Source: a virus. From it: a stretch of DNA of 36,198 nucleotides. The stretch is taken from positions 1 through 36,198 of the IMG/VR virus record IMGVR_UViG_3300042485_001584; one strand, given 5' to 3'. A program made the position numbers and the translations under genes. The notes beneath the pieces are model-generated. The model was not told where the DNA came from. It saw only the letters and a list, made by a program, of their open reading frames with translations, and searched no databases. This document shows, piece by piece, positions 1-36,198 of the stretch (within the stretch, counting starts at the first letter, position 1; each line of letters begins with the position of its first letter).

Positions 1-558
1 ACATAGTTCGCGGTATTGGTCTTTGCGTGCTTGAATCATATCCATTAATTGACGGTAACGCTCAGAACGTGGAATTGTCACACCGTCTGGAGCAAAGACG
101 TTAATGTCGAATGAAGCATCAGTTGCTAAAGTGTAAAGAGCAAGTGTGCTTGCAAGAAGAGATACTGGATAAACCTCTACTGGAGGAAGATTTTCAAGAG
201 TTTGAATTCTTCCTAAAGAGTCTGTTCTATTATTTGAATGCTGCAATACAGCGTTTTCTACAAAGCGATTAATTTCTGCTGGTGTAAAGTATCTAAAGTA
301 ATTACCAGCAACTGTGATTTCAGTGCCATCTGGTGGAATCACATCTGTTACTAAAACTCCTGTTGCTTCCTCTACGGAAACATCGTTGGAAACATTGGAA
401 TCATCAAATCTTACGTACAGGCTTGCTGCATCTACTGGAGAGTAGTGAAGACCAAATCTATTTGTTGTACCATCTGCAATAAACTGCATAACAAAAGACT
501 TAGAGGAGTCTCCTATTTCGGACCTAACCATTTCGGCTAAGTTAGACGCTGTTGCCAC
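1..558 (-). CDS. Putative head-tail connector / neck protein, C-terminus cut by window edge
   Basis: The frame is open for 186 codons from a GTG at 558 to the left edge, so the C-terminus is missing. The start is supported by CGGAGG four bases upstream, and no longer in-frame ATG is available. The product begins MATASNLAEMV and contains a helical stretch (TPAEINRFVENAV) and a C-terminal helix rich in R, Q and Y. There is no signal peptide or membrane segment. It is the next gene after the capsid gene and one small gene, separated from them by a terminator-like hairpin. In tailed phages this position is usually held by connector or head-completion proteins. That role is inferred from position; I do not recognise the family. 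Confidence 0.55.
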   Translation of the reverse strand, partial: MATASNLAEMVRSEIGDSSKSFVMQFIADGTTNRFGLHYSPVDAASLYVRFDDSNVSNDVSVEEATGVLVTDVIPPDGTEITVAGNYFRYFTPAEINRFVENAVLQHSNNRTDSLGRIQTLENLPPVEVYPVSLLASTLALYTLATDASFDINVFAPDGVTIPRSERYRQLMDMIQARKDQYRELC

Positions 559-621
559 GTATCCTCCGTGCTTAAACTCTAGATGCTAATGATTCCGTAT
601 TAACCAGATTTAATCAGCATT

Positions 622-667
622 AAAAAGGTTACTCCTCTAGGAGGAGGGCAGAAACTAGAGGAGTAAC
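622..667 (-). terminator. Rho-independent terminator after the capsid-proximal gene
   Basis: A perfect 13-bp inverted repeat (GTTACTCCTCTAG at 628-640, CTAGAGGAGTAAC at 655-667) is followed on the minus strand by CTTTTT. It lies just downstream of the 698-1069 stop and upstream of the connector gene. It should end or reduce head-gene transcripts here. The stem includes CTCCT, which could also pair with Shine-Dalgarno-like sequence. Confidence 0.85.
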
Positions 668-697
668 CAGAGTATTGACGACAACTAAACAGATTGT

Positions 698-1069
698 TTA
701 GTTTGGTCGCCAAATATAACCTAGACCTTCAAGGTAGTTAGCCAGTTCTGATGGAACTGAATACTTAACTCCTGCTTTAAAGTTGTATGTGTTTCCTACG
801 CCCCAAGTCATTTCTTCAATGTCTGTGATGGTTCGGATAACAACTTTATCATTTGCAAGTGTTACGCCAACTTCTACGATTTCGTCTAGAACAATTGGTT
901 TCTCTGGACTCTTTGGGTCAAAGACCGCAGTCTCCAGAAGTTCAGCCTCAACTCTGTTTGCGGTAGAAATTTCTTCCTTACGCTTACGGAGTGCTTCTGC
1001 ATTTTCTTTAGTTGCTTGTTCCTGTGCACGCCCTGTTGCGTCCAAAGGACTAGTTGCTTTGTTTGCCAC
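698..1069 (-). CDS. Small protein downstream of the major capsid gene, unknown function
   Basis: 123 aa. The N-terminal half is charged and probably coiled-coil (about residues 15-45, rich in E, K, R and A). The C-terminal half (about 60-123) looks like a small beta domain, with a GVKYSVPSELANYLEGLGYI segment near the end. Similar endings, a YxVP motif followed by a LxxxGYIW helix, occur in short proteins encoded after capsid genes in many phages. Head decoration, minor capsid or connector roles are all possible. It is transcribed after the capsid gene and followed by a strong terminator. The family is not recognised with certainty. Confidence 0.75.
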   Translation of the reverse strand: MANKATSPLDATGRAQEQATKENAEALRKRKEEISTANRVEAELLETAVFDPKSPEKPIVLDEIVEVGVTLANDKVVIRTITDIEEMTWGVGNTYNFKAGVKYSVPSELANYLEGLGYIWRPN

Positions 1070-1109
1070 GATGTATTTCTCCTTGTGTTTGTTTTGTTAA
1101 TTTTTGTGG

Positions 1110-1146
1110 CGGAAGAGTCCCAAAGAAGGAGTATGGGACTCTTCCG
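1110..1146 (-). terminator. Intergenic hairpin between capsid gene and next gene
   Basis: A perfect 13-bp inverted repeat, CGGAAGAGTCCCA (1110-1122) and TGGGACTCTTCCG (1134-1146), with an 11-nt loop. It sits directly after the capsid stop codon. No U-tract follows on the minus strand, so it may be a processing or mRNA-stabilising structure or a weak terminator that lowers expression of genes after the capsid. Confidence 0.6.
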
Positions 1147-1162
1147 ACCAATGCTTATTTAA

Positions 1163-2287
1163 TTAAGCGGTGAAGACCTTACAAATTGCTTGGTCTGTGA
1201 TTACGCCAAGACCCCAAATTGCGTACCAAGCAAGAGCGTGCTCACGACCGAAGTCAAGAACGCCACCATCGCGAAGTTCAACTGGAAGGGAAATTGCGTG
1301 ACCGAATGCGTTGTCACCAATCATGATTGACTCGTAGACAGTTGTTGCTGCAGTGCCAGCAGATGAACCAGCAGGGTTTGGTGAAGTTGAACCTGTTGGG
1401 TTTCCACCTGAACCTGGGTTTGTGTTTGCCTTTACTGGAACTTCAGTCTGGTCAGCAGGTGCACCAACGTTTGCAGTCTCGTTAACAACTGCTCCTGATG
1501 CGTATGACTTAACCTGAGTTGTTTCGATGAATACTACGTCGTATAGACGACCGATTTCACCTAGCATGAAGTTTCCTGGAGCAGCGTACTTTGTAACTTC
1601 GATGAACTCTGGGTTCGAACGAATGTCACGTGACTGCTTTGGATTGATGAACATTACGTATGTCTCACCTAAGCGAGGAATGTTCTTTGAAGCAAGGGTA
1701 AGTGCAGCATCCTTGACAGAACCAGTAGTCAACTTGTGGTTGGCTGTGATGGTTGAGATTGATGTTGCCTTTGAGCCTTCGTCGTAGAATGACTGTGACC
1801 CTGCTGATACGCCTGTACGGTCGTAACCAAATACTGCAGATGTTGCAGCACCTAGTGTGTTACGTGCCTGTACATCTAGGTACTGTGCCATGTGGCGACC
1901 TAGAAGACGTGAAGATGATGCCATAACGTCATCGAATGATGCGTTAAGAAGTAGTTCAGAAACTGCTACTGCGTAGCCGTGTTCTGCAACTGTGATTGCA
2001 ATTTGTTCTGCTGTAAGAGCGTTTGTTGTTAGACGTACACCTTCTGTAAGTGGTGCTGGGTCTACAGCAAAGTTCTTGTAACGTAGGAAGTTCACACGAA
2101 GACCAGGTGCTACACCTAGTTCAGTCTTCTTAACTGCAAACTGCTCGAAACGCAGAATTGGCATTGCTTGGAATAAAATTTCTTTAGACCAGATGGTCTG
2201 AATTGCTGTGGATAGGCTGGAGTTTGAACCACTATATGCGGTAGGTGCTCCTGCTAATTCACTGGTGCCTGTAATCGCTGATGCCAT
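1163..2287 (-). CDS. Major capsid protein, N4-gp56 family (HK97-type fold)
   Basis: 374 aa. The pattern fits the N4-gp56-like major capsid family: an N-terminal helix followed by a segment ending FEQFAVKK, a VNFLRYKNFAVDPAPLTEG stretch (about 66-84), EHGYAVAVSELLL (about 103-115) and the LLGRHMAQYLDVQARNTL helix (about 128-145). The C-terminal part ends in a hydrophobic strand (WYAIWGLGVITDQ). Residues of about 275-318 form a Gly/Pro/Asn/Ser/Thr-rich low-complexity insertion that looks like an exposed loop. The gene follows a coiled-coil scaffold-like gene and the portal gene, the usual head-module order. It builds the procapsid shell. The family is known from phages of varied tail types, so it does not fix the morphotype. 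No separate prohead protease gene is visible beside it. Confidence 0.92.
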   Translation of the reverse strand: MASAITGTSELAGAPTAYSGSNSSLSTAIQTIWSKEILFQAMPILRFEQFAVKKTELGVAPGLRVNFLRYKNFAVDPAPLTEGVRLTTNALTAEQIAITVAEHGYAVAVSELLLNASFDDVMASSSRLLGRHMAQYLDVQARNTLGAATSAVFGYDRTGVSAGSQSFYDEGSKATSISTITANHKLTTGSVKDAALTLASKNIPRLGETYVMFINPKQSRDIRSNPEFIEVTKYAAPGNFMLGEIGRLYDVVFIETTQVKSYASGAVVNETANVGAPADQTEVPVKANTNPGSGGNPTGSTSPNPAGSSAGTAATTVYESIMIGDNAFGHAISLPVELRDGGVLDFGREHALAWYAIWGLGVITDQAICKVFTA

Positions 2288-2336
2288 GTTGGTATCAGTC
2301 CTTTCTTGTTAGTTGGATAATCTAGTTTGTTTGGTT

Positions 2337-3158
2337 TTACCCGAACAGTCCCTTACCACGATTACCTGCTGCTTCGCCAAGTAGTTTGGCTCGTTGCTTC
2401 GCGTAATCCGCCAATGACATTTCCCGAATACTTTCGGGAGAGTACGAACGTTGTTCCGAATCATTATCGAGAGGTCCTGATGCAGGAGACGTAATACGTG
2501 TTCCTGCCATTTCCCTGCGAGTAGACTGTAAAGCCTGCTGTGCAGAGTCGAGAATACGAGCAGATTTATCTTTCAATGACGCGATGCTCTGCTCGATTTC
2601 ATCACGGTTGTTACCCTCAATCAAATCAATGAGTTCAGGAATTACGTTTTCACGCTCCTGCTCAATTCTTTGTTGACGGTACTGCATTACTTCTTGAAAA
2701 TGTTTTTCTTGCTCAAGTAGAGCAAATGCTCGTTCTCTTTCGAGACGCTCTGCTTCTAACTGAGTCTGAAATTCTTTTTCCTTTTTCTCTAGAAGTTGAC
2801 GGATGTCCATGTCTGCTTCTAGTTTCTTTTCCTCAAGTTCAGCCTGCTGTTGACGAGCAATTTCTTCTTGCTCTGCCTTCTCATCGCGCTCCTTCTTCAA
2901 GGTAGCAAGTTCTTCTTTTAGTTTTTCCATTTGCGGATACAACTTTTCCTTTTCTTGTGCACGAGCACGAGATAGGTCTTCGGCTGAAAAGCCAAAGTCA
3001 GTTGCTTCCTTAGAAGCCTTACTTTCCACGATAGGAGTAGCAGTCTCTTGCACTACTGACTCAATCTGTACTTCTTGTACTTCAGTGTTTTCCATAGTAA
3101 TTGCGTATCCGTTTCCTTGGTTATTGTCCGAATGCGGTTTTACCCGCGTGTCCCACAT
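2337..3158 (-). CDS. Putative capsid scaffolding protein (coiled coil)
   Basis: 273 aa. Residues of about 60-200 are almost entirely charged and rich in E, K, Q and R with heptad character, the signature of a long coiled coil. The C-terminal tail (SLADYAKQRAKLLGE) is basic and would be the capsid-binding segment in a scaffold. It lies between portal and major capsid genes, where scaffolding proteins are normally encoded. The start is uncertain. The first ATG (3158) has only a weak AGG upstream. A second ATG at 3095, starting MENTEVQEV, gives a more natural N-terminus but its AAGGA is 18 bases away. The role is inferred from composition and position. Confidence 0.8.
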   Translation of the reverse strand: MWDTRVKPHSDNNQGNGYAITMENTEVQEVQIESVVQETATPIVESKASKEATDFGFSAEDLSRARAQEKEKLYPQMEKLKEELATLKKERDEKAEQEEIARQQQAELEEKKLEADMDIRQLLEKKEKEFQTQLEAERLERERAFALLEQEKHFQEVMQYRQQRIEQERENVIPELIDLIEGNNRDEIEQSIASLKDKSARILDSAQQALQSTRREMAGTRITSPASGPLDNDSEQRSYSPESIREMSLADYAKQRAKLLGEAAGNRGKGLFG

Positions 3159-3226
3159 TTCTTACCTGATAATTGCACAACATTTCGAAGTGTTTGTCAG
3201 GCTAAATCAGATTTTTCATCTGAAAT

Positions 3227-4966
3227 TTATTGACTTCTATCTACTGCTCTTCTCTGTGGAATTTTCGTTCCATAGGATTCGGTCAGCAGTTTGTTCCGAA
3301 TATCCATCTCCATACTAGCCTCTGTCATAGCCATTTCTTGGGCAGCAGGGTCGGCAGCATTTTCTGGGGTTGGAGCACCTGAGAGGTTATCTCCCATAAT
3401 GTCGCCATCACCTAGTTGAGTAGGTTGCAGTGGAACTGCTCCATCTCCTCCAGGACCTGGCATCATTCCAGTCATATCTTGAATTTCTTTTTGAATCTGC
3501 ACCTTTAACAAGGTTAGAGCACCATCTGAAAGTGCTTCCGCTTTAAGTTCTTCACGAATCTCTTGTAGTTTCTCTTCTGGGAACTCTTCTCCCAAAGTGC
3601 GTAAAGCACCTTCTTTAGACTCAAGACCCATGCCAAGTTTAGTTTGTACTTCGTTAAGGATAATTAACTTATCTAGTGGAAGAGGAGGTGGGAACTGAAC
3701 GCTGTTTTGATAGGTAAGAGAGTCGTTAGGGTCAAGTTTAACCATTTGACCTTCTTTGATTGGACCGTCTTCATCTGGGTTGTACATCATTGTTTCTGGC
3801 TCTTTAACTGCCAAGTTTAAAATAATAAGTTCATTAATCTTCTCAAGGCCGATTCCATACTGAGCCGTCTTTTGAGTCCAACGATTCATAAGCGGTTGAT
3901 ACTGAATTGAAAGTGCAACACCAGATGTATTTGAAATTGGTTGGACTTGACCCAGTGCTGTCTCTGGAACGTTCATTAACTCGTGCATAGAACGCTTTAA
4001 TAGTTCAAGATACTTTAGAGCACCTTCGATTCCTGCTCCGCCACCTTCTAGGTTAAATACCTGTGAATCTTTAGGAAGACCTCCCCAAACTTTCTTGGGA
4101 CCCTTCTCAAGGTTAGAAGCCTTTGCACCAACAATAACTGTTACAGGTGCAGCGTGGTAGTTAATAATGTCTGCAACATCTGTTGAAATTTCATTGTATG
4201 CACGGTTAATAGAGATAATGTCATGGCAATCAGGTAAACCCCAAGGAGAACCAGCAACAGGAATATTTGCAATATGTACAACAGGAATTGTTCCTAGGGG
4301 ATTTGGACGAGAGTCAATAAGTTCATCGTTAATGTATTCTTCAATAAGGTCATCTGTAAGAATCTCAGTGTAAGTAAATACCTGTCTTGTTCCCTCTAAA
4401 GAAGTTCCCCAGAAACGGTACTTCTGCTTAAATCTTAAAAGACGATTGCGGTCGTGTGGATGAAACTCTGGGAATGAGAAAGAGGAGTTAAGAGGAAGAA
4501 CTCGAACTTTTCCTGGGTGTACTCGACCAATTGCATCAGTCCACGGTTCTTCATAGGCTACTTTTACAAAACAATCTCCAGAGATTCCACCTTGTTGTGC
4601 CATTTCTAAAAGAACTCTAGTTTTGTCGTTATCTACTTCCCATACTCGTTGCAAACGGTCTGGAACAATTGCTTCAGTTGCTTTAGGGCTGCGGAAACCA
4701 ATTCCCTTGCCAAATGTAAATCTAGAAAGATAGTCTGTAAATGCTCTGTAGTAGTTGACTGCAATTTGCATTTCGCCTTGTTCACGGCGATAACCCCAGT
4801 GATGACCTAAATACATCGCCCAATTTAAAGAGTAGCGATTTAAACGCGGACCATGAACTTCAAATTCTTCGTCTGCTAGTTCCACTAAACCAAGTGGAGA
4901 AATTGAAATAGTTAAATCAGAGGAGGCTGCTCTGTATGAGGGAGGAGAAAAGTCAACAAAACTCAT
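3227..4966 (-). CDS. Portal protein
   Basis: 579 aa, within the usual portal size range. An alpha/beta N-terminal and wing region includes NYYRAFTDYLSRFTFGKG and GGISGDCFVKVAYEEPW. The stem and crown region contains DVADIINYHAAPVTVIVG and the helix LLKRSMHELMNVPETALGQV, typical of portals. The C-terminal region of about 100 residues is rich in Gly, Pro, Asp and Met and probably flexible. The protein would form the dodecameric ring at the unique capsid vertex and dock the terminase. The gene is transcribed after TerL and two small genes and before the scaffold-like gene. Its start at 4966 lies 9 bases after the preceding stop. Confidence 0.9.
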   Translation of the reverse strand: MSFVDFSPPSYRAASSDLTISISPLGLVELADEEFEVHGPRLNRYSLNWAMYLGHHWGYRREQGEMQIAVNYYRAFTDYLSRFTFGKGIGFRSPKATEAIVPDRLQRVWEVDNDKTRVLLEMAQQGGISGDCFVKVAYEEPWTDAIGRVHPGKVRVLPLNSSFSFPEFHPHDRNRLLRFKQKYRFWGTSLEGTRQVFTYTEILTDDLIEEYINDELIDSRPNPLGTIPVVHIANIPVAGSPWGLPDCHDIISINRAYNEISTDVADIINYHAAPVTVIVGAKASNLEKGPKKVWGGLPKDSQVFNLEGGGAGIEGALKYLELLKRSMHELMNVPETALGQVQPISNTSGVALSIQYQPLMNRWTQKTAQYGIGLEKINELIILNLAVKEPETMMYNPDEDGPIKEGQMVKLDPNDSLTYQNSVQFPPPLPLDKLIILNEVQTKLGMGLESKEGALRTLGEEFPEEKLQEIREELKAEALSDGALTLLKVQIQKEIQDMTGMMPGPGGDGAVPLQPTQLGDGDIMGDNLSGAPTPENAADPAAQEMAMTEASMEMDIRNKLLTESYGTKIPQRRAVDRSQ

Positions 4967-4975
4967 CGTATGACC

Positions 4976-5257
4976 TTACTTAGTGTCACTCTTTTTTCCG
5001 CCCTTATCCTTTTTACGTTTCACGTCTTTTGCGTCTTTTTTAGTTCCACGTTCTTTTTGCAGTTTTGCAAATTGTTTTTCATTAAGTTTTTTTGTTTGTT
5101 CTATAGGACTATTTGAGTCTATAAATCTACCACCACTTTGAGTGTATCTCTCTCGAACCCAGTGACTTGCTGCAGGATTTGGGTACGTTGAGTATTTGGC
5201 TCTTGCTTGAGCAATCACCATTTCCCAAAGTTTTGGATTTGCAGGTTTTTCAGCCAC
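4976..5257 (-). CDS. Small basic protein between terminase and portal genes
   Basis: 93 aa. The N-terminal part reads NPKLWEMVIAQARAKYSTYP followed by PAASHWVRERY and GGRF. This arrangement (P-x-L-W, K-Y-x-x-Y-P, A-A-S-H-W-V, Y, G-G-R-F) recurs in small phage proteins I have seen near portal genes; I cannot name the family. The C-terminal 35 residues are almost all Lys, Arg, Asp and Gly (RKKDKGGKK) and would be disordered and could bind nucleic acid. It may be a packaging or connector accessory factor, by position only. Confidence 0.75.
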   Translation of the reverse strand: MAEKPANPKLWEMVIAQARAKYSTYPNPAASHWVRERYTQSGGRFIDSNSPIEQTKKLNEKQFAKLQKERGTKKDAKDVKRKKDKGGKKSDTK

Positions 5258-5281
5258 AGTTATTTCCTTTACAACTTTGTT

Positions 5282-5304
5282 CCCCCTAGGACAATCCTAG
5301 GGGG
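5282..5304 (-). terminator. Compact GC-rich hairpin between small head genes
   Basis: A perfect 9-bp stem (CCCCCTAGG at 5282-5290, CCTAGGGGG at 5296-5304) with a 5-nt ACAAT loop lies between the 5324-5719 and 4976-5257 genes. No U-tract follows on the minus strand. It is likely a weak terminator or an mRNA-processing or stability element. Confidence 0.55.
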
Positions 5305-5323
5305 TCAAAGACAAAAAACTCTT

Positions 5324-5719
5324 TTAGTCGTTTACTACGGTTGGAGAAGTACGTTGTGTACGTCCACCAGAGCGTGCAACAACCTCAGTCTTTTGTTCTG
5401 CATAGTCTGTGAAAGACCCGTGTGAGAACTCAGCAAGGAATGTTGGTGCTTCTGTCCATGCAGCAGAGCCAACATGGGCACGTGCCTGCATAGTTTCTGC
5501 AGCAGTCTTTTGCCAGACTGGAGCATTACGGTTTGGACGACCTGCAGCAGCAGCAAAACCTTGCTGCATTCCTAGTTCAAAATCATTTGGAACATCAGTA
5601 TCAGTTGCGATACCTTCTTCAAAACGAAGAGGACCACGACGTGATGCGTTTCCTGCCTCTTTCATTTCGTAAACATTTGAACCCTTCTCAGGGAACTGTG
5701 GGTTTGGTGCTAGTGTCAT
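5324..5719 (-). CDS. Hypothetical protein between TerL and portal
   Basis: 131 aa, soluble, with no membrane segment. It contains PNDFELGMQQGFAAAAGRPN at the centre and the segment FLAEFSHGSFTDYAEQ near the C-terminus. The start is well supported by AAGGAG with a 5-base spacer. It sits directly downstream of the terminase gene in a head-gene operon, so a minor virion or packaging-associated role is likely. No family is recognised. Confidence 0.75.
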   Translation of the reverse strand: MTLAPNPQFPEKGSNVYEMKEAGNASRRGPLRFEEGIATDTDVPNDFELGMQQGFAAAAGRPNRNAPVWQKTAAETMQARAHVGSAAWTEAPTFLAEFSHGSFTDYAEQKTEVVARSGGRTQRTSPTVVND

Positions 5720-5810
5720 TATGACTCCTTATAAGGTTAGTAAGACGGAATGGCCTATTCCAAAGATGATTTTCTCTGATTTTTTACTATAAGTAAGGGT
5801 TAACTCAGTT

Positions 5811-7409
5811 TTAATTTTTACTGAAAAACGGGCTACTGGTTAAAACCACCTCTGGCATAACTAAGTCCTTAGTTAAAGCACAGGCAATAGAGAGGCTATC
5901 AACGTAATCATCATGGGCGTAAGACTCATCAGGAGCAGCCACAAGGAAGTTAGGACCCTTGTACTGAACCTCAGCATCTACCATCTGTTGGTAAAACCTT
6001 TTCCACGTTCTTAAACGACGTGTTTTTGCGTGGGCAGGGTAACCCAATAATTTTCTTTGGATTAACGCTTGAAGGTGTTTCCACCTTTGTGACTGTTCAG
6101 TAGCACTAGAGGTAATAGAAGCAACTTCTGCTCTAGGCAATAAAAGTCTAAGACGCTGTGCAACAGCATCTCCAACACCATTAGCGTCAACACCAACTGC
6201 TAAAACATCGTAGTTACTTAAGAAGTTAACGATTTGGAAGTACTGTTCTTCCCAGTCATCTCCCTGTAACTCCAGCCAGTTTAAGACTCGATGTTCAAAA
6301 TAACCGAACTCATCTGGCCTATCCCAGTCAACCCATACAACAGTAACAACTGTTGAGTCCATCTTACGTGCAGGGTCAATGCCAACTACCACAGGTGTCT
6401 TGTGCCAAACCTTTACTAGTTCTTGTGAAGTATCACCTAGTTCGTCCATAACTCCAGAAGTTACAAACATACCTCGTTCAAGAAGCCACTTGCAGTTGTA
6501 AGACATTTGGAACTCGTCTGAATCTTCTCCAATACGCAAAGTTTCTTTCTTTATAAACTTGGAGTAGTTTTCATTAAACTTAGCAACATCTTTCCAGTCC
6601 CATTGAAAATGGTTTTGTCTAGCACCTCTAGTTGTTTGACGACGCTTGTTTAATTGAATAGCCCTATAAAAGTTATTTTTGCTAGTTGTTGGTGTGCCTG
6701 TTTTAACCATAGTTCCCGCATAGTAAGCAAGCATTGGGGAAATTGACTTAGATACAACAAAGTCATCTGCTTCTTGGCACTCGTCAATAACAATCAAATG
6801 GAAAGACTTAGACTCAATTTTTGCACGGGGGTTTGCAGTCATCATCGTAATTGTTGAGCCAGATTTCTTTAGTTTAATCATTCGAGTTACTCCACCAATA
6901 CGTGCAGCAGAGTCATCAATTTCAGGGTCACCAAGAATTTCTAATGCACGCTCTGATGTAAGTCGTGTAACAGTACGACCAAAGAGTGTTTCTGCCTGAC
7001 CTTCTGTTGGTGCAAACAAACCAACCCAAAGTCCATCTTTAAACTTACCTAATAAATCTGGGTATAACTTTGCAAGACGTGGAAGAAGAATCATTAATGT
7101 TGCAACAGTATTTGCAACTGTTTCAGATTTACCTGACTGACGTGCTGCAAGGGCTGTAATTTCTTCACCATCATTAATTAAAACTGACTCAATTACACGA
7201 CGTGCTAACGGAAGTTGATAGGGGTGTAGAGGATACCCAACAAGAACTTCTTGAAACTCTAAGATTTTATTTATTAGTTTTTCAACAAATTGAATCGAGA
7301 GTTCATCTAAGTCATTTTCTTCAGGGGGTAGCGGAACTTCTTCATCTTCTGCTGCGTAAAGTTCGGGATTAATTTCCTCAAACTTCTCATCATTAAAATC
7401 AATAGACAT
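5811..7409 (-). CDS. terL: Terminase large subunit (DNA-packaging ATPase and nuclease)
   Basis: 532 aa, typical for TerL. The N-terminal ATPase domain shows Walker A AARQSGKSE (about 88-96) and Walker B LIVIDECQEAD, with D209 and E210 as the acidic pair. The C-terminal RNase H-like nuclease domain has its three acidic positions in GIDPARKMDST (D345), AVGVDANGVGD (D408) and DDYVDSLSIA (D504). The enzyme docks on the portal, pumps DNA into the procapsid and cuts the concatemer. No small terminase subunit is recognised. The preceding 76-aa gene is the positional candidate. All catalytic elements are intact, so the packaging gene appears functional. Confidence 0.95.
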   Translation of the reverse strand: MSIDFNDEKFEEINPELYAAEDEEVPLPPEENDLDELSIQFVEKLINKILEFQEVLVGYPLHPYQLPLARRVIESVLINDGEEITALAARQSGKSETVANTVATLMILLPRLAKLYPDLLGKFKDGLWVGLFAPTEGQAETLFGRTVTRLTSERALEILGDPEIDDSAARIGGVTRMIKLKKSGSTITMMTANPRAKIESKSFHLIVIDECQEADDFVVSKSISPMLAYYAGTMVKTGTPTTSKNNFYRAIQLNKRRQTTRGARQNHFQWDWKDVAKFNENYSKFIKKETLRIGEDSDEFQMSYNCKWLLERGMFVTSGVMDELGDTSQELVKVWHKTPVVVGIDPARKMDSTVVTVVWVDWDRPDEFGYFEHRVLNWLELQGDDWEEQYFQIVNFLSNYDVLAVGVDANGVGDAVAQRLRLLLPRAEVASITSSATEQSQRWKHLQALIQRKLLGYPAHAKTRRLRTWKRFYQQMVDAEVQYKGPNFLVAAPDESYAHDDYVDSLSIACALTKDLVMPEVVLTSSPFFSKN

Positions 7410-7428
7410 TTAGTTCCTAAACAGAGAA

Positions 7429-7444
7429 GCCCACCGAAGTGGGC
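7429..7444 (-). other. Short hairpin upstream of terL
   Basis: The inverted repeat GCCCAC-CGAA-GTGGGC is a 6-bp GC-rich stem with a 4-nt loop, ending about 20 bases upstream of the terL start. It could be part of a weak terminator for the upstream gene or a structure in the terL leader. No U-tract is present. Confidence 0.4.
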
Positions 7445-7488
7445 AACCCCGCGTCTGAGAGAGGGAGACGGTTAATTCTATCACTAAG

Positions 7489-7719
7489 TTACGACCTTCT
7501 CTTTAATTCTCGCATGATTTCTAAAAGTGCTTCTGCACCCATTTCTAACTCATCTAGCAATACTGATTCGTTTGACTTCTGCCAAGCAAAAGTATCTCTG
7601 CCTATAGCAAATAAAGAAGCCTCAACCCATCCAATTAACTCTGGAGTAGGTAACTTAGATATACGCTTCTGTATCTTCGTCTGGGGCTGGTACCCATCCT
7701 TTTTCTTCTTTAAAATCAT
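7489..7719 (-). CDS. Small protein upstream of terL, possible small terminase candidate
   Basis: 76 aa, with a basic N-terminus (KKKKDGYQPQTKIQKR), a helix around ELIGWVEASLFAIG and an acidic helix (LLDELEMGAEALLEIMREL) at the C-terminus. The ATG at 7719 overlaps the upstream gene by 65 bases, with an AAGGGA about 11 bases ahead, so a shorter start is possible. Small, helical and immediately before terL, it is the only positional candidate for a small terminase subunit. It is shorter than most TerS proteins and no HTH is clear. Function is unproven. Confidence 0.65.
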   Translation of the reverse strand: MILKKKKDGYQPQTKIQKRISKLPTPELIGWVEASLFAIGRDTFAWQKSNESVLLDELEMGAEALLEIMRELKRRS

Positions 7720-7963
7720 CGTAAGTTACATCCCTTCTCGAAATTGCACTGTTGAGTGCTTCTTCTTCAGACTTTGTTCCTTGCCATTTTCCTAAAACAA
7801 GAATACGGCTTAGGGGTAGTCTAACCATAAGTGGAGTTGCAAAACGGTATGGTTCTTCAATTTCTTGGGTCCAGCCATGGACTACGAGTTTATTACCCCA
7901 CGTAAGGGGCTGTTTAATAACTTGTACGAATCGTTCTGTTCCAATGTTGTGCGCCTTTGGCAT
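7655..7963 (-). CDS. Hypothetical protein, terminase-proximal
   Basis: 102 aa. The central part is beta-rich (GNKLVVHGWTQ, PLMVRLPLSRILVLGKWQG) and is followed by a charged region with SEEEALNSAISRRDVTYDDF. Soluble, with no cysteines. It begins three bases after the stop of the KTSC-domain gene, with a poor ribosome-binding site, suggesting translational coupling. No family is recognised. Confidence 0.7.
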   Translation of the reverse strand: MPKAHNIGTERFVQVIKQPLTWGNKLVVHGWTQEIEEPYRFATPLMVRLPLSRILVLGKWQGTKSEEEALNSAISRRDVTYDDFKEEKGWVPAPDEDTEAYI

Positions 7964-7966
7964 TTG

Positions 7967-8731
7967 TTACCGTTTCTTTTTATTACCCCGACTGGATTTT
8001 AGTGCTGTGGTTTTAGGCTTATTTGCTTGAGTTCTTGGCTTTTTAGTAACACCGTAACCAGTCTTAGAGGTAGGTACAAGACTTTGACGACCTTCAAAGT
8101 ATATCTGATTAGTACGAACAATTCGATATAGGGTTTCTCTAGCATAAGTAGGTAGTTGACCCATAGCAGCATCTCCACGAGCATGGCTATCTAAGTATTG
8201 GCGAATAAAACGCCCTTTAGAAATCGTTGCTTTAAAAGCACTCCAAGTTGATGGCTTAACATCGTAATAGTTATAGAACAACCCGTCTCTAAAGACAACG
8301 GTTAATGTTTCACGCTTTGGGTCATATCCTGCAGCAACTGTTCTAGGACGTTGATAATTAGTAGTTGATGTAGGTAATACGGTTAATGGTGCAGGAGCAT
8401 CGTAGTTATCTAACGGCTCATCTGCATAGTTTGAGTAACGAGTAGGGTCATAAAACTCACCCGCTTCTTCTTCGTCATCGCCCTCAAAAATTTCAATAGC
8501 ATCATAAAACTCAGAGCCTGGCGATACTGGGAGTGACTGAAACGGATTAATACGTCCCGTTTGTGGAGTCACCCCCAGCATCTTTGCCATGCCTTTTACT
8601 TCTCGTTCGCCAACTCCATAGAGTTCGCGGGTCGGGTCTAGTAATGCTGATAGTTCATCAGAAGATGTTCTAGCACGTAGAACATTTCTTTGTCTATCGT
8701 CACTACCACCTGTGGAGGTAACCCGAGCCAT
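7967..8731 (-). CDS. KTSC-domain protein
   Basis: 254 aa. Residues of about 130-185 fit a KTSC domain: AAGYDPKRETLTVVFRDG, then FYNYYDVKPSTWSAFKAT and SKGRFIRQYLDSH. KTSC domains are short modules of unknown biochemical role, frequent in phage proteins and beside nucleic-acid enzymes. The first 120 residues contain an acidic stretch (FEGDDEEEAGEFYD). The C-terminal 40 residues are strongly basic and end KSSRGNKKKR, consistent with nucleic-acid or virion binding. It is part of the late operon upstream of terL. The KTSC assignment is from recognition of the pattern; the function is unknown. Confidence 0.8.
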   Translation of the reverse strand: MARVTSTGGSDDRQRNVLRARTSSDELSALLDPTRELYGVGEREVKGMAKMLGVTPQTGRINPFQSLPVSPGSEFYDAIEIFEGDDEEEAGEFYDPTRYSNYADEPLDNYDAPAPLTVLPTSTTNYQRPRTVAAGYDPKRETLTVVFRDGLFYNYYDVKPSTWSAFKATISKGRFIRQYLDSHARGDAAMGQLPTYARETLYRIVRTNQIYFEGRQSLVPTSKTGYGVTKKPRTQANKPKTTALKSSRGNKKKR

Positions 8732-8744
8732 TATTACTCCTTAA

Positions 8745-9425
8745 TTAGGACGCTGTTGCCCAAGGTGTAATTGTTACTGCTGCACCGACTGCAGTTGTTG
8801 CAGCATTGCCAGCAATTGATTGAGTCTTAATTGTTCCAGCAAGACCAGCAAGAGTTCCTGTTGCATTGATACCAGTGGTATCAGCAACTGAGAATCCTGT
8901 GCCTGAGATTGTAATGTTTCCAGAAGCACTAGCAGTTACTGTCCAAGAGCCAACTAGGGCTGCTGGTACGGCAACTGGAGACTCTGCTGCTGCAGTTCCT
9001 GCAAAGATTTGAACCTTTGTGCCAACTGGATAGTTAGTGTCTGCACTTGTTGCATAAACTACCGCAACTGTTGCACTTGTTGCGTTGATGCGTGTGATGT
9101 TAGTCTTAGAGTTTGCTGCTGCTGTTGCAGTTGTTACTGTAAGACCATTGTCTCTAAGAGCATCTTCTGCAAGTGCTGTTGTGAAGCCACGAACATCAGA
9201 AACCTGTACATAGTCAGTTGAACCTACTACGTCAGCACCTGTTGAACCTGCTGTGAACTGTGGGTATCCGCCCCAACCTGATTCAAGGTTGATGTGGTCT
9301 CCAAGTGTTAAATCTAGACGAGTTGTACGCACATCGTTTGGTTGTGGTGGCATGTTGCCCCACACCGCATCAATTGCGACTTCTCCTGCGGAATCAAGAA
9401 GATTCCCGTTGTTATTTGTTGCCAT
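8745..9425 (-). CDS. Putative virion decoration protein, Ala/Thr-rich beta protein
   Basis: 226 aa. Composition is dominated by A, T, G, V, S and N in short beta-strand patterns (SATVAVVYATSADT, SASGNITISGTGF), typical of exposed virion beta domains. A middle segment, FTTALAEDALRDNGLTV, resembles the AExxLxxxGL signature of PASTA-like repeats. There is no signal peptide. It is encoded in the late operon between a KTSC gene and two zinc-motif genes. A head-decoration or adhesion role is inferred from composition only. Confidence 0.7.
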   Translation of the reverse strand: MATNNNGNLLDSAGEVAIDAVWGNMPPQPNDVRTTRLDLTLGDHINLESGWGGYPQFTAGSTGADVVGSTDYVQVSDVRGFTTALAEDALRDNGLTVTTATAAANSKTNITRINATSATVAVVYATSADTNYPVGTKVQIFAGTAAAESPVAVPAALVGSWTVTASASGNITISGTGFSVADTTGINATGTLAGLAGTIKTQSIAGNAATTAVGAAVTITPWATAS

Positions 9426-9428
9426 TGT

Positions 9429-9662
9429 TTATATTTCCTCACATGTGTGGTTATCAAGTTGGTCCCTATAAAGAACCTCGTCACAGTCGCGACATCTGAA
9501 AAGACGAACGGTATCGAGTGCTTCGTGTAAAGAGTCCGAATGTTCGTTACCGTATTCGACCTGGGGTTGACTTAAAACTTCAGGGGGAAAGGGTCCTAGA
9601 GGCCTACTTGAACTTGCAGGAACGGGGTGTCCCTGTATTGCAAATTTTCTTATAAGTTTCAT
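9429..9662 (-). CDS. Small zinc-finger-like protein
   Basis: 77 aa. The C-terminal 25 residues carry a CxxC...HxC set (FRCRDCDEVL, then DNHTC) that could bind one zinc ion. The N-terminal 45 residues are Pro/Ser-rich and probably flexible. The start overlaps the stop of the upstream zinc-ribbon gene by 4 bases (ATGA), so translation is coupled. Function is unknown. Confidence 0.75.
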   Translation of the reverse strand: MKLIRKFAIQGHPVPASSSRPLGPFPPEVLSQPQVEYGNEHSDSLHEALDTVRLFRCRDCDEVLYRDQLDNHTCEEI

Positions 9663-9958
9663 TCTTCATCAGGCTCAACTGCTATTTTCTTTTTTGTGGC
9701 GGAAGGGGTTTCCTTTACAGGAGCCTCTTCTTCCTTATATGGAGGGATGTCAGTCTTTAGAATGTCAATTGCTTCTTGTTGAAAAGAATCTAAGGCATCG
9801 GATGTAACCAAGTTACCAGCGTCTCTTTGAGCATACAAAAATCCAGGTAGGCACTGACGGCAATACCAATATTGAACCGCGTTATTAACTTTATAAAGAT
9901 AAAAGCCTGGTTTGTTGCAGTTAACGCAAACAATTTCTAGCGTTTTTTTAGTTGCCAT
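9659..9958 (-). CDS. Zinc-ribbon protein
   Basis: 99 aa. Two CxxC knuckles, CVNC (about 11-14) and CRQC (about 33-36), separated by an aromatic-rich beta hairpin, predict a zinc ribbon. The C-terminal 35 residues are acidic, Pro- and Lys-containing and likely disordered. It overlaps the next gene by four bases. Small zinc ribbons of this kind are common in phage late operons; the specific role is unknown. Confidence 0.78.
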   Translation of the reverse strand: MATKKTLEIVCVNCNKPGFYLYKVNNAVQYWYCRQCLPGFLYAQRDAGNLVTSDALDSFQQEAIDILKTDIPPYKEEEAPVKETPSATKKKIAVEPDEE

Positions 9959-9975
9959 TTATTGCTCCTTAGTAA

Positions 9976-10239
9976 TTAACAATCCCACTTACGTAATGCT
10001 AGTGCCTTACGTGTTGGTTTTCCGTTTTTCTCCATTGGTCCTGGCATGCCACCCATACGTGCACAAAACGACTTACGACGTGATGCGTCTTTAGGTGAGC
10101 GTTGTGCTCTTTCTCTTGAAACAGGTGGCTTTAAATCTGAACCAGGATTCTCACGTTCGTAGGCTTTACGCCCCTTTTCGTTAAGACCGCCTTTTGGGTT
10201 CTTACCCTCTTTACGTTGCCACGCTGCTGATTTTGCCAT
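9976..10239 (-). CDS. DUF6321-like small basic protein
   Basis: 87 aa. It begins MAKSAAWQRKEGKNPKGGLN and continues with KGRKAYERENPG, then ASRRKSFCARMGGMPGPM and ends GKPTRKALALRKWDC. This order (AWxRKEGKNPxGGLN, GR, SFxARMxGMPGP, KPTR) matches the DUF6321 family as I remember it, which is widespread in phages and of unknown function. Strongly basic, so nucleic-acid contact is possible. Start and stop are close to neighbouring genes in the same operon. Confidence 0.82.
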   Translation of the reverse strand: MAKSAAWQRKEGKNPKGGLNEKGRKAYERENPGSDLKPPVSRERAQRSPKDASRRKSFCARMGGMPGPMEKNGKPTRKALALRKWDC

Positions 10240-10241
10240 TA

Positions 10242-10844
10242 CTACTTCTTTTTACCCGTTGCTCTTTTTGCTGGAGGTGGGGTTGAACTCTTTAAACTTA
10301 CGGCACGACCTGTCTTTGGGTCACGTCCTACGCGACCACCAGAAGCACTTGGTGTAGAAGTTACAGGAGGAGGTGTTGTATCTGGAACAGTTGGCATAGC
10401 AACTGGTGCTGGTGTTTCACGAGGAGCGTTAAACTTTCCACTCATGTCACCAATTTTAAACTCAGCAACTTTCCCGCTTTCACTTAACTGACCAATGCCA
10501 GCGAAGGCTGCTCCCATTTTTGCAATCTCATGTCCTTGAGTTAACCTTGTCATGCGTGTTTCGTGACGACGACCTGCTTTTTCAGAGGCTGCTTTTGCAG
10601 CAACTCCAGCATCTTGAAGTTCGCGAGTTTGTGAGTGCTTTACACCCATCTTCTCTAAGTCATAACCGTGTTGTCTTTCGGCACGAACACTAGATAAAAC
10701 GTGCTGTGCAACAATTGACTGTGCATTACCTTGAGAATTTTTTTTGCCTTCGATGCCTTTGTTAACAAGACCACCGATACGTGCAACAATGTCTGCTCCT
10801 GGTCCACCTGGGGGAGCACCGAACTGAATTTGATTTAGGGCCAT
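10242..10844 (-). CDS. Hypothetical virion-module protein with helical core and Pro-rich tail
   Basis: 200 aa. Residues of about 40-115 are helical and rich in Gln, His, Glu and Ala (SIVAQHVLSSVRAERQHG, RRHETRMTRLTQGHEIAKM). From about 140 the protein becomes Pro/Thr/Ala-rich and ends in Lys/Arg (PPPAKRATGKKK). No membrane segment. The layout suggests an elongated helical protein with a disordered basic tail. It follows a DUF2746-like membrane protein gene. No family is recognised. Confidence 0.7.
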   Translation of the reverse strand: MALNQIQFGAPPGGPGADIVARIGGLVNKGIEGKKNSQGNAQSIVAQHVLSSVRAERQHGYDLEKMGVKHSQTRELQDAGVAAKAASEKAGRRHETRMTRLTQGHEIAKMGAAFAGIGQLSESGKVAEFKIGDMSGKFNAPRETPAPVAMPTVPDTTPPPVTSTPSASGGRVGRDPKTGRAVSLKSSTPPPAKRATGKKK

Positions 10845-10858
10845 AAGAGTATTTTTCC

Positions 10859-11227
10859 CTACTTTGGCTGTATTTGTGTGTTAAGCGTCTTTATTGCTTC
10901 AAGTAAAATAACTTGATTCTGTTGGCGGACAATCTCTGCTTCTTCCATCTTACGTTCTAAGCGGTCTTGCCTGACCTCCATGCGGAAAACCATGTCTTTT
11001 ATAGACTTACCTCCATTGTGAGAGAGTTCGCCATCAAGTTTATTAAGACGAGCCATAACCCCTGGAACAGCATCTCTACCTTCAGAAGCCTCTTCCCCTT
11101 CCCAGTCTCTAATAAATTTTCCCCACGTTGCAAACAACTTATTAAGTTTGTTTATAAAGAACCCTAGAATTGCCCCGCCTCCTAACGCGATTCCAACAAG
11201 AATTGAAATAGTTTCTATCTTCGACAT
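10859..11227 (-). CDS. DUF2746-like membrane protein, possible holin-associated
   Basis: 122 aa. One N-terminal transmembrane segment (about 8-27, SILVGIALGGGAILGFFI) is followed by a cytoplasmic region with LDGELSHNGGKSIKDMVFRM and a C-terminal coiled coil. The same design, one membrane helix followed by a GGxSxxD motif and a coiled coil, is found in DUF2746-like proteins of actinobacterial phages, often near lysis genes. It lies next to two further small membrane proteins. A role in the lysis cassette is inferred. Confidence 0.75.
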   Translation of the reverse strand: MSKIETISILVGIALGGGAILGFFINKLNKLFATWGKFIRDWEGEEASEGRDAVPGVMARLNKLDGELSHNGGKSIKDMVFRMEVRQDRLERKMEEAEIVRQQNQVILLEAIKTLNTQIQPK

Positions 11228-11247
11228 TTCTAGGGTCCTTTTTGTAG

Positions 11248-11529
11248 TTACTTCTTTTTAACTGACTTTACTGGCTTTGTAGCAAGTTTTTTTGAAACTT
11301 CTTTTGCTGCAACTTCTGCAAGACGACCAAAGGCTGGGTCCTTCTTATTAGCCCAACGTAGTGCTGTTGGGATTAGTGAACCCCATAGAGCGTTTGCTAC
11401 GAGTAGCCATTCAGATTGTCCAAAGTCCAAAGGTGTTGCTGCGTTGCTTGTTTGCATAACAATCATTACTGCTGCAATTACTTGACCAAGTAAATTGCGT
11501 AAGTACGATTCGAGTGCTGCTTTATTCAT
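11248..11529 (-). CDS. Small holin-like membrane protein
   Basis: 93 aa from the ATG at 11529, which has AGGAG with a 6-base spacer. The ATG two codons earlier lies against the Shine-Dalgarno sequence and is unlikely to be used. There are two hydrophobic segments (LLGQVIAAVMIVMQ, and WLLVANALWGSLIPTALRW), then KKDPAFGR and a Lys/Ala-rich tail. The ANALWxxLxPxxLRWxNxKDPAFGR pattern recurs in small phage membrane proteins often annotated as holins. The position between other membrane proteins fits. The holin function is not proven. Confidence 0.72.
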   Translation of the reverse strand: MNKAALESYLRNLLGQVIAAVMIVMQTSNAATPLDFGQSEWLLVANALWGSLIPTALRWANKKDPAFGRLAEVAAKEVSKKLATKPVKSVKKK

Positions 11530-11569
11530 GTACATCTCCTAAATGTGTCAGATAGACACTATTGATATT

Positions 11570-11737
11570 TTAGTCGTCTTCTCGGTTTCTGATTGGGTAA
11601 GTGATAGCCCAAGCAAGAAGTGTTCCAACAATAGCGTAGCCAACAATGGTTTTGGCACTTCCATCAAGGACTACCCAGGCAATAAACATGCCTAAAAGTG
11701 TCCATAGTTGGTCAATCATGTCCTTAATTATTTTCAA
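11570..11737 (-). CDS. Small membrane protein with TTG start (holin-like)
   Basis: 55 aa. The proposed start is a TTG at 11737 that overlaps the stop of the large repeat protein as TTGA and has AGGAG nine bases upstream. An internal ATG at 11719 lacks a properly spaced site. Two membrane segments are clear: WTLLGMFIAWVVLDG and TIVGYAIVGTLLAWAI, followed by a short charged tail (RNREDD). With the next gene (11248-11529) and the DUF2746-like gene it forms a run of three membrane proteins. Holin or antiholin activity is plausible. Confidence 0.75.
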   Translation of the reverse strand: MKIIKDMIDQLWTLLGMFIAWVVLDGSAKTIVGYAIVGTLLAWAITYPIRNREDD

Positions 11738-14292
11738 GGTTTCCGTCTCCTAACACCTTTACTATCACCTGATGGACCTCCGCCACCAGAACTTCCTCCG
11801 CCACCAGTAGAACCACCAGTAGAACCAGCAGCACCTGCTGCAGCACCAACGGCGTTCATAGCAGCACCTGCTGCAACTACAGTGGCAACAACCATGTCAG
11901 TTGCTTCTTCACGTTCTTCTTCTGACATGTCAGCACCAATGCTGCCCAATGCAAGTAACACTTGACCTGGGTCTTCAAATAGTGCACCAATTAGTTCTGC
12001 GGGATTTTCTAGCACGACAAGTGCAGCAGCAACTTCTGCAGTAATTATGACAGCATTTCCATTTTCGTCAGTTCTAACATCAACAGGAGTTTCTGCTGGT
12101 AAGTCTTTAAACTCAATTCCAGCCTCTTGTATTTGTTCTGATGTAAGAGTTTCTCCTGCTGCAACAGATTCAACCAATGCTTCTGCAACAAGTTCTTTTT
12201 CTGCATTAGTAAGGTTTCCATCTGCAGCAAGTGCTTCTGATAAAGAGTTCACTTCTTCTTTAGAGATTTCGCCATCGGCATTTAAAGCATCAAGAACTTC
12301 ATCTGCATCAGCAGCAGATAACTTGCCATCAGAAAGAAGGTCATCAACAACAGCCTCTACCTCTTCGGCAGTAGTTTCTTCAGCAGGAGGTTCTTCTGCT
12401 GGTGGCTCTTCAGCAGGAGGTTCTTCTGCTGGTGGCTCTTCTGCTGGTGGCTCTTCAGCAGGAGGTTCTTCAGCAGGAGGTTCTTCTGCTGGTGGTTCTT
12501 CAGCAGGAGGTTCTTCTGCTGGTGGCTCTTCAGCAGGAGGTTCTTCTGCTGGTGGCTCTTCTGCTGGTGGCTCTTCAGCAGGAGGTTCTTCAGCAGGAGG
12601 TTCTTCTGCTGGTGGTTCTTCAGCAGGAGGTTCTTCAGCAGGAGGTTCTTCTGCTGGTGGTTCCTCAGCAGGAGGTTCTTCTGCTGGTGGCTCTTCTGCT
12701 GGTGGTTCCTCAGCAGGTGGCTCTTCAGCAGGAGGTTCCTCTGGTGTAGGCTCTGGCTCTGGTTCAGGAGCAGGAGGTTCAGGTGTTACAGGGTTTGGTT
12801 CTTGGGGTGTTGGTGGGGTTGGCTCTGGCTGTGGTTGTGGGAGTGGTTGTGGCTCTGGTTCTGGTGCGGGAGTGGGAGCGGGAGTGGGCGGAACGACTTG
12901 GGACTGCACAACTGAAGCAATTACGGCAACGGCAGAAGCGACTGTGGAAGTAGCGACCTCTGCTTTAACAACTGCTACATCTGCTAACGTACTGGCAGTA
13001 GCAACTGCTACTTCTTTTGTCGATTGGAGAGTGCTTAGTGTTTGAGTTTCTGCTGTTAGTGTGGTCTGAGTTGTTGCAAGTGCTGTCTCTGCTGTTGTTT
13101 TCACTTCTGTAAGAGACGTAAGCACAGCAACTTCAACCGCTTTAACTTCTGTTTTATCAGCGACTACTGCTGTTTGGCTTTCAATTTGAGCCGTTAAAGT
13201 TTCATTGGTTACATTAGTCATTGGCTTTACTGCTTGACCTGCTGCTTCACGAACACCAATACGAGGACCGTTATGCAGTTGTGTTGTGTTTCCCGCAACG
13301 GTTCCTACACCAGTCCATTCCCCTGTTGTTGGATTGACTGTCATCTTCCAATTTACATTTGTAATAGGGCTATTTGGGTCTGCAAATCTATGTAGATTCC
13401 AGTCAACTTCTAGAGTAGTTTCAGTAGTCTTTACTACTGTAGATGAGTTAGGTCCAGCACTTTGAAAGTCGCTACCAAAGACTGAGATATGTGCTCCTGC
13501 TGGAAAATCCCACCAGTTATAGTCGCCATTACCAAAGGTAATAGTTGCTTTTGAAGTCACATAAATTTGGCTGTTTGTTCCTTGACCTTCATAAACTGTG
13601 TTACCCATTTTTATGTCAAAAGGCGTGTTAATTTTTGTAAAGCCGTCGTACATGACTGGAAGCGTTGTTGTAGTAACTGTTGGGGTTTCAGGAGCAACAG
13701 GGGCTACATAGCCTTCGGTTGTATAGGTTTTGCTATCTGAAGGGGTATTCTGAAGAGCGGTCAGTGTAGTTTGAGCATTAGTTAGGTTAGTTGTTGCAAC
13801 TGCTACTACTGCTGTTTGTGACTCAACTGCTGCTGTGGCTGTAGCAACAACTGCGGTTGCAGTAGTAACGTCCTGCGTTACTACGGCTACTACTGCTGTT
13901 TGTGACTCAACTGCTGCTACTGCGGTCACTGCTACGGCTGTTGCTGATTCTGCAGCGACTACAGCAGTCTTTGCTTCTACTACAGCAGTTTGTGCTGTCT
14001 CAACAGCAGCAACTACAGTAGGTTCTGCAACAACAGAAGGAGCAGCAGTTGTGGTTGCTGTATTGAGGGTTGATGCTGCTGCTGTTACTTCTGTGTTAGC
14101 ACTGACTATTTTTTCTTGAGCAACTGCTATAACGGCTGTTGCTGTATCGATTTGAGCAAGAACTGTATCCGATGCAGGAGTAGTTTGAACTACTACAGGT
14201 TCTTCTGCAGAAGCGGTATCAATACCTAAAATGGAGTAGATAAATACAAATAGGGCGGTAGTAAAAAATACCGCGATTGCTCTCTTCAGCAA
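11734..14292 (-). CDS. Large secreted protein with PPAEE repeats, possible cell-surface binding protein
   Basis: 852 aa from a TTG at 14292 with GAGGGAG eight bases upstream. A signal peptide is clear (basic MLKR, then a hydrophobic core, with likely cleavage after TASA near residue 29). Residues of about 45-200 are Ala/Val/Thr-rich degenerate repeats (ESQTAVVAVAT). Residues of about 210-355 form a beta domain with ITFGNGDYNWWDFPAG. Another Ala/Thr-rich helical region follows. A Pro-rich linker leads to 24 consecutive PPAEE units, then an acidic helical region with EF-hand-like phrasing (LSDGKLSAADADEVL, ADGEISKEEV), and a Gly/Ser-rich tail ending in basic residues. The spacer-like repeat and export signal suggest a cell-wall-spanning or surface protein. 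Presence in the virion is possible but unproven. Confidence 0.85.
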   Translation of the reverse strand: MLKRAIAVFFTTALFVFIYSILGIDTASAEEPVVVQTTPASDTVLAQIDTATAVIAVAQEKIVSANTEVTAAASTLNTATTTAAPSVVAEPTVVAAVETAQTAVVEAKTAVVAAESATAVAVTAVAAVESQTAVVAVVTQDVTTATAVVATATAAVESQTAVVAVATTNLTNAQTTLTALQNTPSDSKTYTTEGYVAPVAPETPTVTTTTLPVMYDGFTKINTPFDIKMGNTVYEGQGTNSQIYVTSKATITFGNGDYNWWDFPAGAHISVFGSDFQSAGPNSSTVVKTTETTLEVDWNLHRFADPNSPITNVNWKMTVNPTTGEWTGVGTVAGNTTQLHNGPRIGVREAAGQAVKPMTNVTNETLTAQIESQTAVVADKTEVKAVEVAVLTSLTEVKTTAETALATTQTTLTAETQTLSTLQSTKEVAVATASTLADVAVVKAEVATSTVASAVAVIASVVQSQVVPPTPAPTPAPEPEPQPLPQPQPEPTPPTPQEPNPVTPEPPAPEPEPEPTPEEPPAEEPPAEEPPAEEPPAEEPPAEEPPAEEPPAEEPPAEEPPAEEPPAEEPPAEEPPAEEPPAEEPPAEEPPAEEPPAEEPPAEEPPAEEPPAEEPPAEEPPAEEPPAEEPPAEEPPAEETTAEEVEAVVDDLLSDGKLSAADADEVLDALNADGEISKEEVNSLSEALAADGNLTNAEKELVAEALVESVAAGETLTSEQIQEAGIEFKDLPAETPVDVRTDENGNAVIITAEVAAALVVLENPAELIGALFEDPGQVLLALGSIGADMSEEEREEATDMVVATVVAAGAAMNAVGAAAGAAGSTGGSTGGGGSSGGGGPSGDSKGVRRRKP
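12376..12735 (-). repeat. 15-bp tandem repeat coding PPAEE, 24 units
   Basis: Twenty-four contiguous 15-bp units, all encoding Pro-Pro-Ala-Glu-Glu, in two main codon versions (plus-strand TTCTTCAGCAGGAGG and CTCTTCTGCTGGTGG types). The order of versions repeats with a 120-bp period: the segment starting at 12376 is matched by the one starting at 12496 for about 140 bases. This indicates expansion by slippage or unequal recombination of an eight-unit block after the unit versions diverged. Confidence 0.95.
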
Positions 14293-14380
14293 TTAAAAAA
14301 CTCCCTCGACTAATGTGCGTAGTGTCGAGTTAGTGCTAAGAATTAAGTTACATATTGTGTAAGTTAGAACCTAATTGAAG

Positions 14381-14420
14381 CAAAAAAATAACTTGTAGGT
14401 GAGTTAAACCTACAAGTTAT
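14381..14420 (-). terminator. Rho-independent terminator after lipoprotein gene
   Basis: A perfect 13-bp stem (14388-14400 with 14408-14420, core AACTTGTAGGT/ACCTACAAGTT) and a 7-nt loop is followed on the minus strand by a run of seven T. It lies six bases downstream of the 14426-14710 stop and ahead of the large repeat-protein gene. The combination of stem and U-tract is the strongest terminator in the window. Confidence 0.92.
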
Positions 14421-14425
14421 TTAAA

Positions 14426-14710
14426 TTAACCTTGTGGGGTTGGTAACGGAATTGGTTCTGGAGTGTCTACGCTATCTTCACTCCATGCATCTGGAATATC
14501 TTGTGGTGCATTTGGGTCTACATCGTCTATAGGATTTTCAATAGTGGTCTGACCATTGTTTCCATTTGGAAGACTTGTTCCAGGACCATTATTAAAAGTG
14601 TTGTCGTGTACATCGACTGGGACTGTTATGTCCATAGGGGCATTCATTGAACACCCAGTTAATAGGGGTAGAACTAATAGGGGTATAACTAATTTCGGGT
14701 TTATAGTCAT
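14426..14710 (-). CDS. Small phage lipoprotein
   Basis: 94 aa. The N-terminus has the lipoprotein pattern: basic start, hydrophobic core (LVIPLLVLPLL) and lipobox LLTGC with C20 as the lipid-bearing residue. The mature part is acidic and rich in Asn, Pro and Asp, without recognisable domain. It would be anchored to the outside of the cytoplasmic membrane. Phage lipoproteins of this size act in superinfection exclusion or lysis; which applies here is unknown. It forms a unit bounded by hairpins on both sides. Confidence 0.82.
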   Translation of the reverse strand: MTINPKLVIPLLVLPLLTGCSMNAPMDITVPVDVHDNTFNNGPGTSLPNGNNGQTTIENPIDDVDPNAPQDIPDAWSEDSVDTPEPIPLPTPQG

Positions 14711-14773
14711 AGCAGCAGAATAACCTGACTAAATGACTTGAGTCAACTGCCTTGGCAAAAGAAGTATGATAAT

Positions 14774-14856
14774 CTTTTAGTGCTTCCGCTAAAAGAAGTT
14801 AGGTCCTTGGTTTTTCGGCGTGCTTATACGTCTTTCGGGGAGAAACCAGGGACCTA
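14774..14856 (-). terminator. Double hairpin between two late genes
   Basis: A 14-bp stem with one G-U pair joins 14800-14813 (TAGGTCCTTGGTTT) and 14843-14856 (AAACCAGGGACCTA), with a 29-nt loop, immediately after the 14858-15133 stop. Further on, CTTTTAG (14774-14780) pairs with CTAAAAG (14789-14795). No clean U-tract follows the large stem, but a CTTCTTTT run lies between the two. It probably acts as a terminator or RNA-processing site. Confidence 0.65.
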
Positions 14857-14857
14857 T

Positions 14858-15133
14858 TTAAAAGCCACCGCTTCCACCAACGTCACCAGCACCTAGGGAA
14901 CCAGAGGCATCTCCTGTTACTGAAGCACCCCTGTCTGAGTCTGAGACGGGTGGGTTTTGAACGGTAGTTAAGTATCCACCGTAACCACTTGTTGAGTTTG
15001 TAGATGTGGGATACATTCCCCAATAGAAACCATTACCAACAAACCCTGTACCAGAGTTCATTAAACCTCTTCGTCGAATATTTTCTTCTTCTGCAACCGC
15101 TTGAGCAAATTGAGAGTTACTTAGGTTACTCAT
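14858..15133 (-). CDS. Gly/Ser/Asn-rich hypothetical protein
   Basis: 91 aa. The N-terminal helix (NLSNSQFAQAVAEEENIRRRG) is followed by a flexible Gly/Tyr/Ser/Thr-rich region and a tail of Gly, Ser, Asp and Ala (DASGSLGAGDVGGSGGF). No cysteine and no membrane segment. The start overlaps the preceding stop by four bases (ATGA). Composition suggests a disordered or virion-associated peptide. Not recognised. Confidence 0.68.
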   Translation of the reverse strand: MSNLSNSQFAQAVAEEENIRRRGLMNSGTGFVGNGFYWGMYPTSTNSTSGYGGYLTTVQNPPVSDSDRGASVTGDASGSLGAGDVGGSGGF

Positions 15134-15312
15134 AGAGAAGCCATAGCGGGATGAAGGATTGAGTCTGGGTCTTCAATAGATAAAGCAGCCTTCTTTAAAG
15201 AAGGTCCAAATTCTTTAGCATGATGTCCGCAAAAAAGAAGTTCTCCGTTTAGAAGAGTAAACCGCACCATAGCAGCAGCAGAACAACGGTCACAACGGTC
15301 ATTTGCGTTCAT
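15130..15312 (-). CDS. DUF7455-like zinc-binding protein
   Basis: 60 aa. The CDRC (8-11) and FCGHH (27-31) motifs with LLNGELLFCGHHAKEF between and after them match a small domain I know from actinobacteria and their phages (DUF7455-like, CDRCxAxAxVR...GELLFCGHH). It should bind one zinc through two Cys pairs or Cys and His residues. Function is unknown. Its start overlaps the HNH gene stop by one base. This is one of the better hints of an actinobacterial host. Confidence 0.8.
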   Translation of the reverse strand: MNANDRCDRCSAAAMVRFTLLNGELLFCGHHAKEFGPSLKKAALSIEDPDSILHPAMASL

Positions 15313-15596
15313 TATTTCTTCTTTCTGTTTTGGTTGCCCTTGCCAATATTTTTACTTGCAGACATTACCTTAAGGTTAGATGAAGACTCATTCTTATGGT
15401 TGTTATCTGAATGGTCAACGTGCTCCTTCTTGCTAAGTTTTCTTCCTAAAGAAGTTTCTTTTTTGTGGCGGGCAGCATTAGTTGAAGTTGTTTTCTGACT
15501 CTTAGGGTCATACTTAACCACAATAGAGCGTCCACCATTTTGCTTAGAACCTTTGTAGGGTCCATAAACTTTTGGCTTCTTACTTGGAAGAGTCAT
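15312..15596 (-). CDS. HNH endonuclease-like protein
   Basis: 94 aa from the ATG at 15596, chosen because the longer frame would start inside the endolysin gene. The core reads LSKKEHVDHSDNNHKNESSSNL, given here in parts: EHVDH, then NNHKN, then SSSNLKVMS. The pattern xVDHxDxNxxN...NLxxLS is the HNH (His-Asn-His/Asn) metal-finger nuclease signature. The N- and C-termini are strongly basic (KKPKVYGPYKG, GNQNRKKK). Small HNH proteins are common in phages, either as packaging cofactors or as homing nucleases. Its placement after the endolysin gene and away from terL makes a specific role unclear. Confidence 0.8.
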   Translation of the reverse strand: MTLPSKKPKVYGPYKGSKQNGGRSIVVKYDPKSQKTTSTNAARHKKETSLGRKLSKKEHVDHSDNNHKNESSSNLKVMSASKNIGKGNQNRKKK

Positions 15597-15597
15597 G

Positions 15598-16146
15598 CTA
15601 CTTACCGCATGTAGGACATTTGTCAGAGGTTGGTGCTGCTCCTGTTGCTTTAAACTTAGGACGACCAAATCCAACAATTGAAATCATTACTCCAGCCTTG
15701 TTCTTTTTAAAGGCGCGGAGTTGTTTACAGACTTCTCCGCCATTTCTTTGGCTTCCAGATTTCTTCGATGACGTATTGCCTTCGATACACCAAACAGTCC
15801 CATCTTCATTGTCCTTTACAACTATACCTACGTGAGAAATTCTATCGACACCATCTGAGGGAAAATCAAAATAGACGACATCACCTGGTTCTGGGTCTGC
15901 AACATCTCCATCAATCCATGCACCAGCCTTTTTGAAAGCCTGTGCACCACCTGGAGTGTAAACAGTATTAGGAATCTTTACTCCCGCTTCATTTGCACAC
16001 CAGTTAACAAATGAACCACACCATGGTTGAAAGTTAGCCTTTGTATAAGCACCGTACTTTGTCTCGTTGTCTTTAGGACCTTCAATGGTTCCTAACTCTG
16101 CTTTAGCAACTTCAATAAAACGTGCTGCTGTTCCTTGGTCTGCCAT
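15598..16146 (-). CDS. Endolysin with CHAP domain (peptidoglycan amidase/endopeptidase)
   Basis: 182 aa. A CHAP domain covers about residues 8-155. The catalytic cysteine lies in PWCGSFVNWC (C43), the histidine in ISHVGIV (H105) and the third polar residue in CIEGNTS (E122 or N124). The GDVVYFDF strand before the His region is also typical. A short C-terminal tail ends CPTCGK, which may bind metal with another protein or subunit. There is no signal peptide, so export would depend on a holin. It would cut peptidoglycan at lysis. The start overlaps the stop of the upstream membrane gene as TAATG, linking it to the lysis cassette. Confidence 0.9.
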   Translation of the reverse strand: MADQGTAARFIEVAKAELGTIEGPKDNETKYGAYTKANFQPWCGSFVNWCANEAGVKIPNTVYTPGGAQAFKKAGAWIDGDVADPEPGDVVYFDFPSDGVDRISHVGIVVKDNEDGTVWCIEGNTSSKKSGSQRNGGEVCKQLRAFKKNKAGVMISIVGFGRPKFKATGAAPTSDKCPTCGK

Positions 16147-16307
16147 TACTTCTTCTCCTTACAAGAGCAGTCAACTTTGTTTTTTAGTCGGTAGTGCTGG
16201 TAAGCCATAAGAAGATTCCAGCCAAACATAAGTACCATAAGGAACCACATCGTTTCCATCTCAGTGATTCCAGAACCTGCTGTAATTACTGGGTGGTCGT
16301 GGTTCAT
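16146..16307 (-). CDS. Small single-pass membrane protein in lysis cassette
   Basis: 53 aa. It starts ATGA-overlapped with the previous gene (ATG at 16307, upstream TGA at 16304-16306) and ends TAATG-overlapped with the endolysin start. One membrane helix, WFLMVLMFGWNLLMAY, is followed by a basic tail with CSCKEKK. The tight coupling on both sides and position just before the endolysin make it a holin candidate, although single-pass holins are usually a little longer. Confidence 0.78.
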   Translation of the reverse strand: MNHDHPVITAGSGITEMETMWFLMVLMFGWNLLMAYQHYRLKNKVDCSCKEKK

Positions 16308-16714
16308 TCTTTATCCCAGTCTGTGTCAATTGGTTGTTCTTCTGGCATTGCACCAGATGGCTTTGCTGCAAGACGTGCTGCTGTAGCATCAATCTCGGCT
16401 TCTAATTTTTTGTCTGCTTGAGTGTTCTTAGCATCCATCTCTTTGTTATCTAACTGTGCTTTCATAATGTCTTTAGCACCAGATGAACCAATCAAGATAC
16501 CTGCAAGGGTTCCTGTAATAAATGTAGCGATGCTTCCTAGAACATTAAAGAACATTTTGTCATTCTCTGACTGTGCTCCAATTGGCTGTGACACAAACAA
16601 AAGGCCATAAAGAATACCTAGTGATGTGCATAGAAGAATTGTTCCTAGTGTGATTCCTAGAATAAACTTTAAGCGAGCATCTAGGTCTTGTGGTGATAAG
16701 CGTTCTTTACTCAT
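16304..16714 (-). CDS. Two-pass membrane protein with coiled-coil tail, lysis cassette
   Basis: 136 aa. Two hydrophobic helices are evident: LGTILLCTSLGILYGLLFV (about 22-40) and a second around SIATFITGTLAGILIGSSG (about 60-78). A C-terminal charged helix (MKAQLDNKEMDAKNTQADKK) follows and then an acidic tail. It overlaps both neighbours. Topology and context (lipoprotein, this gene, small membrane protein, endolysin) fit a lysis-associated membrane protein. Holin or membrane-anchor function is inferred. Confidence 0.78.
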   Translation of the reverse strand: MSKERLSPQDLDARLKFILGITLGTILLCTSLGILYGLLFVSQPIGAQSENDKMFFNVLGSIATFITGTLAGILIGSSGAKDIMKAQLDNKEMDAKNTQADKKLEAEIDATAARLAAKPSGAMPEEQPIDTDWDKE

Positions 16715-16943
16715 TTGGTGTTCCTTCTGGATTTACAGTAGCGGTAGTTCCGTCTGATGTTTTAACTAAGTCTACAGGACAAGTTTGTGTAGCGGAGCAA
16801 ATCGGTGGTTTACACTCTGCTATTTCCCAGTTTTTTGGGTCTTGGCAAGGGTATCTGAAGAATCCTTGGTAGCCACAACTAGTTAAAGACAAAGAGAGTA
16901 ACGCTGCTAAAGAAAGAGCAGTTAGGGTCTTTAAACTTTTCAC
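16707..16943 (-). CDS. Small Cys-containing lipoprotein
   Basis: 78 aa. The signal sequence MKSLKTLTALSLAALLSLSL is followed by lipobox LTSC, with C23 the lipidation site. The mature part has several further cysteines (YPCQD, AECKPP, ICSATQTCPV), which may form disulphides outside the cell. It heads the lysis-cassette gene order (lipoprotein, two membrane proteins, endolysin). In a Gram-negative host such a protein might act as an outer spanin. In the Gram-positive host I favour, it would be a surface-anchored accessory or exclusion protein. Confidence 0.8.
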   Translation of the reverse strand: MKSLKTLTALSLAALLSLSLTSCGYQGFFRYPCQDPKNWEIAECKPPICSATQTCPVDLVKTSDGTTATVNPEGTPNE

Positions 16944-16955
16944 GTTAGTTCCTAT

Positions 16956-17285
16956 CTATACGTATTTAACAGGGCTGCCAGATTCTGCTGCACCGCGTCG
17001 TAGTTGTGATTGGTGCTTTGAGGTTGTTCTGGAATACTTTGTGTTTGGAATTACCCAACCTTGAGAATGACTGTGTACACCAATAGGTGTGTTGTAAGAA
17101 CTAACAACGTAGTTAATATCAGGTAACTTACTAATAGTTTCTCGCTGGTCTTTAGGAAGTTCACCAAAAATCATAGAGTCTGCGGGTCCTGAATGACCAC
17201 GAGCAGATAGTGCACCGTGGCTTACAAAAGCCTCACGACGAGATATAGGTCCAGATGCTTCTCTGGTAGATACTTTTTTTGCCAT
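16956..17285 (-). CDS. Hypothetical conserved phage protein
   Basis: 109 aa. The second half contains YVVSSYNTPIGVHSHSQGWV and PNTKYSRTTSKHQSQLRRG. The pattern S-Y-x-T-P-I-G, G-W-V-I-P-x-x-K-Y-S-x-T-T-S-x-H-Q recurs in small phage proteins of unknown function, where it appears to form a short beta domain that ends in a helix. The N-terminal 50 residues are basic and flexible. It lies directly downstream of the Ntn-hydrolase gene, with 18 bases between them. Confidence 0.75.
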   Translation of the reverse strand: MAKKVSTREASGPISRREAFVSHGALSARGHSGPADSMIFGELPKDQRETISKLPDINYVVSSYNTPIGVHSHSQGWVIPNTKYSRTTSKHQSQLRRGAAESGSPVKYV

Positions 17286-17303
17286 ACAGGAATTGTAAGG
17301 GCT

Positions 17304-17846
17304 TTAGATGTATTTGTACTGCTCTTTCTTTTGAAAAGGCCCAGAAGTCCAAGCATCTTGGGTTTCGGCAATTTTCATAGCCTTAAGAGGAGCAGCACCT
17401 GCTGAGAGTGCCCCAATTGCATACTTAGCACCATTTCCAACTCCGTAGAGACCATCGCTACGGATTCCCACTGAGAGGTCATCTTCTATCGCAAAGAGTG
17501 TTCCACCTACAGCAATTAAGAATTGAAAACGGTATTCACCATCGCCCTCTTCTTCAAACTTATAACCATTGTCTATTAAGCAAGTGCGTAAAGAAGGAAC
17601 AACCTTTGCAATCATAAAATGATAGAGGTCTTTAACATCTCGCTCTGTAGGAGACGGTGGGTTCCAAATATGTTGTGCTACATCGCAAGGAAAGGCTTCT
17701 CCTGCTCCTGCAATTAAAAAGTCACCGCGTCGAGAAATTTTCGACATCTGTGGGTGAGTAAACATTCGCCCTTGACCGTCTGTGGTTTGTGCATCTGCAT
17801 AGATAACGCATTTATCTTTTTGCTGTAAACCAATTATCGTTGTCAC
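17304..17846 (-). CDS. Proteasome beta/HslV-like N-terminal threonine hydrolase
   Basis: 180 aa from a GTG at 17846, preceded by AAGGA with an 8-base spacer. The frame runs on to an ATG at 17909, but that would place a hairpin inside the coding region and hide the nucleophile. From the GTG the protein begins (M)TTIIGLQ, as in HslV (MTTIV...), so removal of Met exposes catalytic Thr1. Numbering from that Thr, the family residues are present: D17 in YADAQTTDG, K35 in QMSKISRRG, the GxGNGAKYAIGAL strand (about 134-146) with Asn137 where proteasomes have Ser129, and QDAWTSGPF with D163. The fold is that of self-compartmentalising peptidases. No HslU, ClpX or Mpa-like partner is adjacent; the MoxR ATPase on the other arm is the only AAA+ protein seen. 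The substrate is unknown. Confidence 0.88.
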   Translation of the reverse strand: MTTIIGLQQKDKCVIYADAQTTDGQGRMFTHPQMSKISRRGDFLIAGAGEAFPCDVAQHIWNPPSPTERDVKDLYHFMIAKVVPSLRTCLIDNGYKFEEEGDGEYRFQFLIAVGGTLFAIEDDLSVGIRSDGLYGVGNGAKYAIGALSAGAAPLKAMKIAETQDAWTSGPFQKKEQYKYI

Positions 17847-17871
17847 AGGCGTTATCCTTAATATTGGGGTA

Positions 17872-17904
17872 AGGGGGTCAAGGACTATTCTACCCTGACC
17901 CCCT
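17872..17904 (-). terminator. Hairpin upstream of the Ntn-hydrolase gene
   Basis: A perfect 9-bp stem (AGGGGGTCA at 17872-17880, TGACCCCCT at 17896-17904) with a 15-nt loop lies between the 17927-18169 stop and the GTG at 17846. No U-tract follows. It may be an upstream-gene terminator or leader structure. Its presence argues against the ATG at 17909 as the hydrolase start. Confidence 0.6.
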
Positions 17905-17926
17905 GACAATTAAAGGGTGGTTGGCA

Positions 17927-18169
17927 TTAAGCCTTAACCTCTAGCGAGGCTGTCATGCTCTTTTTGTCCTCTGTAACTACCCAAGTTAGGCGATTTCGCC
18001 CAACAATGGTTGCTGACCATCTTTTGGCAGGTGCTGCACTTGAGAATGCTGCACAACCTTTTACTGCGCCATCATTAGGCACTTCTGGCTCCTTGATTGA
18101 GTAAGAAGCAAGCCATGCTCCACCTTTATCAAGATTTTTTGCGACCTTAAAGTAATACGTTTTTTTCAT
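17927..18169 (-). CDS. Small hypothetical protein, possible single beta domain
   Basis: 80 aa, rich in Lys, Ala, Ser and Thr. The core contains GGAWLASYSIKEPEVP, then AAPAKRWSATIVGRNRLTWV and ends KKSMTASLEVKA, alternating beta-strand patterns. No signal peptide or metal motif. It starts 53 bases from the divergently placed plus-strand gene at 18223, so this gap should hold promoter elements for one or both. Not recognised. Confidence 0.7.
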   Translation of the reverse strand: MKKTYYFKVAKNLDKGGAWLASYSIKEPEVPNDGAVKGCAAFSSAAPAKRWSATIVGRNRLTWVVTEDKKSMTASLEVKA

Positions 18170-18222
18170 AAGTTCTCCTTAGTTTACGGGGATAAAGAAA
18201 AGCCTAGCACTAGACTGGGCAA

Positions 18223-18420
18223 ATGAGTGATATGGCGGGTATTGATTTTAGAGGCATTCCTACCCATGAATGCCCCGTTTGTCAATCACGGACCTTTAAA
18301 GTAATGGCTGCGTTTGAAGATTACGACATTGCTATGTGGGGAACTGAGGCAGAGTGCTATGAGTGCGGAGCACTTGTAACAGTTCCTTGCCCAGTCGATA
18401 ATCCTAGAACAAATAACTAA
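18223..18420 (+). CDS. Zinc-ribbon protein, isolated on the opposite strand
   Basis: 65 aa. CPVC (17-20) and CYEC (45-48) are zinc knuckles around a beta region (FKVMAAFEDYDIAMWG). The stretch AGIDFRGIPTHECPVC looks like one I have seen in small phage proteins. A second ATG at 18232 (MAGIDF) is an alternative start; neither has a strong ribosome-binding site. It is the only plus-strand gene inside the leftward late block and ends overlapping the 45-aa minus gene tail to tail. Independent expression is therefore likely. Confidence 0.72.
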   Translation: MSDMAGIDFRGIPTHECPVCQSRTFKVMAAFEDYDIAMWGTEAECYECGALVTVPCPVDNPRTNN

Positions 18421-18554
18421 AACTCAATACCAAACCAAATAAAAGGCAAGTCAAGAGAGAAGCCATACTTGTCTATAGAAAACCCAATGGCAAGCCCGTT
18501 GAATTTCCAGCCCCAACTAAACCACCAACCTCGTATTTTAAATTCGTGTCTCAC
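18417..18554 (-). CDS. 45-aa aromatic-rich small protein with GTG start
   Basis: 45 aa. The GTG at 18554 overlaps the preceding TGA as GTGA, with AAGGA eight bases upstream. The protein has five Trp and seven Phe residues in alternating patterns (WWFSWGWKFNG, DLPFIWFGIEF) and one short charged N-terminus (MRHEFKIRG). This suggests a small beta protein or peripheral membrane protein. It overlaps the end of the plus-strand gene by three bases, tail to tail. Not recognised. Confidence 0.7.
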   Translation of the reverse strand: MRHEFKIRGWWFSWGWKFNGLAIGFSIDKYGFSLDLPFIWFGIEF

Positions 18555-19267
18555 TTGTATTCCTTCTTTTGCCACCAAACGTCACGATAGTAACCTCTAC
18601 CTACCATTCTCGGTATTGCTGTTCTAGAGTCATCTTCAAACTCTTTACTATTTTCACTTTTCCAAGACTCTCGTTTAATTGGAATTAACTGAACAAAGGG
18701 GGTTCCTTTGGGTATTACTCCTTCAAATCCAACTTGTAATCCAAAAGGTAGTGAACCTGAATGGGGGTAAATGTCACTATCCATAATCCCTGAAGAAGTT
18801 CTGAAGGGAAGGTTATCTTGATTTAGCGGGTGCGTATACAACATGCTGTATCCCTTTGGCAGTTCTGCAGCAAATGGAGTATGCCAAATGTAGCGACCTG
18901 TTGTAAACCCTGCTGCTGCTGGCATTAAGTCTGCCAAGTCAGCACCACGACGAGCAATTATTGAAGGAACTCCTGGTGGTGAAAGTATTTCTTGAGACCC
19001 ATTCTCAATTATAACTTGAATATCGTGAGGTGTTGTCATTACATATCCTGCTGTGAGTGCATCCAACACAGGCATGCAGCCTTTGGGACTTGTAGTGGAG
19101 GGTCGTAGTCTAACGCGTGTAGCGTTATTAGTATACACAGGCATGTCTTTGTACCATTGAGGAATTACACTGACAGCAGGTACTGGAAAAGGCACAGCAT
19201 CTAAGTCTAGTTTGCTTCGCATTTTAAAAACAACTACTCGTTTTTTACTTTTTTTAGGGTATTTCAT
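18551..19267 (-). CDS. Paralogous phage protein A (DUF6065-like beta protein)
   Basis: 238 aa. Shared with the next gene are: PxWYKDMP (W/P motif, about 37-44), a CMPVLDALTAGYVMTTPHDI segment, a LPKGYSMLYTHPLNQDNLPF segment, a SSGIMDSD segment, and the ending IPKGTPFVQLIPIKRESW. The order (GY...PxD, TPxGYS, PLN, IDSD, KGTPxxQxIP) resembles DUF6065-type proteins and cyanophage conserved proteins as I remember them; I am not certain of the family. The fold may be a compact beta sandwich. GGAGG four bases before the ATG supports the start. Tandem with its paralog, 11 bases apart. Function is unknown. Confidence 0.75.
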   Translation of the reverse strand: MKYPKKSKKRVVVFKMRSKLDLDAVPFPVPAVSVIPQWYKDMPVYTNNATRVRLRPSTTSPKGCMPVLDALTAGYVMTTPHDIQVIIENGSQEILSPPGVPSIIARRGADLADLMPAAAGFTTGRYIWHTPFAAELPKGYSMLYTHPLNQDNLPFRTSSGIMDSDIYPHSGSLPFGLQVGFEGVIPKGTPFVQLIPIKRESWKSENSKEFEDDSRTAIPRMVGRGYYRDVWWQKKEYK

Positions 19268-19278
19268 ATTTCCTCCAG

Positions 19279-20082
19279 TTAGTTAAATTTTTTCTGTTCC
19301 CAAACGTTTTTTGTATAGAATTTATTAGGGAGTTCAAGTTCTTCTAACCTTGCAGGAGTTAAACTTGACCTTTTGTCTTGGTAGTTGTTTTCTGTAATAG
19401 GTGCAACTTTTCTTTTCCAAGAATCTCGTTTAAAAGGAATAATTTGAAATATGGGGGTTCCTTTAGGAATAATCGCATACTGCACAGGTTTTGATATGAA
19501 AAAAGGAATTGGTGGGATAAACGCTTCTCCTTTATCAGAATCAATAACCATACTTGATGTATGCCAAGGTAAGCCATTATTATTTAAAGGGTTTGTTATT
19601 AGTACACTATATCCTGGAGGGGTTTGTAAGTGAAACCAGGGTTTCCAAGAATACGGAATATCCGTGTAACAATTTGTTGGTGGCTTTAATCCAATGTGTG
19701 AGTCCATATCAGCAGGGTCCATTATCATTAAACCTGGATAAGCAAACTCAAATGCGGGACCTTCTCTAAAACCTATTGTCGGATTATTTTTCATTTCTTC
19801 AGGAACGGTATCTCTCATGTCAAGAAGTTCTACATCATAAGGAAGAACTGCCATATAGCCTAAAGAAAATGGGTCAGAAAAACGAGGGTTTGTTTTTAAC
19901 GTAAAATTAGGAGGTGACATAATAGGTTTTTCGTTATTGTGGTTCTCAGGCATTTCAATAAACCACTCTGGGGTGCTTTCATGTGCTGGAGTAGGTAATG
20001 TGTATACGCGTTCATCAATAGACTCGTGAAGCCTAAACTCAATAGTTTTTGTTGCGGGAGACTTAATTTTGCGGAATTTCAT
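19279..20082 (-). CDS. Paralogous phage protein B (DUF6065-like beta protein)
   Basis: 267 aa. It shares the same motifs as the downstream gene: TPEWFIEMP, GYMAVLPYDVEL, LQTPPGYSVLITNPLNNNG, SSMVIDSD, and IPKGTPIFQIIPFKRDSW. The two are roughly 30-35% alike by eye, so this looks like an old tandem duplication. The N-terminus is basic (MKFRKIKSPATKTIEFR). The start overlaps the end of a small zinc-motif gene by 20 bases. A CCGCAACAAAAA copy lies within its coding sequence near the start. Function unknown; position among late genes suggests a virion or host-interaction role. Confidence 0.78.
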   Translation of the reverse strand: MKFRKIKSPATKTIEFRLHESIDERVYTLPTPAHESTPEWFIEMPENHNNEKPIMSPPNFTLKTNPRFSDPFSLGYMAVLPYDVELLDMRDTVPEEMKNNPTIGFREGPAFEFAYPGLMIMDPADMDSHIGLKPPTNCYTDIPYSWKPWFHLQTPPGYSVLITNPLNNNGLPWHTSSMVIDSDKGEAFIPPIPFFISKPVQYAIIPKGTPIFQIIPFKRDSWKRKVAPITENNYQDKRSSLTPARLEELELPNKFYTKNVWEQKKFN

Positions 20083-20209
20083 GGACCACCTTCTTAGCGT
20101 TACAGTTTGTACAGATGTCGTATGTCTTCATTGTATAGGGACAAGATGCTTTAGTTGTTACTTTGTGCTTACAAAGAGCGAGTGCCAGCACTTCTATGAT
20201 TCGTAGCAT
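20063..20209 (-). CDS. Small Cys/His-rich protein
   Basis: 48 aa from an ATG at 20209 with AGGG seven bases upstream. The sequence has ALCKHKVTTKASCPYTM and then DICTNCNAKKVV, a C-x-x-H...C...CxxC arrangement that could hold one zinc ion. It ends overlapping the first 20 bases of the 19279-20082 gene. The pattern is similar to small phage proteins of the type CxH...CxxCxxxK. Function unknown. Confidence 0.68.
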   Translation of the reverse strand: MLRIIEVLALALCKHKVTTKASCPYTMKTYDICTNCNAKKVVHEIPQN

Positions 20210-20225
20210 GACGCTACCCTATCAG

Positions 20226-20513
20226 TTATTCGTGGGTATGAGACCTTCGGTGTTCAAACTCGCCCTTAGCATGCATAGACTCATGCCAAGCAATAGCATC
20301 AGTTACACCCTCTGGTACTGAGAACATTTTACCTGAACCAGACCCGTCTGCAAATGTTTTTGTTTGAATGTGGCTATGAAAAATGTGGTCTTTAAGAGCA
20401 CGGTCTCTCTTTTCAAATTTAGGAAGAACCGCCGCGCCTGGCTCAATGTGGTTGGGTGCACCATCGCCTAGATTAAATTGCTGCGGGTTTAAATTGATAG
20501 ACATATCACCCAT
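20226..20513 (-). CDS. Hypothetical protein with His-rich C-terminus
   Basis: 95 aa. It reads NLGDGAPNHIEPGAAVLPKF in the first third and ends with EFEHRRSHTHE. The middle (DGSGSGKMFSVPEGVTDAIA) suggests a short beta-turn-helix. AAAGGA lies ten bases before the ATG at 20513, and MSINLN at 20504 is a second possible start. Together with the next gene upstream, both His-rich, it may bind metal. Not recognised. Confidence 0.65.
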   Translation of the reverse strand: MGDMSINLNPQQFNLGDGAPNHIEPGAAVLPKFEKRDRALKDHIFHSHIQTKTFADGSGSGKMFSVPEGVTDAIAWHESMHAKGEFEHRRSHTHE

Positions 20514-20600
20514 TATGGTTCAGTCCTTTCACAGACGCACTTACAGTTATCTTCGAAGCAACAGGTTGAGTCATATAACTCGTGGTCGCATTTAATACAT

Positions 20601-21014
20601 TTAGTGATGGAAGTGCTCCCCGTCTAGATTCGTATGAGGATAGTCTGCTGCATACTTGTTGTGGTCGTGGTGGTGGGCTGCAATTAATTCGCGATGAGAC
20701 ATTCTATCCATATCTCCATCTCCACCATTAGGGTCTTTAGGACGCACGCCAGGGATATGGTCATCATAACCATCATGACCTGAACGCCATTCAGCATAAT
20801 CAATGCCATGACCGTTGTGAGATTTCATGTGGTCAAGTAAATCGGCGTGAGAATGTGTATCTACTGCACGAGTGCGTTCAATCTCAGCACCTGCTGCATG
20901 CATCTTGGCTGCGTTACTAATAGCCTTATACATGTTAATAGAGTGCTCATCGAGTTGTATGTGCTCGTGGCTACGTCCTGCAGAGGAACAGGATGGGTCT
21001 TTGCAATCTTCCAT
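20601..21014 (-). CDS. His-rich hypothetical protein
   Basis: 137 aa. The N-terminus has CKDPSC and a helical stretch (SINMYKAISNAAKMHAAGAE). His residues are frequent throughout and dense near the end (AAHHHDHNKYAADYP, DGEHFHH), more than 20 in all. This strongly suggests metal binding, for example nickel, zinc or copper, or a structural role in the virion. There is no signal peptide or membrane segment. It lies in the leftward operon after several Cys-rich genes. Function unknown. Confidence 0.68.
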   Translation of the reverse strand: MEDCKDPSCSSAGRSHEHIQLDEHSINMYKAISNAAKMHAAGAEIERTRAVDTHSHADLLDHMKSHNGHGIDYAEWRSGHDGYDDHIPGVRPKDPNGGDGDMDRMSHRELIAAHHHDHNKYAADYPHTNLDGEHFHH

Positions 21015-21067
21015 GAGGTAAGGGTGTCATACCTCGGTTCGCCCGACAGCCTAAATAGCAGGGCTAC

Positions 21068-21196
21068 CTAGAGTTCGGTGATTACTTGATAGGTTTCTTC
21101 TTTAGTAGGTTGCTCTACCTCGGTCGCTCCGCAGGAGCATCCACCACATCCGCATGTGGGTTCTTCGTTTCCAATGTTAATGGGCATGATTGCCAT
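21068..21196 (-). CDS. 42-aa Cys-rich small protein
   Basis: 42 aa from ATG at 21196 with AAAGG eight bases upstream. It carries a dense cysteine cluster, TCGCGGCSCG (about 14-23), and an acidic tail (TEVEQPTKEETYQVITEL). Such a cluster could bind metal or a metal cluster. It is below many gene-finder length cut-offs. No family is recognised. Confidence 0.6.
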   Translation of the reverse strand: MAIMPINIGNEEPTCGCGGCSCGATEVEQPTKEETYQVITEL

Positions 21197-21220
21197 AGTG
21201 ATTACCTTTACTGAGCAGGG

Positions 21221-21364
21221 CTACTTACAAGTCGAACAGTAGTTGTAGACACGAACCTGTGCGACTCCAACAACGAAGGTGCGAGCACAGCCATAACAAG
21301 TCACAGTGACTGTCTCTGGTGCAGGCTTGGGAGCCTTCGTGATACTAAGTCCTAGGAGTTCCAT
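21221..21364 (-). CDS. 47-aa zinc-ribbon protein
   Basis: 47 aa from ATG at 21364, with AGGA seven bases upstream. Two knuckles, CYGC (about 23-26) and CSTC (about 43-46), flank a beta hairpin (TFVVGVAQVRVYNY), a classical minimal zinc ribbon. It is between the ADP-ribosyltransferase-like gene and the 42-aa Cys-rich gene. Function unknown; nucleic-acid or protein binding is plausible. Confidence 0.65.
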   Translation of the reverse strand: MELLGLSITKAPKPAPETVTVTCYGCARTFVVGVAQVRVYNYCSTCK

Positions 21365-21388
21365 GGCTATATCCTACCACGAGTCTTT

Positions 21389-21434
21389 GTTAACAGGCCT
21401 ATGCACCTTCCTATGAGTACAAAAGCCTGTTAAC
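21389..21434 (-). terminator. Hairpin downstream of the ART-like gene
   Basis: A perfect 10-bp inverted repeat, GTTAACAGGC (21389-21398) and GCCTGTTAAC (21425-21434), with a 26-nt loop. It lies between the ART-like gene and the 47-aa zinc-ribbon gene. No U-tract is present. The 100 bases on its right contain a further short inverted repeat (AGACT...AGTCT near 21505-21520). It probably attenuates transcription from the ART gene into the operon. Confidence 0.5.
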
Positions 21435-21536
21435 TCCCCTTGCTTTATCAGGATACAAGGTATTAATCAGTACCCACTACGGTCTTTGAACTACCTTGCA
21501 CCTAGACTCCACAGTAGTCTTTCTAGGAGTTTCTAG

Positions 21537-21953
21537 TCAAATGCGTCCTCTGTCTCGCCCATTTTTTACATAGGACTCTTTGCTAGGGTCAAACTCTGGG
21601 AAACTTCTCTTTATCGTGGCTATGTTGTCTGATTGACCAATCACTGAAGCCACTTGCTTCTTTACCCTGAAACCCTCACTAGAGGCTACTGCCTTCTTTG
21701 TACCTGACTCAACTTGTGAAGTCACTGAGGTAGGATTGACTGGTTCGACTTCATAGACGTTTCCGTGATGTACAGGATATTCACCGCCGTCTTTTTCACC
21801 ATAGCCACTAATCGTTCTATCACGAGTATGGTCCAACGCAGCCTGTAAGTCCGATGTAGCCCAAGCATGCCCTACACGAGGCTTAACAACATCCCCTGGC
21901 TTTAAGGTCTCTATGGTCCCGTGGAATAGCACACTGGATAGGTTTTGATTCAC
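21537..21953 (-). CDS. Arr-like ADP-ribosyltransferase-type protein
   Basis: 138 aa. The first half reads LFHGTIETLKPGDVVKP, then AWATSDLQAALDHT, and later GNVYEVEPVNP and SSEGFRVKKQVA. This order (HGT, LxPGD, ATxDLxxA, VYEVEP, GFRV) matches the rifampin ADP-ribosyltransferase (Arr) fold, length about 140. The family His is H10 in FHGT. The tyrosine of the VYLTAT-type motif is replaced by Trp in AWATSD. The C-terminal 30 residues are charged. The start is a GTG at 21953 with an over-long spacer to AGGAGG; GTG at codon 8 is an alternative. It is the first gene of the leftward transcript beside the control region. It may modify a host protein; resistance to rifampin is not implied. Confidence 0.7.
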   Translation of the reverse strand: MNQNLSSVLFHGTIETLKPGDVVKPRVGHAWATSDLQAALDHTRDRTISGYGEKDGGEYPVHHGNVYEVEPVNPTSVTSQVESGTKKAVASSEGFRVKKQVASVIGQSDNIATIKRSFPEFDPSKESYVKNGRDRGRI

Positions 21954-22489
21954 CCCCGAATTTTGACACCTCCTCCCTTTGGCTACTGCCTAAACTCCCA
22001 GGGTCCAACCGTGGTTCTCATCTGGGGGCCTGAAAACAAGCCACTTTTTAAGGGTGGGGGGTCACGTTCATACTTCTTTTACAATTTAAATAACTTGTTT
22101 CTTACACTTGTATTACGTGTTCTATCTACGTGTAATTAATTAAATAAATTAACTATTGATAGTGCGTTTGATAGTTGCATTGGCTACTGTGTTTTATAAC
22201 TAATTGGCTGTGCGAATAACACCAGCCAAACAGTCACTTTAGAATGCTGTTATCAGATACTTAATCAGGTGCTGTTACTAACGACTTTAAATCATTACTA
22301 ATCAATAACTATTCAATACGTATTAATTGATTCAATAGATACGTGCTATTGGTTATCTATCATCTACCTACGACATGTATCTATCTATCTCTTATCTATA
22401 AGAAGTAATAACAACCTTCTTTAGTAACCCCGAATAATTTTAAAATTGACGCACGAAATAGTCCCTGCCGAGCAACCGAGTGTGTAGCA

Positions 22490-22557
22490 GTATTACTTGA
22501 CGTGTATTAATAACTACTTACATTCTTTACAAAATAATCGTCAAGCAGGAGTAATAC
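22490..22557. repeat. Interrupted inverted repeat GTATTAC/TTGACG
   Basis: GTATTACTTGACG (22490-22502) and CGTCAAGCAGGAGTAATAC (22539-22557) are inverted copies that differ by a 6-nt insertion. Two -35-like TTGACG hexamers thereby face each other across 36 bases. Partial copies recur at 22653 and 22742-22752. Likely protein-binding sites in the control region. Confidence 0.6.
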
Positions 22558-23048
22558 TTGTTTACTTTATTTATCTATTCTTCTTTAACAATTAATACGA
22601 TTAATAACATTCTGGTTGCCCCGTAATTTTTTAACAATTTATTCGCCAAGGGGGAGTAATACCTATGGGGAGGGCTGGCGTTTACGCTCAGGACACACCG
22701 CTTTTACCCCGATTTGCAGGTGGGCTACCCCTCATGCAATAATTACGTCAAGTCGTTAGCCCGAGGGTCTTAGTCGTGGTGAGAGAGTAAAAGTAATTAT
22801 TTATTTTTTTACAATCAATCAATCAAGTTACGTGATTACATAATCAAACGAACTTCTTTAGATTCAGTAAATAATTCATACAGCAAAACTTTTACATAGT
22901 TGGTTCTACAACATCGCAACTATTGCTAACGACTTTAAGTGTGCACTTAATCTGCACAATAAATAATTAGTAACTACGCCTAGTGCGACAAACTCAAACG
23001 GTTACTTGCAATCTTATTTATTCTACTTACATTCCAAAATTAAATACG

Positions 23049-23113
23049 CAAGGTGTGTGACTAACTACTTCACGTTGTTAGTCATACGCCTTGTGTAGTT
23101 AATCGAACTACAC
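23049..23113 (+). promoter_or_regulatory. Tandem hairpins in the leader of the rightward operon
   Basis: The first stem pairs 23050-23065 with 23077-23092 (16 bp, with two G-U pairs only if transcribed on the plus strand). The second pairs GTGTAGTT (23093-23100) with AACTACAC (23106-23113). They are stacked without a gap and end 12 bases before the AAGGGA site and ATG at 23131. No U-tract follows, so a leader-RNA element that affects translation or RNA stability is more likely than a terminator. Confidence 0.6.
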
Positions 23114-23130
23114 ACTATGAAAGGGAAGTC

Positions 23131-23304
23131 ATGGCTAAGACATACAAAGATACAAAAGATAAATACCTAACTGCTGACGAACTAATCGAACGCAGTTATA
23201 CAAAACGTAATTCAATTCGCAAAATACGTTTGAACAATCTTCTTTTAGAAGAGGCAGTAACTGAACTACAAATCGCAATCAATCACTACAGAGAGGCAAA
23301 CTAA
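23131..23304 (+). CDS. 57-aa leader protein of the early operon
   Basis: 57 aa, from ATG at 23131 with AAGGGA upstream. Basic and helical: KDTKDKYLTADELIERSYTK, then RNSIRKIRLNNLLLEEAVTE. Three bases separate it from the ATPase gene start. Two helices and many Arg/Lys residues suggest a small DNA- or protein-binding factor. The coupling suggests it works with the MoxR/VWA pair. Not recognised. Confidence 0.72.
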   Translation: MAKTYKDTKDKYLTADELIERSYTKRNSIRKIRLNNLLLEEAVTELQIAINHYREAN

Positions 23305-23307
23305 TAA

Positions 23308-24708
23308 ATGACTACAACAACAATCACAACTGGTTATGCAGTATTAGTTACATCGCAAACAACTGAACTCGGTTATCTTCGACAACAACTAGTTGTTGCT
23401 GACATCGAACGCGGTGTAAAAGTTTGGACACGTGTTACTAACGGCGGTCGTGGTGTATCAAACGCATGGACTGATTCAACTTACGATTCATTCACTACTA
23501 ATAAGTTTGGTAATGAATTAGTTGTTGGTTCTGTTCTATCTTCACCACTTACACCAACTGACATCAAGGACGTGTTTACTGATAACTCTGCATTCAACAT
23601 GATTCAGAAGTTAACAAAACAATTCGCACTACGCGATAAAACACTTACTGGTCAATTACTAAGTGACGTTGTTGCAGACGTTGATACTTGCTTAGCAACT
23701 GACATCAATTCGCTTGTGAAGTTTCGTAGTGACGGTCGTGCAGATAAAACTGCAACTACAAACTACAAGCAAATCAACATCGCTTCTGCACCAATTAAAA
23801 CTGCTCCTGTTGCTCCTGTTGCAACTGTTGCTGTTCGTGATGACATTCCACTTGAAATTAAAAACAAGTATGTGCCTTCACCAACTGACCCTGAAGTTGC
23901 GAACTACATTCAACGCACATTCGACGGTATAAAAGAGTTTGACATCTTCGAACGTGCTTTGATTAATAAACAAAACGTATTGTTAGAAGGTCATGCTGGA
24001 ACTGGTAAAACAACTTCCGCAAAAGCATTCGCTTCTTCAAAAGGTTTACCGTTCTATGCAATCGGCATGAACCTTGCAAGTGAACCTTCTGATTACAAAG
24101 GACAACTTGAACCGCAAGCAGACGGCACACTTAAGTTTGTTTACGGTGAGTTAGCACTCGCGTTTAAATACGGTGGTGTTGTTCTTCTTGATGAACTTTC
24201 ATTCATTAAAGAAGGTTGCTCTGCTGACATGCACAATGCACTTGATAATCTGCGACAGATTACTTTGCGTGGCAACGACAATGAAGTTATTCAAGGTCAT
24301 GATGAACTTCTTATCATCGGTGCATACAACGCAGGTTATCGCGGAACTCGTAAATTAAATGAGGCGTTTGCAGATAGATTCACAACTCAATTAGTTTACG
24401 AATACGACTCGACTATTGAAAAGAAAATCATTAAGTCAAAGTCGTTACTGGAACTTGCAACGCAAATGCGTGCAGAGTCTGTTCGTGGAGAGTATGAGAC
24501 ACCAATCAGTCTCAGACTTCTTAAGGGCTTTCAGTATCACGTAATCAATTACAACTTCGACTTCGCTGTTCGTTGCTTTGTTAATCACTTCAACGAAGAA
24601 GAGCGTTCAAGCGTTAAGTTGTTGTTGGAGGCTTACAGCACCAACATCGCAGAAGAGTATGAAGTTGCAATCAATACTCCTAACGTTGACAAGGGTGCAG
24701 ATAATTAA
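23308..24708 (+). CDS. MoxR/CobS-like AAA+ ATPase
   Basis: 466 aa. A non-conserved N-terminal domain (1-200) with Thr/Val-rich and helical parts precedes the AAA+ core. Walker A GHAGTGKT (228-235), Walker B VVLLDE (291-296) and sensor 1 at IIGAYNAG (N341) are all present, with FADRF near 354-358 as a likely arginine-finger region. The arrangement after Walker A (NLASEPSDYKGQ) is typical of MoxR, CbbQ and CobS ATPases, which work as hexameric chaperones with a VWA-domain partner. That partner is the next gene. Their role would be metal insertion or remodelling of a target complex; the target here is unknown. A hairpin overlaps the 3' end. Confidence 0.88.
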   Translation: MTTTTITTGYAVLVTSQTTELGYLRQQLVVADIERGVKVWTRVTNGGRGVSNAWTDSTYDSFTTNKFGNELVVGSVLSSPLTPTDIKDVFTDNSAFNMIQKLTKQFALRDKTLTGQLLSDVVADVDTCLATDINSLVKFRSDGRADKTATTNYKQINIASAPIKTAPVAPVATVAVRDDIPLEIKNKYVPSPTDPEVANYIQRTFDGIKEFDIFERALINKQNVLLEGHAGTGKTTSAKAFASSKGLPFYAIGMNLASEPSDYKGQLEPQADGTLKFVYGELALAFKYGGVVLLDELSFIKEGCSADMHNALDNLRQITLRGNDNEVIQGHDELLIIGAYNAGYRGTRKLNEAFADRFTTQLVYEYDSTIEKKIIKSKSLLELATQMRAESVRGEYETPISLRLLKGFQYHVINYNFDFAVRCFVNHFNEEERSSVKLLLEAYSTNIAEEYEVAINTPNVDKGADN

Positions 24709-24719
24709 TCTGCACTCTT
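24691..24719 (+). other. Hairpin spanning the stop codon of the ATPase gene
   Basis: A 12-bp stem with one G-U pair (AAGGGTGCAGAT at 24691-24702, ATCTGCACTCTT at 24708-24719), with a 5-base loop that overlaps the TAA stop. Only a weak T-rich stretch follows. It may partly end transcription or adjust the ratio of ATPase to VWA protein. Confidence 0.6.
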
Positions 24720-24741
24720 GCAACATTCTTTATAAAAAAAT

Positions 24742-24754
24742 CCGCAACAAAAAA
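24742..24754 (+). repeat. CCGCAACAAAAAA element, copy 1
   Basis: Exact 13-mer located 17 bases ahead of the VWA gene start and just upstream of its AGAGAGG site. The same element recurs at 26823, 28714 and 29738, with a 12-mer copy at 34725. Confidence 0.75.
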
Positions 24755-24771
24755 TCTACAGAGAGGCAGTC

Positions 24772-26748
24772 ATGCAACAACTAACAACACAAGAACAACA
24801 GAACGAAAAGCGCGATAGATTACTTCGATTAGCACAAGTGTTTCAACGTGCTAATTCTGTTATTGCACTTCGTCCAATTAAAGTGCACATCGTCAATCAA
24901 CCTGACGGTGCTCCTGCTTGGTCGGGTGCTAACGACGTATGGTTCAACGAAGCAAAGATTAATGACAAGTTTGATACAGAGACTTTGTTATCAATCCAAG
25001 GCTTGGACTTTCACGAGTTAGCACACGTTCGTTACACACCACGTAACGGTTCTGACATCTGCTTATGGGTAATTGAAAACAATTACTGGAAAGCATTCAA
25101 TGCGTTAGAAGACCAACGTATCGAAACACTTATGGTTGGCAGATTCCCTTCAACTGTTAATTGGTTGACTGCAACTGTTGCACAATTCATTCTTAATACT
25201 CCTGAAGCAATCGAGAATGCGTATCCGTTATTACGCGGTCGCAGATACTTGCCTCTTGAGATTCGTCAACTTGCACGCAAGCACTATGCAAAACAAGAAA
25301 ACATAGTTGCACTTGGTGAAGTAATTGATGAATACCGTTTGCTGTTATTCCCTGACGATACAGAACGTGCAAAAGAATTAATTGCACGATTCGCAGAATT
25401 AATTCAGGGCGATAATCTTGCAGACCCAAACGGTCATGAAGCGAGACCATTCCAAGGTCATGAGTCTTCTGATTCACGTCCTGCACCAAAGCGTGAACAA
25501 GAGCGTGACCGTAAGAATGCAGAGAAGCAAGAAAAAGAATTAGATAAAGAAGATACACAATCTTCTTCTGCTGATTCTGATGATGATTCAGATTCTGATG
25601 ATGATTCAGATTCAGATTCAGATTCACAATCTAACTCTTCTTCAGATAACTTTGCAGACCCAAACGATAAAGGTGGTAATGGTGGTAATGATTCTGATGA
25701 TGAATTAGATTCAGATGATGATTCAGATTCAAAAGAAGATTCCGATTCTTCTTCTGACTTTGGTGACGTAACTGTTGCTGAAGATTCTGATGATGATTCA
25801 GAGTCTGATGATTCTTATGAAGCAGATAACTTAAGCCGTCATGCTGGTGCTGGTGGTAAAAGTAAAACTGCAAACTCTCAAGAAGTTACAGACACCATGG
25901 AAGAGATTATCCAATCAGTTACTGAAGAACTTATGGATAATCTAAATAAGTTATCAATGCAGGTTGTTGGTAAACCTCTTATGGGAACTGTTAATGCAGA
26001 GTCGGTATCACGTGCTGATTACCGTTCTGTATCTGCAACTGCAGACTTAGTAATGGTGCAACGTTCGTTTGCTCGTGAGTTAGAAAGACTCAAAGCAAAC
26101 TACGACCCTTCATGGTTAACTGAGCAACGAAGTGGAAAGTTAAATGCCAATCGTTACATGCAAGGTGCAAGTGTTCGCACTTTGTTTAACAAGTGGCAAA
26201 GCGGTCGCGATGACGTAACTGCAATCGAAGCAGTTATTCTTCTTGACCGTTCTTCTTCAATGCAAGGTCACAATGCAAAAGAAGCATACAAAAGTTTGTG
26301 GGCTATCAAACGTTCTTTAGACAAAGTGCAGGCACGCACAACTGTTTACACGTTTGATTCACATACTCACTTACTTTATTCTGCAGATGAAAAAGCAGAT
26401 ACAACAGTAAGAGATTCAGGTGCAAGTGGAACAACACAACCTGAAGTTGCAATCTTAAATGCACAAAACATTCTTGCTACTACAGACAAGCCAATCCGCA
26501 TTCTCTTCATGATTACTGACGGTGCATGGGGCGGAGATAAAGCGGAAGAGTCTGTAAGAAGAATGAAAGAAGCAGGTGTTCTCACTTGCCAAGCACTTCT
26601 CTATCCTAATGAAGTTTCGAATGAAGGATTAGAAAGGTGCAGACATAACTTTGAGATAATCAAACGAATTGGTGAAGCCAAAGACATCTTGTCTCTTGGT
26701 CAATCACTAGTGCGAACTGCAATCGCACGTCGTTTGGTATCTCAATGA
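24772..26748 (+). CDS. CobT-like protein with HExxH motif and VWA domain
   Basis: 658 aa. Residues of about 1-250 are a helical domain with FHELAHVRYTP (HELAH, 81-85), a zincin-type HExxH that may bind zinc. Residues of about 261-350 are an extremely acidic Asp/Ser-rich stretch (DSDDDSDSDDD). The C-terminal third is a von Willebrand A domain with MIDAS DRSSS (D492, S494, S496), a later TTQPEVAI segment and MITDGAWGG. This resembles CobT and other VWA partners of MoxR-type ATPases, here encoded directly upstream. Together they would form a metal-dependent remodelling or chelatase-like machine. There are no cobalamin-synthesis genes nearby, so cobalt chelation is not implied. The HELAH motif may equally be structural. 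Confidence 0.88.
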   Translation: MQQLTTQEQQNEKRDRLLRLAQVFQRANSVIALRPIKVHIVNQPDGAPAWSGANDVWFNEAKINDKFDTETLLSIQGLDFHELAHVRYTPRNGSDICLWVIENNYWKAFNALEDQRIETLMVGRFPSTVNWLTATVAQFILNTPEAIENAYPLLRGRRYLPLEIRQLARKHYAKQENIVALGEVIDEYRLLLFPDDTERAKELIARFAELIQGDNLADPNGHEARPFQGHESSDSRPAPKREQERDRKNAEKQEKELDKEDTQSSSADSDDDSDSDDDSDSDSDSQSNSSSDNFADPNDKGGNGGNDSDDELDSDDDSDSKEDSDSSSDFGDVTVAEDSDDDSESDDSYEADNLSRHAGAGGKSKTANSQEVTDTMEEIIQSVTEELMDNLNKLSMQVVGKPLMGTVNAESVSRADYRSVSATADLVMVQRSFARELERLKANYDPSWLTEQRSGKLNANRYMQGASVRTLFNKWQSGRDDVTAIEAVILLDRSSSMQGHNAKEAYKSLWAIKRSLDKVQARTTVYTFDSHTHLLYSADEKADTTVRDSGASGTTQPEVAILNAQNILATTDKPIRILFMITDGAWGGDKAEESVRRMKEAGVLTCQALLYPNEVSNEGLERCRHNFEIIKRIGEAKDILSLGQSLVRTAIARRLVSQ

Positions 26749-26750
26749 GG

Positions 26751-26811
26751 AGTTAGTTGTAGTTGCCTCTCCAACTAACTAGCAGGGCAGAGACTTCCCT
26801 CTCTGCCCTGC
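26751..26811 (+). terminator. Two hairpins after the VWA gene
   Basis: The first stem is GTTAGTTG/CAACTAAC (26752-26759 with 26772-26779). The second is a perfect 12-bp stem, GCAGGGCAGAGA (26782-26793) and TCTCTGCCCTGC (26800-26811), with a 6-nt loop. The stem is GC-rich and followed by ACAATCTTTC, a poor U-tract. It sits in the 119-base gap between the VWA gene and the next sub-operon, so it probably ends or reduces transcription. Confidence 0.75.
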
Positions 26812-26822
26812 ACAATCTTTCA

Positions 26823-26835
26823 CCGCAACAAAAAA
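26823..26835 (+). repeat. CCGCAACAAAAAA element, copy 2
   Basis: Exact 13-mer 32 bases upstream of the 26868 start, after the strong double hairpin. It opens the next group of genes. Confidence 0.75.
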
Positions 26836-26867
26836 TCCACCAACCAAAAGAAAGTAGGTAACTTCTT

Positions 26868-27464
26868 ATGAAACTTTCAGAACTCGAAGTAGGTGTTGAG
26901 TATGCAATTCTTAACTCATTCACATACACAAAGCGTAATGCTGTTGACCTTAACCACGTGCAGAGGCACAACATCTACAAAGCAAAACTTGTCTCCAAGG
27001 ATAAGTATTACTGGAAAGATACTCGCCCTTCAAAAGAAGAAGCAGACTTCTCTCCTGCACCAAAGAAAGAAGTAAAGGGAGTTGGTTTGCTCTTTACAAT
27101 TACAGACGATAATGGTGAGACGTTTTATTACGTCACACGAGTTGCAAGTATCGTTGCACGCTATGACATCGTTCAAGGTGTATGGAATGCACGTGAAGCA
27201 GAAGAGAAGCGACTACGTGCAGAACAAGAAGCACAAGAAGCAATCGTTCGTGCAAAGAAAAAACAGATTCAAGAACATGCAGAACGTGCAAAGTTAACTA
27301 TGCCAAACACAATTAAGTCACTACTGGGTGGAAAGTTATTCGATGACGTAAACATCGAAGTGCCTTACTACTCAGACTCTAGTCATGCAAGAGTAAGTAT
27401 TACTTTGCGTGACATGGAACGTTTAATCGAACTCGTCTACGACAAGAAAGAAGAGGTGGCATAA
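26868..27464 (+). CDS. Hypothetical protein with central coiled coil
   Basis: 198 aa. The N-terminal half is beta-rich (VGVEYAILNSFTYT, GLLFTITDDNGETFYYVTRV). The central part is a charged helix (NAREAEEKRLRAEQEAQEAI) likely to be coiled-coil. The C-terminal third has DVNIEVPYYSDSSHARVSIT. No metal motif. It begins the third sub-operon, after the terminator and the repeated element. Its stop adjoins the next ATG without overlap. Not recognised. Confidence 0.75.
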   Translation: MKLSELEVGVEYAILNSFTYTKRNAVDLNHVQRHNIYKAKLVSKDKYYWKDTRPSKEEADFSPAPKKEVKGVGLLFTITDDNGETFYYVTRVASIVARYDIVQGVWNAREAEEKRLRAEQEAQEAIVRAKKKQIQEHAERAKLTMPNTIKSLLGGKLFDDVNIEVPYYSDSSHARVSITLRDMERLIELVYDKKEEVA

Positions 27465-27746
27465 ATGTCAACAATCGTTCTAAAGAAGTATGAAGCAAGT
27501 AAGTATCCAACAGTAACTCTGCCAAACAATGCATACAACTCTTCTTCTGTTTACGTATCAGAAGACTTGCGTTGGGTTGTTTTTAAGTTTGCAAGTAACG
27601 AGTGGGGTTGGTATGCACTCAAAGAAACTTTCTACAACGACTTAAATGGTGTTAGTCGTTACGACTCAACTAAGACTTCTGTTGTTGAAACTTTGCAACA
27701 CTTAGTTGATGAAGAAGAGCACGATGAAAAACTCTGGAAAGAGTAA
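27465..27746 (+). CDS. Hypothetical protein, aromatic beta domain
   Basis: 93 aa. SSVYVSEDLRWVVFKFASNE and WGWYALKETFYND suggest a compact beta sheet, with an acidic helical C-terminus (HLVDEEEHDEKLWKE). The start codon directly follows the previous stop, and the 3' end overlaps the next gene. Acidic, as most neighbours are. Not recognised. Confidence 0.75.
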   Translation: MSTIVLKKYEASKYPTVTLPNNAYNSSSVYVSEDLRWVVFKFASNEWGWYALKETFYNDLNGVSRYDSTKTSVVETLQHLVDEEEHDEKLWKE

Positions 27747-27948
27747 ATCTAAAACTTCTTTAACTGCGCCTGTCTCTCTTTCAATTCGTATTAATTGGAA
27801 TGAGAGACAGGTGCAAACCTTAAAGAAGATAATCAACACAGAAGACTTCACACGTTACTTGGAACTTTATCTACGCAACGCAATCGTGTGGTCTGCAGTA
27901 GGCACAGCAATTCAATTACTAGAAGTAACAGCGACTGAGGAGGAATAA
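27724..27948 (+). CDS. Hypothetical protein overlapping its upstream neighbour
   Basis: 74 aa from the ATG at 27724; ATG at 27709 is an alternative. The frame overlaps the preceding gene's 3' end. It begins with Lys/Ser-rich residues (MKNSGKSKSKTS) followed by a strand-helix pattern (LSIRINWNERQVQTLKKI) and a helix (FTRYLELYLRNAIVWSAVG). It could bind nucleic acid through its basic N-terminus. Not recognised; the frame stays open for its full length with sensible composition. Confidence 0.65.
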   Translation: MKNSGKSKSKTSLTAPVSLSIRINWNERQVQTLKKIINTEDFTRYLELYLRNAIVWSAVGTAIQLLEVTATEEE

Positions 27949-28182
27949 ATGATAACTACAGTTAAAGACCTGAAAGTAAATCTCAATGACAACTTCAAAG
28001 ATACAGATTCAATCTACGTTCTCTTCTTCTCTAAAGAAGAGTTTGAAGATAAGTTTGATTCAGAAGTGACAGACAAAGTATGGCAACAGGCACTTGCATT
28101 CGTTGATGATGATGAAGCAGACCAATTAATTCAAGAGCAAATCGCACATGAACTATCAACCCAACTAGATGAGAAGGAGTAA
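27949..28182 (+). CDS. Member 1 of a four-gene acidic paralog family
   Basis: 77 aa, strongly acidic. Pattern: MITTVKDLKVNLNDNFKDTD, then YVLFFSKEEFED, then VTDKVWQQALAF. This matches the TVKxLIxxL...PxDEIxVxY...VWxxA layout also seen at 29445, 30413 and 30683. GGAGG lies five bases before the ATG. Their fold may be one or two strands between helices. Small acidic phage proteins often inhibit host DNA-binding enzymes, but there is no direct evidence here. Confidence 0.75.
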   Translation: MITTVKDLKVNLNDNFKDTDSIYVLFFSKEEFEDKFDSEVTDKVWQQALAFVDDDEADQLIQEQIAHELSTQLDEKE

Positions 28183-28188
28183 CAATCT

Positions 28189-28404
28189 ATGGCTAATACA
28201 AAAGAAGTATCAGTAGCAGAAGTAACAGAAGTTAAATACGAATGGACGTTTGGTGATTACTCTGCACGCACATGGTTTGGTGCAGAGTATGGAACTCACA
28301 CAGAATGGTTTAAAGGAGAAGCGTTTATTCATGACACTCTTGTTCCTTTGTTTATCCAAACTCAACATGAAGAGAAGATAGAAGAAGTGGAGGCAAACTG
28401 GTGA
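28189..28404 (+). CDS. Hypothetical small acidic protein
   Basis: 71 aa, preceded by AAGGAG with a nine-base spacer. It contains KYEWTFGDYSARTWFGAEYG and FIHDTLVPLFIQTQHEEK, aromatic-rich strands with an acidic end (EEVEANW). The GTG of the next gene overlaps its stop as GTGA. Not recognised. Confidence 0.72.
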   Translation: MANTKEVSVAEVTEVKYEWTFGDYSARTWFGAEYGTHTEWFKGEAFIHDTLVPLFIQTQHEEKIEEVEANW

Positions 28405-28568
28405 CACTACACATTCTTTCAGTCAATGATGAAGAACTAAGTATTGTTCTTCAATCTTTAATTGCAAGTCAATACCCAAAAGCAAAAGAAATTGCAATTC
28501 GATTCAAGAACATGGCAACGCCTGTATCAATTCAATCAAAGGAGGAAGCACATGCGAATGCAAACTAA
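28401..28568 (+). CDS. 55-aa protein with GTG start
   Basis: 55 aa, GTG at 28401 overlapping the previous TGA, with GGAGG seven bases upstream. It reads MTLHILSVNDEELSIVLQSL, then KAKEIAIRFKNMA, and ends near EEAHANAN. Mixed helix and strand; no metal or membrane motif. It is too short for many gene-finding thresholds. The C-terminus overlaps the start of the membrane protein at 28552 by 17 bases. Confidence 0.7.
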   Translation: MTLHILSVNDEELSIVLQSLIASQYPKAKEIAIRFKNMATPVSIQSKEEAHANAN

Positions 28569-28707
28569 ATACCGAATAAGAAGGTTGGTCGTGTTAGCAA
28601 TCTTCTTATGCTTTATCGCTTGGGCATTCAATGCAACTACCCCTGCTGAATGCAAAGTTCCTGTTGAACAGATGAGTTCGTTCTGCAAAGACTTGCTCTA
28701 TCCATAA
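28552..28707 (+). CDS. 51-aa single-pass membrane protein
   Basis: 51 aa from ATG at 28552, with GGAGG six bases upstream; a longer in-frame ATG at 28462 lacks such a site. A basic N-terminus (MRMQTKYRIRR) leads into a membrane helix (LVVLAIFLCFIAWAF), then a short external region with two cysteines (AECKVPVEQMSSFCKD), possibly a disulphide. Orientation would be N-in. Function unknown; a superinfection-exclusion or membrane-modulating role is possible. Confidence 0.7.
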   Translation: MRMQTKYRIRRLVVLAIFLCFIAWAFNATTPAECKVPVEQMSSFCKDLLYP

Positions 28708-28713
28708 CCCAAT

Positions 28714-28726
28714 CCGCAACAAAAAA
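28714..28726 (+). repeat. CCGCAACAAAAAA element, copy 3
   Basis: Exact 13-mer with one extra A, 17 bases before the 28744 start and just upstream of its GGGAGG site. Its location relative to the start codon matches copy 1. Confidence 0.75.
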
Positions 28727-28743
28727 ACTAGGGAGGCAAAACT

Positions 28744-29448
28744 ATGGCTACAAAAACAAAACATCGTAAGGCTGGTGCACGTGGTGGTAATCAATACGGC
28801 GAATACAAGGTTCGCTATGCAAGTGAGAAGCAGGCAAACTTCATAAAGAAGTTACTTGATACAAAGCAACATTCTTATGACACTCCTGACTTTGCATTAC
28901 TTAACGTGCAAGGAGCAACTGAGTTAATTGCTAATCTTCTTAAGTGCCCAAACAAAGCAGGCGTTGTTCGCCTTGCAACATCAAAGCAACTTTGGTTGCT
29001 AGGGAAACTGGTGCAGGACAAGCAAGAAGGCAAAGCCTTACTTTCTGCAACACTTTCAAAAGAAGGTGTAACTGTGTTGGAGCAGTTGTCTATTGATTCA
29101 GTAAGTGGATTAATTACACAACTCAAAGACGCACCGTCTTTAGAACCTGAGATAAAAGAAGTTGGTGCATACCTTCTTAATAACTCTATTTACCAAATCC
29201 GTATGGGTTTGAATAGTCGCAAACTTCAAGTATGGACAATCAATCGTAATCATGACGGATTCGATTACGACACAACAAAGCAATCGGTGCTCTTTGAGTT
29301 AAAGCCTGAACATCGTTTGACTTTATCTAAGGCAATCGAACTAAGCGTTCAGTTTGGTTGCTGTGTGCATTGTGGTCGTGCACTAACAAGAGCAGTATCT
29401 GTTGCAAGAGGTATGGGTGCTGTGTGTGCTGGGAAGTATCAATCATGA
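28744..29448 (+). CDS. Protein with C-terminal DUF6011-like zinc motif
   Basis: 234 aa. The N-terminus is basic (KTKHRKAGARGG), followed by YASEKQANFIKKLLDTKQHS and a similar TSKQLWLLGKLVQD unit later, two helical segments of the same type. The C-terminal 30 residues contain CCVHCGRALTRAVSVARGMG and GAVCAGKY. The C-x-x-C-G-R-x-L...S-V-x-R-G-x-G-x-x-C-A pattern fits DUF6011-like domains as I remember them, and probably binds zinc with C211/C214 and the last cysteine (approximate positions). Nucleic-acid binding is likely. GGGAGG supports the start. Its stop overlaps the next ATG. Confidence 0.82.
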   Translation: MATKTKHRKAGARGGNQYGEYKVRYASEKQANFIKKLLDTKQHSYDTPDFALLNVQGATELIANLLKCPNKAGVVRLATSKQLWLLGKLVQDKQEGKALLSATLSKEGVTVLEQLSIDSVSGLITQLKDAPSLEPEIKEVGAYLLNNSIYQIRMGLNSRKLQVWTINRNHDGFDYDTTKQSVLFELKPEHRLTLSKAIELSVQFGCCVHCGRALTRAVSVARGMGAVCAGKYQS

Positions 29449-29729
29449 AAGTATCCAAGGCAATCGAATACTTACAAGCACTCAATCCTGACGAAGAAAT
29501 TATTATCGAATGGGTTACAAAGGAGTATGCAGATAACAACGAATGGGGTTGCGAGTTTCTCGAAGACACCATGGACTATGAAGAAGTTCCAAAAGAAGTT
29601 TGGAATGAGTTAGTTGAAGTTGTTCAAAACATTCTCGAATGGGAAGAAATGGGAAACACGTTCGCTGACTGGATTCACGAACAATACGTATCAATCATGA
29701 ACAAGAAGAGAGAAGAGGTAACAGTATGA
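29445..29729 (+). CDS. Member 2 of the acidic paralog family
   Basis: 94 aa from an ATG at 29445 that overlaps the previous TGA as ATGA. It reads VSKAIEYLQALNPDEEIIIE, then VPKEVWNELVEVVQ and a longer acidic C-terminus. The N-terminal pattern xxAIxxLxxLNPDEEIxIxW is shared with 30683 (VIKALSKLDPKEEIVVAWW). It is longer than its relatives by a C-terminal helix (WIHEQYVSIMNKKREEVTV). Acidic; no catalytic residues evident. Confidence 0.75.
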   Translation: MKVSKAIEYLQALNPDEEIIIEWVTKEYADNNEWGCEFLEDTMDYEEVPKEVWNELVEVVQNILEWEEMGNTFADWIHEQYVSIMNKKREEVTV

Positions 29730-29974
29730 ATGCAACTCCGCAACAAAAAAACCTGCTCGCACTAGGCACACCGATTCATGAAATTATTCATGGAGAAGTC
29801 TTGCTTGAAATTATCAATCAGCAAAAGAACTTATCTGAAGCAACTGGTGAAGAAGCAGTTGTTGGAGGCTATGAGTATCACAGAGGTTACACAGACGCTA
29901 TGCAAAAAGTGTATGCACTTGTGTATGCACTTCAATTCGAACAAGCAGACCAACTAAAGGAGGCAAGCGCATGA
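29726..29974 (+). CDS. Hypothetical helical protein
   Basis: 82 aa, ATGA-overlapped with the preceding gene. The first codons include a CCGCAACAAAAAA copy (29738-29750), read as T-P-Q-Q-K-N. Helical core: HEIIHGEVLLEIINQQKNLS, with a GGYEYHRGYTDAMQKVYALV stretch. The GY-x-D-A-M/Y phrase recurs in the 30172 gene (GYDDAY), so they may be distant relatives. Function unknown. Confidence 0.72.
   Translation: MNATPQQKNLLALGTPIHEIIHGEVLLEIINQQKNLSEATGEEAVVGGYEYHRGYTDAMQKVYALVYALQFEQADQLKEASA
29738..29750 (+). repeat. CCGCAACAAAAAA element, copy 4 (inside coding sequence)
   Basis: Exact 13-mer plus one A starting 12 bases after the ATG of the 29726 gene. Unlike copies 1-3 it is inside a reading frame, which argues for a DNA- or RNA-level constraint rather than a spacer artefact. 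Confidence 0.7.
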
Positions 29975-30168
29975 TTAAAGAGATTCAACTACCGCTTGAG
30001 AACATCAGAAAGAAGTTACGTTCCGAGTTAAAGACTGTGGAGATAAGCCATGCTCTTGAAGACGGAGCAGATTCTAACTTTCACTACACAGACGGCAAAG
30101 CAGACGGCATTCGTCTTGCTCTCTTTTTAATTACTAAAGAAGAACAACGACTATCAAAGGAGGCTTAA
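29971..30168 (+). CDS. Small hypothetical protein
   Basis: 65 aa; ATGA overlap with the previous stop and an AAGGAGG site. Pattern LENIRKKLRSELKTVEISHA with a later YTDGKADGIRLALFLI and a basic end. Helical with a short loop. It ends -SKEA, with the GGAGGC site of the next gene inside its last codons. Not recognised. Confidence 0.72.
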   Translation: MIKEIQLPLENIRKKLRSELKTVEISHALEDGADSNFHYTDGKADGIRLALFLITKEEQRLSKEA

Positions 30169-30171
30169 CCC

Positions 30172-30408
30172 ATGAGCAAAAGAGAACTTGGAAACCCAAC
30201 TAAAGAAGATAAGAAAGAAATAGAAACACTTGCAAGAAACATCTTTGCAACACACGTTGTAATGGCAAACCCTAAAGACGTGAAGGTTGCAAAAGACGTT
30301 AAGTTAAAGTTCTTTACCACTAAAGAACTAGAAGAAATGCTACACAAAGTTTGGGCGTTAGGTCATAACCAAGGCTACGACGATGCTTATACAGAACAGG
30401 AGGCATAA
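30172..30408 (+). CDS. Small hypothetical protein
   Basis: 78 aa. Charged, helical: KEDKKEIETLARNIFATHVV, then KLKFFTTKELEEMLHKV and WALGHNQGYDDAYTEQEA. The last part resembles the GY-x-D-A pattern of the 29726 product. AAGGAGG with an eight-base spacer supports the start. Ends -QEA, carrying the next gene's ribosome-binding site. Confidence 0.72.
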   Translation: MSKRELGNPTKEDKKEIETLARNIFATHVVMANPKDVKVAKDVKLKFFTTKELEEMLHKVWALGHNQGYDDAYTEQEA

Positions 30409-30412
30409 CCTA

Positions 30413-30679
30413 ATGACAACAGTAAAAGAACTTATAGAAGACTTGCAAAAGGACTTCAAACCTGAAGATGAATTATGGGTTACATACTTTGGTTACTCAG
30501 ACTTTGCTGAAGAACTAAAAGAAGATTACGGCGTAACTCTTCCGTTAGACGTTTGGAAAAAAGCCATTGATAAAGCACCAACAGGAGATGACATCATGGG
30601 TATTCAGGGAGTCATCTCAGAAATGATTGAAAAGCAATTAAAAAAACGTGGTATCAAACTCGTAGAAGTGGAGGCATAA
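30413..30679 (+). CDS. Member 3 of the acidic paralog family
   Basis: 88 aa from ATG at 30413; AGGAGG overlaps the previous gene's last codons. It reads TTVKELIEDLQKDFKPEDEL, then WVTYFGYSDFAEEL and VWKKAIDKA. This is the clearest match to member 1 at 27949 (TTVKDLKVNLNDNFKDTDSI). Net acidic, with a C-terminal helix ending -VEVEA. Same coupling mode as its neighbours. Function unknown. Confidence 0.75.
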   Translation: MTTVKELIEDLQKDFKPEDELWVTYFGYSDFAEELKEDYGVTLPLDVWKKAIDKAPTGDDIMGIQGVISEMIEKQLKKRGIKLVEVEA

Positions 30680-30682
30680 ATA

Positions 30683-30922
30683 ATGGCAACAGTAGAAAGC
30701 GTAATCAAAGCGTTAAGCAAACTAGACCCTAAAGAAGAAATCGTTGTTGCATGGTGGACGTTTTGGGATTTAGAAGAAAGTTGGGAAGATAACAATTCCG
30801 AAGAAGACAATTACAAACCTTTAACTAAAGAAGTTTGGAAGAGTGTTGCTTCAGGAGAGTTTGATACTGAAGGAACTTATGATGACATCTATTCCGCAAT
30901 CGAAAACGAAATGGAGGCATAA
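30683..30922 (+). CDS. Member 4 of the acidic paralog family
   Basis: 79 aa: TVESVIKALSKLDPKEEIVV, then AWWTFWDLEESWEDNN, then LTKEVWKSVASGEF. Matches member 2 (29445) in spacing between the EEIxV strand and the VWK helix. Acidic, with several Trp residues. Start is three bases after the previous stop. Ends -EMEA. Function unknown. Confidence 0.75.
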   Translation: MATVESVIKALSKLDPKEEIVVAWWTFWDLEESWEDNNSEEDNYKPLTKEVWKSVASGEFDTEGTYDDIYSAIENEMEA

Positions 30923-30925
30923 CTT

Positions 30926-31288
30926 ATGAGTAATCAAGTTGCAATAATTATCTCTTCAAAAGAAGACATAGACCTAAGCACTCTTGCTAATGCAATAGCA
31001 GGTTCAGGACTATCTTTAATTGCTGACGGAGTTGTTAAGGTTGACGGCGAAGTTTACATTCGTGTTGTTGACTTTGATAAAGCAACATACATCGCTAAAG
31101 ATTCTAACTACGGTTGGGCAAGTGGCTTGTGTGTTGTTGATACTGATTCATGGGCAAAAGAAGATTGGGAAGCAATAGATAACTTTACTGACTCAGAACT
31201 TGAAGAGTTGGGAAGAATTATTAATAGCGACCCTTCTTACACTCCATTCAAGTTTGCTCAAACACAGGAGGAGTATCGTGGCAACTAA
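30926..31288 (+). CDS. Hypothetical protein with beta-rich N-terminus
   Basis: 120 aa. First half: NQVAIIISSKEDIDLSTLAN, then SLIADGVVKVDGEVYIRVVDF, alternating strands. Second half is helical and acidic (SWAKEDWEAIDNFTDSELEE). No metal or membrane motif. GGAGG in the previous gene's last codons serves as its ribosome-binding site. Its end overlaps the next GTG start by 11 bases. Not recognised. Confidence 0.72.
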   Translation: MSNQVAIIISSKEDIDLSTLANAIAGSGLSLIADGVVKVDGEVYIRVVDFDKATYIAKDSNYGWASGLCVVDTDSWAKEDWEAIDNFTDSELEELGRIINSDPSYTPFKFAQTQEEYRGN

Positions 31289-31874
31289 CCCTGCACCGAG
31301 AAACATCTACGACTTGTGTAATGAAGTCTATGCACGTCATGGACAGTATGGGGTATTCGATTACGTCGGAAAGTTTGACAACATCGAATGGACATGGTGT
31401 ATGCCTTGTGAGTCGGTAACTCCTTTCGACCCATACGTTGAAGCCTTTAACTTCAATGAAGATACAGAACGGAATGATAAAGAAGTTCTGTGTTTGGTTT
31501 GTGGTAGTTCCAATGCTTACGTAAATTATAAAGAAGTTAAAGCAGTTATCTTTTACGAAGACGGAACGAAAGCAGTTCAAGAAGTTAAAGCAGAAGACCA
31601 GTTAGAGTTCTTACAATCAACATGCAAAGGATACGTTGAGTGCAAGACCCTACCTTCTCAAAACATAACACTATGGTTTAACGAAGAAGCACGCTTTAAG
31701 AACCTAGGGTTAGTTCCAAACTTCACCGCAACAAAATTATGGCTTAACGAGTTTGGCAAAGATGATGAAACAGTTCTGTTAGGTAACGTAGTAATTACTA
31801 ACGCTGTTACTGATTCAAACGGAATGATAACTTCTTTAACGGCTGAACAAGTAGAAGGGTTGGTGGCACTATGA
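31278..31874 (+). CDS. Fusion of a Cys-pair domain with DUF3846
   Basis: 198 aa from a GTG at 31278, with AGGAGG six bases upstream. A longer ATG at 31200 would give an unnatural N-terminus inside the preceding gene. Residues of about 30-85 carry CMPC and CLVC, a zinc-ribbon-like pair. From about residue 90 the sequence follows the DUF3846 pattern: AVIFYEDGTKAVQEVKAEDQ, LEFLQSTCKGYVECKTL, LWFNEEARFKNLGLVPNFTA, NVVITNAVTDSNG. DUF3846 occurs in many phages and actinobacteria; function unknown. Fusion to a zinc domain suggests nucleic-acid or protein binding. Confidence 0.82.
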   Translation: MATNPAPRNIYDLCNEVYARHGQYGVFDYVGKFDNIEWTWCMPCESVTPFDPYVEAFNFNEDTERNDKEVLCLVCGSSNAYVNYKEVKAVIFYEDGTKAVQEVKAEDQLEFLQSTCKGYVECKTLPSQNITLWFNEEARFKNLGLVPNFTATKLWLNEFGKDDETVLLGNVVITNAVTDSNGMITSLTAEQVEGLVAL

Positions 31875-32515
31875 AATACCCAAGCATAAATCCCAATTAC
31901 GTAAAGAAGATTAAAGAAGTTACAGAAGGTAGCCCTGTAAGAAATCAGTTGCTAACTCCTGAAGTGTATTTAATCTTTAAGTCTTTTAAGACAAAAGAAG
32001 AAAGAAACCAATACGTATGGAGACTTAGAAAAGAAGAAGGTTGGTCTCTTGAAAGTATCGGGCAGGCTGTTGGTGTAACACGAGAGATGATTAGGTTAAT
32101 CGTAGATAAACTCGAACGAGAACCGTTCCAACTCATGCTCTCAGTTGCTAGTCAACCAGTTCCAAAGCGTGCTCGTATAAAGAAGGTTGTTTATAGGAAA
32201 ACTCCTATTGACCCTGAAGCACTAAAAGTTCTTAAAGAACTTCATGCAACTGCCACTCTTCTTAGAGGCAAGGGGTCTAAGAACAGAACAGAAGCAGAAG
32301 AGTTCACACGCTTAATTCATGAGCAGACTCTCTTAGGAGTTAGCACATACACAATCGCACAAGAACTTGGGTTAACTGTTGGCGCAATTAACCTGCGTTT
32401 GGTTCGTTACGGATACAGAAAAACTGCTGGTAACTCACGTGCATTAACTCGTATCAAATACCCAACACAAAAAAAGGAGGCAACACATGAAAACACAACT
32501 AGCAACAGCAACTAA
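31871..32515 (+). CDS. Protein with two helix-turn-helix units, putative regulator
   Basis: 214 aa. Two HTH-like segments are apparent. One is EEGWSLESIGQAVGVTREMI (about 56-75), close to sigma-factor region 4. The other is GVSTYTIAQELGLTVGAINL (about 155-174). Between them lies a basic region (PKRARIKKVVYRKTPID). The end is Lys/Thr/Asn-rich. Both HTH units together suggest a DNA-binding regulator with two sites or a phage sigma-like factor; there is no clear region 2, so a full sigma factor is unlikely. The start overlaps the preceding gene by four bases. In the middle of the early operon, it is the only clear candidate transcription regulator on this arm. Confidence 0.78.
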   Translation: MKYPSINPNYVKKIKEVTEGSPVRNQLLTPEVYLIFKSFKTKEERNQYVWRLRKEEGWSLESIGQAVGVTREMIRLIVDKLEREPFQLMLSVASQPVPKRARIKKVVYRKTPIDPEALKVLKELHATATLLRGKGSKNRTEAEEFTRLIHEQTLLGVSTYTIAQELGLTVGAINLRLVRYGYRKTAGNSRALTRIKYPTQKKEATHENTTSNSN

Positions 32516-32813
32516 GCAACGCCGTATCACTCTCGATAAATGGCAAAACACATACAAGCCGATAGGGAACACGCTTGTTGAAAACGCTTCATGGCAAGAT
32601 GAAAATGGTGTAGGTATTCTTTATGAGACATACGGAGAAGAGCAAGCCTTTGTTTACGCTTGCGATTACCACAACGTATGGACTCTTGTTGACGGAGACA
32701 ACGGAGGCACTTACATAGTTAATGGACGTGCAGTTGTAAACCGTATCGGCTATTTCATCACACCACTTCCATGGAAAGATGAAGAGAACTTCTGTATCAA
32801 GGTGTCTTCATGA
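32487..32813 (+). CDS. Hypothetical beta-rich protein
   Basis: 108 aa from ATG at 32487, preceded by AAAGGAGG inside the previous gene. Segments NGVGILYETYGEEQAFVYAC and GGTYIVNGRAVVNRIGYFIT suggest antiparallel strands. It overlaps its upstream neighbour by 29 bases. No metal motif except two isolated cysteines. Not recognised. Confidence 0.7.
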   Translation: MKTQLATATKQRRITLDKWQNTYKPIGNTLVENASWQDENGVGILYETYGEEQAFVYACDYHNVWTLVDGDNGGTYIVNGRAVVNRIGYFITPLPWKDEENFCIKVSS

Positions 32814-33136
32814 AAACAGGAGAGTTAAGCACAGGAGTGCCAACGCTTAGTAAGTGTTGTAACGCTGAAGAGTCATGGAGAGATTGTTCTTACTGGAACT
32901 TTCATAAGGGTGGAGAATGCTTTGCAACCTATTGTGAAGCCTGCCTTGAAATTACCTATCGTGACTGCGATGAAAATAATTGCAAGAAGTGTCACGAACA
33001 CCATTGGGAATGCACAGATACTCCTGCAGTATTCAAGTGCATTAACAAAGTTAGGGGCAAGAAGTGCCCTTCAATTCGTGTCTATGACAGAGACACTCAA
33101 ACCTATACCGTAAGTTATACCTACAAGAAAGCATAG
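32810..33136 (+). CDS. Cys-rich zinc-binding protein
   Basis: 108 aa with ten or more cysteines. Clusters include SKCCNAEESW, YCEACLEITYRDCDEN, NCKKCHEHHWEC and FKCINKVRGKKC. Two or three zinc sites are likely. The C-terminal part is basic and aromatic (YTVSYTYKKA). ATGA overlap with the upstream gene. It resembles short Cys-rich phage proteins only in general design; no family named. Confidence 0.72.
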   Translation: MKTGELSTGVPTLSKCCNAEESWRDCSYWNFHKGGECFATYCEACLEITYRDCDENNCKKCHEHHWECTDTPAVFKCINKVRGKKCPSIRVYDRDTQTYTVSYTYKKA

Positions 33137-33144
33137 GAGGCAAC

Positions 33145-33378
33145 ATGACAAGATACGTAGTTCGATACGCCGAAGAAAATCATGGAATTATAACGTTTGA
33201 CGCTAACTCTAAAGAAGAAGCAGAAGACTGGGTAAGACGTGTTGAAATGGGAGAACAAGAACTGGAACAACTTCCTAACTATTCCACAAAGGTTAAGTCT
33301 GCTAGTTATTCTTTAACAGACCTAGAAGAAGTTATTCCACCACTTCCTGAAATCCCTATTTATGGGGTTATCGTATGA
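33145..33378 (+). CDS. Small hypothetical protein
   Basis: 77 aa. TRYVVRYAEENHGIITFDAN followed by SKEEAEDWVRRVEMGE is a beta-beta-helix pattern often seen in small phage and plasmid proteins. AGGAGG lies four bases ahead of the ATG, partly in the preceding stop. The end is Pro-rich (PPLPEIPIYG) and overlaps the next ATG. Not recognised. Confidence 0.72.
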   Translation: MTRYVVRYAEENHGIITFDANSKEEAEDWVRRVEMGEQELEQLPNYSTKVKSASYSLTDLEEVIPPLPEIPIYGVIV

Positions 33379-33671
33379 TAAAACATCAAACAGAACACAA
33401 GTGTTCTTGCATACCTTGCAGACAAGACCGAGTAAAAGATTGGGTAGGCAAGTTACTTGACTGGGGAATACCTGCAGACAACATACTCATGGACATAAAC
33501 CAGTATGGTGGAAAAGTAGTTCTATTCTCAGGTAATCAAGATTTAGATGCACACCATACTCATAAACAAAAGTGGTGCTATCAATTCAATGACACTACTT
33601 TGGAATACGCAAAAACTTGGTGGTTAGCACACCATCAACCAACCCTTAAAGAAGAAAGGATTTCTCTATGA
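33375..33671 (+). CDS. Hypothetical protein with CSCIPC motif
   Basis: 98 aa. The N-terminus has HKCSCIPCRQDR, a likely metal-binding loop. It is followed by a mixed alpha/beta region (WGIPADNILMDINQYGGKVV) and a His/Trp-rich segment (AHHTHKQKWCYQ, WWLAHHQP). Overlaps both neighbours by four bases. Zinc binding is plausible. Not recognised. Confidence 0.7.
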   Translation: MIKHQTEHKCSCIPCRQDRVKDWVGKLLDWGIPADNILMDINQYGGKVVLFSGNQDLDAHHTHKQKWCYQFNDTTLEYAKTWWLAHHQPTLKEERISL

Positions 33672-34048
33672 CAACACTATCTATAATCAAAGCAACTATT
33701 CGTTGGAAAGAAGAACCAGTAACAAAGCAAATGACCTTAAACGAAGACAAGGTTATGTTTGCGGTAAAGCAAGCAGAGTGGGAAGGCAGAGAAGATGAAC
33801 ACCCACTTGATGATGAAATCTTCTTTTGGCTTGACCCTGAAGAAGCAGACAAACTCGTTGCAGGTTATGACATGGGAGATTGGAAAGTATTGCGAGTGAA
33901 CTCTCGTAGAGAGATAACTGTGTATCCTCCTGTTTTATCTGAGTATGTTGCAGAACTAAAAGAAAACCTAAAGAAGAAACAACTCTTAGTTAAAGAGTTA
34001 GAAACTATGATTAAAGAAGGAGAACCCCATGTATCTACAAACAACTGA
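33668..34048 (+). CDS. Acidic hypothetical protein with coiled-coil end
   Basis: 126 aa. N-terminal strands (LSIIKATIRWKEEPV), an acidic centre (DEHPLDDEIFFWLDPEEADK) and a C-terminal coiled coil (VAELKENLKKKQLLVKELE). AAAGGA upstream of the start. The end overlaps the next small membrane-protein gene by 20 bases. Not recognised. Confidence 0.72.
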   Translation: MTTLSIIKATIRWKEEPVTKQMTLNEDKVMFAVKQAEWEGREDEHPLDDEIFFWLDPEEADKLVAGYDMGDWKVLRVNSRREITVYPPVLSEYVAELKENLKKKQLLVKELETMIKEGEPHVSTNN

Positions 34049-34190
34049 CCTATTGGCAATTATGATTGCGCTTGTATGTTCATGCATAGTTATGGTTGTT
34101 TCTGTTAATGCTCATCGCAATCTTCTTAGAGTTAATAAAGAACTTATAAGAACTATTCGAATCTTGCAAAGTGAGCGGGTAAACAAATGA
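34029..34190 (+). CDS. 53-aa single-pass membrane protein
   Basis: 53 aa from an ATG at 34029 with AAGGAG five bases upstream. A membrane helix spans about residues 8-26 (LLAIMIALVCSCIVMVVSV) and is followed by a basic helix (HRNLLRVNKELIRTIRILQ). Overlaps both neighbours (20 bases upstream, ATGA downstream), consistent with a real gene. Function unknown. Confidence 0.72.
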   Translation: MYLQTTDLLAIMIALVCSCIVMVVSVNAHRNLLRVNKELIRTIRILQSERVNK

Positions 34191-34426
34191 CCAATACTGT
34201 TAAAGAAGACTTAAAGTTTGCTGGTCAACTAAGCCTGTGTGGAGAGTCTTTGAAACTTGCTGTCCAAATCTATGCGGACATGCTTGACTCAGGCTATCAA
34301 CCTGCTAACTATTTAACAGCAGGACGGTTCTTAGACACCATGTTGGAGGCTTCAAAAGAACTTACAGAAATCATGAAAAATCATGCTGCCGTTATCAAAG
34401 CCCATGCCGAGTTGGGTAAGATGTAA
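34187..34426 (+). CDS. Small helical hypothetical protein
   Basis: 79 aa, almost all helical: EDLKFAGQLSLCGESLKLAV, QIYADMLDSGYQPANYL, FLDTMLEASKELTEIMKN. ATGA overlap with the upstream membrane-protein gene. There are no DNA-binding or metal signatures. Located before the excisionase-like gene. Confidence 0.7.
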   Translation: MTNTVKEDLKFAGQLSLCGESLKLAVQIYADMLDSGYQPANYLTAGRFLDTMLEASKELTEIMKNHAAVIKAHAELGKM

Positions 34427-34450
34427 CCATGCTCAAGAAAGGAGCAACAA

Positions 34451-34651
34451 ATGCAAGAGTGGCTAACTCAAAAAGACTTGGCAGAAAAAGCAGGGATAAG
34501 TCAGAACACGTTAAAGAACTATCTCTATCGAAACTTAAACACCCTTCCCAAACCCGATACTTACTTCGGGAGGACTCCTGTGTGGAAATCGGAAACCGCA
34601 GAGGCTTGGGTTCAAAGCAGAAGAAGGTTGCCTCAAAAACAAGATAACTAA
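34451..34651 (+). CDS. Excisionase-like winged HTH protein (putative Xis)
   Basis: 66 aa. WLTQKDLAEKAGISQNTLKN is a helix-turn-helix of the MerR/excisionase type. It is followed by the wing segment LPKPDTYFGRTPVWKSETAE and ends in W-x-x-x-R-R. The L-P-x-P-D...G-R-T-P-x-W phrase is typical of small phage recombination directionality factors and AlpA-type proteins. It has AAAGGAG upstream and lies 29 bases before the integrase gene. It probably controls excision and may also regulate the integrase promoter. Confidence 0.8.
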   Translation: MQEWLTQKDLAEKAGISQNTLKNYLYRNLNTLPKPDTYFGRTPVWKSETAEAWVQSRRRLPQKQDN

Positions 34652-34680
34652 CACTTACTAAACGAGAGAGGAGCAAGTGT

Positions 34681-35976
34681 ATGGCTTATGTAATTACCCG
34701 AAATAAACGTCACACAGGTTACTTCCGCAACAAAAATAATCGCGTAGTGTCCGCAGGCACGTTTGACTCAAGAGCCAAAGCCTTATCCTCTGCAATTCTT
34801 GCGGAAGGTGGGCTGTCAGTTGATGAGTCAGAATCTAACCAAACCTTAGAGGCATACCTAGAGGAATGGTTGATTAGAACAGATGTTCGCTTAATAACTA
34901 AAAAAACCTACAAGACTTCGTTAAAGAAGTATGTCATTCCTTCTTTAGGAAATAAGCAGGTCTTGTCTATAACAAAACGTGATGTTCGTAGCCTTTTTGA
35001 AAAACTAATTCAAGAAGGCGTAAGCCTTTCCACCGTTCTCCATGTGAAGATTGCCTTGGGGTCTGCTTTCCGTCCGCTTGTTCAAGATGAGCGAATGGTG
35101 GCAAACCCTACGCATGGGGTTAGGGTGAAAGTGCCTCAGACTGACCCATTCATTACGTTAGAGCCTGACGACTTCAAGCAAATAGTTGCCAAGTTGCCTA
35201 CAGACGGAGCAAAGTTGTTTGCTCAGTTTTTAATTGCAACAGGCTGTCGCTTTGGAGAAGCAACAGAGTTACGGGTGAAAGACTTTAACTTTAAGTCTAA
35301 AGAAGTTTACATTCGTAGAACTGTATGCGACATTGGTAAAGATGCAAATAATGGGTCGCGTTTTTTAGTAGTGCATACAACTAAAAACAATCATAAAAGA
35401 ACAGTAGTTATTAGCACAACTCTCTTAAAGACGTTAAAAGCCTTTATAGCAGATAAAAAGTTATCTAATAATGACCTCTTGTTTGGCAATAACACCATCG
35501 AAGTTGGTAAACTAATTCATGCAGGTAGTTCTTCCATAAGAACTAACGAGACCTTTACTGTCAAAGGTAGGGTCTTCAACCATGCAACTCCTTACGCTTA
35601 CAACGTGGGAAAGTGCAGGTGTGACCTGTGTAAACAAGCGATAAAGGATTATCGCAAACAATACAGAAAGGACAAATCAAAAGGCAGAGACAGCCTTAGC
35701 CAAAGTATCGGCTCAGGTCACCTCAGTCGAACCAAGTGGAGAACCATTTGGAACGAAGCCATAGAAAAGTCAGGTATTGGTTGGTATCCAAAAACGCACG
35801 ACTTAAGACATGCAAACGCCACTCAACTGTTAAAGAAGGGTGTTGATGTGCATGAGGTTAAGGAACGTTTGGGTCATCAGTCAATCACAACTACGGAGCG
35901 GTATTTACACCGTATCCGTCACCAGCAGTCGAAAGCAGGGGAACTTGCGGACGAGTATCTGTTGGGAGAAAGGTGA
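34681..35976 (+). CDS. int: Tyrosine integrase with an inserted Cys-rich element
   Basis: 431 aa, GGAG seven bases before the ATG. An arm-binding-like N-terminal region (1-50, YVITRNKRHTGYFRNKNN start) precedes a core-binding SAM-like domain (about 52-145). The catalytic residues are all present: R190 (GCRFGEA), K235 (HTTKNN), H373 and R376 (HDLRH), H399 (LGHQS) and nucleophile Y408 (ERYLH). About residues 270-345 are additional compared with a typical integrase and hold H301-A-T...Y-x-x-G-K-C312-R-C314-x-x-C317 and then a basic helix (IKDYRKQYRKDKSKG). The same element, H-x-T-x-x-x-Y-x-x-x-x-C-R-C-x-x-C, is found as a stand-alone unit in other phage proteins. The enzyme would integrate and excise the phage. 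The attachment site is not identified. Confidence 0.93.
   Translation: MAYVITRNKRHTGYFRNKNNRVVSAGTFDSRAKALSSAILAEGGLSVDESESNQTLEAYLEEWLIRTDVRLITKKTYKTSLKKYVIPSLGNKQVLSITKRDVRSLFEKLIQEGVSLSTVLHVKIALGSAFRPLVQDERMVANPTHGVRVKVPQTDPFITLEPDDFKQIVAKLPTDGAKLFAQFLIATGCRFGEATELRVKDFNFKSKEVYIRRTVCDIGKDANNGSRFLVVHTTKNNHKRTVVISTTLLKTLKAFIADKKLSNNDLLFGNNTIEVGKLIHAGSSSIRTNETFTVKGRVFNHATPYAYNVGKCRCDLCKQAIKDYRKQYRKDKSKGRDSLSQSIGSGHLSRTKWRTIWNEAIEKSGIGWYPKTHDLRHANATQLLKKGVDVHEVKERLGHQSITTTERYLHRIRHQQSKAGELADEYLLGER
34725..34736 (+). repeat. CCGCAACAAAAA element, 12-mer copy in integrase gene
   Basis: Twelve bases of the repeated element lie 45 bases into the integrase coding sequence (read as F-R-N-K-N). Together with the copy at 29738, it shows that the element is kept in reading frames as well. 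Confidence 0.6.
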
Positions 35977-35982
35977 GAAACT

Positions 35983-36198
35983 ATGCGACTAACACAACGT
36001 GGAAAGAAAGTAATTGCAATAGCAATTATGACAGTAGCAGGGGCATTGTTTTGTAGTGGCTTTGTTGTAGCAAAAGCCCTAGGAACAATTCCCACAGAAG
36101 CAGTAGAGGCACAGCCAGTTCCTTTACTCCAATCCTCAGTCGAAAAAGAACTAAAAATAAAAGCCCCTTCAGACAAGTTAGAGAACTACCGTAACAAG
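35983..36198 (+). CDS. N-terminus of an exported or membrane-anchored protein, cut by window edge
   Basis: Open for 72 codons from ATG at 35983 to the right edge; the C-terminus is missing. A basic start (MRLTQRGKK) leads to a hydrophobic segment (IAIAIMTVAGALFCSGFVVA) that is a signal anchor or signal peptide, then a Pro/Val/Glu-rich region (TIPTEAVEAQPVP) and a charged helix. GGAGAAAGG precedes the start by a few bases. It lies six bases after the integrase stop. Cell-wall enzymes with such N-termini are common, but the visible part gives no domain. Confidence 0.65.
   Translation, partial: MRLTQRGKKVIAIAIMTVAGALFCSGFVVAKALGTIPTEAVEAQPVPLLQSSVEKELKIKAPSDKLENYRNK

Follow-up and report, generated by a model that had tools for sequence, protein, structure and literature searches.

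Why should a phage carry a relative of the proteasome and HslV peptidases, and what would such an enzyme do during infection? The question is raised by a gene for a 180-aa protein on a viral contig of 36,198 nucleotides (the whole stretch of DNA analysed, hereafter the window), which the original prediction read from sequence as a proteasome/HslV-type hydrolase with its nucleophile Thr at position 2. The gene sits in the lysis cassette, about 1.3 kb or less from a CHAP endolysin gene. The features that matter here are as follows.

17304–17846 (−): HslV/proteasome-beta-like Thr hydrolase gene, 180 aa, GTG start, (M)TTIIG
17855–17859 (−): Shine-Dalgarno-like AAGGA, 8 nt before the GTG at 17846, read directly
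16956–17285 (−): 109-aa protein of unknown function (PHROG 32689), same-strand downstream neighbour
16707–16943 (−): 78-aa lipoprotein-like protein with an LTSC motif, lysis cassette
16304–16714 (−): 136-aa membrane-type protein, putative holin (by position only)
15598–16146 (−): CHAP endolysin (Pfam CHAP, 5.5e-12; PHROG endolysin, 9e-27)
23308–24708 (+): CobS-like AAA+ ATPase
24772–26748 (+): 658-aa CobT-like protein (a pair with CobS), linkers acidic and rich in Ser/Asp, C-terminal part vWA-like

The window also has terminase, portal, coiled-coil scaffold-like, MCP and integrase genes. Contigs with the same portal reach 89–100 kb, so the window is probably a fragment.

The frame, strand and coordinates of the gene are as predicted, and it is intact. 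It begins with the codons GTG-ACA-ACG, and the AAGGA precedes the GTG with the expected spacing (8 nt); the in-frame start further upstream at 17909, which had been given as an ATG, is a TTG. Many relatives have purine-rich stretches like this one ahead of the position where their alignment starts. Across 80 IMG/VR loci together with phage records, the alignment begins with Met/Val-Thr-Thr, or in some with Thr-Cys, and the start codon is mostly ATG. The open stretch upstream of the Thr start in these relatives is mostly 0–10 codons. The upstream frame is thus nearly always blocked, which rules out a propeptide. The concern that standard start calling would often hide the Thr is not borne out, because public records of relatives (DSL-LC01, D'Alembert, Hum25) annotate the peptidase from this same Met/TTG-Thr start. 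In-frame stops seen in the peptidase of two contigs (G048, G051) are the normal stop at the C-terminus.

The catalytic residues are strongly conserved. Thr occupies position 2 in 202/202 aligned relatives, a count that is partly built in because each row was begun at whichever Met/Val/Leu-Thr start lay closest to where the profile starts; this rule set aside two of 204 matches (E. coli HslV and one rhizobial protein), although the database entries of both likewise open with Met-Thr. Position 17 holds Asp in 199 rows and Glu in three, and 201 rows retain the catalytic Lys, with Arg in the remaining one, so that the proposed match of Thr, Asp17 and Lys35 to catalytic positions holds, with no loss seen. 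The Lys of the window protein is Lys35 (Lys36 counting Met), equivalent to Lys33 in the catalytic set Thr1/Asp17/Lys33, and the Thr/Asp/Lys set is invariant in a diverse alignment. The Asn noted in place of the Ser of the GSG motif is present and is a minor tolerated variant, the GxGNG position being Ser in 166 relatives, Asn in 11, Thr in 10, Ala in six and Cys in three. Asp163, which had also been aligned with a catalytic position, is present in the window protein but is not conserved (D 30, T 16, S 16 and N 13 among 84 dereplicated rows). Pairwise dN/dS between the window version and near relatives is 0.025–0.075 (up to 0.08 rounded), so the window peptidase is under strong purifying selection.

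Family assignment and predicted fold agree. The window protein matches PHROG 1040 (“peptidase HslV family”) with E 5.6e-24 and falls below the Pfam Proteasome cut-off (E 0.086, 12.9 bits versus 22.4), a model that matches 26/31 relatives at E ≤0.01. TIGR03692, the NCBIfam HslV equivalog, also matches 26/31 relatives at E ≤0.01, and at that E the window protein is not among its matches. A profile built from the relatives hits BPH (5ovu) best, with E 3e-8, and then HslV and proteasome beta. The AlphaFold monomer (pLDDT 91.8, pTM 0.87) has helices at 51–60, 68–72 and 74–92 that precede a loop, and its best PDB chains are both BPH (VIA Z 18.0 and 17.6), followed at about 16–17 by HslV, proteasome beta and Anbu, where rows within 1 Z count as tied. 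All 1000 Foldseek-ranked PDB chains have Z ≥8, and the model shows the proteasome-beta fold (core sheets, H1–H4). The predicted proteasome/HslV-type fold is therefore upheld, and another fold was not seen. Many viral relatives occur in BFVD, the best of which is named “HslV ATP-dependent protease”; exact-pattern scans of a bacterial genome collection found no relatives of the subfamily. A chance ORF is rejected, because the PHROG and BPH profile matches, the dN/dS values and the structural match lie far above chance. The phage gene is genuine and intact, and its product is related to the proteasome and HslV peptidases.

Homologues of HslV and the proteasome have been catalogued in phages before (PHROG 1040; PPH, AAH, CPH). 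Fuchs, Alva and Lupas (2021; PMC8665760) described PPH, AAH and CPH as phage-borne proteasome homologues without AAA+ partners, without informative gene context and with function not known. In their survey, propeptides were confined to proteasome beta and HslV, and AAH turned up in Actinobacteria but in no phage specific to them (PMC8665760). Like the window protein, these are compact group I proteins in phages with no propeptide and no AAA+ partner found. PPH is about 140 aa and lacks helix H2, whereas the window protein has 180 aa and an H2 helix and is therefore not a PPH. Rhizobial plasmid copies, at 31% identity, group with part of the phage peptidase family and are possibly AAH. These genes, on Rhizobium, Mesorhizobium and Sinorhizobium plasmids (L092, L093, L094), are annotated as hypothetical and start with MTCIVGL; one adjoins nif genes.

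The closest structure is BPH, the beta-proteobacterial proteasome homologue (5OVS, 5OVT, 5OVU; Z 18 over 164 aligned residues), which is also the best profile match. BPH and the phage protein share an N-terminal Thr without propeptide and acidic residues in the loop after H2, and BPH is without a known cognate unfoldase. Identity is about 20–25%, however, and BPH is a double heptamer, whereas the window protein is phage-encoded and known from a monomer model. HslV (ClpQ) shares the fold (Z ~16), the (M)TT start, Thr1/Asp17/Lys33, the GSG motif and a [FY]T motif near the C-terminus, but sequence identity is low, and the HslV name in PHROG rests on homology only. Across 26 phage records, most of which may be incomplete, no gene for HslU or another AAA_2 unfoldase scored above the cut-off; a host unfoldase could still serve as partner. 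The CobS-like ATPase was considered as a general phage AAA+ partner and rejected; it occurs in only 3/26 records, all close to the window.

The gene is widespread among related phages. It is found in 20/22 large contigs picked for a window-like endolysin (one of the 20 has two), although these contigs come from related phages and such prevalence counts are therefore not independent. WhiB is a mark of actinophages (PMC6802176, PMC10202952). It occurs in 20/22 of the large contigs with a window-like endolysin and in 16/26 relatives' records; the 36-kb window lacks it, and a longer relative (G002) has it. Strain LanE-43 of ‘Ca. Planktophila’ was the isolation host of phages E7 and F5 (PMC10202952), and the paper that describes them names genes for host-protein degradation only in general terms. 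We infer that the window phage infects freshwater Actinobacteria. A limited literature search found no report of a proteasome in Nanopelagicales. New here are the commonness of the peptidase in freshwater actinophages and its slot-wise exchange, neither of which was found in a limited literature search.

The gene occupies five context classes, namely behind the portal gene, in the lysis cassette, behind a histone-deacetylase-like (HDAC-like) amidohydrolase, overlapping a Toprim primase and next to SSB. E7 and F5 belong to the portal-slot group, and in other isolates genes for thymidylate synthase, RNR or PhoH lie near it. Scanning with the portal of E7 yielded 76 new loci, 71 of them long enough to show the next gene. 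In 62 of these 71 the gene immediately behind the portal is the peptidase, and in the other nine the portal gene is joined directly to the following gene. A 93-kb contig (G036) was left out as an absence since it ends at the corresponding place. No copy was found elsewhere in the nine peptidase-less contigs (up to 39.9 kb, possibly incomplete), and the peptidase is therefore accessory at the portal slot.

Versions at this slot are exchanged. Four peptidase clades occur there (85, 14, 2 and 2 loci), with a between-clade median identity of 29–40%, versus 85–88% for the portals of the same groups. Two loci (L113 and L124) share 93% identity in terminase and 95% in portal but 35% in peptidase. On the portal tree, allele state changes at least 10 times and absence accounts for at least three changes; the tree was made by a quick method, several forks are weakly supported and recombination within portals could inflate the count. 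Deeply different peptidase versions thus replace one another at one fixed genome position (xenologous replacement).

These findings point, with a probability of roughly 60%, to an accessory, unfoldase-independent Thr peptidase, probably BPH-like, that acts on proteins of the host or the phage while freshwater Actinobacteria are being infected. The initiator Met would be taken off by the deformylase and methionine aminopeptidase of the host, exposing Thr1, with no propeptide involved; removal is expected from the rule for Met-Thr, and the start and the Thr are shown by conservation. The subunits most likely form an HslV/BPH-like ring, judging from the monomer fold, although connectase has this core too and is a monomer (PMC8665760). 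Such a ring could accept substrates that are unfolded or short and would need no unfoldase of the phage's own, as the fold, the absence of AAA_2 in relatives and the moderately acidic loop suggest. Most freshwater actinophage contigs examined hold one copy among late genes, in the lysis cassette or after the portal, and expression is probably late; in other phages the gene is placed in early/nucleotide modules. The gene is kept by selection and swapped for divergent versions at fixed sites, and its most likely role would be phage-controlled proteolysis whose target differs from host to host; an obligatory part in capsid maturation is the less likely reading.

Capsid maturation has to be weighed because the original prediction argued from a missing prohead protease to processing of virion proteins. 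A virion-morphogenesis (prohead) protease that cleaves scaffold or internal proteins is unlikely. The slot behind the portal is the usual place of the head maturation protease, the terminase–portal–peptidase order recurs in the 62/71 testable loci and in cultured phage E7, and no S78 or ClpP-type prohead protease exceeded the cut-off in 26 records. However, prohead proteases of the S78, ClpP and T4 gp21 types are unrelated to the phage protein in fold and chemistry and have in common with it the slot behind the portal in one group of relatives. The nine relatives without the gene after the portal have no copy elsewhere in contigs of up to 40 kb, the portal-adjacent gene being cleanly dispensable, and other phages have theirs near lysis, HDAC, primase or SSB genes. 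The window itself has a portal–scaffold–MCP arrangement with its own coiled-coil scaffold between portal and MCP, and scaffold-type heads often need no protease. Moreover, peptidase versions that are 29–40% identical serve portals that are about 86% identical. Virion processing is thus not supported as the reason for the gene.

Less probable again is that the protein helps to lyse the host or to break down the cell late in infection, for example through degradation of a lysis regulator. Such a role would explain the repeated place of the gene next to holin and endolysin. In the window, its near relatives and a second clade (L031, L033, L060) the gene is at most about 1.3 kb from the CHAP endolysin, and in one contig (G047) it comes directly after the endolysin. 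Among 80 loci fetched by endolysin similarity, 46 have a peptidase, mostly divergent, within 6 kb. Portal-slot phages such as E7, however, have the peptidase far from the endolysin, the distance is about 28 kb in some contigs, and the contigs are related, so that the association may be inherited.

The presence of 20S proteasomes in many Actinobacteria counts for the least probable rival, in which the protein is a proteasome-like non-peptidase, working either as a ligase or amidase, like connectase, or as a subunit that re-targets or poisons the host proteasome. The family is functionally diverse, connectase having a proteasome core and yet being a monomeric ligase (PMC8665760), but the Thr/Asp/Lys set of the phage protein is complete, its predicted secondary structure lacks the two-helix S3/S4 insertion of connectase, and its closest fold, BPH, was solved with epoxomicin bound.

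An accessory Thr peptidase leaves room for a broader and more tentative idea, that freshwater actinophages carry near-standard, lineage-swapped proteasome-like peptidases, either with a host-factor target that varies among strains or with versions that avoid mixed rings. If this is true, a phage would usually carry one copy in a fixed late-gene slot, and the versions swapped there would share only 29–40% identity, against about 85% or above for neighbouring genes. Exchange would then fit a target that is a host factor (defence or regulator) differing among host strains; alternatively, versions may differ to avoid mixed, poisoned rings in co-infection. Culturable ‘Ca. Planktophila’ phages offer a slot behind the portal with natural presence, absence and swapped versions, which opens the function of phage proteasome homologues to testing, and nature offers matched phages with and without the peptidase gene. 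The known range of proteasome-like genes also comes to include phages of a bacterial order that ranks among the most abundant in fresh water.

The neighbourhoods of the gene contain other features. The HDAC-like amidohydrolase (about 298 aa) lies directly upstream of the peptidase in ten loci (L016, L024, L025, L026, L030, L050, L061, L069, L073, L076). In phage DSL-LC01 (L084 8001–8951) WhiB immediately follows the peptidase, whereas large freshwater phages (L257 3391–5426 and similar loci) have WhiB about 1 kb ahead of the peptidase. One 134-kb contig (G057, of L259) has two divergent HslV-like genes, at 78510–79064 and 114425–114940. Between the lysis and packaging genes of the window, an 852-aa proline-rich, extensin-like protein is encoded at 11734–14292 (−), and similar sequence occurs in 50 of the 80 endolysin loci.
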